From Sphingobium sp. KCTC 72723 (GTDB taxonomy: Bacteria > Pseudomonadota > Alphaproteobacteria > Sphingomonadales > Sphingomonadaceae): a stretch of DNA of 64,000 nucleotides. A model generated the notes under the pieces. That model saw only the letters and a program-made list of their open reading frames with translations, made no database searches and was not told where the DNA came from. A program made the position numbers and the translations under genes. The stretch lies in the NCBI RefSeq assembly GCF_014280435.1, contig NZ_CP060388.1, positions 3,876,001-3,940,000 of the forward strand, read 5' to 3'. Of this stretch, positions 1 through 64,000 are shown piece by piece (position 1 is the stretch's first letter; the number at the start of each line of letters is the position of its first letter).

Positions 1-159
1 CACCGTAACATGTTCGCCGCCCGGCGCTTTGCCGGGCCAGATCGGGAAACGCTCGAACCCCTGCGGCAGGGGGAAGCTTTGCGCCAGCGCAGGGGCCGCG
101 AGCGTTGCGGACGCGAGGGTTCCGGCGATAAGCGTGCGGCGGTCGATGGGGAGCGTCAT
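1..159 (-). CDS. Alpha/beta hydrolase (esterase-like), N-terminal part only
   Basis: Only the first 53 residues are inside the window; the gene runs off the left edge. The start ATG overlaps the stop of the upstream acetylesterase by an ATGA. The N-terminus reads as a Tat/Sec-like export signal (PIDRRTLIAG, then an Ala/Leu-rich stretch ending APALAQ), followed by FPIWPGKAPGGEH. That motif is common at the mature start of secreted alpha/beta hydrolases annotated as xylan or pectin esterases. I infer a periplasmic carbohydrate esterase working with the neighbouring CE12-type enzyme. The catalytic region is not visible, so family assignment is tentative. Confidence 0.7.
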   Translation of the reverse strand, partial: MTLPIDRRTLIAGTLASATLAAPALAQSFPLPQGFERFPIWPGKAPGGEHVTV

Positions 160-953
160 TGGCAATCCGTCCTTCCAAGCGGGCTGGTGCGGGTCAGGGC
201 CGGGCGAGGGTCGGCTATTTTGGCGGCGATGGGAAGGGCGAGGGATTTCAGGCCAGCGGCGACCAGATCGGCCATTTGCCGCGCGCCCAGCTCGCTGAAA
301 TGGGTGTCGTCGCTGATGCCTTTGGGGAAGGCGGCGATAGCGTCCTGCGCGCTGTAATGGAGATAGAGCGATTTTGACGCTTGCGGCCCGGCGCGGTCGA
401 GCCAGGCGCGCGAGCGCGATTCCAGGTCGATCAGCGGCGTGGCGGTGATGGTCGCAAGGTCGCGCATGACGGCAGACCATGCGGGATAATCGGCGATGGC
501 GTGGCCGTTTGGCCCGAAGTTGCGCCGCGCAACCGGGGTGACGAGGACGGGGATGCCGCCGGCGATCCGCACGTCGCGGATGAAACGCAGCAGATTGTCG
601 CGATAGTCGGTCTGCGCGGGCGCCCAGCGTTCGGGTTTAGCGCGCGCCTGATCGTTATGGCCGAACTGGATCAGCACCGTGTCGCCCGGCATAATGTCGG
701 CGCGCAGCCGGTCCCAGCGCCCTTCGGCCAGAAAGCTGCGGGTGGAGCGGCCCCCCATGGCGTGGTTGAGGATGCGCACGTCGGGGGCCACGGCGCAGCG
801 CAGCATCGTCCCCCAGCCGGTTTGCGGATAGCGGGCCGGGGCATAATCGGCAGCGGTGGAATCGCTGGCGATCAGGATGGTGTCGCCGGGGCGCGTGGCG
901 TGTGCCGGGGTGGTGAGGAGGAGGGCGGCGAATGGCAAGATGGCGCGCTTCAT
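156..953 (-). CDS. Rhamnogalacturonan acetylesterase-type SGNH hydrolase (CE12-like)
   Basis: A 265-residue exported esterase predicted to remove acetyl groups from rhamnogalacturonan fragments. Residues 1-19 form a signal peptide. The SGNH blocks are all present: ASDST with the nucleophile Ser32 (block I), NHAMGGRST (block II), QFGHNDQ around residues 96-102 (block III), and D215-D-T-H218 (block V). FGHND in block III is typical of the RhgT/YesT group. It is translationally coupled to the downstream hydrolase through a 4-base overlap and lies next to L-rhamnose dehydrogenase, which fits a role in freeing rhamnose-containing pectin. Substrate is inferred from family and context. Confidence 0.85.
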   Translation of the reverse strand: MKRAILPFAALLLTTPAHATRPGDTILIASDSTAADYAPARYPQTGWGTMLRCAVAPDVRILNHAMGGRSTRSFLAEGRWDRLRADIMPGDTVLIQFGHNDQARAKPERWAPAQTDYRDNLLRFIRDVRIAGGIPVLVTPVARRNFGPNGHAIADYPAWSAVMRDLATITATPLIDLESRSRAWLDRAGPQASKSLYLHYSAQDAIAAFPKGISDDTHFSELGARQMADLVAAGLKSLALPIAAKIADPRPALTRTSPLGRTDCQ

Positions 954-969
954 TTGCCTACCTCTTGGT

Positions 970-1058
970 CGTCATTTCCGCGCAGGCGGAAATCCATCTC
1001 CCGGCCTTGCGGCTGGTGAGATGGCGGGAGATGGATCCCCGCCTTCGCGGGGATGACG
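970..1058. repeat. Imperfect palindromic intergenic repeat
   Basis: Two imperfect inverted arms (970-1003 and 1025-1058) begin and end with CGTCAT/ATGACG and contain the CCGC-AGGCGG / CCGCCTTCGCGG core of the extragenic palindromes seen throughout sphingomonad genomes. It lies downstream of L-rhamnose dehydrogenase and upstream of the acetylesterase, so it could act as a transcript-stabilising or terminating hairpin. No T-tract follows. Confidence 0.7.
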
Positions 1059-1074
1059 GGGGTAGGTCGGGGCA

Positions 1075-1839
1075 TCACTGCAAATTCACATACATGCCGC
1101 CGTCCACCAGCAGCGCCGCGCCAGTGACATAGGCGGCCATGTCCGACGCCAGAAAGACGATCGGCCCGGCCAGATCTTCGGGTGCGCCGAGGCGGCCCAG
1201 CGGCACGCGCTTTTCCATATATTCGCGCTTTTCGACGTCGGCCAGATCATCCTTGTTGATTTCCGTGAGGATGGTGCCGGGCAGGACGCTGTTGCAGCGG
1301 ATGTTGTGCTTGCCCAGCGCGATGGCGGTGGACTGCATCAGCGAATGAACGCCTGCTTTGGTGGGGGTGTAATGCGTCTGATATTCGCCGCCGACCAGCG
1401 CGGAGATGGAGGAGACGGCGACGATGGAGCCGCCATGGCCCTGTTTCACCATCTGCTGCGCGGCGGCCTGCACCATGAAGTAAGCGCCGTGCAGGTTCAC
1501 CTTGAAGGTGCGTTCCACCACATCGACCGGCATGTCGAGAAAGGCGTGGAAGGGGCAGATGCCCGCATTGCTGACCATCACGTCGACCTTGCCAAAGGCG
1601 TCCACGGCGTGGGCCACGAAGTCCTGCGCGGTTTGCGGGTCGGCGACGTCGCCCTTTATCGCGATGGCGCGCTGGCCCAGCGCCTCGATCTCCGCGACGC
1701 AGCTGGCGGCGGGACCGTCGCTATTGGCGTAGTTGATCGCGACATTGGCGCCATGCTGCGCGGCACCGATGGCGGCGGCGCGGCCGATGCCAGTCGATGC
1801 GCCAGTGACGAGGACGGTTTTGCCTTCAAGCAGTTTCAT
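1075..1839 (-). CDS. L-rhamnose 1-dehydrogenase (SDR), LRA1-like
   Basis: A 254-residue classical short-chain dehydrogenase. Visible motifs are the nucleotide-binding TGASTGIG (residues 12-19), NAG (91-93) and the catalytic set Ser144, Tyr157 and Lys161. It most likely oxidises L-rhamnose to L-rhamnono-1,4-lactone, the first step of the non-phosphorylative route. The assignment rests on its close match in organisation and sequence style to bacterial L-rhamnose dehydrogenases (INKDDL and YMEKRVPLGRLG near the C-terminus) and on all the later pathway enzymes lying within 6 kb. It is transcribed away from the main rhamnose operon. Cofactor preference (NAD versus NADP) cannot be read with confidence; an acidic residue after strand 2 is absent, which leans toward NADP. 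Confidence 0.85.
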   Translation of the reverse strand: MKLLEGKTVLVTGASTGIGRAAAIGAAQHGANVAINYANSDGPAASCVAEIEALGQRAIAIKGDVADPQTAQDFVAHAVDAFGKVDVMVSNAGICPFHAFLDMPVDVVERTFKVNLHGAYFMVQAAAQQMVKQGHGGSIVAVSSISALVGGEYQTHYTPTKAGVHSLMQSTAIALGKHNIRCNSVLPGTILTEINKDDLADVEKREYMEKRVPLGRLGAPEDLAGPIVFLASDMAAYVTGAALLVDGGMYVNLQ

Positions 1840-1885
1840 GGGGTGGGGGTTCCTGTGTTCAAAGGGTTTAACAGTTCACACCGTT

Positions 1886-1955
1886 CGTCATTGCGAGCGC
1901 AGCGAAGCAATCCATTGTCGCTCCGGTGGATTGCTTCGCTGCGCTCGCAATGACG
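1886..1955. repeat. Perfect 29-bp inverted repeat between divergently spaced genes
   Basis: Arms 1886-1914 and 1927-1955 are exact reverse complements over 29 bases, separated by a 12-base loop. The arms start with CGTCATTGCGAGCGCAGCGA. This is a known type of dispersed extragenic palindrome in many proteobacterial genomes, and it fills most of the gap between the rhamnose dehydrogenase and the IclR gene, both on the minus strand. Confidence 0.9.
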
Positions 1956-1977
1956 ATCCAAGGCTCGATCATCTCAC

Positions 1978-2817
1978 TTACCGTCGCCCTGCACGGCGGG
2001 GTTTGACGCCGGGGGTCCAGCCCAGGTCGGCGCTGATGGCGTGGGCGGCGGCGCGGACGTCGGTGCTGAGCGCCTGCATCCGCGCGTCGTCCATATATTG
2101 GGCGGCGCTCGACAGGCTGATGGCGGCGACGATTGTGCCCGACGCATCGCGCACCGGGGCGGCGACGCAGCGTATCTGGTCCTCATTCTCCTCCAGATCG
2201 AAGGCGCGGCCATTGCCGACATAGGCGCGCATCCGCTCGAACCAGAGGGCCGGATCGGCATCATGGGTGCCATCGGCGCGTTCAGCATCGAAAAGGCGAG
2301 TCCAGACCGCTTCGCCGTCGTCCAGCAGCAGCGCCTTGCCAAGGCCAGTGGAGGTCAGGGGATGGCGATCACCGATGCGGCTGGAAATGTCGACGCGGCG
2401 GCGGCCGGGGATCTTGTCGAGATAGAGCGCCTGATCGCCGTCGAGCCGGCCCAGATGGACCGTATCCTCGCTGGCGGCGGCGAGCGCCTCCAGATGCGGG
2501 CGGGCGATCTGCACCACGTCCGCCTGGGCTTGTGCCAGAAAGCCCAGTTGCAGCAGCTTTGGCCCCAGTTGATAGCCTTCGCGCGGCAGGAATGTCAGGA
2601 AGCCGCGCTCCACCATGGCGTTGGCGAGGCGGTGAGTGGTCGATCGGGTGATTCCCATACGTTCCGACAGGTCGGCAAGCTTGATCGGCCCGTCGATCAC
2701 CTGATCGAGCAGGTCCAGCCCGCGATGCAGGGTCTGCGAGCCAGCAGCTTTCGTTTTTTCCTCAACCTCAACGATTTTCGTTTCGCCCGATTCTGGATTT
2801 GACGTATTTTGTCTCAT
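1978..2817 (-). CDS. IclR-family transcriptional regulator of the rhamnose locus
   Basis: A 279-residue IclR-type regulator. An acidic/basic N-terminal tail of about 25 residues precedes a winged helix-turn-helix (about 29-90, with GITRSTTHRLANAM as recognition-helix region), then the effector-binding domain (about 100-265) with the family hallmark GLGKALL and the C-terminal ISLSSAA stretch. It sits back-to-back with the rhamnose operon across a 190-bp intergenic region. It is therefore the likely local repressor or activator responding to a pathway intermediate, possibly autoregulated, since a candidate operator lies 15 bp upstream of its start. The effector is not deducible from sequence. 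Confidence 0.9.
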   Translation of the reverse strand: MRQNTSNPESGETKIVEVEEKTKAAGSQTLHRGLDLLDQVIDGPIKLADLSERMGITRSTTHRLANAMVERGFLTFLPREGYQLGPKLLQLGFLAQAQADVVQIARPHLEALAAASEDTVHLGRLDGDQALYLDKIPGRRRVDISSRIGDRHPLTSTGLGKALLLDDGEAVWTRLFDAERADGTHDADPALWFERMRAYVGNGRAFDLEENEDQIRCVAAPVRDASGTIVAAISLSSAAQYMDDARMQALSTDVRAAAHAISADLGWTPGVKPRRAGRR

Positions 2818-3009
2818 CTACTAATACTCTATCCCACAAAATGAGAAAAACAAGGGTGAAGGCGAGGATGAGCATGATTCTTTCGATCATGTCCCCTCCC
2901 CGGATGCCCGGCCCGATACCCAGGCTGTATCGGCGGTTTGATCATATGTTGAAAGTTTTTGTCGCCTGTTCCCACATATTGGACGGCGGCGATGTTCAGG
3001 GAGTGGTGT
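2818..3009. promoter_or_regulatory. Divergent promoter region with two candidate operator half-sites
   Basis: This spacer separates the IclR gene from L-rhamnonate dehydratase. It contains TCCCACAAAATGAGA at 2832-2846 and TTCCCACATATTGG at 2969-2982, two versions of a TCCCACA-ATG-like word that recurs upstream of rhaM and the TonB receptor. GATCATATG at 2940-2948 is also half of the palindrome at 21958-21987. A cognate factor is inferred, not shown. Confidence 0.5.
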
Positions 3010-4215
3010 GTGCCGATCGTGACCCCGATTAAAAAATTGCCGAAAATCAAGCATGTCCGGGCCTTCACCGTGCGCGGTGGCGGGGCGGACTATCATGACC
3101 AGGGCGAAGGCCACTGGATCGACGACCACATCGCCACGCCCATGTCGCGCTATCCCGAATATCGCCAGTCGCGCCAGAGCTTCGGCATCAATGTGCTGGG
3201 AACTTTGGTGGTGGAGATCGAGGCGGAGGACGGCACGATCGGCTTTGCGGTGACGACCGGCGGCGAACCGGCGGCGTTCATCGTGGAAAAGCATCTGGCG
3301 CGCTTTCTGGAAGGCCGTAGCCCCACCGATTATGAGAAAATCTGGGACCAGATGTATTTTTCGACCCAATATTATGGGCGCAAGGGACTGGTCGTGAATG
3401 CGATTTCCGGGGTCGACCTGGCGCTGTGGGACTTGCTGGGCAAGTTGCGGCAGGAGCCGGTCCATCATCTGCTGGGCGGGGCGGTGCGCGACGAATTGCA
3501 ATTCTACGCCACTGGCGCGCGGCCCGATGTGGCCAAGGAGTTCGGCTTCATCGGTGGCAAGATGCCGCTGCACCATGGCCCGGCCGAGGGGATCGAGGGG
3601 CTGAAAAAGAATATCGCCGAACTGGCGGACATGCGCGAAAAATGCGGTCCCGATTTCTGGCTGATGTGGGATTGCTGGATGGCGCTGGACGTGGATTATG
3701 CCACGCGGCTGGCCATCGCGGCGCACGAACATGGGTTGAAGTGGATCGAGGAAGCGATCAGCCCCGACGATTATTGGGGTTACCAGCAGTTGAAGCGCAA
3801 CGTCCCCAAGGGGATGCTGGTGACGACCGGCGAGCATGAGGCGACCCGATGGGGTTTCCGCATGTTGCTGGAAATGGATTGCTGCGACATCATCCAGCCC
3901 GATGTCGGCTGGTGCGGCGGCGTGACCGAATTGCTCAAGATCAGCGCGCTGGCGGACGCCCATGGCAAGATGGTCGTGCCGCATGGTTCATCAGTCTATT
4001 CCTATCATTTCGTCATCACGCGCCACAATTCGCCCTTCGCCGAATTCCTGATGATGCATCCGGGGCCGACCGAGGTGGTGCCGATGTTCCATCCGCAACT
4101 GATCGGCGAGCCGGTGCCGGAAAATGGCCGGTTGAAGGCCAGTGCGCTGGATGCGCCCGGCTTCGGCGTCGAACTGAACCGCGATATCGCGATGCACCGC
4201 CCTTATAGTCATTGA
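3010..4215 (+). CDS. rhmD: L-rhamnonate dehydratase
   Basis: An enolase-superfamily (mandelate racemase subgroup) enzyme converting L-rhamnonate to 2-keto-3-deoxy-L-rhamnonate. I chose the GTG at 3010 because AGGGAG (2998-3003) lies 6 bases upstream and it gives 401 residues, the usual family length; an ATG at 2992 is the alternative. Metal ligands are visible as Asp221 (MWDCWM), Glu247 (WIEEAI) and Glu275 (TTGEHEA), and the catalytic His325 as VPHGSS. The signature [12 protein letters not shown] near the N-terminus and the C-terminal ELNRD-RPYSH are diagnostic of RhmD. First gene of an operon with almost no intergenic space. Confidence 0.95.
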
Positions 4216-4237
4216 TTGCCAGAGAGAGACTGATCCC

Positions 4238-5095
4238 ATGAAATTTTGCCGTTTTGGTCCGCGTGGCCAGGAAAAGCCCGGTATCGTCGATGCCGATGGC
4301 AACATCCGCGACCTGTCGGGCGTGGTCGCCGACCTGACCGTCGAGACGCTGGCCGCTGCCAAGGCGGCCGATGTCGCTTCGCTGCCGATCGTGGAGGGGA
4401 CGCCGCGCTATGGCGTGCCATTGAAGGGCGTGGGTAAGATCGTCGCCATTGGTTTGAATTATGAGGACCATGCGATCGAATCCAACCTGCCGATCCCGTC
4501 CGAACCGATGATGTTCATGAAGGCGCTGTCGTCGTTCAACGGGCCGAATGATGAAGTGATGCTGCCCAAGGGGGCGACTCATGGCGACTGGGAAGTCGAA
4601 CTGGGCGTCATCATCGGTGAAACCTGCCGCTTCGTGTCGGAAGAGGACGCGCTGTCGAAGGTTGCGGGCTATACTTTGGTCAACGACGTGTCCGAACGCT
4701 TCAACCAGAAGCAGCGCGGCACGCAGTGGAGCAAGGGCAAGGGGCATGACACATTCTGCCCGACTGGTCCCTGGCTGGTGACGCCCGACGAAGTGGGCGA
4801 ACCCCAGGATCTGGACATGTATCTGGACCTGAACGGCGACCGGATGCAGACCGGCAATACGAAGACCATGATCTTCAACGTCGCGCAGCTGATTTCCTAT
4901 GTCAGCGAATATATCACGCTGTATCCGGGTGACCTGATGATCACCGGCACCCCGCCGGGCGTGGGCGAAGGCAAGAAGCCGACCGCCATTTACCTCAAGG
5001 CCGGTGACGTCATGGAACTGGGCATCGCCAAGCTGGGCGTGCAGACGCAGAATGTCGTGGAATGGCGGCATCTGGGCGACGAGGTGCTGGGATGA
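4238..5095 (+). CDS. 2,4-diketo-3-deoxy-L-rhamnonate hydrolase (FAH family), LRA6-like
   Basis: A 285-residue fumarylacetoacetate-hydrolase-family protein. In the Sphingomonas diketo-hydrolase rhamnose route this enzyme splits L-2,4-diketo-3-deoxyrhamnonate into pyruvate and L-lactate. The FAH metal site is visible as Glu119 and Glu121 (GDWEVELGVI) and Asp150 (LVNDVSER), with the GLNYEDHA motif (72-79) supplying the usual His. ITGTPPGVGEG marks the C-terminal substrate loop. Its stop overlaps the start of the next gene by ATGA. Close relatives act on other acylpyruvates, so specificity follows from context. Confidence 0.9.
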   Translation: MKFCRFGPRGQEKPGIVDADGNIRDLSGVVADLTVETLAAAKAADVASLPIVEGTPRYGVPLKGVGKIVAIGLNYEDHAIESNLPIPSEPMMFMKALSSFNGPNDEVMLPKGATHGDWEVELGVIIGETCRFVSEEDALSKVAGYTLVNDVSERFNQKQRGTQWSKGKGHDTFCPTGPWLVTPDEVGEPQDLDMYLDLNGDRMQTGNTKTMIFNVAQLISYVSEYITLYPGDLMITGTPPGVGEGKKPTAIYLKAGDVMELGIAKLGVQTQNVVEWRHLGDEVLG

Positions 5096-5841
5096 GCATT
5101 TTTGCAGGACGCTATGACGGGCGCTGCGCCATTGTTACGGGTGGCGCGTCGGGGCTGGGCAAAATGGTGGCCGCGCGGATCGTCGCGGAAGGCGGCAAGG
5201 TGGTGCTGTGGGACGTGAACCCGCAAGCGCTGGCGGCCGCCGGGGATGAGGTTGGCGCGAGCGCCGTAGCCGCGCTGGACGTGTCCGATCAGGCGGCGGT
5301 GGAAGAAGCGGCCAAGGCCAGCGCCGACGCGCTGGGCAAGATCGACATTCTCGTCTGTTCGGCCGGGATCACCGGCGCGACCGCGAGCGTATGGGACTAT
5401 CCGCTCGATAGCTGGCAGCGGGTCATCGACATCAACCTGAACGGCCTGTTCTACTGCAACCGGGCAGTGGTGCCGTACATGCTGGAAAATGGCTATGGGC
5501 GGATCGTCAATCTCGCTTCGGTCGCTGGCAAGGAGGGCAACCCCAATGCGTCGGCCTATTCCGCGAGCAAGGCGGGCGTGATCGGCCTGACCAAGAGCCT
5601 GGGCAAGGAGCTGGCGGGCAAGGGCGTGATTGCCAATGCGCTGACTCCCGCGACCTTCGAAAGCCCGATTCTGGCGCAACTGCCCCAGAGCCAGGTCGAT
5701 TATATGCGATCCAAAATCCCCATGGGCCGTCTGGGCGAAGTCAGCGAATCCGCCGCGATGGTGTGCTTCATGGCGAGCGAGGAGTGCAGCTTCACCACCG
5801 CGTCGACATTCGACACGTCGGGTGGGCGCACGACCTTTTAA
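5092..5841 (+). CDS. 2-keto-3-deoxy-L-rhamnonate 4-dehydrogenase (SDR), LRA5-like
   Basis: A 249-residue short-chain dehydrogenase, starting at the ATG that overlaps the preceding stop. Motifs: TGGASGLG (16-23), the catalytic Ser143, Tyr156 and Lys160, and the NLASVAGKEGNPNASAYSAS segment common to this subgroup. It is predicted to oxidise the C4 hydroxyl of 2-keto-3-deoxy-L-rhamnonate so that the FAH-family partner can hydrolyse the product. Position between that partner and the lactonase supports the role. It is clearly distinct from the rhamnose dehydrogenase at 1075-1839, with a different cofactor loop (DVNP after strand 2, an Asp favouring NAD). Confidence 0.9.
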   Translation: MSIFAGRYDGRCAIVTGGASGLGKMVAARIVAEGGKVVLWDVNPQALAAAGDEVGASAVAALDVSDQAAVEEAAKASADALGKIDILVCSAGITGATASVWDYPLDSWQRVIDINLNGLFYCNRAVVPYMLENGYGRIVNLASVAGKEGNPNASAYSASKAGVIGLTKSLGKELAGKGVIANALTPATFESPILAQLPQSQVDYMRSKIPMGRLGEVSESAAMVCFMASEECSFTTASTFDTSGGRTTF

Positions 5842-5909
5842 GCAAAGTTGCGCGGCGCAACTGGCCATCCAAGAGCCGGAGCGCCGCTTTCCCATGGGAG
5901 AGGACGGGC

Positions 5910-6812
5910 ATGATTCCCTTTGTCGATGCGCATATCCATTTGTGGGATCTGGCGCATATTCGCTACGACTGGCTCAGCCCGCCCTTTGCCGAGGATGGGC
6001 CGAACGGTAGCGTCGAGGCCATTGCGCGCAACTATGGCGTGGCCGATTATCGCGCGGACCTGACCCGGTGGAATGTCGTCGGCGCAGTGCATGTCGATGC
6101 GGGTGCGGCGGCGGAAAGCGCGTTGCGGGAAACCCAATGGCTCGACGGGCTGGCCGCGATCGAGGGGCTGCCCACGGCCATGGTCGCCTTTGCCGCGCTG
6201 AACGACCCGGATGTCGATGCGCTGCTGGCCGCGCAGGCCGCGCACCCCCGCGTCAAGGGCATCCGCCATATCGTCAACTGGCATGGCGATCCCAGACGCA
6301 GCTATACGCCCGCCGACCTGACCGTCGATCCGCAATGGCAGGCGGGCTATGGCTTGCTGGCGAAACATAAATTGTCCTTCGACCTGCAATGCTATCCGGG
6401 GCAGATGCCGGGGCTGGTGCCGTTGATCGAACGGCATCCCGACATTCCGGTCATCATCAACCATATCGGTATGCCGGTGCTGACCGACCCGCAGGGGATC
6501 GACGATTGGCGGCGGGGCATGGCTGCGCTCGCCGCGCTGCCGCATGTCGCAGTCAAGCTGTCGGGCATGGGCTTTATCCGGCGCGACTGGAGCCGCGAGA
6601 ATATCGCCTCCTTCATTCGCGAGACGATCGACCTGTTCGGCGTCGAACGCTGCATGTTCGCCAGCGACACGCCGACCGACAAGCTGTTTGGGCCAATCGA
6701 CCGCTATATGGAAGCCTATCACGCCATCGTCGCGGACCTGCCGGAAACGGACCGCCGCGCGCTCTTTGCGGGCAACGCCAATCGCCTCTATCGTCTGGGA
6801 ATTGATCTATGA
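5910..6812 (+). CDS. L-rhamnono-1,4-lactonase (amidohydrolase family), LRA2-like
   Basis: A 300-residue TIM-barrel amidohydrolase-2 protein. The N-terminal DAHIHLWD metal motif, internal RHIVNWHGDP, the INHIGMP His and the C-terminal CMFASDTP Asp outline the usual metal centre. It should open L-rhamnono-gamma-lactone to L-rhamnonate. The ATG at 5910 is chosen because it places HIHLW at the expected distance; a longer reading frame extends upstream but runs into the preceding gene. Its stop overlaps the rhaT start by ATGA, indicating coupled translation. Confidence 0.9.
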   Translation: MIPFVDAHIHLWDLAHIRYDWLSPPFAEDGPNGSVEAIARNYGVADYRADLTRWNVVGAVHVDAGAAAESALRETQWLDGLAAIEGLPTAMVAFAALNDPDVDALLAAQAAHPRVKGIRHIVNWHGDPRRSYTPADLTVDPQWQAGYGLLAKHKLSFDLQCYPGQMPGLVPLIERHPDIPVIINHIGMPVLTDPQGIDDWRRGMAALAALPHVAVKLSGMGFIRRDWSRENIASFIRETIDLFGVERCMFASDTPTDKLFGPIDRYMEAYHAIVADLPETDRRALFAGNANRLYRLGIDL

Positions 6813-7870
6813 TCGGCAATCCACTGCTCGGCGTGTTGTTTCACTGGCTGGGGGGGCTGGCGTCGGCCAGTTTCTACGTCCCCTATCGCGGGGTGAAACG
6901 GTGGAACTGGGAGATTTTCTGGCTGACCGGGGGGATATTTTCCTGGGTCATCGCGCCTTGGTTCTTTGCGTCGGTGCAGACCCATGACCTGATGGGCGTG
7001 ATGCGTCAGGTGCCGGGCAGCGTCGTGGGCTGGTGCGTGTTTTTCGGTTTCCTGTGGGGTTTTGGCGGGCTGACCTATGGGTTGACGATGCGCTATCTGG
7101 GGCTGTCGCTGGGCATGGCGGTGGTGCTCGGCCTGTGTACCGTGTTCGGCACGCTGATCCCGCCGATCGTCGATGGCAGTTTCATGACGGAGATTGCCGG
7201 GACGCTGCACGGGCAGATCGTGCTGCTGGGGCTGGCGGTCACGGTGCTGGGCATCGTCGTCGTTGCGATGGCGGGCGCGCGCAAGGATGCGGCGCTGTCG
7301 GCGGAGCAGAAGGCGGCAGCGGTCGCGGAATTTGATTTCAAAAAGGGCATCGCCGTCGCCATCTTTTCCGGCATCATGTCGTCCTGCTTCGCCTTCGGGC
7401 TGGCGGCGGGCGAGCCGGTCAAGGCGCTGTCCGCCGCCGCTGGCACCGGGCCTCTGTGGACCGGGCTGCCCACCCTGTGCCTCGTCATGTTCGGCGGCCT
7501 TGTCACCAATACGCTGTGGTGCGGCTGGTTGATCGTCAAGAACAGGTCGGCGGGGCAATGGGTCGGTGCGGTCGATAGCGACGGCAAGCGCCCGGCGCTG
7601 CTGCCCAATTTCCTGCTGTGCGCGGTGGCGGGGACGGCCTGGTATTTCCAGTTCTTCTTCTACACGATGGGCGAAAGCCAGATGGGCCGTTTCGGCTTTT
7701 CCAGCTGGACGCTGCATATGGCCTCCATCATCATCTTCGGCACCTGCTGGGGCTTTGCGTTCAGGGAGTGGAAGGATGCCGCGCCTGCCGTGCGGCGGAT
7801 GGTGTGGAGCGGGGTGGCGCTGCTCATCTTCGCTACGCTGATCATCGGCTATGGCAACAAGCTCGCATGA
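6809..7870 (+). CDS. rhaT: L-rhamnose/proton symporter
   Basis: A 353-residue inner-membrane protein with about ten hydrophobic segments. It matches the RhaT family along its length: FHWLGGLASASFYVPYRGVK near the N-terminus, YGLTMRYLG with GMAV, the FDFKKGIAVA linker, and WYFQFFFYTMG before the last helices. It would import L-rhamnose using the proton gradient. Placement directly after the lactonase and before a GH43-like gene, with 4-base overlaps on both sides, fixes it in the rhamnose operon. Confidence 0.95.
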   Translation: MIGNPLLGVLFHWLGGLASASFYVPYRGVKRWNWEIFWLTGGIFSWVIAPWFFASVQTHDLMGVMRQVPGSVVGWCVFFGFLWGFGGLTYGLTMRYLGLSLGMAVVLGLCTVFGTLIPPIVDGSFMTEIAGTLHGQIVLLGLAVTVLGIVVVAMAGARKDAALSAEQKAAAVAEFDFKKGIAVAIFSGIMSSCFAFGLAAGEPVKALSAAAGTGPLWTGLPTLCLVMFGGLVTNTLWCGWLIVKNRSAGQWVGAVDSDGKRPALLPNFLLCAVAGTAWYFQFFFYTMGESQMGRFGFSSWTLHMASIIIFGTCWGFAFREWKDAAPAVRRMVWSGVALLIFATLIIGYGNKLA

Positions 7871-8907
7871 TCCTGCGCATATTGACCGCGCTGGCGCTGG
7901 CGTTTGCCGTGCCGGTCGTGGCAGAGGCACCGCTGCTGACCTCGCATCTGCGCATTCATGATCCCTGGGTCGTCGCCGATAGCGACAACCAGACATATTG
8001 GCTGTTCAGCCGTAACGATCCGGTAGTGACGGGCGACAAAAGGCTGGGCATCATGGCCTATGCCAGCCGTGACCTGGCCCATTGGGGCAAGCCGCGCGTC
8101 GTCTTTACCTTGCCCGACGGCATTTGGGCCAAGGATGGCGCATGGGCACCCGAAGTGCATCGGTGGAAGGGGCGCTGGCACTTGCTGGCGACGTTCCACA
8201 ATGAAGGCGCGGCGATTGCGAGGAATGGCAAGCGCCCGACCTATCGACGCACCACATTGCTGGCGGTGTCGGACCGGCTTGATGGCCCCTACAGGCTGGT
8301 GCGTGGCGGCGCACCGATCGCGCCAGCCAATGACATGACGCTGGATGGGACGTTACATGTCGATGCGGCGGGCAAGCCGTGGCTGGTCTATGCCCATGAG
8401 TGGATGCAGACCGGCACCGGCACAATCGAGGCCATACCGCTGAAGGATGATCTGTCGTCCGCCGGGCCGCCGCGCCTGCTGTTCCGCGCCGATGAGGCGA
8501 ACTGGGTGGTGGGGCAGAAACAGCCCGAAGGCGATACCGTCCATGTCACTGATGGCCCCGAACTGTTCCGCACGAAAAGCGGCACGCTGCTGATGCTATG
8601 GTCCAGCTATGGCAAGGATGGCTATGTCCAGGCGCAGGCGCGATCAAAGTCCGGCACGTTAGCGGGACCATGGGAGCAACTGGGTCCGCTGGTCGAGCGG
8701 GACAGCGGGCATGGCATGATGTTTCGCGCATTTGACGGGCGGTTGATGATGGTCGTGCATCGGCCGTTCAAGCGAGCGCTGGCGAAATTTTACGAGATGC
8801 GAGACGCGGGCGACCGGGTGGAGGTGATGCGCGAAGCGGTGGAACTGGACGGGGAAGCCTATCCTACTCATGGCTGCCCGATGGGAGTGCAGGATGCTGG
8901 GTGCTGA
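7867..8907 (+). CDS. Exported GH43-like glycoside hydrolase
   Basis: A 346-residue protein with an N-terminal signal peptide (about 1-20, ending VVAEA) and a five-bladed-propeller GH43/GH-F architecture. Likely active-site positions are Asp32 in RIHDPWVV and Glu96 in GAWAPEVH, with later acidic residues in TDGPELF. Such enzymes commonly release arabinose or galactose from pectin side chains. It begins in the stop of rhaT (ATGA). No carbohydrate-binding module is attached. Exact linkage specificity cannot be deduced. Confidence 0.8.
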   Translation: MILRILTALALAFAVPVVAEAPLLTSHLRIHDPWVVADSDNQTYWLFSRNDPVVTGDKRLGIMAYASRDLAHWGKPRVVFTLPDGIWAKDGAWAPEVHRWKGRWHLLATFHNEGAAIARNGKRPTYRRTTLLAVSDRLDGPYRLVRGGAPIAPANDMTLDGTLHVDAAGKPWLVYAHEWMQTGTGTIEAIPLKDDLSSAGPPRLLFRADEANWVVGQKQPEGDTVHVTDGPELFRTKSGTLLMLWSSYGKDGYVQAQARSKSGTLAGPWEQLGPLVERDSGHGMMFRAFDGRLMMVVHRPFKRALAKFYEMRDAGDRVEVMREAVELDGEAYPTHGCPMGVQDAGC

Positions 8908-9712
8908 CAGGATGTGGCCGCTGCATGGCGCGGCGGCGGGCGCATTCACGCTGGCTGACGATGCGGCAGCGCCCGACCAGGCAGTCGTTACCGCCGTGGC
9001 GCAGCCGGTGCTGCTGGGCTTTGCGCCGCAACGGCCCAATGGCCGGGCGATGCTGGTGCTGGGCGGGGGCGGCTATGTCGCGCTGATGGCGGGGCGCGAA
9101 GGGGTGCAGGTGGCGCGGTGGCTCAATGCGCTGGGCTATTATGCGTTCGTGCTGATCCACCGCTTTCCCGATGCGGACAATGGCCCGTCCGCGCCGCTGA
9201 ACGATGCGCTGGCGGCGATGGCGCTGGCGCGGGCGAGCGGGTTGGCCGACAAAGGGCTGGGTGTGGTCGGCCTGTCGTCGGGTGGGCATCTGGCCGCCTG
9301 TCTGGCGGCGGAATATCCCCCCGCATGGGGGCAGGCCGCGCCGCAGCGACCCGATGTGCTGGTGGTCGGCTATGCGCCCATTTCCACCAATGCGTGGGGG
9401 CGCACGATCATCGCCGACAAGCCGCCGCTGCCGCCGGTGGAAAAACAGGCGCTTTATGACGCATTGCAGCCCGATGCGCAGTTGCTGCCTGCGCCGCCGC
9501 CCGCCTTCATCGTCTATGCGGGCAATGACCCGGTGGTGCCAGTGGACAATGCGGATCGGCTGGCCCTGGCGTTGAGGGCGGCCGGCGGATCGGTCGAACT
9601 GCATGTGTTCGCCGATGCGCCGCATGGCTTTGCGCTGGATACGCCGGGCCTGCCGGTGTCGGTCTGGCCGACCTTATGCGAAGGCTGGTTGCGGCAGGTC
9701 GGTTTTCTCTAA
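8894..9712 (+). CDS. Alpha/beta hydrolase (BD-FAE/esterase type)
   Basis: A 272-residue hydrolase without an obvious signal peptide. The nucleophile elbow is GLSSGG (126-131, Ser128), LVLGGGGY replaces the usual HGGG oxyanion loop, YAGNDPVVPV carries the acid and PHGFAL the histidine. It overlaps the end of the GH43-like gene by 14 bases and ends the plus-strand rhamnose operon. Homologues in pectin loci are usually annotated as acetyl-xylan or feruloyl esterase-like. A cytoplasmic or periplasmic role on acylated oligosaccharides is an inference. Confidence 0.75.
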   Translation: MLGADRMWPLHGAAAGAFTLADDAAAPDQAVVTAVAQPVLLGFAPQRPNGRAMLVLGGGGYVALMAGREGVQVARWLNALGYYAFVLIHRFPDADNGPSAPLNDALAAMALARASGLADKGLGVVGLSSGGHLAACLAAEYPPAWGQAAPQRPDVLVVGYAPISTNAWGRTIIADKPPLPPVEKQALYDALQPDAQLLPAPPPAFIVYAGNDPVVPVDNADRLALALRAAGGSVELHVFADAPHGFALDTPGLPVSVWPTLCEGWLRQVGFL

Positions 9713-9716
9713 ATCC

Positions 9717-10766
9717 TCAATGCCGGGCAGGCACCGCGTCGGACTGGCGGCGGATGAGTTGATAGTCCAGCTTTACCCGGCCGAGGGTCGTTGCGTCGGC
9801 ACCTTCGTCCTGATTGCGGAAACGCATGGCGAGCAGGCCGATCGCCTCGCGGCTCATGTCGCGGATCGGCTGGCGGATGGTGGTGAGCGCGGGCCAGATC
9901 GCGCTGGCGAGCGGGGTGTCGTCAAAGCCGCAGATGGTGATTTGCGCGGGTACGTTGATGGACCGTTGATGCGCGACGGCAATGGCGGCGGCGGCCATAT
10001 CGTCATTGCAGGCGAAGATGGCGGTGGGCCGGTCCGCCATGCTCATCAACCGTTCGGCCGCGTCCATGCCGGACCGATAGGTAAAATCGCCCGGCGCGAT
10101 CCAGCTTTCGTCCACGGCGATGCCATGGTCGGCCAGGCAATCGCGAAACCCCTGCAAGCGGCGGGCGCTGGCGCGGTGACGGGGGTTGCCCTGAATGAAG
10201 CCGATGCGGCGATGGCCCAGGTCGATCAGGTGGCGAGTCAGGTCGTGGGCGGCATGGCGATCGTCTATACCCACGGCCAGCGTGCCGGGCATGTCCTGAT
10301 CGGGCGCGAGGCGGACGACTTCGATGTCGCGCGCGCGCAGCAGATCGACCAGTTCCGTCCAGTCGCACAAGGGCGGCGGCATGATGACGCCCGCGACATG
10401 GGCATGGGCGACCTGATCGGCGATTTCCTGCGCAAAGGCGCCCGGTGCGCATTGTTCGACCACCAGATGGAGGTGACGCTGGGGCGCTTCGCCCATCGCG
10501 CCCAGCAGCAATTCGCCCAGATAGGCCGATGTCGTGGAATTGCTGTGGAGCAAAGCCACGCGCCGGTCGGCATTGCCCGCCAGCGCGCGGGCGGAAGCGT
10601 TGGGGATATAGCCGAGTGCAGCGACGGCCTGTTCCACTGCCTGCTTCGCCTTGGCGCTGACCGGCCCCTTGCCATTGACGGCGCGCGACGCGGTCATCAC
10701 CGAAACGCCCGCGCGGGCGGCGACTTCGCGGATGGTGGGCGGCTTTTTCCGGTCGTTGCTCTGCAT
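9717..10766 (-). CDS. LacI-family transcriptional regulator
   Basis: A 349-residue LacI/GalR regulator: N-terminal HTH (TIREVAARAGVSVMTASRAV, about residues 11-30) with the hinge helix YIPNASARALA, followed by a periplasmic-binding-protein-like sensor domain (about 65-335) with HLIDLGHRRIGFI and CGFDDTPLA motifs. It is the last gene of the minus-strand polysaccharide operon, converging with the rhamnose operon only 4 bp away. It probably senses a sugar released by that operon, but the ligand is unknown. Confidence 0.9.
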   Translation of the reverse strand: MQSNDRKKPPTIREVAARAGVSVMTASRAVNGKGPVSAKAKQAVEQAVAALGYIPNASARALAGNADRRVALLHSNSTTSAYLGELLLGAMGEAPQRHLHLVVEQCAPGAFAQEIADQVAHAHVAGVIMPPPLCDWTELVDLLRARDIEVVRLAPDQDMPGTLAVGIDDRHAAHDLTRHLIDLGHRRIGFIQGNPRHRASARRLQGFRDCLADHGIAVDESWIAPGDFTYRSGMDAAERLMSMADRPTAIFACNDDMAAAAIAVAHQRSINVPAQITICGFDDTPLASAIWPALTTIRQPIRDMSREAIGLLAMRFRNQDEGADATTLGRVKLDYQLIRRQSDAVPARH

Positions 10767-10803
10767 CGCCGATGGTCCTAGCCGCTTTTGCGCGCCAGAA
10801 CCA

Positions 10804-11796
10804 TCAGGGTTTCAGGCGCAAGGGTTTCAGGCGCGAGGGTTTCAGGCGCACTGGCACCGGGGCATTGCGATCGACGGTGATGACGCCGTCCTTTTCCTGC
10901 AACTGCGCGATCTGGAGGACGCTGCGCCGTTTCCAGTCGGGGTTGGTGCGGGCGGCATCCTCCCCATCCTGATGCACGAAATAGAGGATATAGGCGCGTG
11001 GCCCCGCAACGATGATGTCGGGATGCTGGCCCTTGGCGCGGTCGGTGGGGTGGGTGCCGGGCGTGTCGAGGATGTGGCCGGACTGGGTCGTCCACGCGGT
11101 GCCATCATCGGAGCGCATGACCAGCAACCCCTTCCATGCGTCGGAAATGAGCCACCAGCGGCCCTTCCAGCGGAACGCCTTTGGCCCTTCGCCCGGCGTG
11201 TCGGTCAGGCGTTTGCCCACCGTCCAGTGGATCAGGTCGGCGCTGTCGGCAGTGACGATCGCCTTGTTCTGCCGCTCGTCATTGAAGAAGAGGCGATAGC
11301 CGCCTTTAGGCAGTGCGATTACGCTGGCGTCGATCACCCGGTCGGAGCCGAGGTCGAGCCGGTCGCCACAGGTCCAGTTTTCAAGGTCCGGGCTGGTCAG
11401 GTGGACGATGAAGCGCGGCGCGTTCCAGTCGCGGAACACCCCCGGTACGACGGTCAGCCACATATGCCACTGGCCCGCCAGATACTGGACTTCGGGCGCC
11501 CAGAGCGTGTCGCCGGTGCAGCTTTTGGGAATATTGGCGGTGCCGCCATAGGTCCAGTGCGCGCCATCCTTCGACCGGGCGGTGCCAATCGCAGTGCCAT
11601 GGACCCAGCGGACGTCCTTCGCATCCTCTTGCGGCAGGTCGGCGCGGCGGTTGGTGTAGAACATCACCCATTCACGGGCCTTGCTGTCATAGACGGTAGA
11701 GGCGTCGGCCGCGCCGTCATGCACCGGATCGCGGAACAGCGGTTTGGGTGCGACCGGCGCGCTGGCGGCGGCGAGCAGGAGCAGCGTAGCGATCAT
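10804..11796 (-). CDS. Exported GH43-like glycoside hydrolase with RLKP-repeat tail
   Basis: A 330-residue protein with a very short N-terminal hydrophobic signal (MIATLLLLAAASAP). The body is a GH43-type propeller: FRDPVHDGAADAST near the N-terminus, DTLWAPEVQYLAGQWH with the predicted acid Glu, then VIDASVI. The last 14 residues are three near-identical RLKP units, encoded by three 15-bp tandem repeats, which look like a slipped-strand extension rather than a domain. Its start overlaps the frameshifted esterase stop (ATGA). Likely substrates are arabinan- or galactan-type side chains. Confidence 0.8.
   Translation of the reverse strand: MIATLLLLAAASAPVAPKPLFRDPVHDGAADASTVYDSKAREWVMFYTNRRADLPQEDAKDVRWVHGTAIGTARSKDGAHWTYGGTANIPKSCTGDTLWAPEVQYLAGQWHMWLTVVPGVFRDWNAPRFIVHLTSPDLENWTCGDRLDLGSDRVIDASVIALPKGGYRLFFNDERQNKAIVTADSADLIHWTVGKRLTDTPGEGPKAFRWKGRWWLISDAWKGLLVMRSDDGTAWTTQSGHILDTPGTHPTDRAKGQHPDIIVAGPRAYILYFVHQDGEDAARTNPDWKRRSVLQIAQLQEKDGVITVDRNAPVPVRLKPSRLKPLRLKP
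10806..10850. repeat. Three 15-bp tandem repeats at the 3' end of a GH43-like gene
   Basis: Three consecutive 15-base units AGGGTTTCAGGCGCA (middle copy ends in G) occupy 10806-10820, 10821-10835 and 10836-10850. On the coding strand they encode the RLKP tail just before the stop codon. The repeat length keeps the frame, so copy-number change would alter only tail length. Confidence 0.9.
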
Positions 11797-12973
11797 CGGA
11801 ACAGCCGCAGGTCGAAAGTGGCGGCCATGGCGGCGAAGCCCGCATCATTGGGGTGAAGCGCGTCGCCCACATCATAGAGCCTGGCCATGCGCGCGGCGTC
11901 GACGGGATCGGCGATGGCCTTGGCAAGGTCGACCAAGCCGTCGGCCTCTTTGGTCGTGCGGATCCAGTTATTGACCGCGACACGTACCGCTTCGCCCGGT
12001 TCGCTCCAATAGCCTGCGCCCTTATAAGGCAGGATGGTGGCGAGGATGACCTTCACCCCATTGCCATGGGCGCGGGCGATCATCTGGCGATAGGCGCCGA
12101 TCAGCTCTTGCGCGGTGGGCAGCGGGCGTTGCTGGGCGTGGGCCGAACCGATGTCATTGACCCCTTCGAGGATGACGACATGGCTGACGCCCGGCACGGC
12201 CAGCACGTCGCTGTCGAAACGGGCGAGCGCATTATAGCCGTCGCCTTCGGACAGCAGGCGATTGGCGCTGATCCCGGCATTGGCGATGGCGACATTTTTG
12301 CGGCCTGCTTTCTGAAAGCGTTCGGCCAGCAGGTCGGGCCAGCGGCGGTTGCTGTCGGGGGTGGCGCGCACGCCGTCAGTGATGGAATCGCCCAGCATGA
12401 CGATGGTCGGCGCGGGCTTGGCGGATTCCACTTCGATGGCGGATAGGATCAGGCGCGGGGCAATGGTGGTGGCCCCGGTCAGAACCGGCGCACTGGTCTG
12501 GTCGCCCGGCGCGATCCAGTTGGTCGCGGCAGAATAGGCGTGGACGGTAGGAGTTGCTGCCCCCTGTGGCAAATGGATGCTGACGGTCAGGCGCGTGAGC
12601 GCTGGACCGGCAGGTCGATGGGGTCGCTCAGCAAGGGCGCGCGGGCGGGCAGAGTCGCGCCCTGTACGCGGTTGAACGCGACGATCCGGTCGGTGCCGGG
12701 CAGGATCGCGCCGTCCGCCCCCGCCAGCGCGACATGGACCGCGCCGATGGTCAGCGGCTCGTTCGCCATTTCGTTGGAGAGGCGCAGGCGGATGCGCTGG
12801 CCGCCGCTGGAAATACGCACGACCTGGCGGATGGTGCGGTCGGTCAGGTCCGGGCGTTTGTCGGCGGGCGCTTTCCACGCCAGCGGCGCGGCCATCCAGC
12901 TGCGCGACCAATGCTGCGCGGTGGCGGGGGTGGTGGCAAGCGCAAGGGCGGTCAGGAGCAGGACGGGACGCAT
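11793..12973 (-). pseudogene. SGNH/GDSL-type esterase, frameshifted
   Basis: Two minus-strand frames together make one exported esterase. The 5' part (12973 to about 12605) encodes a signal peptide (MRPVLLLTALALATTPATA) and an N-terminal beta domain ending DPIDLPV. The 3' part continues from PALTRLTVS to the end, with the catalytic GDSITDG, GVNDIGS and DALHPND blocks. The reading frame shifts by one base near 12600-12610; restoring one C in the GGTCC context would join the two. SD AAGGAAG precedes the ATG. Either a real inactivating mutation or a sequencing error; its neighbours remain in frame and coupled. Confidence 0.8.
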
Positions 12974-12987
12974 AGCACTTCCTTCGA

Positions 12988-14490
12988 TTATCGTGCGACC
13001 GGGTTGTTGCCCCACAGCTGGTCATAGCGCCAGCCCGACAGATCCTCGACGATGCGGCCTGCCTGTGCGCTGGTGGGGGTGCGCGCGCCGCTGCGCAGAT
13101 GTTCGATTTCCGCCATCAGCACGCCGTGGGTGGCGGGGCTGAGGCGGAAACGGGTGGAAACCAGGATGCCAAAGCCCAGCATCCCGACCGTGCCGATGCC
13201 CAGCAGCAGCGCGATGGTGTGGATCGCGCCGTCGCTTTGCACCGGCGCGCCCGATACGAAGCCGCCCGCCTGCATCAGGAAGCCGACACCCGCGACGGCG
13301 GCGGCCTGCGTCGCCTTGCGCACGAAGGTCATGACACCGGCAAAGCTGCCCTCGCGCCGCTGGCCAGTGACGATTTCGTCCACATCGGCCATATAATTAT
13401 AGGTCGCCCAAGGGATATAGTTAAGCGCGCCCCGGCCCAGACCCGCCAATATGATGGGCAGCCAGATCATGCCGCTGCTGGCGGGAATATCCAGCGCCCA
13501 CAGGCTGATGAGCGTCAATGCGCCGCCTGCGAAGCTGGCCGCCGCGACCTGATAGGCGCGGGACGGGGATGCGCGCAGGGCCAGGTTGATGGCGATGATG
13601 ACCGCCACGAACTGGACGATATACATGGTGCCGAGCAGGCCCGACGCGACTGCCATCGACCCGCCCAGCGCGAAGATGACGAAGAAGGTGAAGGCGGCGT
13701 TGAAAATATCCTGGCTGATATAGCCGCCCAGATACATGCCCAGATGCAGGCGAAATGCGCGGATACGCATGGTGGAAAAGAGGTTGCGATACAGCGCCTT
13801 GAACGCCTGCCCCGCGCCGCCGGACGATGCTTCCTGCGCTGCAACCGCTGTGCCGGGCATGTGCCGTTCCCAACTGAACAGATAGAGCAGACCCGCCGTC
13901 ACCATGAACAGGATGGCGAAGATGATGCCCATGTAGAAAAATGTGTCGGCGCTGTCGCGGCCCAGCGTGGTTATCAGCCAGAGCGGCAGGAAACCGGCGA
14001 GGATGGCCGACGCCTGTCCGAACAGGATGCGCGCGCCTGCAAATTTCGCCTTGGTCCTGTAGTCGGACGACATTTCGGCGGCCAGCGTTTCGAACGGGAT
14101 GATCTCCATCGCGTAGACCAGTTCGAACAGCACATAGCTGACCAGATAGTACCAGAATGTCTGCCCCGGCAGCCACATCAGCGCGAAACTGGGCAGCAGG
14201 GGAATGGCGGCGAGGATGAAGAAGCGGCGGCGGCCGAAGCGTTGGCCAAGCCGGGTGCGGCCGAAATGGTCGGAAATATAGCCGATCATCGGCGAGGCGA
14301 AAGCATCGAGGATGCGCGCGACCGCGAAGATGGTCGCTGCCTGACCCGCCGACAGTCCGCAAAACTGGGTGTAGAAGATAAGCACCCAGCCGGAAATGAC
14401 CGCCATCGACCCCGCGCCCAGCACGTCGTTGGAGCCGTAGGCGAGGTAGTTTTGCAGGCGGACGGGCCGGATAGGCGCTGTTTCGGGCAT
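12988..14490 (-). CDS. GPH-family oligosaccharide:cation symporter (MFS)
   Basis: A 500-residue transporter with twelve predicted membrane segments. The N-terminal YLAYGSNDVLG, the DAFASPMIGYISDHFGRTRLG loop (motif A-like) and the C-terminal half with WATYNYMADVDE are typical of glycoside-pentoside-hexuronide:cation symporters. The ATG at 14490 is preferred because GGAGGAG lies about 6-8 bases upstream; a start at 14508 is possible. Lying between GH105 and the esterase, it likely imports unsaturated or acetylated rhamnogalacturonan oligosaccharides or their monomers. Confidence 0.85.
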   Translation of the reverse strand: MPETAPIRPVRLQNYLAYGSNDVLGAGSMAVISGWVLIFYTQFCGLSAGQAATIFAVARILDAFASPMIGYISDHFGRTRLGQRFGRRRFFILAAIPLLPSFALMWLPGQTFWYYLVSYVLFELVYAMEIIPFETLAAEMSSDYRTKAKFAGARILFGQASAILAGFLPLWLITTLGRDSADTFFYMGIIFAILFMVTAGLLYLFSWERHMPGTAVAAQEASSGGAGQAFKALYRNLFSTMRIRAFRLHLGMYLGGYISQDIFNAAFTFFVIFALGGSMAVASGLLGTMYIVQFVAVIIAINLALRASPSRAYQVAAASFAGGALTLISLWALDIPASSGMIWLPIILAGLGRGALNYIPWATYNYMADVDEIVTGQRREGSFAGVMTFVRKATQAAAVAGVGFLMQAGGFVSGAPVQSDGAIHTIALLLGIGTVGMLGFGILVSTRFRLSPATHGVLMAEIEHLRSGARTPTSAQAGRIVEDLSGWRYDQLWGNNPVAR

Positions 14491-14578
14491 GTTCGGCTCC
14501 TCCGCCATTTTATCGTTCTCGTCCCCGGACGGCGACGGTCCTTCCACGAATCCGCCGCCGTCCAAGCTATTGCCTGCG

Positions 14579-15694
14579 TCAGATATAGCTGCGCAGAAAT
14601 TCGCCCAGCGCGCAGATGGCCAGGCTCTGGCCATAGGGCATGGATGTCAGGGCAATGTCCTTGTAGAATTGCTGGGTGTCGCCCATCGCCGTGCCGAAGC
14701 TGACCTGCTGCAATTCGCCCGCGTCGTCGATATTGGCCAGCACGCCGCGCACGGCCTTGATGCCGACGGCTTCATAGTGCCGTGGCAGATAGCCCTTTCG
14801 CACGGCCTTGAGGATACCATAGGCAAAACCTGCGGTCGCCGACGCTTCCAGATAGCTGGACGGGTCCATGATCAGCGTATGCCACAGGCCGGTGTCGGCA
14901 TCCTGCGTTTCGCTCAGCGTTTTCACCTGCGCGGCGAGCGTATCGATCAGGAAGGTGCGGAACGCATCGCCATGAGGCAGGTCGAGAATCTCGATGATCT
15001 CTGGGATCGCGATCGTCACCCAGCAATTGCCGCGCGCCCACAGCGCTTCGGCGAAATTGTGGCGGCCGTTGAAATCCCAGCCGTGGAACCACAGGCCGGT
15101 CTTGGTATCGAACAGATATTTGATGTGGATGAGGAATTGCCGTTTGGCTTCCTCGACATAGGCGGGGCGGTTCAGCAGCAGGCCGATCTTGGCCAGCGGC
15201 AGCACCGACATCATCAGCGTGTCGTCCCACATTTCGCCCGGATTTTCGTCATTATAGACGATATGCTGGAAGCCGCCTTCCTCCGTCTTGGGCAGGCCGT
15301 CGGGGGCCATCAGCCATTCGGCCCAGCTGTCGAGATAGGGGATGTAGCGCGGATCCGGCTCATGCTCATACAGATAGGCGAGCGTGATGAACGGGGCCAT
15401 TGTGTTGATATTCTTGGTCGGCGTGCCTTCGGCAAAGCGATCCTCGAACCATTGCTTGATGATCGCCAGCGCCTTGGCATCGCCGGTCTGCTCATAATAG
15501 CGCCACATGCCGAACAGGCCCACGCCATGGGTCCATTCCCACCCGGCCCAGCCCTTGGTGTCGATGATGCGGCCATCGTCCAGATGGAGCAGGAATTCGC
15601 CTGTCTCATCCTTGATATTGACGAGATTGTCCATCAGCCGGTCGATGGCATCGACCACCTGGGGCCGGGGGATGTCATGATGGGTAGCGGCCAC
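14579..15694 (-). CDS. Unsaturated rhamnogalacturonyl hydrolase (GH105)
   Basis: A 371-residue cytoplasmic (alpha/alpha)6-barrel protein of the YteR/YesR type. It removes the unsaturated galacturonyl residue left at the end of rhamnogalacturonan or pectin fragments by lyases. Seen motifs: GWEWTHGVGLFGMW, MWDDTLMM (Asp157/158, candidate catalytic acid), GLWFHGWDF and EALWARGNCW. The start is GTG at 15694, with AAGGAGAC upstream, immediately after the GH35 stop. Length is normal for the family. Confidence 0.9.
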   Translation of the reverse strand: MAATHHDIPRPQVVDAIDRLMDNLVNIKDETGEFLLHLDDGRIIDTKGWAGWEWTHGVGLFGMWRYYEQTGDAKALAIIKQWFEDRFAEGTPTKNINTMAPFITLAYLYEHEPDPRYIPYLDSWAEWLMAPDGLPKTEEGGFQHIVYNDENPGEMWDDTLMMSVLPLAKIGLLLNRPAYVEEAKRQFLIHIKYLFDTKTGLWFHGWDFNGRHNFAEALWARGNCWVTIAIPEIIEILDLPHGDAFRTFLIDTLAAQVKTLSETQDADTGLWHTLIMDPSSYLEASATAGFAYGILKAVRKGYLPRHYEAVGIKAVRGVLANIDDAGELQQVSFGTAMGDTQQFYKDIALTSMPYGQSLAICALGEFLRSYI

Positions 15695-18600
15695 TTACTG
15701 TGTCTCCTTAAGGTCTGATGGTGCGTTTGGCGCGGTAACCATCTGCACTGGCAGACCGCCTTTCACGGAATGAAGGGTGACGAGGCGCACGCTTTCGAGC
15801 GCATCGCCGGGCTGGCCGTCGGACGTGACGGCCAGCGCGATATGGTTGCGGCCCCGATGGTTGAGGATGCCTTCGGGGATGGGGAAGGTGCGTTGCGGGC
15901 CGACATGGGCGACGAATTGCCCCATGTTCCAGCCGTTGACGAAGATCAGCACGCGGTAGCGCACCGGCGAGCGCGGCGTGGCGGGGTCGCCGAAGCTGAG
16001 GCCGATGGTAGCGTCCTGCCCCTTTGGCACATTGAGCGCGAATTGGGTGCGATACCAGCTTGTCCCGGCGTCGATTTGCGCGGCGGGGATGGTCGTTTTC
16101 GTCCAGCCTGCACCGTTGAAGCCGGGCAGGTGCCAGCCCATCCGCTCGCCATATTGGCCACCATTATTGGCGGGGCCGCGCACCGGATCGGGCAGGGTTT
16201 CGCCGCCCCGCTTGCCCTGAATCTTCCACGCGACGGGGATGGTGAAGCTGCGCCCGCCGGGCGCTTCGAGTGAGGCCGATATCAGCCCGCGTGCTTCCTT
16301 GTGGAAATCGTCGCTGTCCAGATCCCAGTTATGGCCATTGTTGCGGACCATGACGGACAGGACATGGTCGCCCGATTGCGCGCTGGCAGGCAGGGCGAAT
16401 TTGGCGGTGCCGGTGGTGATCGGGCGGGGCAGGCCGGACGGTGTTTCCGCTTCGCCGACGAACTGCCCGTCGACCCACGCCTGCACCAGCCCCGCGCCGC
16501 CCGCGCCATAATAGAGCGAGAGCGTTTTTGCGTCGGGCGTGCCGGTGAAGCGGCCGCGATACCATACATCGCCATCATGAAAGCCATAAGCGTCCATGCC
16601 CATGTTCGGCTGGCCATCGGGGCGGGCGGTGATGCTGGCGCTGGGGCGGTTGTCGATCGCCTGCCAGGCGCGGTCGTTGAAAGCCGGGTCTGTTTCGGGC
16701 GATCCCTTGGCCATGCGCCAGTCGGTAAGGGCTGGCAGGGCAATCGCGGCGGGACCGGATAGCGATTGGGTGGCGACAAAGCTGCCTGCCGGGGTGGCGC
16801 GGGTGGCGACTTTCGCGCCGTTCCATGTGATGGCGCGGATCGCGGATGGCGCGAAGATTTCGAGCGGTTCGGGCGCGGCAGTGTCGCCGGTCAGCGCCAG
16901 CGTGCTGCCCTTCGCCACCGCGCTGCGGACGAGGGTGGGACCACGCACCAGCGCATCGCCCTGCCGCCAATAACGTGCGCCCTCGGCCTCATCAGCCAGA
17001 ATCAGGGTGAGCGGGGGACGCCCGCCGCCCGTGATCCGCAGCACGGCGCGACGCTGATGCGCGTAGCGGAGTGTGAGGTCGCCTTTTGCGGCGTCGAACG
17101 CGCTGCTCGCCTGTCCTTCCAGCACGGTGACGGTCGGCGCGACGCTGTAACGCAGCACGGTTTCGCCCGCTTCCCCGGCGCGGCCATAGAGCAGGATCAG
17201 GTCGCCCTTGTCCTGCCGCTGCGCCGATTGCAGTTCGGACGTCGAATAAACCAGCCGCTGCCCTCCCAACGTAACGCCCGCGACCAGCCATTTCGCGTCG
17301 AAGTCATTGAGCTGCATCGGCACGGTGTAGCGGCCATCGGGCAGGTCGGCGGTGAAGCGGAAAGCATCGTTCGTCTGCCCGTTGGACGGCTTGTGCGTGA
17401 CCATCAGGAAGCGGGCGTCGCTTTCGGGGCTTTTATTGTGATAAATCTGGATGTTGGGCGATGAAATCTCGACCGGCCCGGCGGGGATCATGCCCGCCAG
17501 ATCGGGGACGGACGCGATCAGCCCGCCCAACTGCTTCATTTCCAGCGCCTTTTCGCGCAGCACGCGCGGTTCGGAAATGGCTGCGCCATAATCGTAGCTG
17601 CTGAACACCACCGGGGCGGGCAACCAGCCCCAGCTGGTGCCGCCATAGGTCATGTAGAAGCTCTGGATGCCGATGCCATTGGCCAGGTTCGTGCCATAGA
17701 ATACCCGCTGGAACCGCTTGCCGCGCTGGATCGCGTTGCAGTCATAGCCGCCGTTCGACCCCCAATAATCGAACCAGCCGCCGCCAAATTCGGCCAGGAA
17801 GCCCGGCGTGTTGGGGCTGGCGGATGCGCCGCCCTTTGCCCCGCCGGGACCATAATAGCCCCAGTCGGGCGCGGCGACGTCGCGGGTCGGCTGGCCCTGC
17901 ACGGTGCAGGTGCCGCCGGGATAGCCGTCAAACGCATACATGTCGTTCGGGCCGGGAACGACATTGGTGATCTTGGAGGATTCGGGCGTCCAGTAACCGT
18001 TGCGACCCTGATCATTGTGGAACAGCGGCACGGTGATGCCGTCGGCGCGGGCTTTGGTGGCCAGATGATCCATATAGCGGCGTTGCGACGGGGTGGTCAG
18101 CGCCAGTTCGTTTTCGATCTGGTGCAGGATGATACCATATTTGCGCTTCGGGTCGCTGTTGATCTGATGCCGGGCGATGATGGGGTTGATGCGGTCGAGC
18201 CATTCGTCCACCGCCGCGATATAGGCCGGGTCGTCGGTGCGGGCGCGGGCGCGCTGGTTGACCAGCCAGCCGGGGAAACCGCCGCGCGACAGTTCGGCGT
18301 TCACATAGGGACCGGCGCGGGTGATGACGTAAAGCCCCTCCTCCTCCGCCATGGTGAGCAGCCGGTCGATGTCGCGGATGCCGCTGAAATCATAGACGCC
18401 CTGTTTGGGGCTGTGATAGCCCCAGTCGAAATAGAGCGCGACGGTGTTGAAGCCACTCGCCTTCATCTTCTGCAATATGTCGCGCCACAGGTCGGGCGAG
18501 GGCAGGCGGAAGGGGTGGAACTCGCCGCCCCACACGACCAGCCGCTGGACATCGACCATCAAAGAGCGCGCGTCATAGGAGACGCGGCCGAACGTTTTGA

Positions 18601-18697
18601 CCGGCGCGGTCAGGTTTGCGGTCGGCTTGGCGACCTGCGCCGTCACGGGCATGGCCAGCGCGGAACCGATCAACAGGGCAGGCAGGAGGGCGCGCAT
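15695..18697 (-). CDS. Exported GH35 beta-galactosidase
   Basis: A 1000-residue protein with a signal peptide (about 1-20, ending PVTAQ). The GH35 catalytic barrel occupies about 45-400: LHQIENE holds the acid/base Glu197, and FLAEFGGGWFDYWG holds the nucleophile Glu303. Two or more C-terminal jelly-roll domains follow (about 690-980), including galactose-binding-like DVWYRGRFTG and SWYRTQFALNVP segments. It should trim beta-galactosyl side chains of rhamnogalacturonan I in the periplasm. It starts 8 bases after rhaM stops. Confidence 0.9.
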   Translation of the reverse strand: MRALLPALLIGSALAMPVTAQVAKPTANLTAPVKTFGRVSYDARSLMVDVQRLVVWGGEFHPFRLPSPDLWRDILQKMKASGFNTVALYFDWGYHSPKQGVYDFSGIRDIDRLLTMAEEEGLYVITRAGPYVNAELSRGGFPGWLVNQRARARTDDPAYIAAVDEWLDRINPIIARHQINSDPKRKYGIILHQIENELALTTPSQRRYMDHLATKARADGITVPLFHNDQGRNGYWTPESSKITNVVPGPNDMYAFDGYPGGTCTVQGQPTRDVAAPDWGYYGPGGAKGGASASPNTPGFLAEFGGGWFDYWGSNGGYDCNAIQRGKRFQRVFYGTNLANGIGIQSFYMTYGGTSWGWLPAPVVFSSYDYGAAISEPRVLREKALEMKQLGGLIASVPDLAGMIPAGPVEISSPNIQIYHNKSPESDARFLMVTHKPSNGQTNDAFRFTADLPDGRYTVPMQLNDFDAKWLVAGVTLGGQRLVYSTSELQSAQRQDKGDLILLYGRAGEAGETVLRYSVAPTVTVLEGQASSAFDAAKGDLTLRYAHQRRAVLRITGGGRPPLTLILADEAEGARYWRQGDALVRGPTLVRSAVAKGSTLALTGDTAAPEPLEIFAPSAIRAITWNGAKVATRATPAGSFVATQSLSGPAAIALPALTDWRMAKGSPETDPAFNDRAWQAIDNRPSASITARPDGQPNMGMDAYGFHDGDVWYRGRFTGTPDAKTLSLYYGAGGAGLVQAWVDGQFVGEAETPSGLPRPITTGTAKFALPASAQSGDHVLSVMVRNNGHNWDLDSDDFHKEARGLISASLEAPGGRSFTIPVAWKIQGKRGGETLPDPVRGPANNGGQYGERMGWHLPGFNGAGWTKTTIPAAQIDAGTSWYRTQFALNVPKGQDATIGLSFGDPATPRSPVRYRVLIFVNGWNMGQFVAHVGPQRTFPIPEGILNHRGRNHIALAVTSDGQPGDALESVRLVTLHSVKGGLPVQMVTAPNAPSDLKETQ

Positions 18698-18705
18698 CGT
18701 TCGGC

Positions 18706-19020
18706 TCAATCCATGTGGAACAGCAGGGGGAGCGGCCATTCCCTGGGCCGATTGTCCGGCTCGACTTCCATCAACGGCGCCATATGCGCCCACCAGCGCT
18801 GCATCACCGGATGATCGGGCAGGGTGTCGCGCTGATTCGCGTCGGCCAGCGTCAGCACCGCGAACAGGCTGAGCGTATCCTCGTCCAGAAAGATCGAATA
18901 GTTGGAGATGCCCGATTGGGTCAGAAGCGCCGACAATTCGGGCCAGATGGCATCATGACGCGCGCGATATTCGTCGACGACGCCGGGCTTCAACTGCATC
19001 TTGAAGGCGTGAATGGCCAC
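18706..19020 (-). CDS. rhaM: L-rhamnose mutarotase
   Basis: A 104-residue dimeric ferredoxin-like fold enzyme interconverting the alpha and beta anomers of L-rhamnose. The GTG at 19020 is chosen over upstream ATGs because a GGGGGGAG Shine-Dalgarno lies 6 bases before it and it gives exactly the family length. With that numbering the catalytic residues of the E. coli enzyme coincide: Tyr18, His22 and Trp76-Trp77 (MQRWWAHM). Its place in the polysaccharide operon shows that free rhamnose is an expected product of the hydrolases there. Confidence 0.95.
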   Translation of the reverse strand: MAIHAFKMQLKPGVVDEYRARHDAIWPELSALLTQSGISNYSIFLDEDTLSLFAVLTLADANQRDTLPDHPVMQRWWAHMAPLMEVEPDNRPREWPLPLLFHMD

Positions 19021-19092
19021 CCCGGCTCCCCCCTTATGAACCATATTATGGAACGCTTGACCTATATTTGGTAACATTGTCCCATATGTTCG
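19021..19092. promoter_or_regulatory. Intergenic spacer with operator-like words upstream of rhaM
   Basis: The 72-bp gap between GH28 and rhaM contains the hyphenated palindrome CCATATTATGG (19041-19051) and TGTCCCATATGTT (about 19079-19090). Both resemble words found in the other promoter regions of this locus. An internal promoter or operator for rhaM and the downstream genes is possible. Confidence 0.4.
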
Positions 19093-20610
19093 TCAACGCC
19101 ACAGCGGCGTGTTTCGCACGGAAATCGATTGCACATCTTCGATCATGAAGGGCGGGCGCTGGTCGGGGGTGCGGGTTTCCGCCGTGAAGCGGTCGATCGT
19201 CAGCCGATCCGCATGGCGCGCCCATAAAGCCCAGGCGGGCAGCACGCCGAACATGCTGGGTTCGGGGTAAGCGTCGGCCAGTTCGGCGGGCTGGCGCGCC
19301 GCGTCCGCCGCCGTGCCGCCGCCATCATAGGCCAGATGGATCGCGCGCAGCGTGACGTCGGTGATCGGATGGCCGGGCAGGCCCGCGATGGTCGCGGGGA
19401 AGCGATGGTCTATGCCGCGTGCGTCCATGTCGCTGATCATGACGTCACGGATCGCGCCGATGCCTGTGCCGTCCGGCCCGCGCCGCCGGTCGCCCAGCCG
19501 CAGGAAGATAGGCGCCGTGGTCACGTCGCGCATGGTCAGGCCGCGCGCGACGATATGTTCCATGACGCCACCATCGACCGTTTCCAGCGCCAGCCCCCGG
19601 CAGCGGGTGAAGCGGCAATCCTCGATACGGATGTTGCGATACCCGCCATTGCTTTCGGTGCCGAGTTTGATCCGGCCCGTCACCCGATCCTGATCGGGCG
19701 CAGTCTGCTGGCGGGTGGTGCGGGTGCCGTCGATCAGCGATCCCATGTCATAGCCCGACACGTCGCAGTCGCGGATCATTATGTCCTCCGCCGCGATGGC
19801 CGATCCCAGCGCGTGGCTGGATTTGACGACGATGCCATCGTCATTGGGGGAGTTCACCCGGCACCGTTCCACCACCACGTCGCGCACGCAGTCCAGGTCG
19901 ATGCCGTCGCGGTCGGTGTCGATCGTCAGCCCGTCGATGCGCAAGGCCCGCGTGCCGGTGGCGAGAATCGCGAAATGCCCGCCTTTCAATATGGTGAAGC
20001 CCGACAGGCGAATGTTGCGGCCATTTTTGAGCGCAATCGCCTTGTTGCCCAGCCCGTCCATGGCGCGCGCGTCCGGTTCCAACTGGTCGATCTGCGCCTG
20101 CGTCATGGCCCGCATCGACAAGGGGCGCTCACCTGCCTGCTTCTTCCAGCGCGCGCCTGGTCCGTCGCGGGTCAGGCCGATACCATGGATCATGCCGGGA
20201 CCGATGATCGCCACATCGGTCACATCGTCGCCCCAGATCAGGCTGTTGCGCCAATGGCTATGGCCGAAATCCTGATAGAGCTGGTCGATGCCACTTTCGG
20301 GCAGGTCGTAGCGCCCGGCATGGCGCGCGGGGTCCGCCGCTTCGATGACCGCACCTTGCGACAAGAGTAAGGTCACGCGGCTTTGCAGGCGGATCGAGAA
20401 GCACATATAACGCCCGCGCGGCAGGATGACGGTGCCGCCGCCTGCCAGCGATGCGGCGAGGATGGCAGCGTTGATCGCGCCGCTGTCGATCGTGACGCCA
20501 TCGCCGCGCGCACCATGATCGCGCACATCGAAACGCCGCGCCGCATGGGCGGAGAAGGGGAGCGCGAGGGCTGCAAGCCCCAGCGTCAGGTCGCGGCGCG
20601 TCATGTCCAT
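19093..20610 (-). CDS. GH28 polygalacturonase-like glycoside hydrolase
   Basis: A 505-residue right-handed parallel beta-helix protein. The N-terminus has a twin-arginine-style signal (MTRRDLTLGLAALALPFSAHA), so periplasmic. The usual GH28 acidic motifs are recognisable: TDRDGIDLD (NTD-like), NDDGIVVKS (DD motif), SSHALGS in place of GHG, and RIKLGTESNG (RIK). It would hydrolyse galacturonosyl or rhamnogalacturonan linkages; the degenerate GHG motif argues for an exo- or rhamnogalacturonan-type specificity. It begins 18 bases after the CE12 gene stops. Confidence 0.85.
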   Translation of the reverse strand: MDMTRRDLTLGLAALALPFSAHAARRFDVRDHGARGDGVTIDSGAINAAILAASLAGGGTVILPRGRYMCFSIRLQSRVTLLLSQGAVIEAADPARHAGRYDLPESGIDQLYQDFGHSHWRNSLIWGDDVTDVAIIGPGMIHGIGLTRDGPGARWKKQAGERPLSMRAMTQAQIDQLEPDARAMDGLGNKAIALKNGRNIRLSGFTILKGGHFAILATGTRALRIDGLTIDTDRDGIDLDCVRDVVVERCRVNSPNDDGIVVKSSHALGSAIAAEDIMIRDCDVSGYDMGSLIDGTRTTRQQTAPDQDRVTGRIKLGTESNGGYRNIRIEDCRFTRCRGLALETVDGGVMEHIVARGLTMRDVTTAPIFLRLGDRRRGPDGTGIGAIRDVMISDMDARGIDHRFPATIAGLPGHPITDVTLRAIHLAYDGGGTAADAARQPAELADAYPEPSMFGVLPAWALWARHADRLTIDRFTAETRTPDQRPPFMIEDVQSISVRNTPLWR

Positions 20611-20636
20611 ATCAGTTTCTGCCCCATATCAGTTTC
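20607..20636. repeat. 17-bp-period direct repeat at the CE12/GH28 junction
   Basis: CCATATCAGTTTC occurs at 20607-20619 and 20624-20636. The copies span the stop codon of the acetylesterase and the start codon of GH28, so the GH28 ribosome-binding region arose by a short duplication. Both copies begin with the CCATAT word found in nearby operator candidates. Confidence 0.7.
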
Positions 20637-21840
20637 CTAGGGGTCGCTGATCGCTGTGGATCAGGCTGGGGACGATGGCGGCCTGCGCGGCGGTTGGCGG
20701 GCGGTGGGGCATGAAGGGTGGCGCGGTCACATGCGGGGCCAGCGCGGATATGGTGTCGCGGATGCGCTGCGCCACCGCATTTGCCAGCAGCCATGCGCCG
20801 TAATTATTGTGATGCGTCTTGTCCCGGCCGCCATCGTTGAAGGCGCTTGGCGCGATAGCCGGTCCCAGCGCTTCATAGATTGTCCGGCTGTCGGCATTAA
20901 GGTCGATCAGCGGCACGGCTTCGTCGGCCGCCAGCTTGCGCACCGCCGCTGCATAATCGCCCACCGTATCGACAATCCGCCCGTGCGCATAGAAATTGCG
21001 CCGTTCGGGCGATGTCACCAGCACCGGATGCGCGCCGCGCCGCCGCGCCTCGGCGATATAGGCGCGCAGATAAGCGGGATAGGTCGTGTCGGGCGCGACA
21101 TAGGTCTGCGGCCATTGCTGCTTCTGGTCGTTATGGCCGAACTGGATGAACAGCCAGTCGCCCGGCTTCATCGCGCCCAGCAGCTTGTCGAAGCGCAGCC
21201 CGGTGAGGAAGGATTTGAGCGTTTCGCCCGATTTGGCATGGTTGGCGACGGTGATGCCATCGTCCAGCAGCGCGGGCAGCATCTGCCCCCAACTGGCCGC
21301 CGGTTCGGCATATTGGTCGGTCACGGTGGAATCGCCCGCCAGAAAGAGGGTCGGGGCGTCGTCGGCGGGTTCCACCTGAATGGAACGAACGGCGGGCCGG
21401 CCCAGAAACTCCAGCGTCAGCTTGTCGTCCCAGCTATATTCGCGGGCATCGCGCGCGTCGATCCGCACCCGGTCGCCACCCGGCGCAGTGGCAGGCGGGG
21501 GCGTCAGCGCCGGGGTGCGGACATCGACCAGAAAGCGGCGCTCGACGCTTTGCCCTTTGTGCGTGGCGACATTGCGCAGCATCAGGCGGCGGGCTTCGGC
21601 CTTGACCGTAGTGTTGCCTGCCCGCTTTGCATCGCCCAGCTGCACGGTCACGCGATAACGGCCTTCGGGCAGGGCAATGGAATAGAGGAAGCCTGCGTCG
21701 CTGCTGCCCGGTTCCATCCCATGGCCGCCCTGTTCATAGGGCTGGGTACGGTCGGGCGATCCGGGCGACAGGTCGATCGTCTGCGCACCCGATGGGGCAG
21801 CGGCGGACAGCATCAGGGCGATGATGGCGCTGGACGGCAT
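20629..21840 (-). CDS. Rhamnogalacturonan acetylesterase with N-terminal beta-sandwich (CE12-like)
   Basis: A 403-residue exported esterase, larger than the one at 156-953. A signal peptide (1-20, ending SGAQ) is followed by a galactose-binding-like beta domain (about 21-155, GRYRVTVQLGDAK). The SGNH domain then shows FLAGDST (Ser171), AKSGETLKSF, QFGHNDQ (233-239) and D340-KT-H343. It is the first gene of the long minus-strand operon and would deacetylate rhamnogalacturonan before GH28 and GH105 act. The ATG at 21840 is picked because it directly precedes a signal peptide; the frame is open much farther upstream. Confidence 0.88.
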   Translation of the reverse strand: MPSSAIIALMLSAAAPSGAQTIDLSPGSPDRTQPYEQGGHGMEPGSSDAGFLYSIALPEGRYRVTVQLGDAKRAGNTTVKAEARRLMLRNVATHKGQSVERRFLVDVRTPALTPPPATAPGGDRVRIDARDAREYSWDDKLTLEFLGRPAVRSIQVEPADDAPTLFLAGDSTVTDQYAEPAASWGQMLPALLDDGITVANHAKSGETLKSFLTGLRFDKLLGAMKPGDWLFIQFGHNDQKQQWPQTYVAPDTTYPAYLRAYIAEARRRGAHPVLVTSPERRNFYAHGRIVDTVGDYAAAVRKLAADEAVPLIDLNADSRTIYEALGPAIAPSAFNDGGRDKTHHNNYGAWLLANAVAQRIRDTISALAPHVTAPPFMPHRPPTAAQAAIVPSLIHSDQRPLGN

Positions 21841-22083
21841 GATCGGGCAATCCGCAGCAAGAGACAAAGAGAAGGGGAGCGCCCCGGAAGCCGTGACGCT
21901 CCCCCCAAATATCCAACGCCCGTGCAGAGGCGTGTCGGATATAATCCCGTTAAATAGCCATATGATCCATATATCGGGATCATATGGCGCGTCAATCGCT
22001 TTTCCTCTTCCGCCCCGCATGATTTTGAACCATATATAAGGACGCAGTTGCACCATATAGAACGGGCCTGTGGGGAGAATGGG
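21841..22083. promoter_or_regulatory. Divergent promoter region with 11-bp-arm palindrome
   Basis: The only spacer between the long minus-strand operon and the plus-strand lyase. A perfect inverted repeat, CCATATGATCC (21958-21968) and GGATCATATGG (21977-21987), is centred in it with an 8-base spacer. AT-rich CCATATA words repeat at about 22030 and 22053, close to the lyase start. It is the likely operator region for both transcripts. Confidence 0.65.
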
Positions 22084-23382
22084 ATGATGGGGATGCGCAC
22101 GGCCGTGGCGATGCTGATCGCGCTGTGCATGGCCGCCCCTGTCGTATCGGCGCAAATGGCGACTGCCCCGCAAAGCTGGATCGACGCCACAACCGGCCAC
22201 CGCATCGTGCGGATCAGCACGCAGCCGGGCAGCCTGTCGCTCTATTTCCACCAGAACAGCTATACGCCGCAGGGCGACGCGATGGTGATGACGACGCCCG
22301 ACGGCATCGCGCGGGTGCGGCTGTCCGATTGGCGCGTGACGCCGCTGGTGCGCCGCGCGGACGCAAAGCTGCTGTTTGCGGGGCGAAGGACGCGCACAGC
22401 CTATTATAGCGTGCCGTGGGGCAAGGGCAGCGCGATCCATGCCGTCGATATCGACACCGGGCGCACCCGGCGCATCGCGCGGATCGACAGCGGGGCGATC
22501 GGTGCGATCAACAGCGACGAAACGCTGCTGCTGGGACAATGGGCGCAATCCGCGCCGCCGCTGCAACCGGGCGGGGAGGGCGCGCGTCCGGGTGAAACTG
22601 CCTTTGCCGCGACCGGGGCAGACGGGCAGCCTTTATCCTATGCCGATGCCAAGGAAGTGCGGCTGAACCAGCGGCTGGAAGCGCGGATTCCGATGGAAAT
22701 CTTCACCATCGACATCCGCACCGGCGCGCGGCGGGTAGTAGTGGCGTCCACCGACTGGCTGAACCATGTCCAGTTTTCGCCGACTGACCCGACGCGCATC
22801 CTCTATTGCCATGAGGGGCCATGGCACCGGGTCGATCGCATCTGGACGATCCGCACCGATGGCAGCGACAAGCGGCTGGTTCACCAGCGGACGATGGCGA
22901 TGGAAATTGCGGGGCATGAGTTTTTCTCGGCCGACGGCAAATGGGTCTGGTATGATCTGCAAACGCCACGCGGCGAAATATTCTGGCTGGCCGGGCTGGA
23001 ACTGGCGACCGGCAAGCGCCGACAAATGGCAGTGCCGCGCGACCAATGGTCGGTCCACTATAGTCCCTCGCCCGATGGCGCGCATTTTTCCGGCGATGGC
23101 GGGGACGCGGAGATGGTCGCCCGCGCGCGGGACGGCAAATATCTCTACCGCTTCACCCCCCGGCCCATTCCCGATGTGGCGGGCATCCGCGCCGACAATG
23201 CCGATGCGCTGATTCAGCCATCGCGGCTGGAGGTGGAGAAGATCGTCGACCTGCGCGGCCATGATTACCGGCTGGAACCCAATGCCACCTTTACGCCCGA
23301 CGGCCGCTGGCTGCTGTTCCGGTCGAACATGGAGGGCGCGACGCATGTCTATGCGGCGGAGGTGAAACGAACAGACGATTAG
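22084..23382 (+). CDS. Oligogalacturonate lyase (PL22 family), exported
   Basis: A 432-residue beta-propeller protein of the oligogalacturonide lyase family, which cleaves unsaturated or saturated digalacturonate to 5-keto-4-deoxyuronate. Family landmarks visible are SLYFHQNSYTPQGDAM near the N-terminus, LNHVQFSPTDPTRILYCHEG, RIWTIRTDGS and GHEFFSADGKWVWYDLQ. Unlike the cytoplasmic enterobacterial enzyme it begins with a clear signal peptide (ending VVSAQ). GGGGAG 6 bases upstream supports ATG 22084. Divergent from the CE12 operon and 144 bp upstream of the TonB receptor. Confidence 0.88.
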   Translation: MMGMRTAVAMLIALCMAAPVVSAQMATAPQSWIDATTGHRIVRISTQPGSLSLYFHQNSYTPQGDAMVMTTPDGIARVRLSDWRVTPLVRRADAKLLFAGRRTRTAYYSVPWGKGSAIHAVDIDTGRTRRIARIDSGAIGAINSDETLLLGQWAQSAPPLQPGGEGARPGETAFAATGADGQPLSYADAKEVRLNQRLEARIPMEIFTIDIRTGARRVVVASTDWLNHVQFSPTDPTRILYCHEGPWHRVDRIWTIRTDGSDKRLVHQRTMAMEIAGHEFFSADGKWVWYDLQTPRGEIFWLAGLELATGKRRQMAVPRDQWSVHYSPSPDGAHFSGDGGDAEMVARARDGKYLYRFTPRPIPDVAGIRADNADALIQPSRLEVEKIVDLRGHDYRLEPNATFTPDGRWLLFRSNMEGATHVYAAEVKRTDD

Positions 23383-23526
23383 TCCCACAATATGGATCGT
23401 AAAATCACATGATGATTTTTCTGGCATTTGTCGGACAAGCGTTATAAGATGATACTTGAGTTCACATAGTGGGACATTTTGGGTGACAGCCAAGGGATTG
23501 GCGGCCCAGTGATAGGGGAGGATTAT
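23383..23526. promoter_or_regulatory. Promoter region of the TonB receptor with paired operator-like words
   Basis: TCCCACAATATGGA lies at 23383-23396, and its inverted relative TGTCCCACTATGTG reads on the minus strand at 23463-23476. They flank an AT-rich stretch that should contain the promoter. The same word appears in front of the IclR/rhmD pair and rhaM. Confidence 0.5.
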
Positions 23527-26472
23527 ATGTTGCATACCGCCACCCGTACCGCGTTCGCGCGCCGCAGTTCGGCCATCGCGATCGCCACGACCATGCTGGT
23601 CGCCGCACCTGCGATCGCCCAAAGCGCCGCAGATCAGCCCGCAGCCGATCAGTCCGAAGCCGCCGACATCGTCGTCACCGGCTTCCGCGCCTCGCTCAAC
23701 AGTGCGCTTGGCATGAAGCGCAACGAAGCGGCTGCGGTCGATTCGATCGTCGCCGAAGACATCGGCAAATTCCCCGACTCCAACCTGGCCGAATCGATGC
23801 AGCGCGTCCCCGGCGTGGCACTGGCGCGCGGCGATGGCGGCGAAGGCCGCAACATCTCCGTCCGTGGCCTTGGCGCAGGTTTCACCCGCGTCCGCATCAA
23901 CGGTATGGAAGGCACGGCGCAGACCGGCGGTTCCGACATTTACGGCGCGGGCAATAATGGCCGCAGCTTCGACTTCAACGTGTTCCCGACCGAGATTTTC
24001 TCGGCCCTGTCGGTGCGCAAGACGCCCTCGGCCGATATCGAGGAAGGATCGCTGGGCGCGACGGTCGATCTGACCGCGCCCAAGCCGTTCGATCAGAAGG
24101 ATGATTTCGTCCTCTCCATGACCGCGCGCGGTATTTACAACGAACTGTCCAAGAAGGTCGATCCGCGCGCATCGCTGCTGATTTCCAAGCAGTTTGGCGA
24201 CAGCGGCTTCGGCATATTGGGTTCGGTCGCCTATCAGAAGCGCAACATCCGCGAAGTGGGCTATTCGGCGGTCGATCTGCTGTCGGCCAACACCAATGGC
24301 GGCTTCTGTTCGCCGCTCGGCTTTGCGCCGCAAAACCCGGCGACCAACGTGGCCAAGGGTGCCGACGCGGCCAATTGTTCCACGGGCAATCCGCGCACCG
24401 GATCGGTCGCTGCCTACAATACGATCCAGGGCCTGCGCCGCGCCGACCTGCCCAACACGCCGGGCAGCGGCGCATTCCTGCCGCGTATCCCGCGCTACCT
24501 CAACAGCGAACAGGATCAGGAACGGATCGGCGGGTCGCTGACGCTGCAATTCCAGCCCGACGACCAGACCGACATTTCGGTAGACTTCCTCTATTCCCGT
24601 TTCGAAGTGACGCGCCGCGACAATTATATCGCCGCCATCTCCTTCGCCCGTTCGGCCGCCAATAATGGCCAGCCGATGACGTCGGTGCGCGACATCACGT
24701 TCGACGCCAACGGATCGCTGGTTCAGGGCGTGTTCGACGGCGTCGATGTCCGTTCCGAAGGGCTGGTCGACAATTTCGTCTCGACCTTCAAACAGACCAA
24801 CGTGAACTTCAAGCGGGTGCTGAACGACAGTCTGGAAGTCAGCGGCCTCGTCGGCTTCAACCGTTCGATCTGGGACGGCAAGAAGCGACTCCAGACGTTC
24901 ATGGACGCCATCGACACCGACAATTTCTCGATCGACTTCCGCGATGGCGGCACGACGCCGGTGCTGGGCTTTGGCGTGGACGTCAGTAACCCTGCCAGCT
25001 TCACCTACGCCCCCGGCCTTGCCGATGGCACGGTGCTGGGCGGCTTTAGCTATCAGGGCAAGCCTTCCAAGAACACGACCGACAATCTGACCGCCGAAGC
25101 GAACCTGAAATGGACGCTTAGCCCGGCCTTCTCGATCCGCACCGGCGGGCAATATCGGCGCAGCGACTTCCTCTCCACTTTCCTGCGTCCCTTTAATGCC
25201 GACACGGTTGTGCGCGCGCTGCCCGCCGGCACGACGCTGGCCAGCATCACGCGCAACATCAGCGGCGTGGACAAACTGTGGGGCAATGGCGCGCCTGCCA
25301 GCTGGGCCGCGATCGACCCGGACAAATGGGCCAGCACCTTCGGCTTCGATTCGGTGCGCTATTGCGGCGTCGAATGTGGCGGCGGCCGCAGCCGGGTGCG
25401 CGAAGAAGTCACCAGCGGTTATGTGATGGCCAATTTCGACCTGGAGGACGCGATCGGCTTTGGCGTGCGCGGCGATGCGGGCGTGCGCTACGTCAAGACC
25501 GAAATGACGTCGTCGGGCTATGTCGCGGTGGCGCTGGCCAGTTCGCCTACCGGCCTGACCGGCCAGTTCGGTTCGGCCACAAACAATTATGACGACTGGC
25601 TGCCGTCCGCCAACATCGTGGTGGAACCGGTGCAGAACCTGCTGATCCGCTTTTCAGGTGCCAAAGTTCTGGCCCGTCCTGAACTCGGCCTGTTGACCCC
25701 CACCAGCGGCGTCAACCCGGTCACGCGCGTCGGCAACGTCAACAACCCGTTCCTGGACCCGATCCGCGCGACCACCTTCGACGTTGGCGTGGAATGGTAT
25801 TTCCGCCCCGGATCGCTGCTCTCGGCTGCCTTCTTCTACAAGGATATCAAGAGCTTCGTTCAGAATGTGAACAGCCAGGTTCCATTTAGCGAGCTGGGCC
25901 TGCCCAACGCGCTGCTGGAAAACAGCAATACTCTGCCGTCCGAACTGTTCACTGTGTCGCAACCGTTCAACACGCCGGGCGGCCCGCTCAAGGGCTTCGA
26001 ACTGAATGCGCAGATCCCTTTCACATTCTTCGACGGGTTCATCAGCAATTTCGGCCTGCTCGCCAACTTTACGCAGGTGACGTCGAAGATCGAATATATC
26101 CTCGCCAGCGTCGGCGGCGTGCCGACCGTGACGACCACGGCGGACCTTGTCGGCCTGTCGAAGCGGACGGCATCGGGCACGCTCTATTATGAGGATGAAA
26201 AGTTCAGCATCCGCACCACCGGCAATTTCCGCGACAAGTTCATTCGCGGCATCCCCGCTTCGCCGGGCAGCGATCTGGTCGGCAATGCCAAGACATTTTA
26301 CATGGATGCCTCGGCTTCGCTCAACGTGACGGATCGCCTCAAGATCATCGTCGAGGCGCAGAACCTGACCGATGAACAGAACCGCCTCTATACCGACAGC
26401 AACCGTCAGGACACGCTGTTCGAAACCCGGATCGGCCGCACCTTCACCTTTGGCGTGACCTACCGGATGTAA
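23527..26472 (+). CDS. TonB-dependent outer-membrane receptor
   Basis: A 981-residue receptor. Signal peptide about 1-32 (ending PAIAQ), TonB-box-like DIVVTGFRAS, a plug domain (about 55-190) with DSNLAESMQRVPGVALARG and ISVRGLGAGF, then a 22-strand barrel ending in an aromatic-rich C-terminal strand (FTFGVTYRM). It belongs to the large sphingomonad/Caulobacter receptor type with FPDSNLAE and the SLGATVDL element. Between the pectin lyase and an IclR regulator, it is likely the importer of oligogalacturonate or rhamnogalacturonan oligosaccharides. GGGGAGG lies 6 bases before ATG 23527. Confidence 0.92.
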   Translation: MLHTATRTAFARRSSAIAIATTMLVAAPAIAQSAADQPAADQSEAADIVVTGFRASLNSALGMKRNEAAAVDSIVAEDIGKFPDSNLAESMQRVPGVALARGDGGEGRNISVRGLGAGFTRVRINGMEGTAQTGGSDIYGAGNNGRSFDFNVFPTEIFSALSVRKTPSADIEEGSLGATVDLTAPKPFDQKDDFVLSMTARGIYNELSKKVDPRASLLISKQFGDSGFGILGSVAYQKRNIREVGYSAVDLLSANTNGGFCSPLGFAPQNPATNVAKGADAANCSTGNPRTGSVAAYNTIQGLRRADLPNTPGSGAFLPRIPRYLNSEQDQERIGGSLTLQFQPDDQTDISVDFLYSRFEVTRRDNYIAAISFARSAANNGQPMTSVRDITFDANGSLVQGVFDGVDVRSEGLVDNFVSTFKQTNVNFKRVLNDSLEVSGLVGFNRSIWDGKKRLQTFMDAIDTDNFSIDFRDGGTTPVLGFGVDVSNPASFTYAPGLADGTVLGGFSYQGKPSKNTTDNLTAEANLKWTLSPAFSIRTGGQYRRSDFLSTFLRPFNADTVVRALPAGTTLASITRNISGVDKLWGNGAPASWAAIDPDKWASTFGFDSVRYCGVECGGGRSRVREEVTSGYVMANFDLEDAIGFGVRGDAGVRYVKTEMTSSGYVAVALASSPTGLTGQFGSATNNYDDWLPSANIVVEPVQNLLIRFSGAKVLARPELGLLTPTSGVNPVTRVGNVNNPFLDPIRATTFDVGVEWYFRPGSLLSAAFFYKDIKSFVQNVNSQVPFSELGLPNALLENSNTLPSELFTVSQPFNTPGGPLKGFELNAQIPFTFFDGFISNFGLLANFTQVTSKIEYILASVGGVPTVTTTADLVGLSKRTASGTLYYEDEKFSIRTTGNFRDKFIRGIPASPGSDLVGNAKTFYMDASASLNVTDRLKIIVEAQNLTDEQNRLYTDSNRQDTLFETRIGRTFTFGVTYRM

Positions 26473-26492
26473 TTTCCCTCTCCCCCAAACTA

Positions 26493-26530
26493 AAGGGCGC
26501 GGCCACTGCGGTGACTGCGCCCTTATTGTT
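26493..26530. terminator. Terminator-like hairpin between receptor and IclR genes
   Basis: AAGGGCGC (26493-26500) pairs with GCGCCCTT (26517-26524), followed by ATTGTTTC on the plus strand. It lies between the convergent ends of the TonB receptor and the second IclR gene, so it may serve both. Confidence 0.65.
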
Positions 26531-26550
26531 TCTGTGGTCGCGGGGACGGT

Positions 26551-27330
26551 TCAGCGTGGCCCGCTATAGCCCACCGCCGCGCTGATCAGTTCGGCCGACC
26601 GCATCACCTGTTCGGCCAGCGACGGGCGCAGGTCGTCGGTCAGATAATGGGCGGCACTGGCGATGGAGATGGCGATGGCGATCTGCCCCTTGGCGTCGCG
26701 GATCGGCGTGGCGATCGACCGCACGCCATCGCCCAGATCGCTGTCGTGCAACACTTCGCCGCGCGCCTTGTGACCCTGCATTTCCGTGACGAAGGCATCG
26801 ACCTGCCGGGCCGTGGCCTTGCCGCCATGCGCCTGCGCATAAAGTTGCGCCCATGTCGCTTCGGCTTCGTCCAGCAGCAGCGCCTTGCCCAGGCCGGTTT
26901 CGGCGATCGGGCGGCGGTCGCCCGGCGCGGTTGCCACGCGCAGCCGCTGCGTCCCGGTCACCCGGTCGAGATGGCGGGAAAAATCGCCTTCGCGCTTGCC
27001 CACGAACACGCAAAATCCGGTGCGTTCGGACAGCAATTCCATGAAGGGGCGCGCAACGCGAACATAGTCGATCTGCTCGGTCGCCAGCACGCCCAGTTGC
27101 AGCAGCTTGGGACCAAGGGCAAAACCGTCGCGCGTCACGGTCAGATAGTTGCGCGACTTCAATGCCTGCACCAGCCGGTGCGCGGTCGTCTTGCTCATGC
27201 CCAGTTTGCGGGCCAGGTCAGCGGCGCGGATCGGCCCGTCGATCACTTCGTCCATGATGTCGAGCGCGCGCATCAGCGTCTGCGTCCCCTTGACGGTCTG
27301 TTCCGCTTTTTCGTCGCTGTCCTGCATCAT
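26551..27330 (-). CDS. Second IclR-family transcriptional regulator
   Basis: A 259-residue paralogue of the regulator at 1978-2817. The winged HTH (about 20-75) carries GMSKTTAHRLVQAL, and the sensor domain has the matching GLGKALL and ISIASAAHYL segments. Shared architecture, including the QTLMRALDIMDEVIDGPI linker, indicates an old duplication. It converges on the TonB receptor and is the best candidate for control of that receptor and the lyase, but no own operator could be assigned. Confidence 0.9.
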   Translation of the reverse strand: MMQDSDEKAEQTVKGTQTLMRALDIMDEVIDGPIRAADLARKLGMSKTTAHRLVQALKSRNYLTVTRDGFALGPKLLQLGVLATEQIDYVRVARPFMELLSERTGFCVFVGKREGDFSRHLDRVTGTQRLRVATAPGDRRPIAETGLGKALLLDEAEATWAQLYAQAHGGKATARQVDAFVTEMQGHKARGEVLHDSDLGDGVRSIATPIRDAKGQIAIAISIASAAHYLTDDLRPSLAEQVMRSAELISAAVGYSGPR

Positions 27331-27431
27331 CTTCTACCCGACAGGCATCCCATCATGTGGATGCGTTCCATATAGAGGAAGCATATCGGCCAATCGGGAT
27401 GGATTGTCAGCTATTTTGTTGCTCGATCAAG

Positions 27432-27464
27432 AAAGCCCGCCGGTCGTCCTGACCGGCGGGCTTT
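27432..27464. terminator. Terminator hairpin at the end of the tol-pal operon
   Basis: Perfect 14-base arms AAAGCCCGCCGGTC (27432-27445) and GACCGGCGGGCTTT (27451-27464), with a 5-base loop. It lies 25 bp downstream of the pal stop on the minus strand. The T-tract is short (TTT), but the stem is strong. Confidence 0.8.
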
Positions 27465-27488
27465 GCTGTCATCATGCGCGGGGCATCA

Positions 27489-27998
27489 TCAATATTGAAT
27501 GGTCACCGTCACCGCGCGGCGATTCTGCGCCCAGGACGCTTCGTCGGACCCCAGGGCGGCCGGGCGTTCCTTGCCATAGCTGACGGTCGTGATCCGGCTG
27601 GAATCGATGCCGAGCGAGGCGAGATAGTTTTTCGCCGCATTCGCACGCCGTTCGCCCAGCGCGATATTATAGTCGCGGGTGCCGCGTTCGTCGGCATGGC
27701 CCTCCACCGTGACACGCACCTGCGGATTTTGTTGCAGCCATGCGGCCTGGCTCTGGAGCGTCGCCTGATCTTCCGCATCGACATCATATTGGTCCAGGCC
27801 AAAGAGGATGCGGTCGGACGATACCGATGCCATGAAATCTTCCTGGCTGCCCTTAACCGGCCCGGCGGGGGTAGAGGGACCGGCAGGAATGCTGGTTTCC
27901 GCGCCCGGCGCAGGTGGCAGTTCGGCCGGCGGCTTTTTGGAACAGGCCGCAAGCGCGATGATCGCGGTGGCGGCCAGCAAGGTCCGGGAAAGTTTCAT
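27489..27998 (-). CDS. pal: Peptidoglycan-associated lipoprotein Pal
   Basis: A 169-residue outer-membrane lipoprotein. The lipobox is IALAAC with Cys19, followed by a Pro-rich linker. An OmpA-like peptidoglycan-binding domain covers about 60-168: GLDQYDVD, the signature VEGHADERGTRDYNIALGER and RITTVSYGKERP. It anchors the Tol system to peptidoglycan and binds TolB. Last gene of ybgC-tolQRAB-pal, 92 bp after tolB. Confidence 0.97.
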   Translation of the reverse strand: MKLSRTLLAATAIIALAACSKKPPAELPPAPGAETSIPAGPSTPAGPVKGSQEDFMASVSSDRILFGLDQYDVDAEDQATLQSQAAWLQQNPQVRVTVEGHADERGTRDYNIALGERRANAAKNYLASLGIDSSRITTVSYGKERPAALGSDEASWAQNRRAVTVTIQY

Positions 27999-28090
27999 GG
28001 CTGTCTCCTTCGATAGATGGGCTTGCCTCCGCCAAGGATGGCAAAAGGTCCGTGAAGTTCGTTACGCTGTCAAGACGACATAGTTCCGTA

Positions 28091-29422
28091 TCAGGGCAAC
28101 AACGGACCCCATGCCGGGTCGGAACCGCTCAATGGCGTGGGGATGCGCCGTTCGTTCACCCCGGTCAGGTCGACCTGCCACACCTGGCTGTTGCCGTCGC
28201 GGCCCGGCGTCGTGCGGAAAAATTGCAGCACGCGGCCATTGGGCGACCATGTGGGCTGTTCATCCTGCCAGCCATTGGTCAGCGTGCGTTCGTTGCCGCC
28301 GTCCGGGTTCATGACGGCAATCTTGAAATCGCCCGACATTTTGGTGAAGGCGATCAGGTCGCCGCGCGGCGACCATTCGGGCGTGGCATAACGCCCGCCG
28401 CCATGGCTGATCCGCCGCTGGTTGCTGCCATCGGCGTTCATGACATAAAGCTGCTGCCCGCCGGACCGATCGCTTTCGAAGATGATCCGGCTGCCGTCGG
28501 GCGAATAGCTGCCCCCCACGTCGATGCCCGGCGTCGTCGTCAGGCGCACGGGCGTGCCGCCATTGGCCGACACGCGATAAATGTCGGTATTGCCCGCGAC
28601 CGCCATCGAAAATAGGATGTTGCGGCCATCGGGCGACCAGCGCGGCGCAAAGGTCGGATTGTTGCTTTCCGTCACCAGCGTCTGCTTCCCCGCGCCGATG
28701 TCATAGACATAGAGGCGCACCCGGCTGCCCAGATAGCTGACATAGAGGATCGACTTGTAATCGGGCGAAAAGCGCGGCGTCAGCGCCATCGATTGACCGT
28801 TGGTGATGAAGCGGTGGTTGGCCCCGTCCGAATCCATGATGGCGAGGCGCTTGACCCGCGCGCCCTTTGGCCCGCTTTCGGCGATATATGCGATGCGGCT
28901 GTCGAAAAAGGGGCTTTCGCCCGACAGGCGCGCATAGATGGCGTCGGCGCATTTATGCGCGGCCCGCCGCCAGTCGCGCGGGGCGACGACATAGCCCTGC
29001 CGGGTCAATTCCTGCTTGAGCGCTACGTCGTACAGGTAGCAGCCGACGGTAATGTCGGCTTCCCCGCCGGTGGTGCGCACGAACCCCTGCACCAGCGCCT
29101 GATAGGCGCCCCATTTGTCGAATTGGGGAAATGTGACTTCGGAAAAGGGGATTGCCGGCAACCCGCCCGGCCCGGACGGATCGAACAGGCCGGATCCTTT
29201 AAGGTCCGACGCGATCACTTCGGCGATCTTCCGGCCCAGTTCGGTGGCGGATCCTGCGGGGGTCGCCACATCCTGCTGCGCGGGCAGCGGCGGCACGGCG
29301 ATTTTCAGGTTATCCGTCGCGCTATCGTCCGTCACGTCTACTGCAAGCTGTGCATGTGCGCTGGACGCCAGAGCCAGCAGAGCGCCGGCAATGAGCGCAG
29401 AAAACGAAAAACAGCTTCTCAT
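28091..29422 (-). CDS. tolB: Tol-Pal system protein TolB
   Basis: A 443-residue periplasmic protein with signal peptide (about 1-24, ending SAHAQ). An N-terminal alpha/beta domain (about 25-165) precedes a six-bladed WD40-like propeller with repeated SPDG and NIYRV/DIYR units (TLVTESNNPTFAPRWSPDG and relatives). It shuttles between Pal and TolA. Its start overlaps the tolA stop by four bases. Confidence 0.97.
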   Translation of the reverse strand: MRSCFSFSALIAGALLALASSAHAQLAVDVTDDSATDNLKIAVPPLPAQQDVATPAGSATELGRKIAEVIASDLKGSGLFDPSGPGGLPAIPFSEVTFPQFDKWGAYQALVQGFVRTTGGEADITVGCYLYDVALKQELTRQGYVVAPRDWRRAAHKCADAIYARLSGESPFFDSRIAYIAESGPKGARVKRLAIMDSDGANHRFITNGQSMALTPRFSPDYKSILYVSYLGSRVRLYVYDIGAGKQTLVTESNNPTFAPRWSPDGRNILFSMAVAGNTDIYRVSANGGTPVRLTTTPGIDVGGSYSPDGSRIIFESDRSGGQQLYVMNADGSNQRRISHGGGRYATPEWSPRGDLIAFTKMSGDFKIAVMNPDGGNERTLTNGWQDEQPTWSPNGRVLQFFRTTPGRDGNSQVWQVDLTGVNERRIPTPLSGSDPAWGPLLP

Positions 29423-30444
29423 TGCGATAGCCTTCTATCAAATCCGAGTGGTTCAAGAACGCGCCACTCATCATAAAATTGCGGAGGTAATTTGAAGGGA
29501 GAAGCCAGGCGAACGGCTTTGATCGCTTGTTCCGCGTGGAGTTTGGCCTGGGTCTTATTGCTCGCCGTGATGCCCGTCTGGCGCACGACCTCCGGGGTGC
29601 CGATCAATGAACCGTCTTTGGACAATTCGACGCGAAGCTCCGTGCGCAACAGTTCCGCATCGGCGCCGGTCGGTGCCTTCCAATGCGGCTTCAACTGACG
29701 GCGTATTTCGGAGTTCAATGCGGATTTCTGCGCCGGACCCATGGCGGCAGCGGGCGCAGGCGCAGGTGGACGACGCGGCGCGTCGGCATTGGTGTCGATG
29801 CCCTTGAGGAAATCATTGCCCAGCAGCGATCCCTTGGGCTTGTCCGCCTTGCCCTGGCCCGATGCGCGCGTGGGGGCGTCAGTCCTGGTCTTGGCAGGCG
29901 CTTTGGCGGCGGATTTTGCGGGGGCGGGGGCGGGGGCGGGCGCAGCGGCGGCGGGCTTTGGCTTGGCCGGGGTCGGCTTCGCTTTAGCCACGGGTTTTTC
30001 CGGCGCGGGCTTGGGTTTGGGCGCGACCTTGGCGACTTCCTTTTTGGGCGGGGCAGGCTTGGGCTTTGCCGGGGCGGGCTTGGCGACCTCCTTGGGCGGG
30101 GTCGGCTTTGGCACCGGCTTGGGTTGGGGCTTGGGCTGCGGCTTTGGCGGCGCAGGCACAGATTCGGGCGCAGGCTCCGGCAATATTTCCGGTTCAGGCG
30201 ATGGCTTGGCATCCTGCGTCGGTCCCTGTTCCGGCGCGACGCTGGGCGGGGGGGGGGCGGCCGAGATTTTGGGCGCGGTCGATTGCAGCGCGACTTCGTC
30301 CACCATGGACACTTCCATTGGCGGGGTTTTCAGCTTCAACGGATTGGGCGTGGCCAGAAACCCGGCCGACAACAGCCCGAACAGCAGGACATGTCCCGCC
30401 GTTGCGACGCCAAGGCCGATCTTTTCCGCGCGCTCCATGCTCAA
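29419..30444 (-). CDS. tolA: TolA-like energy-transduction protein
   Basis: A 341-residue protein in the TolA slot. One N-terminal membrane helix (about 10-30, GLGVATAGHVLLFGLLSAGF) is followed by a conserved MEVSMVDEV and a long Pro/Lys/Ala-rich linker (about 60-220) dominated by KP, PKP and APA repeats. A TonB/TolA-type globular end (about 235-341) carries SEIRRQLKPHWKAPTG. It links TolQR in the inner membrane with TolB-Pal. The linker is strongly low-complexity, so sequence identity to enterobacterial TolA is weak; position decides the name. Confidence 0.88.
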   Translation of the reverse strand: MSMERAEKIGLGVATAGHVLLFGLLSAGFLATPNPLKLKTPPMEVSMVDEVALQSTAPKISAAPPPPSVAPEQGPTQDAKPSPEPEILPEPAPESVPAPPKPQPKPQPKPVPKPTPPKEVAKPAPAKPKPAPPKKEVAKVAPKPKPAPEKPVAKAKPTPAKPKPAAAAPAPAPAPAKSAAKAPAKTRTDAPTRASGQGKADKPKGSLLGNDFLKGIDTNADAPRRPPAPAPAAAMGPAQKSALNSEIRRQLKPHWKAPTGADAELLRTELRVELSKDGSLIGTPEVVRQTGITASNKTQAKLHAEQAIKAVRLASPFKLPPQFYDEWRVLEPLGFDRRLSQ

Positions 30445-30456
30445 ACCCTATGGTCC

Positions 30457-30915
30457 CTATTCTGAACTGTCGCTGTCCGCCGTATCGGGCGAGGACACCA
30501 GCGATACCTTGTTCAAACCCGCACGGTTCAATTCGGCCATCACGCGCATCACCCGGCCATAATCCAGTCCCTTGTCTGCGCGCAGGAAGATTTGCGGCGC
30601 TTGCGCCTTGCCCGCATTGGCCGCGACGATTTCAGCCAGACGGCCGGGCAGGTCGGCGTCGCCCACCGCATCTTCATCGACATAGGTCGCGCCATCGCGG
30701 TCGATCGACACGATCGTGGGCTTGGCGTCCTGGTCCAGCCCCTTGGCACGGGTTTCGGGCAGGTTCACAGGGACGCCGGTGACCAGCAGCGGCGCGGTGA
30801 CCATGAAGATGATCAACAGCACCAGCATCACGTCGACCAGCGGCGTCACATTGATGTCGGCCATCGGCGCACGGCCACGGCCGCGCCGGGCGGAAGGGGG
30901 ACCGGACATCGCCAT
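30457..30915 (-). CDS. tolR: Tol-Pal system protein TolR
   Basis: A 152-residue ExbD/TolR-family protein. A short cytoplasmic N-terminus (MADINVTPLVDVMLVLL) leads into one membrane helix with the essential Asp, followed by a periplasmic domain with FLRADKGLDYGRVM. It forms the proton-driven motor with TolQ. tolQ ends one base before it starts. Confidence 0.96.
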   Translation of the reverse strand: MAMSGPPSARRGRGRAPMADINVTPLVDVMLVLLIIFMVTAPLLVTGVPVNLPETRAKGLDQDAKPTIVSIDRDGATYVDEDAVGDADLPGRLAEIVAANAGKAQAPQIFLRADKGLDYGRVMRVMAELNRAGLNKVSLVSSPDTADSDSSE

Positions 30916-31623
30916 TTACCGCTGCGCCTCCAGTTCGCGGCTCAGCGTCGAATAAAAACCGTCGGCAAAGCGCGACAGCCGTGATTCGAGGCGATTGATG
31001 CCATGGCTGAAGCGATTATAGGCAATGACCGCCGGAATGGCCGCGAACAGGCCGATGGCAGTCGCGAACAGCGCCTCGGCAATGCCCGGCGCAACGACGG
31101 CCAGCGAACTATTCTGTTCCGCCGCGATGGAGGTGAAAGCGCGCATGATGCCCCATACCGTGCCGAACAGGCCGACGAACGGCGCGACCGACCCGACCGT
31201 CGCCAAAATATTCAGCCGGTCGGACAGGCGATCCACCTCTGCCGCGATGGTGCTGGACAATATGGTGGACAGGCGATCGCGCGTGCCGTCGCGGTCGATC
31301 ACTTTCTGCGCGGTCGAACGCCGCCATTCGGTGACGCCTGCCGCCATCACGCGGGCGGCGGCGAAATCGGCCTTGCCGCGCGCTTCGTAGAAACGGTCGA
31401 TATCGTCCGCTTTCCAGAAATCCGCCTCGAACGTCTGGCTTTGTTTGCTGGATTTGCGCAGCGTCACCGAAAAACCGATGATGATCGCCCAGGTCCATAT
31501 GCTGGCCAGCAACAGGCCCGCCATCACGCCCTTCACGACGATATCGGCCTGAAGGAACAAAGCGAGCGGGGAAATGGTGGCAGCTTGCGCGACCGCGCCG
31601 ACATCTGGCAGGTTGAGGGTCAT
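30916..31623 (-). CDS. tolQ: Tol-Pal system protein TolQ
   Basis: A 235-residue MotA/TolQ/ExbB proton-channel protein with three membrane helices: about 20-45, 130-155 (GSVAPFVGLFGTVWGIM) and 170-195 (FATAIGLFAAIPAVIAYN). ATG 31623 overlaps the ybgC stop and gives the normal length; an upstream extension lacks membrane character and is rejected. Confidence 0.96.
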   Translation of the reverse strand: MTLNLPDVGAVAQAATISPLALFLQADIVVKGVMAGLLLASIWTWAIIIGFSVTLRKSSKQSQTFEADFWKADDIDRFYEARGKADFAAARVMAAGVTEWRRSTAQKVIDRDGTRDRLSTILSSTIAAEVDRLSDRLNILATVGSVAPFVGLFGTVWGIMRAFTSIAAEQNSSLAVVAPGIAEALFATAIGLFAAIPAVIAYNRFSHGINRLESRLSRFADGFYSTLSRELEAQR

Positions 31624-32102
31624 GGGTGGAAATCTTCCCCTTGGCAAAGGCGGCTGAAAATATCGGTCCAGGCTTTGGGCTGCCGCTGCGGGCGGCCCTG
31701 TGGCGACAGCCAGGCGACGGACACGGTGCCGTCGGTTATCTGTTCGGCGTCGCGCATGACTGATTGATGAATGGCGCATGTCGCTGCGCCCACTTGCGTC
31801 ACCCGGCTGACGACCATCAGGTCGTCGTCCAGCCGGGCGGGGCGACGATAGCGGATCGCGACATCGGTAACGGCATAGGCACCCGCCCCGCCCTCATGGC
31901 TGGCACGCTGGTCGATGCCTGCGATGCGCAGCATGTCGGACCGGGCGCGCTCCATATAGCGCAGATAATTGGCGTGATAGACGACGCCCGACAGGTCGGT
32001 ATCCTCAAAATAGATGCGCAGCGGGAAATGATGCACGGCGGCGATGAACCGTCCGGTCGCGGGCGCGAGGATTGGCAGAGAAACGGGCGGCGCAAAGGAC
32101 AT
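31620..32102 (-). CDS. ybgC: Tol-Pal-associated acyl-CoA thioesterase YbgC
   Basis: A 160-residue hot-dog fold thioesterase. The active-site segment is [20 protein letters not shown], with the catalytic Asp in EDTD and the family Tyr-His-Asn. It hydrolyses acyl-CoA or acyl-ACP species and classically heads the tol-pal operon, here overlapping tolQ by 4 bases. Confidence 0.93.
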
Positions 32103-32242
32103 GGGCGGCTTTTAACCATGGTGTCGCGCCGTGGCAAAGGCGTAAAATGCGCGAGGCTTGCCAATCGGCCGCCTCTGGTTCCCGCTGCCATGCCGCGCTA
32201 TGGGAATGCCAACGCAGCATGAAACAGGGGAAGGACAGGCAT

Positions 32243-33121
32243 ATGGGCGACATTCGCACGGTTGGAGTCATTGGCGCGGGGCAGATGGGCGCAGGCATTG
32301 CGCAGGTCGCAGCGCAAGCGGGCTATGCCGTCATCCTGTCCGACATTGACCTGCCCCGCGCGGAAAAGGGGCTGGCGGGCATCGCCAAACTGCTCGCCCG
32401 CAGCGTGGAGAAGGAAAAGATCACACAGGCCGACGCCGACGCGACCCTTGCCCGCATCACGCCGGTCGGCGACATCGCACCACTGGCCGAAGCGCAACTG
32501 GTGATCGAGGCCGCAACCGAGCGGGAGGAGGTCAAGCGCGCGATCTTCGCCAATGTCGGCAAGATCCTTGCCCCCGGCGCGATACTGGCGACCAACACAT
32601 CATCCATCCCCATCACCCGGCTGGCGCAGGCCGCGCCGGACGCCGGGCGCTTTGTGGGGGTGCATTTCTTCAATCCCGTGCCGGTCATGGTGCTGGTAGA
32701 GGTTATTCGCGGCCTTGCCACCACGCCCGAAACGGTCGCGGCGGTGGAAGGTTTTGCCACGCGCATCGGCAAGACCACCGTCCACGCTTTCGACGCGCCG
32801 GGCTTTGTGGTCAACCGCATCCTGCTGCCGATGCTGAACGAAGCGGTGTTCGTGCTGGGGGAGGGCGTGGGCAGCGTCGTGGATATTGATCAGGGCTGTA
32901 AGCTTGGCCTCAACCACCCGATGGGTCCGCTGACATTGCTGGATTTCGTCGGCCTCGACACCGCGCTGGAAATCCTCAACGTTTTTCTCAGCACCACCGG
33001 CGACCCCAAATATCGCCCCGCCCCGCTGCTGGTCAAATATGTCGAGGCGGGCTGGTACGGCCGCAAGACCGGGCGCGGCTTCTACGACTATTCGGGCGCG
33101 GAACCCGTGCCGACGCGCTGA
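32243..33121 (+). CDS. 3-hydroxybutyryl-CoA dehydrogenase family protein
   Basis: A 292-residue 3-hydroxyacyl-CoA dehydrogenase. Rossmann motif [17 protein letters not shown] near the N-terminus, [10 protein letters not shown] and the catalytic HFFNPVPVM, then the C-terminal dimer domain ([38 protein letters not shown]). It oxidises (S)-3-hydroxybutyryl-CoA or a related acyl-CoA with NAD in fatty-acid, phenylacetate or polyhydroxybutyrate metabolism. Start 32243 has AAGGA about 7 bases upstream. It lies divergent from ybgC, with no functional partner nearby. Confidence 0.92.
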
Positions 33122-33143
33122 TTCATGCTGGGCTGGGGGCGGC

Positions 33144-34175
33144 TTATCCCACCCCCAGCCCATGCTTTTTCATGCAATGGCGCAACTGGTCGTAGGTCAG
33201 GCCCAGCCCCTTGGCGGTCGCGCGCTGGTTGTAGCGGTAGCGGTCGAGCGCGGCGCGGATGATGCCTGCTTCATGCGCGTCCACTGCCGCGCGCAGGTCG
33301 CTGATTTCCTCCAGAGCGGCGGTGACCGGGGCGGACGATGCGACCGCCGCCACTGGCCCGTCGCATGGCGCGGCGGGCGTCGGCATCAGTGGTTTGGGCT
33401 TCCATGGCGATGCGAACGGATCGAAGGTGATCTTGCTGATCGGCCGCCCCGGCGCGTCCCAGCGATAGACGGCCCGCTCCACCACGTTGCGCAATTCGCG
33501 CACATTGCCCGGCCAGCCATAGCCCTCCAATTCCGCCATGGTCGCCGCGTCGAAGCCGGGCCATTGCGGCCAGTTGATTTCCGCCGCCATCCGCCGCCCA
33601 AAATGATCGACCAGCACTGGCACGTCGCCTTCTCGCGCGCGCAGCGGCGGCAAAGTGATGACCTCGAAACTCAGCCGGTCGAGCAGGTCGGGGCGAAAGC
33701 GCCCGGCGTCAGCGGCGGCGGGCAAATCATCATTGGTCGCCGCGACGATGCGCACATCCACCCGCACCGGCTTGGACGCGCCGATCCGCGTCACTTCGCC
33801 ATATTCGACCACGCGCAGCAACCGTTCCTGCGCCGCCATCGACAGCGTGCCGAGTTCGTCCAGAAACAGCGTGCCGCCATCGGCTTCCTCGAACCGGCCC
33901 GGCCGCGCGCGGTTCGCGCCAGTGAAAGCACCCTGTTCATGGCCGAACAATTCCGCCTCGATCAGGGTTTCGGGCAATGCCGCGCAATTCATCACGATCA
34001 GCGGTTCGCCCCAGCGCGGCGACAGATGGTGCAACCGTTCGGCGATCAGTTCCTTGCCGGTCCCCCGTTCGCCGATGACCAGCACCGGGCGATTGAGTTC
34101 GGCAGCGCGCCCGGCCTGCTCCACCGCGTCGAGAAACGCGAAGGATTGGCCGACAAATTGGGTATTTTTCTCCAT
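33144..34175 (-). CDS. pspF: Phage-shock activator PspF (sigma-54 enhancer-binding protein)
   Basis: A 343-residue AAA+ activator without an N-terminal receiver or sensory domain, which is the PspF architecture. Walker A GERGTGKE, the sigma-54 contact loop GAFTGA, Walker B TLFLDELGTL and a C-terminal Fis-type HTH (NQRATAKGLGLTYDQL) are visible. It should activate the psp operon that starts on the other strand from the sigma-54 promoter at 34278-34294. The start at 34175 immediately precedes MEKNTQFVGQS, the conserved PspF beginning. Confidence 0.95.
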   Translation of the reverse strand: MEKNTQFVGQSFAFLDAVEQAGRAAELNRPVLVIGERGTGKELIAERLHHLSPRWGEPLIVMNCAALPETLIEAELFGHEQGAFTGANRARPGRFEEADGGTLFLDELGTLSMAAQERLLRVVEYGEVTRIGASKPVRVDVRIVAATNDDLPAAADAGRFRPDLLDRLSFEVITLPPLRAREGDVPVLVDHFGRRMAAEINWPQWPGFDAATMAELEGYGWPGNVRELRNVVERAVYRWDAPGRPISKITFDPFASPWKPKPLMPTPAAPCDGPVAAVASSAPVTAALEEISDLRAAVDAHEAGIIRAALDRYRYNQRATAKGLGLTYDQLRHCMKKHGLGVG

Positions 34176-34277
34176 ACCCCAACTTATGGTGAAATTTCCC
34201 ACCTTATCGCAAGCGAAATTCGGGCGCGGCGGTGCCGGATGAACCGAAAATGAAGGAAATCCGTGCCTTTCCGCAAA

Positions 34278-34294
34278 TTGGCACGACCCCTGCA
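34278..34294 (+). promoter_or_regulatory. Sigma-54 (-24/-12) promoter of the psp operon
   Basis: TTGGCACGACCCCTGCA matches the RpoN consensus: GG at -24 (34280-34281) and GC at -12 (34292-34293), exactly 10 bases apart. It lies between divergent pspF and the psp genes, so transcription would begin near 34305. The 100 bp between it and pspF is where PspF binding sites would be expected; TCGCAAGCGA at 34208 is one weak dyad there. Confidence 0.9.
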
Positions 34295-34360
34295 ATGCTA
34301 CAGGCAATCCGCAACCAATCGCGGAACCATATGAAGGCCAAGGCTCAGGGAGTGTATAAG

Positions 34361-34534
34361 ATGGACAAGCATAGCAACAGCGTTCGCGAAATCGGCCAGC
34401 TAATGTCGGTCGCGCTTGCCGCCCTGCTGTTTGGATCGACCCTGATCCTTGCGGCGGTCGGCCCGGCCCGCGCCAGCGAAGCCCCGATGCTCGCCAGTGA
34501 CACGACCCCCATGACCTTGCGCTATCTTGCCTGA
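34361..34534 (+). CDS. Small exported or membrane peptide at the head of the psp operon
   Basis: A 57-residue protein lying downstream of the sigma-54 promoter and 42 bp before pspA. AGGGAG sits 8 bases before ATG 34361. A single hydrophobic segment (about 14-36, IGQLMSVALAALLFGSTLIL) ends in a signal-peptidase-like ARASEA, leaving a tail of only about 18 residues. No family recognised. Its co-transcription with pspA implies a role in, or report of, envelope stress; this is inference. Confidence 0.7.
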   Translation: MDKHSNSVREIGQLMSVALAALLFGSTLILAAVGPARASEAPMLASDTTPMTLRYLA

Positions 34535-34576
34535 GGTCATCGCCCCCCAAATGCCAAGACCAGGAGTGACGTTCTA

Positions 34577-35245
34577 ATGGGTATCTTCTCCCGCACCCGC
34601 GACATCATCGCCGCCAATGTGACCGACCTGCTCGACAAGGCGGAAGATCCGTCGAAGATGATCCGCATGATCATCCTCGAAATGGAGGAAACGCTGGTGG
34701 AAGTGCGCGCGTCCGCCGCCCGCACCATCGCCGACCAGAAGGAAATGCGCCGCCACATCGCCAAGCTGGCCGGTTTGCAGGACAGCTGGACCGAAAAGGC
34801 GCAGCTGGCCCTGAGCAAGGACCGCGAGGATCTGGCCAAGGCCGCTCTGGTCGAGCGGCAGAAAGCCGCCGACATGGCCGATCATCTCAATCATGAGATC
34901 GTGACCCTCGACGATGCGCTCAAGGCCGCCGAAGAGGATATCGCCAAGTTGCAGGCCAAGCTGCGCGAAGCCCGCGTGCGCCAGAACAGCCTGGTCACCC
35001 GGATGCAGAGCGCGGAAAACCGTCTGCGCGTGCGTGAAGCCTATGCCGGTGAAAAGGTGAACGACGCTTTCGCGCGTTTCGACCTGATGGAACGCCGCGT
35101 CGATATGGCCGAAGGCCGCGCCGATGCCATGAATCTGGGCGGCGCGCCCAAGACGCTGGAAGAAGAGATTGCCGAGTTGAAATCCGCCGACAAGGTGGAT
35201 GCCGATCTGGCGGCTCTCAAAGCCAGCATGAACAAGGAGGGCTGA
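34577..35245 (+). CDS. pspA: Phage-shock protein A
   Basis: A 222-residue PspA/IM30 coiled-coil protein. It binds membranes and restrains PspF under normal conditions, then forms membrane-stabilising assemblies under stress. The N-terminal amphipathic helix MGIFSRTRDIIAAN and the long heptad region with KAEDPSKMIRMIILEMEET are typical. AAGGAG at the 3' end also serves the next gene. Confidence 0.96.
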   Translation: MGIFSRTRDIIAANVTDLLDKAEDPSKMIRMIILEMEETLVEVRASAARTIADQKEMRRHIAKLAGLQDSWTEKAQLALSKDREDLAKAALVERQKAADMADHLNHEIVTLDDALKAAEEDIAKLQAKLREARVRQNSLVTRMQSAENRLRVREAYAGEKVNDAFARFDLMERRVDMAEGRADAMNLGGAPKTLEEEIAELKSADKVDADLAALKASMNKEG

Positions 35246-35248
35246 TCC

Positions 35249-35518
35249 GTGATGGAAGACGTACTTTTACCCCTCATGATCTGCGGCATGTTGTTCATCG
35301 GTATGCCGTGGCTGATCTTCCACTATGTCACCAAGTGGAAACAGTCCCCCAAGATTACCGACGAGGATGAGAAGCTGCTGGATGAACTTCATCTTCTTGC
35401 TCGTCGGATGGAAGAAAGGCTTCAGACGGTCGAAAGGATCGTCGCAGCCGACAACCCCGATTTCCGTCCCGCCCGGTCGCAGGAACCGGACGACTACAGC
35501 TTCGACCGGAGGAATTGA
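35249..35518 (+). CDS. pspB: Phage-shock protein B
   Basis: An 89-residue inner-membrane protein: one helix (about 6-28, LLPLMICGMLFIGMPWLIFHYV), then a cytoplasmic coiled coil ending EERLQTVERIVAADNP. The start is GTG 35249 or ATG 35252; AAGGAGG in the pspA end suits both. With PspC it senses envelope damage and sequesters PspA. Its coiled-coil end is repeated in the four small proteins downstream. Confidence 0.92.
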   Translation: MMEDVLLPLMICGMLFIGMPWLIFHYVTKWKQSPKITDEDEKLLDELHLLARRMEERLQTVERIVAADNPDFRPARSQEPDDYSFDRRN

Positions 35519-35519
35519 G

Positions 35520-35900
35520 ATGACTGCCCGCCGCACCAAATTCTACCTCGACAAGGCCAATGGCAAATGGATGGGCGTCTGCTCCGGCATTGCCGACTAT
35601 AGCGGGATCGACGTGGTATGGGTCCGCGTCGGCGCGGTACTCATCACCCTGATGGGCGCGTTCCCCTGGACCCTGATCGCCTATTTCGCTGCCGTCTATT
35701 TTGCGGAGAACAAGCCGGTCGGCCTGTACGCCGATCGCGACGACGAGAAATTCTGGCAGGGGGTGCGCAGCAACCCGACCCGCTCGACCCGCGACGTGCG
35801 CTCCAAATTCCGCGACATCGACCGGCGCCTCGCCGACATCGAAATCTATTACACCAGCCGCAACACGCGCCTGGCGGACGAAATCGACCGTCTGCGCTGA
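35520..35900 (+). CDS. pspC: Phage-shock protein C
   Basis: A 126-residue PspC-domain membrane protein. KFYLDKANGKWMGVCSGIADY begins the domain, followed by the VWVRVGAVLITLMGAFPWTLIAYF hydrophobic region, then a charged C-terminal extension (RDIDRRLADIEIYYTSR). It starts 1 bp after the pspB stop, with CCGGAGGAA upstream, and completes pspABC. Confidence 0.95.
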   Translation: MTARRTKFYLDKANGKWMGVCSGIADYSGIDVVWVRVGAVLITLMGAFPWTLIAYFAAVYFAENKPVGLYADRDDEKFWQGVRSNPTRSTRDVRSKFRDIDRRLADIEIYYTSRNTRLADEIDRLR

Positions 35901-35934
35901 ATAGTTCCGGGGCAAAACAGGGGAGTTAAGGATC

Positions 35935-36225
35935 ATGAGTTTCGCCGGACCCGGCTTCATCGTCGCCATCGTCGCCCTTTCCATGGGCGCATGGGTCATC
36001 ACCACCTGGCTGCGGGCGCGCTACGGCTATCCGCTGACCGACGACAACGGGAACACCGTTCATCGAACCGACGCCGACGCTGATCGAAAAATCGACCTTC
36101 TTTCGAACGAAAACGAAAAGCTGACCGGCCGCATCAGCCGCCTGGAGGAACGCATCGCCGTGCTGGAGAGGATCGCCACCGATCCTGCCGCCCGCACCGC
36201 GCGCGAAATCGAGGCGCTGCGCTGA
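35935..36225 (+). CDS. Small PspB-like membrane protein, copy 1
   Basis: A 96-residue protein: one N-terminal membrane helix (about 5-26, GPGFIVAIVALSMGAWVITTW), a short polar loop and a C-terminal leucine-heptad helix ending EERIAVLERIATD-REIEALR. The same helix-plus-heptad plan and closing motif occur in pspB and the next three genes. AACAGGGGAGT upstream gives the SD. Function unrecorded as far as I can tell; probably part of the Psp response. Confidence 0.75.
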   Translation: MSFAGPGFIVAIVALSMGAWVITTWLRARYGYPLTDDNGNTVHRTDADADRKIDLLSNENEKLTGRISRLEERIAVLERIATDPAARTAREIEALR

Positions 36226-36266
36226 CCGCAGCATGATCCAAGGCCCGAACAGGGGGAGTGAATAGC

Positions 36267-36578
36267 ATGTTTCCATTCGCAGATTTCGCGCCGGTCGTGT
36301 TTGCCGTCGGGTCGCTGGCGATCGCGGGCTGGGTGTTCACCACCTGGCTGCGGGTCAAGAACGGCTACCCGCTGGACGGGGCATGGGGGCAGGCGGTCTA
36401 TCCGCAGAAGAATGAGGAAATGGCCGAGCGGATCAAGCTGCTCAGCCAGGAAAATGCCCAGCTGCGCGCCGAAATCGGATCGATGAAGGACCGGCTCGCC
36501 GTGGTCGAACGCATCGTTACCGATGAAAGCCACCAGCTGACCCGCGAAATCGAACGGCTGCGCAGCCCCGCCAACTAA
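36267..36578 (+). CDS. Small PspB-like membrane protein, copy 2
   Basis: A 103-residue relative of the preceding protein. Membrane helix about 10-30 (PVVFAVGSLAIAGWVFTTWL), then NGYPL as in copy 1, then a long coiled coil ending KDRLAVVERIVTD-REIERLR. I prefer ATG 36267 over GTG 36258, because AGGGGGAG lies 9 bases upstream of the ATG. The 5' leader (GAACAGGGGGAGTGAAT) also resembles that of copy 1. Confidence 0.75.
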   Translation: MFPFADFAPVVFAVGSLAIAGWVFTTWLRVKNGYPLDGAWGQAVYPQKNEEMAERIKLLSQENAQLRAEIGSMKDRLAVVERIVTDESHQLTREIERLRSPAN

Positions 36579-36615
36579 AGCCAGGCATAATGCGCCAAAC
36601 AGGGAGTGAAGCGCC

Positions 36616-36867
36616 ATGAATCCTTTTGAAATGGTTGCCGCCATCGTCGCGATCACCGCCATCGCCAGCGTGCTGCGCGCCAAATATGGTGTCGTGCGCC
36701 GCGACAAGGGTGAGGAGTTCATCGCACGCGGCCCCGACCCGGAAGCCGAACGGCTCCGCGCCGAGGTGAAGGGACTGAAAGAGCGGGTCGCCGTGCTGGA
36801 ACGGCTGGCGACCGACAGCAGCACTGCGCTGGACCGCGAATTCGACAAGCTGCGCGAGCGCGACTGA
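36616..36867 (+). CDS. Small PspB-like membrane protein, copy 3
   Basis: An 83-residue member of the same series. Helix about 4-22 (FEMVAAIVAITAIASVLRAK), then a shorter polar linker and the coiled coil KERVAVLERLATD-REFDKLR. The leader AAACAGGGAGTGAAG repeats the pattern seen before copies 1 and 2. Confidence 0.73.
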   Translation: MNPFEMVAAIVAITAIASVLRAKYGVVRRDKGEEFIARGPDPEAERLRAEVKGLKERVAVLERLATDSSTALDREFDKLRERD

Positions 36868-36901
36868 GCGCCAGGCAGCGGATATTATAAGGGAGGCTGA
36901 T

Positions 36902-37135
36902 ATGCTGGACGCTACTCTCTATCTGACACTGGCCGCCACGACTTTGGCGGGGCTGGCCATCATTGCAGTTGCGGGTTTGCGCGGCTGGAACGGCTGGCTC
37001 GACCTTAAACGCGCCGAATTGACTCATGGGGTAGAGGTCAGCGCGCCGCCCTCCGCTGCCGCGCGGATCGAGGTCGCCGATCTCAAGGAACGCATCCGCA
37101 AGCTGGAAGCGATTGCGGCGGGCGTGGATCTGTAA
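36902..37135 (+). CDS. Small PspB-like membrane protein, copy 4
   Basis: A 77-residue, most diverged member. Membrane helix about 5-26 (LYLTLAATTLAGLAIIAVAG), then GWNGWLDLKRAEL and a truncated heptad end KERIRKLEAIAAGVDL. GGGAGG precedes the ATG. It ends the psp cluster; sufE follows 35 bp later on the same strand. Confidence 0.68.
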   Translation: MLDATLYLTLAATTLAGLAIIAVAGLRGWNGWLDLKRAELTHGVEVSAPPSAAARIEVADLKERIRKLEAIAAGVDL

Positions 37136-37170
37136 CGGTCGGGGGTTTCCCCTCACGCAAATCCCCCTAT

Positions 37171-37596
37171 ATGGCTGTCATGACCGATCAGCCCAGCCTT
37201 GCCGACATTGGCGAAGAATATGAATTTCTCGACGCGGACGACCGTTACCGGCTGCTGATCGACCTTGGCCGTGCGCTCGAACCCATGCCCGACGCGCTCA
37301 AGACCGACGCGACACTGGTGCGGGGCTGTTCCGCCGCCGTCTGGGTCTATCCCACTGTGCTGGAAGATGGCAGGCTGCATTTTCTGGCCGACAGCAATGC
37401 CGCGATTACCAAGGGGATCATCGCGCTCGTCCTGCTGACCGTGCAGGACCAGACCCCCGCCGCCATCGCCGCAACCGACATCGAAGGGGCGCTCGCTCCG
37501 TTCGACCTCAAAAACCAGCTCAGTTCCAACCGGACGCAGGGTATTCCCAACATGATTGCCCTCATCCGCGCCACGGCTGGCCGCTACACCGGCTGA
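37171..37596 (+). CDS. sufE: SufE-family Fe-S cluster assembly protein
   Basis: A 141-residue SufE/CsdE-type sulfur-acceptor protein. The acceptor cysteine is Cys53 in VRGCSAAVWVYP, and the DDRYRLLIDLGRALEPMP and IPNMIALIRAT stretches are typical. It would take persulfide sulfur from SufS, encoded at 47198-48388, so sufE is detached from the main suf operon here. Start is ATG 37171 or 37180. Confidence 0.92.
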   Translation: MAVMTDQPSLADIGEEYEFLDADDRYRLLIDLGRALEPMPDALKTDATLVRGCSAAVWVYPTVLEDGRLHFLADSNAAITKGIIALVLLTVQDQTPAAIAATDIEGALAPFDLKNQLSSNRTQGIPNMIALIRATAGRYTG

Positions 37597-37660
37597 ACAG
37601 AGGCAACTTTTCGCGCCGCCCACCCGTTCTTCTTGCGTAACAACCACAAGGAGATGGGCG

Positions 37661-38164
37661 ATGCGCGCCACCTTTATAATCGCGGCCCCGTTCGCGCTGG
37701 CTCTGACACTGGCGGCTTGCGCGAAGGAAGCCGAAGGCCCGACCCAGCGCGAAACCATCGGCCAGACATGGAAATATGAAGGCGGGGAGGGCGCAGCGGC
37801 CAAGGTCGCCTATATCGGCAGTGTCAACACCATGGCCACCATGACCGCGCCTGACACCTTCTCCGTCCTGCTGGTCCAGCCGCTCAAGGAAGGCTCCGCC
37901 GACGTCACGGTCAAGCTGGTCGGCGCGCCCTTCACCTGCGATCTGTCCGCCTGCCGCATCACCGCCACCACCGACGATGGCAAGCGTCACGAATGGCAGG
38001 GCCGCATGACGGAAAATAAGGACGGCATCACCATCCTGCCCTCGCAAGGCGCCTATGACGCGATCCGTGCCGCCAAGAACGTGAAGGTCGATCTGGTCGT
38101 CGGCCCGCAGGACAAGACCGCGCCCTTCACCTTCAACGTCGACGGGCTGGCGTTCAAAGGCTAG
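37661..38164 (+). CDS. Predicted lipoprotein of unknown function
   Basis: A 167-residue protein with a clear lipoprotein signal: MRATFIIAAPFALALTLAAC with lipobox LAAC (Cys20). AAGGAG lies 7 bases before ATG 37661. The mature part is beta-rich with two further cysteines (FTCDLSACRIT), which may form a disulfide. No recognised domain. It sits between sufE and a convergent gamma-glutamyltransferase, with no operon link. Confidence 0.8.
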   Translation: MRATFIIAAPFALALTLAACAKEAEGPTQRETIGQTWKYEGGEGAAAKVAYIGSVNTMATMTAPDTFSVLLVQPLKEGSADVTVKLVGAPFTCDLSACRITATTDDGKRHEWQGRMTENKDGITILPSQGAYDAIRAAKNVKVDLVVGPQDKTAPFTFNVDGLAFKG

Positions 38165-38171
38165 GCGCGCT

Positions 38172-39872
38172 TCACTCCTGCAAGGACACGCCGGGGCTGC
38201 GCGGGTCCGCCGCGCCGGCCCACCGACCGTCGGGCATCCGCTCGGCGGCATTGGCCTTCAACCCCATGCGGTTGACCGACACGCGGTGGCCCAGTCTTTC
38301 CAGCGGTTCCTTCATCGCCTCCAGCGACGTCCCCTGTTCCAGCACGATCCCTTCGCCATTGAAGAAGATCAGGCCATGAGCGATGGATTCCTGCGCCGAC
38401 AGGCCCCAGTCGAAATGGGCGATCAGCGCCTTGGCCACCTGCATGATGATCGTCTTGCCGCCCGCTGCGCCCACGGTGAAGATCGGCGTGCCTTTCTCGT
38501 CATAGACGATGGTCGGCGACATGGACGATAAAGGGCGCTTGCCCGGCTCCACCCGGTTGGCGACCGGCGCGCCGTCCTCTTCCGGCGTGAAGCTGAAATC
38601 GGTCAGCTCATTATTCAATATCACCCCGCCCGCGACCAACTGGCTGCCAAAGAAACTCTCGATCGTGGAGGTCCAGGCGGCGATGTCGCCATTGCGATCG
38701 ACCGCGACGAAATGGCTGGTGCCGCTTTCGGGCTGGGGCAGAGACGCCGTGCGCGGGGCCGCACCCGCAGGCGTGCCGGGCTGATACAGGTTCAGCGCCT
38801 TGTTCAGCCGGATCTGCGCGGATCGTTGCTTGAGGTAAGCGGGGTCGATCATCCCGGCGATCGGCACCGACACGAAATCGGGATCGCCCAGCCATTTGCC
38901 CCGGTCGGCATAGGCCAGTTGCATCGCTTCGCCGATCACATGCCAGGACCGGGCATCATCCTTGCCCCAGGCTTTCAGCGGAAAGCGCTCCACCATGCCC
39001 AATATTTCCAGCACGGTGATGCCCCCGCCCGACGCCGGACCCATGCCGCACACGGTATAGACGCGATATTTCCCGCACACCGGCTTGCGCGGCTTGGCCT
39101 GATAGGCGGCAATGTCCGCCTCCGTCATCGGCACCGGGTTTTTGGGCGCGTTAGTGACGGCCTGCGCCATCAGCTTTGCCTGCTCGCCCGTATAGAAAGC
39201 GTCCGGCCCCTCGGCCGCGATCCGCTTGAACAGGGCAGCCAGCGGCGGGTTCTTCAGCATCGTCCCCATCGGCGCGGGCTTGCCGTCGATCCAGAAATAT
39301 TTCTGGATTTCGGGGAAGTCCGCCCACACCCCCGCCGTCGCCTTCATCGCGGTGTCGAGCCGCTGGCGCACCTCATACCCGTCCTCCGCCGCGCGGATCG
39401 CGGGCGCGAACAGGTCGGCCCAGGGCAGCTTGCCCCATTTTTTATGTGCGTCCCATGCCATGCGCAGGTTGCCCGGCACTCCGACCGAATAGCCGCCCGG
39501 CCATGCGTCGCGGAAGGACAAAGGCTTGCCATCTGCGTCCATGAAGCGATCGGGCCGCGCGGCGGCGGGCGCGGTTTCACGCCCGTCGATGGATTCCAGC
39601 ACCCCGGTCCGCCCGTCATGATGCATCAGGAAACCGCCGCCGCCGATCCCGCTATTATGCGGCTCCACCACGTTGAGCGTCAGCATCATCGCAATCGCCG
39701 CGTCAGTCGCGCTACCGCCCTTGCGCAATATCTCCTGCCCCGCCGCCGCCGCGCGCGGATCGGCAGCGGACACGGTGGCATTGGTCGACACTGGCTCACG
39801 CGCCAGCACGGGCAAAGGATTGAGGGCCAGAAGCGCGAAGGGGGCCAGCAGGCCGACGGAACGAAATGTCAT
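38172..39872 (-). CDS. ggt: Gamma-glutamyltransferase
   Basis: A 566-residue exported precursor. Signal peptide about 1-24 (ending PVLA). GIGGGGFLMHHDGRTG and the self-processing site before Thr385 (ESGTSHFVAVDRNGD) identify the family; the small subunit starts at that Thr, which is the nucleophile. SSMSPTIVYDEKG and VGAAGGKTII support intact substrate binding. It cleaves glutathione and transfers gamma-glutamyl groups in the periplasm. Start 39872 is chosen because it begins the signal peptide. Confidence 0.95.
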   Translation of the reverse strand: MTFRSVGLLAPFALLALNPLPVLAREPVSTNATVSAADPRAAAAGQEILRKGGSATDAAIAMMLTLNVVEPHNSGIGGGGFLMHHDGRTGVLESIDGRETAPAAARPDRFMDADGKPLSFRDAWPGGYSVGVPGNLRMAWDAHKKWGKLPWADLFAPAIRAAEDGYEVRQRLDTAMKATAGVWADFPEIQKYFWIDGKPAPMGTMLKNPPLAALFKRIAAEGPDAFYTGEQAKLMAQAVTNAPKNPVPMTEADIAAYQAKPRKPVCGKYRVYTVCGMGPASGGGITVLEILGMVERFPLKAWGKDDARSWHVIGEAMQLAYADRGKWLGDPDFVSVPIAGMIDPAYLKQRSAQIRLNKALNLYQPGTPAGAAPRTASLPQPESGTSHFVAVDRNGDIAAWTSTIESFFGSQLVAGGVILNNELTDFSFTPEEDGAPVANRVEPGKRPLSSMSPTIVYDEKGTPIFTVGAAGGKTIIMQVAKALIAHFDWGLSAQESIAHGLIFFNGEGIVLEQGTSLEAMKEPLERLGHRVSVNRMGLKANAAERMPDGRWAGAADPRSPGVSLQE

Positions 39873-39930
39873 GGCCGCTACCCTAAAGCAAAGGTTGCCG
39901 ATCGCAACCCTTTCCGCCCTTTTGAACGGA

Positions 39931-40983
39931 TCAGGCGTCGACACCCACTATATCGGCCACATTGCGCACCCCGTCGCGGTTCATCAGCGCCTTCAATGCG
40001 GCATTGATCCGCTTGGCCAGATACGGCCCTTCATAGACCAGCGCGCTGTAAAGCTGCACCAGCGACGCGCCCGCACGAATCCGGGCATAGGCCTGCTCCG
40101 CATTGCCAATGCCCCCCACGCCGATCAGCGGCAGCCGCGCGCCCAGCAGTCGCCGGAAATCGCGCAGCCGCGCCAGCGACAGGTCGGTCAGTGGCGCGCC
40201 CGACAGCCCGCCCGCCTCGCCGCCATGCACAGAACGCAGCGCAGGCCGGGTAATCGTGGTGTTCGACACGATCAGCGCGTCGATGCCATGGTCGATGCAG
40301 GCGGCGGCAATATCGTCCACATCGGCCGGTTCCAGGTCGGGCGCGACTTTCAGGAAGATGGGCGGCCCGCCCGGCACCCGCGCGGCCATCACCGCGCCCA
40401 GCAGATCGTCCAGCGCCGCGCGCCCCTGCAACGCGCGCAGCCCCGGCGTGTTGGGGGACGAGATATTGACCGTCAGATAATCGGCCAACGGCGCCATCAC
40501 TTGCACCCCCGTCACATAATCGGCGATGCCGCGCCCGGCCGCCGTCGCATCCTTGTTCGCGCCGATATTGATGCCGATCACCGGGCCTTGCCCGACAGGC
40601 CGCCGATAGCGCGCGATCCGGTCCGCCGCTGCGCCCTGTCCGCCATTGTTGAAACCGAAACGGTTGATGACTGCCGCATCCTCGACCAGCCGGAACAGGC
40701 GCGGCACGGGATTGCCCGGCTGCGCCAGCGGGGTCAGCGTTCCCAGTTCGGCAAAGCCAAAGCCCAGAGCGTGCATCTTGTGCGCGACTCGGCCTTCCTT
40801 GTCGTAACCTGCCGCCAGCCCGACCGGATTGGGGAAGTGCAGGCCCGCAACACGGCTTTCCAGCATCGGGTCGGGCGCAGCGGGCGCTGCGACAGGCAGC
40901 ATCCGCAATGCAGCGATCGACAGATTATGGGCGCGCTCGGCATCCAGGGCGAAAAGCAGGGGGCGGATCAGGCGATAAGACAT
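39931..40983 (-). CDS. pyrD: Dihydroorotate dehydrogenase (quinone), class 2
   Basis: A 350-residue FMN enzyme of pyrimidine biosynthesis, linked to the quinone pool. The N-terminal amphipathic helix MSYRLIRPLLFALDAERAH marks class 2. NPVGLAAGYDKEG, NRFGFNNGG, VNISSPNTPG with the catalytic Ser, and SNTTITRP and GVGGIGNAEQA (phosphate binding) are all present. Start 40983 aligns with the family; the frame is open further upstream. Confidence 0.96.
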   Translation of the reverse strand: MSYRLIRPLLFALDAERAHNLSIAALRMLPVAAPAAPDPMLESRVAGLHFPNPVGLAAGYDKEGRVAHKMHALGFGFAELGTLTPLAQPGNPVPRLFRLVEDAAVINRFGFNNGGQGAAADRIARYRRPVGQGPVIGINIGANKDATAAGRGIADYVTGVQVMAPLADYLTVNISSPNTPGLRALQGRAALDDLLGAVMAARVPGGPPIFLKVAPDLEPADVDDIAAACIDHGIDALIVSNTTITRPALRSVHGGEAGGLSGAPLTDLSLARLRDFRRLLGARLPLIGVGGIGNAEQAYARIRAGASLVQLYSALVYEGPYLAKRINAALKALMNRDGVRNVADIVGVDA

Positions 40984-41059
40984 GGCCGCGCTATGCCAGC
41001 GGGGCGCCCGCCCGTCGAGTCGCTGTTGCTGCACGGCAACAAGCGGCCTTCAATGTTAT

Positions 41060-41082
41060 TTCATGACAGGAATCGTCATGAA
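41060..41082. promoter_or_regulatory. Palindrome TTCATGAC-N7-GTCATGAA
   Basis: Perfect 8-base arms (41060-41067 and 41075-41082) around a 7-base spacer, the size of a dimeric-regulator operator. It lies about 77 bp upstream of the pyrD start on the minus strand, and in front of the putative small RNA on the plus strand. Confidence 0.55.
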
Positions 41083-41201
41083 TGAAACCGTTTGCTGTCG
41101 AAAAATGTCCGATCCGTCCAATAATATGTCCCTGACTCAGGCGTAAAGCCGCCTTGCGACCCGAAGGCTCTTAGGCCAATTTGGCCGATGAGACCTTTTC
41201 C

Positions 41202-41236
41202 TGACCCGGCAGCGCAAGCTGCCGGGTCATTTTTTT
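41202..41236 (+). terminator. Strong intrinsic terminator with no upstream plus-strand gene
   Basis: TGACCCGGCAGC (41202-41213) and GCTGCCGGGTCA (41218-41229) form a 12-bp stem with GCAA loop, followed directly by seven T residues. All requirements of a Rho-independent terminator are met for the plus strand. Confidence 0.92.
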
Positions 41237-41331
41237 GACCGGCGCAAAACATCATAAATATAAGAGCTTGTTAACCATTCGTCTTGCGTGCGGCTCCGAT
41301 TGGCGCATAGTGAATGCCTTGGGGTGAAAAA

Positions 41332-42273
41332 ATGGGGTCGCATCTGAACGACATAGCCGGTGGCGCAGTCGCCATGCCGGACGCAGGGGGACCATTATCC
41401 TACACCGTGGCAGCGGCGCAGGGTCCGGTTCGGCTGCGTTACTTCGCGCCACCTGAACATCTCAGCGCCTATTTCGGGTCGATCTATCACTTCACTGTTT
41501 CGGCCGACCATTATGCCGATGCGACTCGCGCCGACGCGCCGCAACTGCGGTTCATGCTGGCGGGCGGCGGGCATTATCATTTTCAGGACGGGCTGGTGAT
41601 GGCGACGCCCGACGTCTGCCTGCTGGGACCGACCATGGGGGCGACGCGGTTCGTGCTGGATCATCCGGCGCGGGTGCTGGGCATTTCGCTGCTGCCCGCT
41701 GGCTGGGTTACGCTGCACGGCGGCGACGCCAGCATGATGGCCGACCGCCTGTGCGACCTGGCGCAGCAGGAGGAAGGCCATGCCCGGTTGCTGGAACAAT
41801 TGCGCGCCTTCGACCCGGACGATGCCGATGCGATGGTCGCGCTGTGCTGGGACTGGCTTGCGCAACTGGTCAAGCCGCTGCGTCCTGCAAGCTGGGATCT
41901 GCTGGCTGCGGTCGATGCCTGGTTGATGGGAGAAGGGTCGCCCCGGCCGGAGGTGCTGGCCCAGACGACTGGCCTGTCCCCCCGTCAACTGGCCCGGCTG
42001 ACCAACAAATATTATGGCGCGCCGCCCAAATTGCTGGCGCGCAAATATCGCGCGCTGCGCTGTTCGGCGCGGATCGCGCTCGACCACGAAAGCTGGCAGC
42101 AATTATGCGAAGATGGTGGTTTCTACGACCAGTCCCACTTCATTCGTGAAATCAAGCATTTCATCGGCCTGACTCCGCACCAGTTGCAGACCGAACCGTC
42201 CGCCGTCGCGCAACTCACGCTGCTGCGCCGGTCATTGGGCAGCGACGTGGCGATTCTGAACCGGCTGTCCTGA
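41332..42273 (+). CDS. AraC-family transcriptional regulator
   Basis: A 313-residue regulator. The N-terminal two-thirds (about 25-200) is a ligand domain of unrecognised type containing RLRYFAPPEHLSAYFG; the C-terminal third is an AraC-type double HTH with GLSPRQLARLTNKYYG and FYDQSHFIREIKHFIGLTP. ATG 41332 is preferred over 41314, because TTGGGGTG lies upstream. Downstream is sufR, in the same direction but separated by 96 bp; no evidence of co-regulation. Confidence 0.88.
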   Translation: MGSHLNDIAGGAVAMPDAGGPLSYTVAAAQGPVRLRYFAPPEHLSAYFGSIYHFTVSADHYADATRADAPQLRFMLAGGGHYHFQDGLVMATPDVCLLGPTMGATRFVLDHPARVLGISLLPAGWVTLHGGDASMMADRLCDLAQQEEGHARLLEQLRAFDPDDADAMVALCWDWLAQLVKPLRPASWDLLAAVDAWLMGEGSPRPEVLAQTTGLSPRQLARLTNKYYGAPPKLLARKYRALRCSARIALDHESWQQLCEDGGFYDQSHFIREIKHFIGLTPHQLQTEPSAVAQLTLLRRSLGSDVAILNRLS

Positions 42274-42332
42274 CCATATCGGCATATTAGGGGTTGATTC
42301 CTGACCCCGGCAGGACCAAATGCGCAATCAGA

Positions 42333-42345
42333 CGGATTCGATCCG
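42333..42345. promoter_or_regulatory. Dyad upstream of sufR
   Basis: CGGATTCGATCCG is a palindrome (5-base arms) 25 bp before the sufR start. Rrf2-type regulators commonly bind their own promoter, so this is a candidate site. The call is weak. Confidence 0.35.
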
Positions 42346-42369
42346 ATTTTAGAATGGTTCGCAACTGAT

Positions 42370-42776
42370 ATGAAATTATCGAGCTTCGCTGACTATGCCG
42401 TCGTGCTGATGTCCGCCGCCGCGCGCCATTGCGGCGCGGCAAAGATGAATGCGACCACGCTAAGCGCCGAAACCGGCATTCCGCTGCCGACCGCGCAAAA
42501 GCTGGTGAGCCGTCTGTCGTCGGCGGGCCTGCTCGAATCGAGCCGTGGCACCGGCGGCGGCGTCCGCCTGTCGCGCCCGCCCGCCACGATCACGCTGGCC
42601 GATGTGGTGGAGGCCGTCGAAGGACCGATCGCCATGACCGCCTGCAACGAACTGGGCGCGCATGACTGCAATCTGGAAACGGACTGCCGCATCCGCCCGC
42701 ATATGAACGTCGCCAATGAAGCGATCCGCGCCGCGCTTGCCGGTGTGACGATCGCCAGCCTTACGCGAGAAATGGC

Positions 42777-42780
<4 letters not shown>
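42370..42780 (+). CDS. sufR: Rrf2-family regulator of the SUF operon
   Basis: A 136-residue Rrf2/IscR-type regulator. Winged HTH in the first 70 residues ([14 protein letters not shown] recognition region, [12 protein letters not shown] wing). Three C-terminal cysteines, Cys92, Cys100 and Cys106, in the usual C-x7-C-x5-C arrangement suggest a bound Fe-S cluster sensing demand. First gene of the suf operon, overlapping sufB by 4 bases. The name follows alphaproteobacterial usage and does not refer to the unrelated cyanobacterial SufR. Confidence 0.9.
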
Positions 42781-44257
<1,477 letters not shown>

Positions 44258-44261
<4 letters not shown>

Positions 44262-44797
44262 TGCACGCCCCCACCCCAACCCCTCCCCTGAAGGGGAGGG
44301 ACTTGAGCAGTCGCGAGACGAGTGCGCGTAGCAACTCCCCTCCCCTTCAGGGGAGGGGCCGGGGGTGGGGGCTATCGGTTGAGCGCTTGGCTCAGCTGAA
44401 CGGTTTCGCTCATGACATGCGCTGTGATCCGACTGAACCGGAAAAGCGTCTGTGGACCCGATTGTCCCGCTCTCAACTGGGCGGTCATAAATTTCGTCGG
44501 CAGTCTGTGATCGGTCCCTTCATTGCCGATTTTTTTTGTCCGCAAAAAGGTTTGGTCATCGAAGTAGATGGTGACACCCATGATATTCTGGCGGATCTCA
44601 AGCGTGATGCGGCGTTGAACAGGCTGGATCTTAAGGTGCTGCACTTTGGCAATACAGATGTGATCCGCAATCTTGACGGTGTGTGCGAAACGATATTTCG
44701 CACGCTTGAGTTGGCACCTGATCGTTGGCACAGCCCCCACCCCAACCCCTCCCCTGAAGGGGAGGGGCTTTCAAACTCTCAAGGACAAGAATTTTGA
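44258..44797 (+). CDS. DUF559 endonuclease-like protein
   Basis: A 179-residue frame overlapping both neighbours. The first about 40 residues merely translate two repeats ([22 protein letters not shown]) and the last 20 translate a third ([11 protein letters not shown]). The core (about 50-150) is a DUF559 domain, related to very-short-patch-repair nucleases: [19 protein letters not shown], then [20 protein letters not shown] with the PD-(D/E)xK-like Asp and Glu-x-Asp, then [12 protein letters not shown]. True translation may start at TTG 44387 or ATG 44417. It breaks the usual sufB-sufC order. Confidence 0.8.
44267..44300 (+). repeat. Sphingomonad G+C-rich palindromic repeat, copy 1
   Basis: Begins GCCCCCACCCCAACCCCT and contains the hairpin CCCTCCCCTGAAGGGGAGGG. 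It overlaps the 5' end of the DUF559 frame, directly after the sufB stop. Orientation A. Confidence 0.92.
44335..44372 (-). repeat. Sphingomonad G+C-rich palindromic repeat, copy 2
   Basis: Reverse-oriented copy containing CCCCTCCCCTTCAGGGGAGG and ending GGGGGTGGGGGC. With copy 1 it forms a head-to-head pair separated by 34 bases. Confidence 0.92.
44733..44768 (+). repeat. Sphingomonad G+C-rich palindromic repeat, copy 3
   Basis: Same orientation and nearly same sequence as copy 1 (GCCCCCACCCCAACCCCTCC then hairpin). It encodes the C-terminal tail of the DUF559 protein, so the nuclease core is bracketed by repeats. Confidence 0.92.
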
Positions 44798-45249
44798 GCG
44801 ACGAAGACGATATTCAAGATGCCCTCGCGGATTTCGCGGAGGATGTTGGCAACGGCCAGTCATGGACCGCCGCGATCCGTATCCTGACCGAGGATTATGA
44901 GCTGGAAGAGGGGGAACTGGAACCGCGCGCCCGCGCCGATTTCGGCGATCTTGATGCGTTCGAGGCGACCAGCCGCGACGCGCTGCAAAAATCCGACGCC
45001 GCGATGACGGAAAAGCTGCGCAAGGATAAGGCGTTCCACAAAGCCAAGGCGCCCAACCTGGCCCGCATGGGTCCGGTCAGCGAATTCGTCGTCGCGCTGC
45101 TGGAAAAAGGCCCGCCGGAAAAGGATGCCGACTGGTGGCCCTACATGCCGGTCAAGCGCCATATCGATACGCTGTTTCCGGCACCCGGCGATGTGCGCGA
45201 CATGGCCTTCTGGACCGCGCGCACGCTCCAGCGCGCGCATGAGGGCTAA
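44794..45249 (+). CDS. Conserved hypothetical protein in the suf operon
   Basis: A 151-residue acidic, soluble protein starting at TTG 44794, which overlaps the DUF559 stop; AAGGAC upstream is the SD. Recognisable only by composition: an acidic N-terminal half (DEDDIQDALADFAEDVGNG, YELEEGELEPRARADFG) and a Trp-rich end (KDADWWPYMPVKRH). No signal or membrane segment. Its retention between sufB and sufC suggests a role linked to Fe-S assembly or iron, but nothing in the sequence shows it. Confidence 0.7.
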   Translation: MSDEDDIQDALADFAEDVGNGQSWTAAIRILTEDYELEEGELEPRARADFGDLDAFEATSRDALQKSDAAMTEKLRKDKAFHKAKAPNLARMGPVSEFVVALLEKGPPEKDADWWPYMPVKRHIDTLFPAPGDVRDMAFWTARTLQRAHEG

Positions 45250-45252
45250 GCC

Positions 45253-45591
45253 ATGGGGATGACGACACTGGCGCTCATGGCGACGGCACTTTTCGCGCAA
45301 GGCGCCGCCATGGCCCCGGTGGAGCAGGATGCGGCGATCCTGGTTGTCGCCCGCCGTTTCGATGAAACCCATGGTAAGCTCAGCCGCAGCGTTTTTTCGA
45401 AAAAGATGACCTGCACCGTGTCGCAATCCAGCGGCGACGCCGTGATCGACGACGCTGTGTGCAATGTCGCGATGACCTGTATCGGCAAAACCAAGAAGCG
45501 CCCGGCCTTCCTCGACTGTGTCGCGGCCGGCCGCCAGACTTTCCTCGACAGCTACCGCCTTGCGGAACGGGATGATGATGCTCAAAATTGA
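45253..45591 (+). CDS. Small exported protein of unknown function in the suf operon
   Basis: A 112-residue protein with a signal peptide (MGMTTLALMATALFAQGAAMA). The mature part has four cysteines (MTCTVSQ, AVCNVAMTC, LDCVAAG) that could pair as two disulfides. It starts 3 bp after the preceding gene and its stop overlaps sufC. No family recognised; a periplasmic product in a cytoplasmic Fe-S operon is unexpected. Confidence 0.68.
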   Translation: MGMTTLALMATALFAQGAAMAPVEQDAAILVVARRFDETHGKLSRSVFSKKMTCTVSQSSGDAVIDDAVCNVAMTCIGKTKKRPAFLDCVAAGRQTFLDSYRLAERDDDAQN

Positions 45592-46321
45592 TGACCTCCA
45601 CGCCACCGTCGCGGACAAACCGATCCTTAAAGGACTGACGCTGTCGCTCAATCCGGGCGAAATCCATGCGATCATGGGACCGAACGGGGCGGGCAAATCG
45701 ACGCTGGCCTATACGCTGGGCGGCCGTCCGGGCTATGAAGTGACCGGCGGCACCGCGACGCTGGACGGGGCCGACCTGTTGGACATGGACCCGCATGAAC
45801 GCGCCGCTGCCGGTCTGTTTCTGGGCTTTCAATATCCGGTCGAAATTCCCGGCGTGTCCAACCTGCAATTCCTGCGCGAAAGCCTCAATTCGCAGAAACG
45901 CGCGCGCGGCGAAAAGGAACTGAACGGCGGCGAATTCATCCGCCTGGCCAAGGAAAAGGCTGCGCTGCTCGGCCTCGACATGGACATGCTCAAACGCCCG
46001 GTGAATGTCGGCTTTTCGGGCGGCGAAAAGAAGCGCGCCGAAATGGTGCAGATGGGCATCCTCGACCCCAAGCTGGCGATCCTCGATGAAACCGACTCCG
46101 GTCTGGACATCGACGCATTGAAGATCGTGGGTGCAGGCATCAACGCGATCATGCGCAAACCCGACAGGGCGGTGCTGCTCATCACCCATTATCAGCGCCT
46201 GCTCGACTATGTGAAGCCCGAGTTCGTCCATGTCCTGGCCGCCGGTCGCATCGTCAAATCGGGCGGCCCCGAACTGGCGCTGGAACTGGAACGCGAAGGC
46301 TATGCCGAAGTGGCGGCATGA
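45578..46321 (+). CDS. sufC: Fe-S assembly ATPase SufC
   Basis: A 247-residue ABC-type ATPase of the SufBC2D complex. Walker A GPNGAGKST (34-42), the Q-loop FQYPVEIPGVSN, signature NVGFSGGEKKR and Walker B LAILDETDSGLD are intact. Of three consecutive ATGs (45572, 45575, 45578) the last gives MLKIDDLH, matching family N-termini. A 127-bp gap separates it from sufD. Confidence 0.96.
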   Translation: MLKIDDLHATVADKPILKGLTLSLNPGEIHAIMGPNGAGKSTLAYTLGGRPGYEVTGGTATLDGADLLDMDPHERAAAGLFLGFQYPVEIPGVSNLQFLRESLNSQKRARGEKELNGGEFIRLAKEKAALLGLDMDMLKRPVNVGFSGGEKKRAEMVQMGILDPKLAILDETDSGLDIDALKIVGAGINAIMRKPDRAVLLITHYQRLLDYVKPEFVHVLAAGRIVKSGGPELALELEREGYAEVAA

Positions 46322-46448
46322 TAGAACATCTGTCCTATCGGGCGCGGATTTGAATAATAGGTAATATATTCAATAACTTATATGTTCAGCATGGCCCAAC
46401 TGGACGAAGTTAGACGAGTTTGAACCATAAGCTATTGAAAACAAGGCG

Positions 46449-47201
46449 ATGAGCATGTTGCAACTCCCCACCCGCCGCGACGAAAGCTGGCGCTACAGCG
46501 ATCTTTCGGCGCTGCAAAGCGTCTGGCCGCTGCCTGCGCCCACCCCTATCGTCGTGAGCGAAGGGCAAAGCGCGCACCATTGCCTGTTGCAGGATGCGGC
46601 CGACGGCACGGCGGCGGTGCATGACTATGTCATCACCATCGCCGACGGCGCGCGCTGCGACTTCCATCTGCTCAACATCGGCGGCAAGCTGGGCCGCGTG
46701 ACCTTCACCGTCACGCTGGGCAGCCATGCCCATTTCGGGCTGAACGGGGCGATCATTGGCGGCGGCGACCAGACGCTGGAAATCATCACATCTGTCACTC
46801 ATGCCCACCCCGATTCGACCAGCGGCCAGACGATCCGCTCGATCCTGGGCAGCCACGCCACCGGCAGCTATCTTGGCGCGATCAATGTCGCCCGCGACGC
46901 GCAGCGGACTGACGCCGTCCAGTCGATCAAGGCCATGCTGCTCGACCGCACGGCCACCGCGAACGCCAAGCCGGAACTGGAAATCTACGCCGACGACGTC
47001 AAATGCGCCCATGGCGCGACCGTGGGTGAACTGGACAAGGCGGCTTTGTTCTACATGGCCTCGCGCGGCATGGATCCGGCCACGGCCAAGACCCTGCTGC
47101 TGCGCTCCTTCGTCGCGGGTGTGTTCGACGACATGCCAGACGAGGCGGTGAAGGACAGGTTCGAAGCCGCCGCCATCGCCAAGCTGGAGGCGCTGGTATG
47201 A
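46449..47201 (+). CDS. sufD: Fe-S assembly protein SufD (short form)
   Basis: A 250-residue SufB/SufD-family beta-helix protein, much shorter than the roughly 420 residues of enterobacterial SufD, lacking most of the N-terminal helical region. The conserved C-terminal part is present: RSILGSHATGSYLGAINV, DAVQSIKAMLLD, CAHGATVGELDKAALFYMASRG with the key His. It pairs with SufB. Short SufD is common in alphaproteobacteria. Its stop overlaps sufS. Confidence 0.92.
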   Translation: MSMLQLPTRRDESWRYSDLSALQSVWPLPAPTPIVVSEGQSAHHCLLQDAADGTAAVHDYVITIADGARCDFHLLNIGGKLGRVTFTVTLGSHAHFGLNGAIIGGGDQTLEIITSVTHAHPDSTSGQTIRSILGSHATGSYLGAINVARDAQRTDAVQSIKAMLLDRTATANAKPELEIYADDVKCAHGATVGELDKAALFYMASRGMDPATAKTLLLRSFVAGVFDDMPDEAVKDRFEAAAIAKLEALV

Positions 47202-48388
47202 CCCTCTCCCTCCGCCACGACTTCCCCGGCGTCGGCGACTGGCACTATCTCGACAGCGCGGCCACCGCGCAAAAGCCGACCGCCGTGATCGACGCGATCG
47301 CCCGCGCCTATGGCCCGGACTATGCGACGGTCCATCGCGGCGTCTATGAGCGCTCGGCCAACATGACGCTCGCCTATGAAGCGGCACGGCGCAAGGTTGC
47401 CGGGTTCATCGGCGCAGCGTCGGACAGCGAAATCGTCTATGTCCGTGGCGCGACCGAGGCGATCAACCTTGTCGCGACCTGCTGGGCGGGCGAACAACTC
47501 AAAAGCGGCGACCGCATCCTGCTCTCCACCCTCGAACATCACAGCAATATCGTGCCGTGGCAGATGGTGGCGGAAAAAGTCGGCGCGCATATCGACGTCA
47601 TTCCCCTGACCGCCGATGGCCGGATCGACCTCGACGCGATGCGCGCGATGATTACCCCGCGCCACCGCATGGTCGCGCTCGCCCATGTGTCGAACGTGCT
47701 GGGCAGCGTGCTGGATTGCCGCCACGCCGCCGACATTGCCCATATGGTGGGCGCAAAGATCCTGATCGACGGGTGCCAGGCCGTCCCTCGGCTGGCCGTC
47801 GATGTTCAGGCATTGGGCTGCGATTTCTACGTCTTTTCCGCGCATAAACTCTACGGCCCGACCGGCATCGGCGTGCTGTGGGGCCGCCGGGAACTGCTCG
47901 ACGCCATGCCGCCTTATCAGGGTGGCGGGTCGATGATCGACACGGTGACATTCGAAAAAACCACCTACGCCCCCGCACCCACCCGGTTTGAGGCAGGGAC
48001 GCCGCATATCACTGGCGTCGTCGGCCTGTCCGCCGCGATCGACTATGTGCAGTCCGTCGGGCTGGACAATATCCACGCCCATGAATGTGCGCTGGTGGCA
48101 AAGGCGCGCGCCGCGCTGGGCGGCATGAACAGCATCCGCCTGTTCGGTCCCGCCGATAGCGCGGGCATCCTCTCCTTCGCGGTGGAGGGGGTGCATCCGC
48201 ACGATGTCGGCACCATATTGGACGAAACGGGTGTCGCGATCCGGGCCGGGCATCATTGCGCCCAGCCGCTGATGCGCCATCTGGGTGTCGAAGCGACCGC
48301 ACGGGCCAGTTTCGGCATATATAGCGACGAAAGCGACGTGGACGCACTGGTAAGCGGCCTTGAGCGGGTAAGGAAAATATTCGGATGA
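47198..48388 (+). CDS. sufS: Cysteine desulfurase SufS
   Basis: A 396-residue PLP-dependent group II cysteine desulfurase. The PLP lysine is Lys217 in FSAHKLYGPTG and the persulfide cysteine is Cys354 in RAGHHCAQPLM; RGATEAINLVA and LEHHSNIVPWQ bind the cofactor. It mobilises sulfur from cysteine and would hand it to SufE (37171-37596). Overlaps both neighbours by ATGA. Confidence 0.97.
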   Translation: MTLSLRHDFPGVGDWHYLDSAATAQKPTAVIDAIARAYGPDYATVHRGVYERSANMTLAYEAARRKVAGFIGAASDSEIVYVRGATEAINLVATCWAGEQLKSGDRILLSTLEHHSNIVPWQMVAEKVGAHIDVIPLTADGRIDLDAMRAMITPRHRMVALAHVSNVLGSVLDCRHAADIAHMVGAKILIDGCQAVPRLAVDVQALGCDFYVFSAHKLYGPTGIGVLWGRRELLDAMPPYQGGGSMIDTVTFEKTTYAPAPTRFEAGTPHITGVVGLSAAIDYVQSVGLDNIHAHECALVAKARAALGGMNSIRLFGPADSAGILSFAVEGVHPHDVGTILDETGVAIRAGHHCAQPLMRHLGVEATARASFGIYSDESDVDALVSGLERVRKIFG

Positions 48389-48852
48389 TGACCGAGGAAC
48401 GCAAGATCATGGTCGAGGAAGTCGACACCGTGGAAACCCCGCCCAAGGCGCGCGTGGATGCCCCGTCGGAGCCTGGCGAGCGCCAGCGCGACTATCTCGA
48501 CGGCTTCCTGGCGGCCAAGCCTGTGCCTGTGGCGGCGGGCGAACCGGGCGGTAATCTCTATGACGCGGTGATTGACGCGCTCAAGGAGATTTACGACCCG
48601 GAAATCCCGGTCAACATCTATGATCTGGGCCTGATCTACGGCGTCGATGTCACCGACGACAGCCATGTCGTCGTGACCATGACCCTGACCACGCCCCATT
48701 GCCCGGTCGCTGAATCCATGCCCGGCGAAGTCGAAATGCGCGTCGGTGCGGTGCCGGGCGTCGGCGATGCACAGGTCAACCTGATCTGGGATCCGCCATG
48801 GGATCCGCAAAAGATGAGCGACGAAGCCAAGCTCGAACTGGGGATGCTGTAA
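48385..48852 (+). CDS. sufT: SUF-associated MIP18/DUF59 protein SufT
   Basis: A 155-residue protein whose C-terminal 100 residues are a MIP18-family (DUF59) domain: ALKEIYDPEIPVNIYDLGLI with the DPE motif and TLTTPHCPVAES with the conserved Cys. The N-terminal 50 residues are an acidic/Pro-rich extension. SufT proteins assist Fe-S maturation. It starts in the sufS stop and is followed by two palindromic repeats before sufA. Confidence 0.92.
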   Translation: MMTEERKIMVEEVDTVETPPKARVDAPSEPGERQRDYLDGFLAAKPVPVAAGEPGGNLYDAVIDALKEIYDPEIPVNIYDLGLIYGVDVTDDSHVVVTMTLTTPHCPVAESMPGEVEMRVGAVPGVGDAQVNLIWDPPWDPQKMSDEAKLELGML

Positions 48853-48864
48853 TGATTATCTAGT

Positions 48865-48898
48865 CCCTCCCCTTCAGGGGAGGGGTTGGGGTGGGGGC
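48865..48898 (-). repeat. Sphingomonad G+C-rich palindromic repeat, copy 4
   Basis: Reverse-oriented copy: CCCTCCCCTTCAGGGGAGGG hairpin followed by GTTGGGGTGGGGGC. It starts 12 bp after the sufT stop. Confidence 0.92.
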
Positions 48899-48927
48899 GT
48901 GCACCCAAGCACCACGCCAAAAGGATA

Positions 48928-48963
48928 GCCCCCACCCCCGGCCCCTCCCCTGAAGGGGAGGGG
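48928..48963 (+). repeat. Sphingomonad G+C-rich palindromic repeat, copy 5
   Basis: Forward copy, GCCCCCACCCCCGGCCCC then the hairpin, ending 10 bp before sufA. With copy 4 it makes a second inverted pair, here tail-to-tail. Confidence 0.92.
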
Positions 48964-48973
48964 TGAGAAAGGA

Positions 48974-49339
48974 ATGAGAATGACGACCGAGACCAAGACC
49001 CGCGCCCGCCCCGCCGCCGTCATCCTGACGGCGAGCGCAGAGCGGCGCATCGCCGACCTGATGGCCGCCGCGCCCGAAGGGACGATCGGCGTCAAGCTGT
49101 CGACCCCTAAGCGCGGCTGTTCGGGCCTTGCCTATTCGGTCGACTATGTCGCCGACGAAGTGAAATATGACGAGAAGATCGAAACGCCCGGCGGCATTTT
49201 CTACATCGATGGCGGATCGGTCCTCTATCTGATCGGGTCGACCATGGACTGGGTGGAGGATGATTTCACTGCCGGCTTCACCTTCGTCAATCCCAACGCC
49301 AAGGGTAGCTGCGGCTGCGGCGAAAGTTTCACGGTCTGA
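48974..49339 (+). CDS. sufA: A-type Fe-S carrier SufA/HesB
   Basis: A 121-residue HesB/IscA-type carrier with the three cluster-binding cysteines Cys49 (KRGCSGLAY), Cys113 and Cys115 (GSCGCGESF). It transfers clusters made on SufBCD to targets and closes the suf operon. The first 15 residues are an extra basic extension. Confidence 0.95.
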   Translation: MRMTTETKTRARPAAVILTASAERRIADLMAAAPEGTIGVKLSTPKRGCSGLAYSVDYVADEVKYDEKIETPGGIFYIDGGSVLYLIGSTMDWVEDDFTAGFTFVNPNAKGSCGCGESFTV

Positions 49340-49352
49340 CGGCGCGCGGGCC

Positions 49353-50159
49353 ATGCCCCATCTGCTGATCTTCGGCCTGGGTTATACCGCGTCCCGCCTC
49401 GCCGCCCGGCTGAGCGCACAGGGCTGGCGCATCACTGCCACGCGCCGCAGCGCGGATGCCGACGCGCTTGCCTTCGCCGACGACCCCGCCGTCCGCGCCG
49501 CCATTGCCAGCGCCACGCACATCCTCTCCTCCGTCCCGCCCGAAGGGGACATTGATCCGGTGCTGGCCCGCTATGGCAATGCCATCGCCACCGCGCCTGC
49601 CCTCTGGACCGGCTATCTCTCCTCCACCGGCGTCTATGGCGACGTGGGCGGGGCGTGGGTGGACGAAGCCAGTCCGGTCGGCTCCGGTCGCCGCACCGCC
49701 CGCGCCAGTGCCGACATTGCGTGGGGCGACCTGCGCCCGGACATGCGCCGCTTCCGCCTGCCCGGCATCTATGGTCCGGGCCGCTCCGCGCTCGACCGCG
49801 TGCGCGCGGGCAAGGCGCACCGTATCGCCCTGCGCGATCAGGTGTTCAGCCGCGTCCATGTCGATGACATCCTGTCCGGCGTGATCGCGTCCTTCGACGG
49901 TCCGGCGGGCGTGTATAATCTGGCCGACGACCTGCCCTGCGCCCAGAACCGGCTGATAGAGGCGGCGTGCGACCTGCTGCACCTGCCCCATCCGCCGCTG
50001 CTGTCGCTGGAGGAAGCCGCTCTCTCCCCCATGGCGCGCAGCTTCTATGCGGAAAATCGCCGCGTCGCCAATGGTCGCGCCAAACGCCTGCTCGGCTGGG
50101 TGCCGCGCTACCCGACCTACCGCGAGGGGCTGGTTGCCTGCGAATCGCCGCACGGCTGA
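49353..50159 (+). CDS. NAD-dependent epimerase/dehydratase family protein (YeeZ-like SDR)
   Basis: A 268-residue atypical extended SDR. The nucleotide-binding motif is LIFGLGYTASRLA at the N-terminus; STGVYGDVGG replaces the usual Ser-Tyr-Lys block, and the catalytic Tyr/Lys signature is not obvious. FRLPGIYGPGRSALDRVRAG and VHVDDI follow. Substrate unknown. It starts 13 bp after sufA, so it may be read through from the suf operon. Confidence 0.85.
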   Translation: MPHLLIFGLGYTASRLAARLSAQGWRITATRRSADADALAFADDPAVRAAIASATHILSSVPPEGDIDPVLARYGNAIATAPALWTGYLSSTGVYGDVGGAWVDEASPVGSGRRTARASADIAWGDLRPDMRRFRLPGIYGPGRSALDRVRAGKAHRIALRDQVFSRVHVDDILSGVIASFDGPAGVYNLADDLPCAQNRLIEAACDLLHLPHPPLLSLEEAALSPMARSFYAENRRVANGRAKRLLGWVPRYPTYREGLVACESPHG

Positions 50160-50222
50160 TTCGCTTCGCCGCAAAGGGGCAGGGCGGCTTACCCTTCCTT
50201 AACCATATAGCGGCGAAGGCAG

Positions 50223-50405
50223 GTGTCTCAACTGTTCGGGACCAGCCAGATGGATCGCATCGACCACGCCTTTCGCGCGCTCAGCCAGCGGATGAACAGC
50301 CTGTCCGCGCCGGGCCATGCTATCGCTGCGCCCGAACCGCTGACCAGCCTGATCGCCAAGGTCAACGCCGCCAAGCAGCATTATCAGCCAGGCGTCCCGC
50401 GCTGA
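50223..50405 (+). CDS. Small protein of unknown function, uncertain
   Basis: A 60-residue frame from GTG 50223 (or ATG 50250), between an SDR gene and a convergent exported protein. Leu/Ala-rich heptads (IDHAFRALSQRMNSL) suggest an amphipathic helix. GAAGGCAGG lies just upstream. There is no family match and the frame could be fortuitous. Confidence 0.35.
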   Translation: MSQLFGTSQMDRIDHAFRALSQRMNSLSAPGHAIAAPEPLTSLIAKVNAAKQHYQPGVPR

Positions 50406-50410
50406 ACCCT

Positions 50411-50812
50411 TTACGGTTCGCCCTTCGATTCCTGCATCCGCCGCTCGGCGAACCATTGTTGCAGCATCTTGGCGGTGCAGCCGGTAAAGCCGTTGCTGCC
50501 GATCGCCGAACAACTGCCCGGCAATGTCTGGCGCTGCACCTGTTCCATCGTCGCGACCTGACTGCCCCAGCCCGGACCACCCGACACGGCGGGCTTTTCG
50601 CGCAGCTTCTTGGGAATGCGATAACGCTCCGCCTCCGGCTTGCGCGCGCACACGACAATGTCGTCGCCCTTGCTTTCCGGGCAGGGATCGTCCCCATAGA
50701 CCAGCAGGTTGACGATGCGTTCGGGTGGCGGTTCCGCCTGCGCCATCGCGGTGGATGGCATCAGGCAAGCGAGCAGCAGGCCAGATAGGGGCAGCACGAC
50801 AGAGCGTCGCAT
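50411..50812 (-). CDS. Exported protein with CPxSxGDDIVVCAR motif, paralogue A
   Basis: A 133-residue protein with signal peptide (ending TAMAQ). Core motif YGDDPCPESKGDDIVVCARK is shared with the neighbour at 50902-51432, followed by RYRIPKKLRE and, near the end, GSNGFTGCTAKMLQQW. Four conserved cysteines probably form two disulfides. Function unknown; both are probably periplasmic or outer-membrane associated. Confidence 0.8.
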   Translation of the reverse strand: MRRSVVLPLSGLLLACLMPSTAMAQAEPPPERIVNLLVYGDDPCPESKGDDIVVCARKPEAERYRIPKKLREKPAVSGGPGWGSQVATMEQVQRQTLPGSCSAIGSNGFTGCTAKMLQQWFAERRMQESKGEP

Positions 50813-50901
50813 CGGGTCAATTCCTTCTCGCCCCTGTGGTGGACCGGGGCGGCCCAATGCCCCGGCAGTTTAGTCAGGACGCCGCGCGGCGTCCCGATCC
50901 G

Positions 50902-51432
50902 TCACGGCTGCGTCGTCGTCGCCGCCTTCGCCTTTTCCTCCGCCTTCACCCGCGCTTCGATTGCGTCGCTATCCGCGTCGATGGTGGACAGGCGACGGCC
51001 ACGCTCCGCCTCGACCAGATCCTTCCAGCTGGCATTGTCGAGCGCCTGCCGTTCCGCCTTGGCCAGACGCGACAGTTGCGCAAAGCAGCCCGTCGCCCCG
51101 CCGCTGCCGACTGGCGAACAGCTTTCGGTGCCGCTGCGGCCGATATATTCCATCGACCGCACCCGCTCGCCCCATGCCTGTTTGCTCGGTTCATTGGGGT
51201 TGCCGCGCAGCGGTTCGGGGATGCGATAGCGTTCCTCCTCCCCCTTGCGCGCGCACACGACGATGTCGTCGCCCTGGCTCTGCGGGCAGGCATCCTCGCC
51301 ATAGACGATGACGAGGTTCACTTTCTCGGTCGTCGGCACGGTGGCGGCGGTCGGCGCAGTGGACGGCTGCGCCATGGCGGGCATGGCAAAGCCTGTCAGC
51401 AACAGTGCGGCGATCAGCGGAGTCTTGGTCAT
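50902..51432 (-). CDS. Exported protein with CPxSxGDDIVVCAR motif, paralogue B
   Basis: A 176-residue paralogue of the next gene. Signal peptide (ending PAMAQ), then VIVYGEDACPQSQGDDIVV and RYRIPEPLRGN, GSGGATGCFAQL, with a Lys/Ala/Glu-rich C-terminal tail of about 35 residues that paralogue A lacks. The two genes are in tandem (89 bp apart). No catalytic motif seen. Confidence 0.8.
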   Translation of the reverse strand: MTKTPLIAALLLTGFAMPAMAQPSTAPTAATVPTTEKVNLVIVYGEDACPQSQGDDIVVCARKGEEERYRIPEPLRGNPNEPSKQAWGERVRSMEYIGRSGTESCSPVGSGGATGCFAQLSRLAKAERQALDNASWKDLVEAERGRRLSTIDADSDAIEARVKAEEKAKAATTTQP

Positions 51433-51444
51433 CGTCGGTCCTTT

Positions 51445-51999
51445 TCAGATGCGCTTCGACAGCGCGATAGCGGCCCGGCATCCCAGACGGATGGCGCCCG
51501 ACAACAGGGGGTAGGCAGGCGCCTGCTCCGCGCCATGCGCCAGCGCAGCGTCACGATGCTCGACCTCTTCTGCCTGAAAATCCGCAATGGCGGTGGAGAG
51601 TTCCCTGTCGTCGTCGCCCAGTTCCACCAATTGCTCGGCATAGTGGCGGTCGATTTCGGTTTCGATCGCAGCGGTGCAGGCCATGGCGGCCTTTGGCCCC
51701 ATCGCTGCCGTTACCGCGCCCAGCGCAAAGCCCGCCACATCCCAGATCGGTGCCAGCATCGTCGGCCGCACGCCGCGCCGCGCGATCATCGCGTCGAACG
51801 TGGCGCGATGGCGCTCCTCCTGCGCCGCCATGCCGGCAATGATGCGGGCATAGGGATGCCGGTCGCCCAGCACGGCCAGTTGCCCGGCATAGATGCGCGT
51901 CGCGCCAAACTCGCCCGCCTGATCGACTCGCAGCATGGACGCGCGCGCCGTGTCGCTGATGCGACGGCCTGGCCGGGGAGAATCCGTGTCTCCACTCAT
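51445..51999 (-). CDS. coq7: Demethoxyubiquinone hydroxylase Coq7-type
   Basis: A 184-residue di-iron protein of ubiquinone biosynthesis. Two E-x2-H metal motifs are visible, in MAAQEERHRATF and AEEVEHRD, with LRVDQAGEFGATRIYAGQ supplying another Glu and IETEIDRHYAEQL another. It hydroxylates demethoxyubiquinone. ATG 51999 overlaps the dsbB stop by ATGA; an ATG at 52008 is possible. Confidence 0.93.
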   Translation of the reverse strand: MSGDTDSPRPGRRISDTARASMLRVDQAGEFGATRIYAGQLAVLGDRHPYARIIAGMAAQEERHRATFDAMIARRGVRPTMLAPIWDVAGFALGAVTAAMGPKAAMACTAAIETEIDRHYAEQLVELGDDDRELSTAIADFQAEEVEHRDAALAHGAEQAPAYPLLSGAIRLGCRAAIALSKRI

Positions 52000-52484
52000 G
52001 CGCGCCATCCCTTCCTGCCAAGCAACACCAAGATGGCGAGCGCCCCGCCCACCGACAAGAGGCCGTTATAGCCCGCCAGCGAAATGCCCAGCAGGCTCCA
52101 CGGCGCAACGTCGCACCGGGTGATCGGTGTCGCCATGATCTGGTTCAATATGTCGGCTGCGCTGCCCCCGGTCGGCGATGTGGAACAGGCGGTCAGCCCT
52201 TCCCACCAGCCATATTCGACCCCGGCATGGAACAGGCCGATGCCACCGCTGATACCGATCGCCACTGCCGCCAGCGTCGTGAAAAGGGCGCTGGTCCGTG
52301 GATTGCCCTTCGCCGCGAACGCCACCAGCGCCAGAGCGATTGCCGCCATATGGGGATAACGCTGCCACCAGCACATTTCGCACGGATGCAGGCCACCGAC
52401 ATATTGCGACGCATAGGCACCGCCCAGCAACGCGACGGGAACCAACAGCGCCAGCGCGCGGGCGAGGGGGAGTTTGCTCATCAT
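51996..52484 (-). CDS. dsbB: Disulfide bond formation protein B family
   Basis: A 162-residue four-helix membrane protein. The first redox pair is Cys35-x2-Cys38 (HPCEMCWWQRYPHM); the second periplasmic pair is Cys100 and Cys124 (LTACSTSP, TRCDVAPW). It would pass electrons from DsbA to quinones, apt beside the ubiquinone gene coq7, with which it overlaps. Confidence 0.92.
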   Translation of the reverse strand: MMSKLPLARALALLVPVALLGGAYASQYVGGLHPCEMCWWQRYPHMAAIALALVAFAAKGNPRTSALFTTLAAVAIGISGGIGLFHAGVEYGWWEGLTACSTSPTGGSAADILNQIMATPITRCDVAPWSLLGISLAGYNGLLSVGGALAILVLLGRKGWRA

Positions 52485-52550
52485 CCCCGCTTAAACGCCC
52501 CGGCACCTTTCGTCATGCTGAACTTGCGGGATGGACGACAAGGCATTGTG

Positions 52551-52614
52551 TGTTCCCGCGCAGGCGGGAACCCAGTCCCACCGTCTGAACTGGGTTCCCG
52601 CCTGCGCGGGAACA
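52551..52614. repeat. 25-bp perfect inverted repeat
   Basis: Arms TGTTCCCGCGCAGGCGGGAA plus CCCAG (52551-52575) and the exact reverse complement at 52590-52614, with a 14-base loop. It lies between dsbB and ctpA. Same class as the repeats at 970 and 1886, with a different core. Confidence 0.9.
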
Positions 52615-52646
52615 TGCGGTGCCTATAGGCACAGGAGTGGACAGGA

Positions 52647-53999
52647 TTACTTCGCCCCCGGCTTGCGCGCCACGCCCTGCGCCTGCGCGATGGCCGCGCC
52701 CGGCGTGCTGGCCAGCCGGGTTATCGTGCGCAGCGCATAGTCGAGCTGGAAATCCTCCACGCCCTTCTTCTTCAGATCCTCGGCCGACATCGCAAAGCGC
52801 GGATCGTCCTTGGCATCTTCTTCCAGCACCTTGTCGTCGGTCTTGATCTCGTTGATCAAATGACGGCGCAGGTCGCTTTCGCGATATTTCGGGCGGTTCT
52901 TGTAATCGGGGTCGGACAGTTGCGGCACGCGAATGTCCGGCTGGATGCCGCCTTCCTGCACGCTGCGGCCCGACGGCGTATAATAGCGCGCCGTCGTCAG
53001 CTTGAGCGCGGTGGTGTTGGACAGCGGCAACATCGTCTGCACGCTGCCCTTGCCGAAACTGCGTTCGCCCATCACCAGTGCGCGATGCTGGTCCTGCAAT
53101 GCGCCCGCCACGATTTCGGATGCGGAAGCGGACCCGGCATCCACCAGCACGATGACCGGCAGCCCCTTGGCATCATCGCCCGCCTTGGCATAATAGCGTT
53201 CGACATCACCCTTGGTCCGGCCGCGCTGCGACACGATCTCGCCCCGCTCCAGAAAAGCGTCGCTGACCGATACCGCTTCGTCCAGCAACCCGCCGGGGTT
53301 GGAACGCAGGTCCAGCACATAGCCGGTCGGCTTGTGGCCCAGCGACTTGTCGATGCTGCGGATCGCCTGCCGCACGTCCGCGCCGGTATTGGCGGAGAAG
53401 CTGACGATGTTGATGACGCCGATATTGTTTTTCACTTCCCATTTGACGGGCTTCAACTGAATGATTTCGCGCGTCAGGGTCAGGTCGATCGGCTTGTCGC
53501 GGCCCGCCCGCACGATCGTCAGCTTCAGCGACGTGCCTGCCGCACCGCGCATCTTGTCGACCGCTTCGTCCAGCGTGCCGCCATAGATCAACTGCCCGTC
53601 GATATGGGTGATATAGTCGCCCGCCTTGATCCCCGCGCGCCAGGCCGGGGTATCCTGCGTCGGGGCGATCACCTTGACCGCGCCATCCTCCTGCGTGACC
53701 GACAGGCCCAGGCCGCCATAGCTGCCCTCCGTCTGGGTGCGCAGATTCTGGAAATCGCGCGCGTCGAGGAAGGATGAATGCGGATCGAGGCTGGCCAGCA
53801 TCCCGTCGATCGCGCCCTTGATCAGCTTTTCGTCGTCGACTTTCTCGACATAGTCGCTGCGGACCTTCTGGAACACGTCCATAAATTCATCGAGCGCCTT
53901 GTAGCTCGACGCCTCCCCATCGGCCAGCGCGGCCGTGGTGGCGGGAATGAGCGCAAGCGCGCCGAGCGCAACGGCGCCCTGGAGGAAAGTGGACTTCAT
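52647..53999 (-). CDS. ctpA: C-terminal processing protease (S41)
   Basis: A 450-residue exported peptidase. Signal peptide (about 1-27), helical cap, PDZ domain (about 90-170, YGGLGLSVTQEDGAVKVIAP) and S41 catalytic domain with the Ser in VDAGSASASEIVAG and the Lys about 25 residues later in GERSFGKGSVQT. It degrades or trims periplasmic proteins with exposed C-termini. ATG 53999 has AAGGAAAC 5-6 bases upstream. Confidence 0.95.
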   Translation of the reverse strand: MKSTFLQGAVALGALALIPATTAALADGEASSYKALDEFMDVFQKVRSDYVEKVDDEKLIKGAIDGMLASLDPHSSFLDARDFQNLRTQTEGSYGGLGLSVTQEDGAVKVIAPTQDTPAWRAGIKAGDYITHIDGQLIYGGTLDEAVDKMRGAAGTSLKLTIVRAGRDKPIDLTLTREIIQLKPVKWEVKNNIGVINIVSFSANTGADVRQAIRSIDKSLGHKPTGYVLDLRSNPGGLLDEAVSVSDAFLERGEIVSQRGRTKGDVERYYAKAGDDAKGLPVIVLVDAGSASASEIVAGALQDQHRALVMGERSFGKGSVQTMLPLSNTTALKLTTARYYTPSGRSVQEGGIQPDIRVPQLSDPDYKNRPKYRESDLRRHLINEIKTDDKVLEEDAKDDPRFAMSAEDLKKKGVEDFQLDYALRTITRLASTPGAAIAQAQGVARKPGAK

Positions 54000-54116
54000 G
54001 GGTTTCCTTGATTCCGGCATCTGCGTCCCATCATAAGCCGATTCGCGTCCCGACGCAAAAGCCTGCTTCGACCAATGTTGCGCAGGCTCGATGAGCGTCG
54101 GGTTAATGGCTTGCTT

Positions 54117-55352
54117 TCACCCCAGCCCCACCAGCGGCACGATGTCCACCGGGCGGCCATTGCGGCGCAGTTCGATCGTCACGGTCGGGCGGCCTTGGCC
54201 CGTGATGCCCACCGGCTCGCCCTGAGCGACGCGCTCGCCCACCTGCGCGGTGACGCGGTGCAGGCCAGTGATCAGCGTGGTCCAGCCCTGCCCATGGTCG
54301 ATGATCAATATCTGGCCATAGCCGCGATAGGGACCGGCATAGGCGATGCGCCCCGCCGTCGGCGCGACGGTCTGCGCCCCTGGCTGCGTCACCAGCGTCA
54401 GCCCGCGCGACCGCACGCCGCCGTCATTCACTTCCCCCATGCCCGTCACCAGCTGACCGATGACGGGCAGGCGATAGGGCGGCGGGCCGCTTGACGCGGT
54501 GGTGGCTTCGGGCGGTGGTGCGCCTGTCTGGTCTGGCCGGGCGGGACGCAGCAGCGGACCGGGCAGGGCGGCCAGCTTTTCGCGCAGGTCGCCAGCATCC
54601 TCCAGCCGGTCCATCAGGTCGACAATATCGCGCGCCCGCTCACCCAGCGCCAGCGCCCGTTCGCTTTCCAGCCCCGCATTGGTGCGATAGTCGCGCGCCG
54701 CAACCCGCTTGGCCGCTTCCAGCGTGGCGAGCGCGCCCTGCCGTTCCCGCCGGTCGGCCTGCGCCTTGCCCAGCGCATCGGCGGCCTGCTGCGCGGTTGC
54801 CTGCAATCCCCGGCTGCGCGCCAGTTCGTCGCGCAGCCCGGCGGTGCGCTGGCGGATCACTGGCAGCACCTGTGCCAGCACCGCGCGCATATGCACCGCG
54901 TCGCTCACCGATCCGGGCTGGATCAACGCCAGCGCCAGCGGGCGGCGCGCCATCATCTGGAGCGCGGCGGTCAGGCGCACGACTGGCTCCTGCTTGACCG
55001 CCAGCCGCGCGGCCTGCGCCCGCTGCATCCGCGCGATGATGGCGATACGCGCCTGCGCCGCCTGAATATCGGCTTCGGCCTGCTGGATGCGTGCGGCAGT
55101 GGCGGCGGCGCGGCGGCGCGCCTGCTGCGCATCGTCGCGCGCGGCGCTGGCCTGTTGCTCCAGCCGGGCGGATCGGTCGCGTGCCTCGTCCGACTGGCGG
55201 CGCGCGGCCTTCAACGCGGCCTGCTCCTGCTCCAGCGTGGTGGCGGCCGTGCCGGACAGGATGATGGCCGTATCCCCGGCAGCAGGCAGGCGCGTCGCTG
55301 CCAGGGCCATTCCGCCCACCAGCATCGCCACCATGATCGTCGCCTGCTTCAC
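54117..55352 (-). CDS. EnvC-like murein hydrolase activator (M23 domain)
   Basis: A 411-residue exported protein: hydrophobic N-terminus, then long coiled-coil helices (about 35-230, rich in ALKAARRQSDEARDR-type heptads), then a LytM/M23 domain (about 295-410). The Zn ligands of active M23 peptidases are mostly lost, as in EnvC: GMGEVNDGG replaces GEVLHGG and VTIELRRNG replaces the HxH strand. It thus probably activates amidases at division rather than cutting peptidoglycan. Next to ctpA, a common pairing. Confidence 0.88.
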   Translation of the reverse strand: MKQATIMVAMLVGGMALAATRLPAAGDTAIILSGTAATTLEQEQAALKAARRQSDEARDRSARLEQQASAARDDAQQARRRAAATAARIQQAEADIQAAQARIAIIARMQRAQAARLAVKQEPVVRLTAALQMMARRPLALALIQPGSVSDAVHMRAVLAQVLPVIRQRTAGLRDELARSRGLQATAQQAADALGKAQADRRERQGALATLEAAKRVAARDYRTNAGLESERALALGERARDIVDLMDRLEDAGDLREKLAALPGPLLRPARPDQTGAPPPEATTASSGPPPYRLPVIGQLVTGMGEVNDGGVRSRGLTLVTQPGAQTVAPTAGRIAYAGPYRGYGQILIIDHGQGWTTLITGLHRVTAQVGERVAQGEPVGITGQGRPTVTIELRRNGRPVDIVPLVGLG

Positions 55353-55379
55353 TTCAGCCCCAACCCCCGACCGTCCGCA

Positions 55380-55802
55380 TCACCCTTCGCGATGATAGGG
55401 GTGGTTGGCAAGGATGGAACAGGCGCGCCACAATTGTTCGGCCAGCATCGCGCGCGCCATCATGTGGGGCCATGTCATGTTGCCGAATGCGATCAGCAGG
55501 TCCGCGTTCGCCCGGTCCGCATCGTCGAACCCGTCCGCCGCGCCAATCAGGAAGCGGCACTCGCGCGTCCCCGCGTCGCGCCAACCCTCGATCCGCCGGG
55601 CAAAGTCCATGGACGACAACTGCTTGCCCTTTTCGTCCAGCATCACCGTGACGGTGCCGGGGGCTTGCGGAGGCAGCTTGCCCCCCCGGTCGGGCATTTC
55701 GCTGATCTTGTGCGGCATGGTCAACCGCCTGAGATAGCGGTCGACCAGTTCGGATTCGGGCGATCGCCCGATCTTGCCGCGCGCGATGATGTGCAGGAGC
55801 AT
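55380..55802 (-). CDS. rlmH: 23S rRNA pseudouridine-1915 N3-methyltransferase RlmH
   Basis: A 140-residue SPOUT methyltransferase. The trefoil-knot SAM site is FLIGAADGF, then LIAFGNMTWPHMMARAMLAE, and the conserved C-terminus is ANHPYHREG. It modifies helix 69 of 23S rRNA. Gene order rsfS-rlmH is the usual bacterial arrangement. Confidence 0.96.
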   Translation of the reverse strand: MLLHIIARGKIGRSPESELVDRYLRRLTMPHKISEMPDRGGKLPPQAPGTVTVMLDEKGKQLSSMDFARRIEGWRDAGTRECRFLIGAADGFDDADRANADLLIAFGNMTWPHMMARAMLAEQLWRACSILANHPYHREG

Positions 55803-55847
55803 GAAGCTGCCTCTAACCCTTCATCGCGCGTGTATCTGACGTCCGGC

Positions 55848-56237
55848 TCAGGCGTTGCCCGCGACCGGCGCGTCGACAAAGCCCCACATCCGTTCCAGAT
55901 TGTAGAAGCTGCGCACTTCGGGCTTGAACAGGTGGACGATCACGTCGCCCGCGTCGATCAGCACCCAGTCGGCGACCGGCAACCCTTCGACCCGTGCCGA
56001 ACGGCCCGTTTCCTTCTTGATCCGTTCGGCCAGATGCTGGGCGATCGCTGCGACCTGACGCGACGAACGGCCGCTGGCGATCACCATATAATCGGCGATG
56101 CTGCTCTTGCCTTCCAAGGGGATGGAGATGGTTTCCTGCGCCTGGTCGTCGTCAAGCGACTGCATGACAAGGGCGTGCAGGGCGGCCACGGAATCGGCCA
56201 GTGGGGCCGTATCGTTGGCAGGGGCGGGTCTGGTCAA
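55848..56237 (-). CDS. rsfS: Ribosome silencing factor RsfS
   Basis: About 129 residues from a TTG start at 56237, with GGAG 5-6 bases upstream; an ATG at 56267 would add ten residues. The DUF143 fold is clear: GKSSIADYMVIASGRSSRQV, VEGLPVADWVLIDAGDVIVHL and SFYNLERMW. It binds uL14 and blocks subunit joining in starvation. Lies directly after nadD, as in most bacteria. Confidence 0.94.
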   Translation of the reverse strand: MTRPAPANDTAPLADSVAALHALVMQSLDDDQAQETISIPLEGKSSIADYMVIASGRSSRQVAAIAQHLAERIKKETGRSARVEGLPVADWVLIDAGDVIVHLFKPEVRSFYNLERMWGFVDAPVAGNA

Positions 56238-56292
56238 AAAAACTCCATTTCTTCTTCGTGGCCGCATGTGCGAGCAAGCCCCCGCAAATGCT

Positions 56293-56922
56293 TTAGACAA
56301 TCAACCGGCGCGTGAGCGGATCACGCACGCGGGCTTCACTATATTCGCGATGCCAGAGGGGGTCCGCCTGCCGAAGCAGGGTCGCCGATCTTGGATCAGG
56401 GCGAAAGCGCAAAAGCACGAGCGCCGGTGTTCTCCAACTCGTCCAGTCTGCACTTTGGCGCGCGGACCGGACGAAGCGCCGCAGCCAGCTCATCGCCACA
56501 GAGCCACGAGCGTGCCTATCATAACCCGGACGGGCGATGACGGCAATGGGCATTTCGCGGGCAATGTCGCGCCATTGCCGCCACGCCGAAAATTGCGCCA
56601 GATTATCGGCCCCCATCAACCAGATAAAGTCATTGCGGGGATATTGGCGCGCAATCGCTTTCAACGTGTCGCTTGTATAACGGGTGCGCAGATATGTCTC
56701 TATCGCCGTGGCGCGAATCGGGGCGCGTCGCGCGACATGCTGCGCCCGTGCCAGCCGCGCGGTCAGCGGCGCCATGCCCTTGGCGGGTTTGAGCGGATTG
56801 CCCGGCGACACCAGCCACCACACTTCGTCCAGCCCCAGCGCCCTGGCCGCGAACAGGCTGATCGCCCGATGCCCGTCATGGGCAGGATTGAAGGAACCGC
56901 CGAGCAGGCCGATGCGCGTCAT
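56293..56922 (-). CDS. nadD: Nicotinate-nucleotide adenylyltransferase
   Basis: A 209-residue nucleotidyltransferase of NAD synthesis. GGSFNPAHDGH (the H-x-G-H site) is at the N-terminus, with LVSPGNPLK and FIWLMGADNL downstream; the C-terminal ISSTxIR-like motif is not clear in this protein, which ends TRRLIV after a diverged helix. First gene of nadD-rsfS-rlmH. Confidence 0.9.
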   Translation of the reverse strand: MTRIGLLGGSFNPAHDGHRAISLFAARALGLDEVWWLVSPGNPLKPAKGMAPLTARLARAQHVARRAPIRATAIETYLRTRYTSDTLKAIARQYPRNDFIWLMGADNLAQFSAWRQWRDIAREMPIAVIARPGYDRHARGSVAMSWLRRFVRSARQSADWTSWRTPALVLLRFRPDPRSATLLRQADPLWHREYSEARVRDPLTRRLIV

Positions 56923-57057
56923 CCTTTCGCCATGCCACCGGCGGCGCGTCGCTGCAATCGCCCATTCCCCTTATACCAATGGCCAATGGGGGGCTTGGCC
57001 ATCCTGTCATACAGTCGTGGACGAGTGAGGGATAACCTACCGGGTGAGGATGTGCAG

Positions 57058-57483
57058 ATGAGGTTGGGACGCATGGCGCTGCTGGGCGCAATCGCTACGC
57101 TGGGCCTTGCCACGACCAGCGCGCTGCTGGCGCATGGCGATGTCGTGCCGCAGGCAGTGAACACTTCCGCTTTGCCTGAGATCGGCGAAGCGTGGCTGGC
57201 CAAAAACCCCTATAGCGGCAATGGCAAGGCGATCGAAATCGGTCAGTCGGCCTATGGCCAGAATTGTGCGCGGTGCCACGGTCTGGACGCGCAATCGGGC
57301 GGGATCGCGCCGGACCTGCGTTATCTGGAACTGGGCGATTCGGGCGACCAGTGGTTTGCCGAACGCTTTCGCAACGGGGCCAGCCATGACGGAAAAGTCT
57401 ATATGCCCCCCTTTGGCAATGTGCTGGGGCAAAAGGCGGGCTGGGCGATTCGCGCCTGGCTCGAAACCAAGCATGAAGGGTGA
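57058..57483 (+). CDS. pedF: PedF-like cytochrome c-550
   Basis: A 141-residue periplasmic c-type cytochrome. Signal peptide (ending ALLAHG), single heme motif Cys70-AR-Cys73-His74, likely axial Met116 in YMPPFGNV. HGDVVPQAVNTSALPEIG is typical of the PedF/ExaB group, which takes electrons from PQQ-dependent alcohol dehydrogenases. No such dehydrogenase lies in this window. Confidence 0.88.
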   Translation: MRLGRMALLGAIATLGLATTSALLAHGDVVPQAVNTSALPEIGEAWLAKNPYSGNGKAIEIGQSAYGQNCARCHGLDAQSGGIAPDLRYLELGDSGDQWFAERFRNGASHDGKVYMPPFGNVLGQKAGWAIRAWLETKHEG

Positions 57484-57663
57484 TCGCCACGCCCCGGCCA
57501 GTTGCGGCACGGGCGCGATAGCAAAGGCAGCATCATGATCGTCATGGGACGTGGCCACCATCAATCGCCTGCGCCGGTCCGGTTCGTCCCGGTCCCGCCA
57601 CCGGGCGCATTGCGACTTGCCACGTTTCACGACTTGCCCGATCATTCGGGCGGGGGGCAAAAT

Positions 57664-58332
57664 ATGGGCCAGTATATGGGCGGCGAAGCGATCATGGAAC
57701 GGGTGCTGATCGTCGACGATCATCCACTGGTGCGCGACGGATTGCGCAGCGTGATCGCGATCAGCTTCGACAATATCGAGATTTTCGAAGCGGCGAGCTT
57801 GCAGGAGGCAGTCGCTACGCTGGAAAAGCAGGATAATTTCGACCTTATCCTGCTCGACCTCCACATCCCCGACGTCCGGCGGCTCGAAGGGCTGAAACTG
57901 CTGCGCGACCGTTTCCCCATCCTGCCGGTGGTGATGGTGTCGGGCGCGTTCGACCGTGCCATCGTGCAGGAAGCACTGGCCGCAGGGGCAGCGGGCTTCA
58001 TTCCCAAATCCTTGAAGCGCAGCGCCATCGTCGATGCGCTGCATCGGGTGGTGTCGGGCGAAATCTATCTGCCCGAAACCATGGGCGATGCGCCGGTCGC
58101 TTCACCGGAGGAGGATGAGATCGTGCGCCGCATCGACAGCCTGACGCCGCAGCAAAAGACGGTGCTGGGTCATCTGGTCAACGGTCGCCTGAACAAGCAG
58201 ATCGCCCATGACCTCAATGTGTCGATGACGACGATCAAGGCCCATGTCTCGGCCATCCTGCAAAAGCTGGGCGTGCTGAGCCGCACGCAGGCTGTGATCA
58301 AGGCCAACCGGGTGCATTTCGGCGGCGATTGA
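57664..58332 (+). CDS. LuxR/NarL-type response regulator
   Basis: About 222 residues: receiver domain (12-130) with phospho-acceptor Asp65 (LILLDLHIPD) and a C-terminal LuxR HTH (LTPQQKTVLGHLVNGRLNKQI, TTIKAHVSAILQKL). Start 57664 has GGGGGG nearby; 57694 (MERVLIVDDH) is also possible. It resembles ErbR/ExaE-type regulators found in bacterial ethanol oxidation loci and is convergent with the hybrid kinase, its probable partner. Confidence 0.9.
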   Translation: MGQYMGGEAIMERVLIVDDHPLVRDGLRSVIAISFDNIEIFEAASLQEAVATLEKQDNFDLILLDLHIPDVRRLEGLKLLRDRFPILPVVMVSGAFDRAIVQEALAAGAAGFIPKSLKRSAIVDALHRVVSGEIYLPETMGDAPVASPEEDEIVRRIDSLTPQQKTVLGHLVNGRLNKQIAHDLNVSMTTIKAHVSAILQKLGVLSRTQAVIKANRVHFGGD

Positions 58333-58347
58333 TCCGCTCCGGCTGTT

Positions 58348-60576
58348 TTATTTCAGCATCGTCCTCAACAGCGCCCGCAACTGTGCGGGCTTCACCGGCT
58401 TATTGAGCAGCGGGATGCCGCACGCATCCAGTCGCGCTTTCAATTCCTTGCCGCGATCGGCCGAAATCATGATCGCAGGCACCGGCCCGCCGAAATGGGC
58501 GCGCAGTCGGTCCAGCGTCTGGTCGCCTGTCTCCCCTTCGTTCAGATGATAGTCGATCAGGATGATGTCGGGCGTTGCGCCATCGCCAAACAGCCCGGTC
58601 GCTTCGGCAAAGCCGCCCGCTGCCTGCACGGTGCAGCCCCATCCGCCCAGCAATGTCCGCATCCCCGTCTGGATCGCCCGTTCATTGTCGATCACCAATA
58701 TGTTGAGGCCGCGCATCGTCCGGTCACGGCCCGGCATCTCGGCGCCGTCGACCGGGTCGGCTACCGGCTCGCCAATGGGCAGGCATATGGCAAAGGTCGA
58801 TCCGCGACCGGGCGCGGACTCCAGCGTGACGGGATGGCCCAGCATGTCGCTTGCCCGTTTGACGATCGCCAGTCCCAACCCCTTGCCGCTGGTCCGGCTG
58901 TCCAGGCGACGAAATTCCTCGAATATGATGGCCTGGCTGTCCGGTGCGATGCCTGGACCACTATCCTTCACGCTGATGCAAACCCCCCGGCCATCGATCG
59001 TGCAGTCGACCCGGACCGATCCCTGCTGCGTGTAGCGCAGGGCGTTGGATACGAAATTTTGCAGGATGCGGCGCACCAGGCGAATGTCTGAACGGACCCA
59101 GGCCGGTTCGCTCGCGATCGTCATCGTCAGCCCCGCCGCCCGCGCCACCGGCGCAAATTCGACGCGCAGCGTATCGAGCAGCCGGTCGAGCCTGAAATCG
59201 CCAATCTCCGGCTGAATCGCGCCCGCGTCCAGTCGGCTGATCTCCAGCAGCGCCTCCAGCAGATCCTCGACCGAATCCAGCGCCGTCGATGTCTGGTTGA
59301 CCAGCGCGCGGGTCGGCAGCGCCAGCCGCCGGTCGCCCAATGCCGCGACGAACAGGCGCGCGGCGTTGAGCGGCTGGAGCAGGTCGTGGCTGGCGGCGGC
59401 CAGAAAACTGGTCTTGGACAGGTTCGCCTTTTCCGCTGCCGTCTTGGCGTCGCGCAACTGCGCCTCTATCTCGCGCCGTTCGGTGACTTCGGCTTCCAGT
59501 TCGGCCGTGCGTTCGGCTACCCGCCGTTCCAGCGTTTCGGCGGTTTCCTGCAAACTGGCCTGCGCCCGCAGCATGTCGGTGACGTTGGTAAAGCCAATCA
59601 CCTGCCCCCCGCGTTCCAATGCGGTGCTGCGCAATTCAAAGCTACGGTCGCCGGCATGGACCAGCGCATGGCGCGTATCGCTGGTCAGGCCATGGCCGCG
59701 CCAGTCTAGGCACCCCTGATCCACCATGCCCATGCCGTCCCGGCACCATCCAATCAGTGTCGCATGGGTGCCACCATCCTGAACCCAGTCATCGGCCAGC
59801 CCCAGCAGGGGGCGCAGCGCCTCATTCCATGCCGCAACCCGGCCTTCCGCATCGATCAGGCACACGCCTTCGGACAAATTGTCCAGCGTCGCCTGCAACA
59901 CCAGATTGCGTTCGGCCAGTTCCAGCGCGCGGGCGCGGGCATCCTCCGCCTTGACCTCGGTAATGTCGGTATAGATGCCGACGATGCCGCCTTCGCTGGT
60001 GCGCAGTTCGTTGATCTGCACCCATCTCCCGTCGGCCAGCGCCTGCACATGGCCGCCATCGGCGACGCTGTGCCGCGCCAGCCGATCCGACACCCAGCGG
60101 TCCGGCGCGACCAGCGCGCCGATCGGCCGGTGATGCGCCGCTGCCAGCCGCGCGACGTCGGCAAAGGACATGCCTTCGCGCAACTGGTCGGCGATTTCGG
60201 GCCAGAACCCCAGATAGGCGTCGTTGAACAGGATCAGCCGGTCTTCCGCATCGAACAGGACGAAGCCTTCGTTGATCGAATCGATCGCATCGCGCAGCCG
60301 CATCCGGTTGGCGTCCGCGCGCGCATGGGCCTGCGCCAGTTCCGCGTTGGCGCTCGCCAGCCGCCCCAGCGCATCCTCCAATTCTCCCGTCCGCTCGCGC
60401 ACCATCGCTTCCAGCGTGATGGCCGTCTCGAACATCGAAAAGGCATTGCCCGCCATGTCGCTCGACCGTTCGACCCGGTCGATCAGCGCAGCGTTGATCT
60501 TGCGCAGTTTCCGGTTCGCTTCGCGCAGCGACTCTATGTCCATGTCGCTGTCGCCAATGAACGGTTCCACGCTCAT
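58348..60576 (-). CDS. Hybrid sensor histidine kinase with PAS domains
   Basis: A 742-residue cytoplasmic kinase without membrane segments. Coiled coil (1-95), two PAS-like domains (about 95-205 and 225-335), HisKA with His397 in ASHDLLQPLNAAR, HATPase (NFVSNALRY, DSGPGIA, GKGLGLAI) and a C-terminal receiver with Asp675 in IILIDYHL. The NahK/ErcS' domain plan. Its start lies in the stop of the FIST protein (ATGA), so the two are co-translated and probably act as sensor and transmitter. Confidence 0.93.
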   Translation of the reverse strand: MSVEPFIGDSDMDIESLREANRKLRKINAALIDRVERSSDMAGNAFSMFETAITLEAMVRERTGELEDALGRLASANAELAQAHARADANRMRLRDAIDSINEGFVLFDAEDRLILFNDAYLGFWPEIADQLREGMSFADVARLAAAHHRPIGALVAPDRWVSDRLARHSVADGGHVQALADGRWVQINELRTSEGGIVGIYTDITEVKAEDARARALELAERNLVLQATLDNLSEGVCLIDAEGRVAAWNEALRPLLGLADDWVQDGGTHATLIGWCRDGMGMVDQGCLDWRGHGLTSDTRHALVHAGDRSFELRSTALERGGQVIGFTNVTDMLRAQASLQETAETLERRVAERTAELEAEVTERREIEAQLRDAKTAAEKANLSKTSFLAAASHDLLQPLNAARLFVAALGDRRLALPTRALVNQTSTALDSVEDLLEALLEISRLDAGAIQPEIGDFRLDRLLDTLRVEFAPVARAAGLTMTIASEPAWVRSDIRLVRRILQNFVSNALRYTQQGSVRVDCTIDGRGVCISVKDSGPGIAPDSQAIIFEEFRRLDSRTSGKGLGLAIVKRASDMLGHPVTLESAPGRGSTFAICLPIGEPVADPVDGAEMPGRDRTMRGLNILVIDNERAIQTGMRTLLGGWGCTVQAAGGFAEATGLFGDGATPDIILIDYHLNEGETGDQTLDRLRAHFGGPVPAIMISADRGKELKARLDACGIPLLNKPVKPAQLRALLRTMLK

Positions 60577-61730
60577 CGGCCGATCGCCAGTCCGCTGATC
60601 GTCTGGTTGACGTGCAGCGCATGATATTGCTCGCCATAGGTGTTGAAACCGATCACCCTGTGACGGCCATAAAGTTCGGATACGGCCCGGCTGATCTGCC
60701 GCTGTTCCGCGTCGATGCGGTTCAACACGCAATCGAAGGCGACGATCCGGTCCACTGTGCCGACCCGCGCGGCGATGTCGATGAACATCGCCTCCATCCC
60801 CGCGATCCGGTCGATCGGCTCACCCACCGTCAGCACGATACCCTCGTCGATCGCGCAGTAGAATGTCAGGCTGCCGTCCGGGTTGGCGCTCTGGATCGAC
60901 CGGACATGATAGTCGCCGCCTGCCCGCACCATCGGCGGATGCGCGGCATAGAAGGCCAGACCGAGAGCCTCGCCCGCATGGCCGGCCAGCCGCAGATATT
61001 CCTGCGCAGCCGGTTCGGCATTGATTTCGGTGACGATCCGGTCCTGCGGCACGGCACCTGTCACGACCATCTTGGCCGCACCGGGGCGATAATGCTGCCC
61101 CTTGAACACATGCAGCGGCCGGGGGGTGGACAGGATGGCGATCACGGCGGCACGGTGGCGAAAGCGTCCGCCCTGGAATATCGCCGTTTCGCGAAATGCC
61201 AGCCCGTCGCCCGACGATCCACCGATCAGCGGAATGTCGCCCAGCGCATCCTGAATGGTCATCGTCAGCAATTCTTCGCGATGCGACAGGCCATCGACCA
61301 GGAACAGCGCGACATGATTGACCTTGTCGCCCAGATGGCGGCTGTCGCGTTCGGCCACGGCCGCCAGCGATCGGATCGTCTCGCGCGCGGCAACGGGATC
61401 GAATGCGTCGATATCGTCGAAGCAATGGGAAATGAGGTGAAAGGCGTCGGCCGGAAAACCAATGATGCTCAGGCTGTCCTCATCATACCCCACATCGGTC
61501 AACTCGCCCGAACTGGTGCAACCGATGGCCACGACCTGCTCGCTATGCCGGTTGACCGCGCGGGCCAATGCGTCCCGATCGAAACGGTGGGAACAAAATA
61601 GCAGCATCCCGGCCAGTGGCGCATCGCCCAGCTGCGCAACGATTTGCGCCATGGCAGCGGACGGATCGCTGGCGTGGCTCGACGCAAAGCCGATCCCGGT
61701 TGCGCGCCTGCCCATGTCGCTCTCCTCCAT
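60573..61730 (-). CDS. FIST-domain sensor protein (NosP-like)
   Basis: A 385-residue cytoplasmic protein made of FIST_N (about 30-225) and FIST_C (about 240-370) domains. IGCTSSGELTDVGYDEDSLSI and PLIGGSSGDGLAF mark FIST_N; GFNTYGEQYHALHVNQTI closes FIST_C. In Pseudomonas and Vibrio such proteins (NosP) bind heme and nitric oxide and control the partner kinase. The heme ligand cannot be assigned here. Start 61730 or 61715, both with GGAGG-type SD. Confidence 0.85.
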   Translation of the reverse strand: MEESDMGRRATGIGFASSHASDPSAAMAQIVAQLGDAPLAGMLLFCSHRFDRDALARAVNRHSEQVVAIGCTSSGELTDVGYDEDSLSIIGFPADAFHLISHCFDDIDAFDPVAARETIRSLAAVAERDSRHLGDKVNHVALFLVDGLSHREELLTMTIQDALGDIPLIGGSSGDGLAFRETAIFQGGRFRHRAAVIAILSTPRPLHVFKGQHYRPGAAKMVVTGAVPQDRIVTEINAEPAAQEYLRLAGHAGEALGLAFYAAHPPMVRAGGDYHVRSIQSANPDGSLTFYCAIDEGIVLTVGEPIDRIAGMEAMFIDIAARVGTVDRIVAFDCVLNRIDAEQRQISRAVSELYGRHRVIGFNTYGEQYHALHVNQTISGLAIGR

Positions 61731-61801
61731 ATATCCTCCCTCTTGTGGGAAGGGGTATGCACCGGCGCGTGCCGGATTGTCATCTGCGCAAATCGGCGAT
61801 G

Positions 61802-62206
61802 CTATGCTGGCACGGTGTCGCCGCGCGGCGGATCGCCTGCCGCCACCAGCGCGTCATTCTCAGCATCGTCGAAAACCCGCGACCGCACGATGAAGCGGAC
61901 GCCTTCGGGGCTTTCCAGCGACATCCCCGCACCACGCCCCGGCACCACGTCGATCGTCACCTGCGTATGCCGCCAATATTCGAACTGCGCCGCGCCGATC
62001 CACACCGGCACGTCGCCTGCGACATGGCCCAGCAGCACGTCCTGCCCGCCGACCCGAAACTCCCCGCGCGGGAAGCACATCGGCGCGGATCCGTCGCAAC
62101 AGCCGCCCGACTGGTGAAACATCAGCGGACCATGTTGAACGGTCAGCCGCTGCATCCACGCCTCCGCCGACGGAGTGGCAAGGATGCGGGAGGGAAGTGC
62201 GGCCAT
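61802..62206 (-). CDS. DUF779 domain protein
   Basis: A 134-residue DUF779 protein with a cysteine cluster SGGCCDGSAPMCFPRGEF and the C-terminal MSLESPEGVRF. DUF779 genes are nearly always next to NAD-dependent aldehyde dehydrogenases, as here (108 bp apart). Function unknown; a metal-binding accessory role is possible. Confidence 0.85.
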   Translation of the reverse strand: MAALPSRILATPSAEAWMQRLTVQHGPLMFHQSGGCCDGSAPMCFPRGEFRVGGQDVLLGHVAGDVPVWIGAAQFEYWRHTQVTIDVVPGRGAGMSLESPEGVRFIVRSRVFDDAENDALVAAGDPPRGDTVPA

Positions 62207-62266
62207 GATCTTGTCCTTGCTGAAAGCCCGAACGGCGGACGTCCGTGAAGGACGCCCGCCGGAGAC

Positions 62267-62298
62267 GAAGGCGCGTTGAAAGAGGAAGACGCGCCTTC
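62267..62298. repeat. Hairpin downstream of the aldehyde dehydrogenase gene
   Basis: GAAGGCGCGT (62267-62276) and ACGCGCCTTC (62289-62298) form a perfect 10-bp stem with 12-base loop, 17 bp after the stop of the aldehyde dehydrogenase. No T-tract, so a processing or attenuation hairpin between this gene and DUF779 is more likely than a terminator. Confidence 0.5.
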
Positions 62299-62314
62299 GC
62301 TGCGACCCGAAAGC

Positions 62315-63835
<1,521 letters not shown>

Positions 63836-63926
63836 CTGTCCTACTCCCAAATTGTTCGAATTGGTTCAAAGGATGGCGCGGCGACCGATGCCGGGCCATT
63901 GCACCTTGGGTCTATCTCACCCGTTT

Positions 63927-64000
63927 CTATTTCACCTTGGCCAGCGCGGCCGTCATGCGCTTGGCGGCGAAGGGCGGCAGTTTGACCGCTTTGGCTGCGG
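63927..64000 (-). CDS. C-terminal end of a gene truncated by the window edge
   Basis: An open minus-strand frame from the right edge to a TAG at 63927-63929, encoding a basic, Ala/Lys-rich end (KLPPFAAKRMTAALAKVK). 24 codons are visible. No family can be recognised. It would be upstream of, and transcribed toward, the aldehyde dehydrogenase, with about 90 bp between them. Confidence 0.45.
   Translation of the reverse strand, partial: AAKAVKLPPFAAKRMTAALAKVK

Follow-up and report, generated by a model that had tools for sequence, protein, structure and literature searches.

Introduction

In enterobacteria the extra small proteins PspD and PspG are placed under PspF, and in Bacillus the small membrane protein LiaI is encoded before LiaH, a relative of PspA. 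How PspB and PspC hand PspA over to the damaged membrane is a question that lies within a widely conserved stress system. For Yersinia it is reported that, once the system is switched on, the C-terminal cytoplasmic domain of PspC binds PspA, whereby PspF is freed (PMC5596341). Contrary to this, the E. coli work placed the PspC C-terminus in the periplasm, and there psp is induced when the PspC 69-119 fragment is overexpressed with PspB (PMC3068692). According to the same paper, extra PspBC induces psp rather than silencing it, and earlier work had proposed that the cytoplasmic domains of PspB and PspC act as negative regulators without stress. Duplicates of PspB in psp operons are mentioned in one clause of an mSystems 2024 survey (example AOL22920.1), which also describes a divergent PspB fused to the C-terminus of PspC (PMC11237479). 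In our literature search this clause was the one mention that may bear on the genes treated here, and the main text of the survey holds no word starting with "sphingo".

Organization of the locus

The window is a stretch of 64,000 nucleotides from Sphingobium sp. KCTC 72723 (NZ_CP060388.1, positions 3,876,001 to 3,940,000). Its psp locus runs from pspF over a sigma-54 site, an exported-type ORF of 57 aa and pspABC to four small ORFs 3' of pspC, which we name O1-O4, and finally to sufE. The preliminary description of pspABC followed by ORFs of 96, 103, 83 and 77 aa was confirmed, and PspA, PspB, PspC and PspF each score above the respective NCBIfam cut-off:

33144..34175, minus strand: pspF, sigma-54 activator (TIGR02974, 465.6 bits, cut-off 443.55; start codon chosen by eye)
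34278..34294, plus strand: sigma-54 (-24/-12) promoter site TTGGCACGACCCCTGCA, exact consensus
34361..34534, plus strand: leader ORF, 57 aa, exported/membrane type, C-terminus RYLA (conserved slot; pN<pS)
34577..35245, plus strand: pspA (TIGR02977, 278.6 bits, cut-off 242.95)
35252..35518, plus strand: pspB (TIGR02976, 80.4 bits, cut-off 51.7)
35520..35900, plus strand: pspC (TIGR02978, 125.2 bits, cut-off 104)
35935..36225, plus strand: O1, 96 aa, PspB-like TM helix and PspC-like coil tail (alignments, profiles, dN/dS)
36267..36578, plus strand: O2, 103 aa, of the O1/O3 family (alignments, profiles, tree group, dN/dS)
36616..36867, plus strand: O3, 83 aa, of the O1/O2 family, MNPFEMV type (alignments, profiles, dN/dS)
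36902..37135, plus strand: O4, 77 aa, distantly related and lacking the EIExLR tail (profile to the O family, tree, dN/dS)
37171..37596, plus strand: sufE (PF02657, above cut-off)

O4 is the final small gene ahead of sufE, which starts 35 nt 3' of the O4 stop and possibly belongs to the same transcript; sufE was located in the fetched stretch at 67 of 74 loci. A plasmid origin of the locus is unsupported: in the plasmid collection, one Sphingomonas replicon of 880 kb carries a locus with most of the operon, and the other matches were five short ones to the pspA region.

With one mismatch allowed, the promoter site is the sole sigma-54 match of the window. Since 0.55 such matches are expected by chance and 41 of 100 shuffles contain at least one, the call rests on conservation. 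A sigma-54 site lies 5' of pspA at 163 of 175 loci of the family, and at 88 of the 94 family loci that were chosen by PspA, compared with 21 of 1880 shuffled upstream stretches. The small genes of the window are spaced by 34-41 nt and no terminator-like site was found on the plus strand, which would allow O1-O4 to be co-transcribed with psp. Across the family loci, 409 of 415 junctions fall within 60 nt and stop and start overlap in 148, with gaps measured to the nearest start codon, a procedure that favours short gaps. The O genes thus sit behind a sigma-54 site in the tight same-strand packing of a psp operon. In Zymomonas, joint up-regulation of ZMO1062-ZMO1065 is reported (PMC8645129).

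The near-identical stretches ahead of the small genes had been taken as a sign that duplication included the leader. This was not borne out. Among the 14 Sphingobium loci listed, mostly AAGGGGAG or CAGGGAG forms stand upstream of O1-O4, which by their sequence are ordinary Shine-Dalgarno sequences, and AACAGGG precedes both O2 and O3 in the window only. Such ordinary ribosome-binding sites give no sign of duplicated leader DNA, and we reject that reading.

Anatomy and homology of the O proteins

A single hydrophobic segment lies near the N-terminus of each of O1-O4 (Kyte-Doolittle mean over 19 residues 1.9-2.1); no K/R stands ahead of it, and the next 15 residues hold 2-4 K/R. This charge pattern indicates an N-out/C-in orientation, likewise for PspB, and would place the coil in the cytoplasm. 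The heptad signal was matched by 0, 3, 0 and 11 of 200 shuffles for O1, O2, O3 and O4, respectively. Hydropathy, charge and heptads therefore agree with the proposed membrane helix and heptad coil in all four ORFs, the heptads being weaker in O4. A common REIExLR C-terminus holds for O1-O3 but not for O4, which ends in DLKERIRKLEAIAAGVDL. PspB, in which the motif had been said to be visible, lacks this tail as well, and it is PspC that matches the full tail. The core motif is retained in 334 of 343 O proteins.

By alignment and profile, O1-O3 are one family with a PspB-like membrane anchor and a PspC-like tail. Their mutual alignments lie at z 14-36 above shuffles, and the O-family profile matches PspB at E 3e-7, PspC at E 8e-8 (more weakly, at 2.2e-5, PspC of other families) and O4 at E 7e-8; the alignment to the PspC tail covers 46 (realigned) to 81 columns. 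The similarity is weakest for O4, which taken alone has no significant match to PspB (E 0.03-0.22) or PspC (0.29) and is linked to them only via the O family. The label "PspB-like" is thus right for the membrane helix of O1-O3, but it gives half the picture, because the tail resembles PspC.

One would argue that this likeness is that of any coiled coil and that the O genes encode unrelated small membrane proteins which merely share the operon. Single-sequence scans do rank other families of coiled coils level with PspC or above it (for O2, JAKMIP_CC3 at 4e-4 and bZIP_2 at 1.1e-3, next to PspC at 1.4e-3). However, reversed profiles (E 0.013-0.28) and AtpF and DivIC, unrelated membrane coiled-coil families taken from the same bacterial family (E 0.11-0.22), stay clearly behind the matches to PspB and PspC. 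The preliminary description had named a similarity no higher than that of random coiled coils as its refutation, and this level is clearly exceeded. Together with the constant presence of O genes at the loci (74/74 and 20/20) and the retained core motif, these controls make the argument highly improbable. Solved structures gave five chance-level matches to O2, the best at E 0.045.

Distribution and age of the O genes

From 163 family genomes sampled we examined 94 Sphingomonadaceae psp loci, namely 74 and 20 further ones chosen for low PspA score. All 94 carry O-type genes, one to seven per locus, and O4 is present in 83. Of 19 loci from other families of Sphingomonadales, three carry an O-type gene. 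A single O copy was found in 4 of the 74 loci, and Zymomonas has one. Because the copy number varies in this way and some loci have one copy, a fixed stoichiometry is unlikely.

The duplications look old, because the well-supported groups of the tree unite copies from different genera, although good support was obtained for only 12 of its 88 inner branches. The O2 and O4 groups have support of 99 and 100, while those of O1 and O3 are weaker. No well-supported group is confined to copies from one genome, and recent tandem duplication is not supported. Median dN/dS over 29 Sphingobium loci is 0.29, 0.20, 0.16 and 0.21 for O1, O2, O3 and O4, which indicates purifying selection. Such types, which stay separate from genus to genus, would fit mixed assembly better than gene dosage.

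In other families and classes, related proteins are also encoded away from psp operons, so the fold alone does not imply PspA binding. Of 20 such genes examined for possible regulation by PspF, five have a sigma-54-like site that no more than 5 of 200 mononucleotide shuffles reach, and seven lack any.

Proposed role of the O proteins

The O proteins may well be extra membrane docking subunits for PspA that mix with PspB and PspC, a reading from sequence in which our confidence is about even. O1-O3, and less surely O4, would be ancient paralogs of PspB/PspC that have since diverged, retaining a PspB-type anchor and a PspC-type coil without the PspC sensor domain. Upon inner-membrane damage they would be made together with PspA from the PspF/sigma-54 promoter, and their coils would most likely assemble with PspB, PspC and one another. 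Such assemblies could offer additional docking sites for PspA, which would then be held at the membrane and off PspF, making the response stronger and longer. The earlier suggestion that these proteins tune PspA recruitment is plausible, because the C-terminal domain of PspC is reported to bind PspA (PMC5596341).

It could instead be that the O proteins serve as alternative sensors or adaptors, paired by their coils with PspC (or PspB), and that each anchor with its juxtamembrane segment brings a different signal, so that the array broadens the signals detected instead of adding docking sites. The tail is constant, and the types differ from one another in the membrane and juxtamembrane parts: O2 has a conserved TWxRxKNGYPLxxxWGxxxYP C-terminal to the helix (TWxRxKNGYPLxxxWG in 8 of 8 aligned rows), and another type retains AEKAAQYA or close forms. 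The persistence of the O2 and O4 types across genera would suit this as well. However, the O proteins have no known signal domain and their soluble linkers are short, and we regard a sensor array as possible but doubtful.

Position at the end of an induced operon would also suit negative feedback, in which spare coils occupy PspB and PspC, damp signalling and end the response, in line with the proposed negative regulation by their cytoplasmic domains (via PMC3068692). Against this, the extra PspBC of E. coli, or its PspC tail with PspB, induces psp (PMC3068692), which leaves feedback an unlikely role.

The leader ORF upstream of pspA

The peptide of 57 residues described ahead of pspA and 3' of the sigma-54 site is a real ORF in a conserved slot: a short hydrophobic protein is encoded there in 146 of 175 loci. 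It ends in alanine in 136 of these 146, against 12% in the control. The leader has an export signal and one helix, is short and evolves fast, and of its conserved -LA/-IA end just the two terminal residues are widely conserved; pN is below pS in 432 of 435 Sphingobium pairs. Beyond the order, an arginine-tailed leader gave three weak matches in 337 genomes.

Such a short, fast evolving ORF with an export signal and two conserved last residues, first in its transcript, might be a translated control element and not a working protein, e.g., a stalling peptide that senses export and sets pspA translation. We think this improbable. The stop codon and the terminal codons vary, the slot is held by a 172-aa ORF in Zymomonas, and known arrest peptides differ from a leader in which conservation is wide at two terminal residues only.

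The docking reading can be joined with the leader into a speculative picture, which we hold with little confidence: a multi-subunit psp system of Sphingomonadaceae with distinct PspA-docking anchors and an exported leader that reports the state of the envelope. Mixed PspB/PspC assemblies would place PspA differently for each kind of damage, and the hydrophobic-alanine C-terminus of the leader would be read in the periplasm, e.g., by a PDZ-type tail-specific protease.

Comparison with known systems

Apart from the O genes, the conserved exported leader offers a lead of its own. As with LiaI, a small membrane protein gene stands directly 5' of a pspA-type gene; however, no family match connects the leaders scanned with LiaI, and the leader has one helix and the -LA/-IA end.

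With PspD and PspG the O proteins share that they would be additional small proteins under PspF. The Pfam and NCBIfam libraries contain PspD and PspG models, and O1-O4 match neither at E up to 1.

PspB is like the O proteins in its one N-terminal helix, N-out/C-in charges, ERhxxhExI coil core and operon. Unlike PspB, they score 11-15 bits where listed, against TIGR02976 (cut-off 51.7; O1 13.7, O3 15.1, O2 and O4 not listed) and PF06667 (cut-off 25.6; O1 11.1, O2 11.5, O3 and O4 not listed), and O1-O3 carry an additional TDxxxxLxxEIExLR tail. Some O3 relatives bear the UniRef name "Phage shock protein B", e.g., that of Sphingobium olei with 77% identity. The PspC C-terminal tail (end of TIGR02978), of the form RhxxhExhhTSxxxxLxxEIxxL, is the part that aligns with the O family. 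Unlike PspC, O1-O4 have no match to the PspC domain PF04024, and they have one membrane helix in place of two.

The clause on PspB duplicates goes without lineage, copy number, types and role (PMC11237479). The O1-O4 array is a new form of the known psp system. In it a PspC-type tail stands apart from the sensor domain and has multiplied into distinct versions that were long retained in Sphingomonadaceae, from Sphingobium to the ethanol producer Zymomonas. The O genes thus offer a natural set of variants for telling the part that binds PspA from the part that senses.

Results

Locus layout and coding status of O1-O4

The psp locus of the window is arranged as follows.

34278-34294: sigma-54 site, exact and single, between pspF (minus strand) and pspA
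3' of the sigma-54 site, in order: 57-aa ORF (the leader), pspA, pspB, pspC, the small ORFs O1, O2, O3 and O4, sufE
30916-32102, minus strand: ORFs close to pspF that we take, by eye, to be TolQ-like and YbgC-like

The intergenic gaps from the 57-aa ORF through sufE are, in order, 42, 6, 1, 34, 41, 37, 34 and 35 nt. PspA, PspB, PspC and PspF exceeded their NCBIfam cut-offs and SufE its Pfam cut-off, and the locus may have a tol-pal cluster as its neighbour.

O1-O4 look like genes rather than spurious ORFs. The median dN/dS over 29 Sphingobium loci (one locus with four copies was excluded) was 0.29, 0.20, 0.16 and 0.21 for O1 to O4, and 0.09, 0.18 and 0.16 for PspA, PspB and PspC. Across 94 loci the core motif is kept in 334 of the 343 O proteins and a recognisable tail in 315 of them; 409 of the 415 neighbour junctions are no longer than 60 nt and stop and start codons overlap in 148, counts in which the choice of start codon favours short gaps.

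Homology of the O proteins

No Pfam or NCBIfam cut-off was reached by O1-O4. The weak matches of O1-O3 include TIGR02976 (PspB) or TIGR02978 (PspC), and since generic coiled-coil families score equally, single sequences could not decide the PspB likeness proposed in the preliminary description. O3 has 1044 relatives; wherever an organism is named among the best 120, it is mostly Sphingobium (the first at 93% identity), which marks the window as a relative of Sphingobium. The usual protein name is hypothetical protein, a few being called Phage shock protein B in UniRef. Pairwise scores against shuffles joined O1, O2 and O3 (z 14-36) and were weak for O4 (z 2-5).

A profile of the O family, built from 266 O-type proteins of 74 loci, matched PspB at E 3e-7 (66 columns), PspC at E 8e-8 (81 columns, 46 once realigned), and O4 at E 7e-8; compared with PspA it gave E 0.012. 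The controls gave E 0.013-0.28 for reversed profiles and 0.11 and 0.22 for AtpF (30 sequences) and DivIC (25 sequences), both from Sphingomonadaceae. With PspB and PspC taken solely from loci outside Sphingomonadaceae the values were 9.5e-8 and 2.2e-5; the O4 profile gave no direct link to either (0.03-0.3). The likeness to PspB thus held at the level of profiles, but the O core LExRVxVLERIxTD with its tail LxxEIExLR corresponds in full to PspC (DIDRRLADhExYhTSxxxxLxxEIxxLR), and PspB has just the first half in common. Therefore O1-O3 look, from sequence comparison, like a PspB-type anchor with a PspC-type tail, and O4 looks like a shortened relative of them.

Age of the duplications

A tree built on 96 columns, with 91 rows taken from 20 loci and good support at 12 of its 88 inner branches, clusters O2 proteins from different genera with support 99 and O4 proteins with support 100; the O1 and O3 groups have lower support, and no well-supported group consists solely of the copies of one genome. 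The duplications thus appear to predate most genera, with the types kept apart since, which suits distinct partners or mixed assembly. An AEKAAQYA type, present in several relatives, is missing from the window. The near-identical leaders of the O genes, taken at first for duplicated DNA, proved to be Shine-Dalgarno sequences.

Distribution

PspA was detected in 233 of 246 genomes of Sphingomonadales, including all 163 of Sphingomonadaceae (a total counted from the PspA search table). We examined 94 of these 163 loci, 74 from listed higher-scoring PspA and 20 picked for a low PspA score, and each of the 94 has at least one O-type gene 3' of pspC (weakest best match 44 bits). Copies per locus in the 74 ranged from one to seven (1:4, 2:5, 3:20, 4:24, 5:19, 6:1, 7:1). 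O4, at 60 bits or more, occurs in 70/74 and 13/20 loci; it is missing from all five loci examined of genus g13, where the 54-bit match of L256 was interpreted as another O type.

From the 70 other Sphingomonadales genomes with PspA, 19 loci were looked at: three of them, each from family f8, carry a single O-type gene, two further f8 loci carry none, and O4 was found in 0/19. A class sample (Alphaproteobacteria) gave O-type matches in 8 of 337 genomes, five of them Sphingomonadaceae; among the remaining three, one match falls on the tail of PspC itself and another on a second PspB-like gene. In a phylum sample (Pseudomonadota) 41 of 349 genomes matched (15 Sphingomonadaceae, 2 Sphingomonadales, 5 Alphaproteobacteria, 19 other classes), and 20 stretches of 6.5 kb from these matches contain O-like genes but no psp gene. 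Therefore, the O domain is found more widely than Sphingomonadaceae, and the psp array of O genes is, on this sampling, the family's own.

Several further loci deserve a record. O-like genes with no psp gene near, from other families and classes (stretches L326-L344 and L097), encode one helix and a tail like VEVLEKIVTDxxYxLxxxI; that of L097 adjoins dut- and coaBC-like ORFs (by eye). Four scanned O-like genes outside psp loci had PspB or PspC as best NCBIfam model, under its cut-off. A zinc-ribbon-like protein (by eye) at 2728-3117 of L345 carries an O/PspC-type tail, ATDPAERTAREIEALR, close to its end, apparently a use of this tail on a non-membrane protein. In the f8 loci L058, L059 and L102 a second, short protein with the PspC domain precedes a single O-like protein, and in L058 and L059 this short PspC lacks the coil, as though PspC had been divided into two proteins. 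L099 and L111, outside Sphingomonadaceae, have a second PspB-like gene beside pspC. Sphingomonas parapaucimobilis (L032) carries its psp locus, O genes included, on a large secondary replicon of 880 kb, listed as a plasmid, and there a 222-aa ORF separates the O4-like gene from sufE.

The leader ORF before pspA

The leader was studied in 175 Sphingomonadaceae loci (94 PspA-chosen, 80 O2-match-chosen and L032; two genomes are counted twice). A sigma-54-like site lies 5' of pspA in 163, is followed by an ORF in 155, and this ORF is hydrophobic in 152, six of which exceed 100 aa. The 146 short ones end in alanine in 136 cases, with L, I, V or M penultimate in 129; the ORF was selected by start, ribosome site and hydrophobicity, and its end played no part. 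Open stretches of the same regions end in alanine in 532 of 4470 cases (12%). Among distinct leader sequences the count is 127/143. In the PspA-chosen loci alone, a short hydrophobic ORF was found in 73 of 94 and not in the other 21, and 68 of the 73 end in alanine. The excess is real, its size being inflated because related loci are not independent. The terminal alanine codons (GCG 47, GCC 44, GCA 39, GCT 6) and the stop codons (TGA 103, TAA 47, TAG 2) vary; therefore it is the protein end, not the DNA, that the leader keeps. The remainder evolves fast (pN 0.15, pS 0.31 in Sphingobium). None of nine leaders scanned (that of the window, four of the family kind, four from other families) reached a Pfam cut-off.

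In seven loci (L050, L221, L033, L205, L213, L184, L246) the slot holds an ORF of 121-172 aa, and most of these resemble, by eye, exported TonB C-terminal-domain proteins. In other Sphingomonadales families (29 loci looked at, seven aligned) it often holds a non-hydrophobic ORF of about 48-66 aa with an arginine-rich C-terminus, e.g. RRRERARR (L009, L013, L019, L031, L054, L055, L056, L106, L109; less alike in L003, L006, L010, L063); three scanned gave no Pfam family match.

The six qPCR primers that PMC3495753 gives for psp genes of Zymomonas mobilis all match L050 exactly, and L050 is therefore Zymomonas. Its slot ORF (172 aa) is by number ZMO1062, which the passages seen of PMC8645129 report as up-regulated together with ZMO1063-ZMO1065; this is the sole expression support found for the slot belonging to the psp response. 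ZMO1066 is, by number, likely the O gene of Zymomonas, and goes unmentioned in the literature found.

Discussion

The passages seen of the literature found contain no description of the array, of its presence in every Sphingomonadaceae locus sampled, of its types or of the leader end; the main text of a 2022 survey of psp systems contains no word beginning with sphingo.

With a constant tail and varied anchors, the O proteins could act as alternative sensors, and negative feedback would be another rival role. According to the passages seen of PMC3068692, overexpression of PspB together with a fragment of the PspC tail suffices for psp induction in E. coli, although that paper puts the tail in the periplasm. 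We consider that the O proteins, being free, anchored tails of PspC type encoded in the same operon, are best read as extra subunits for docking or release of PspA.
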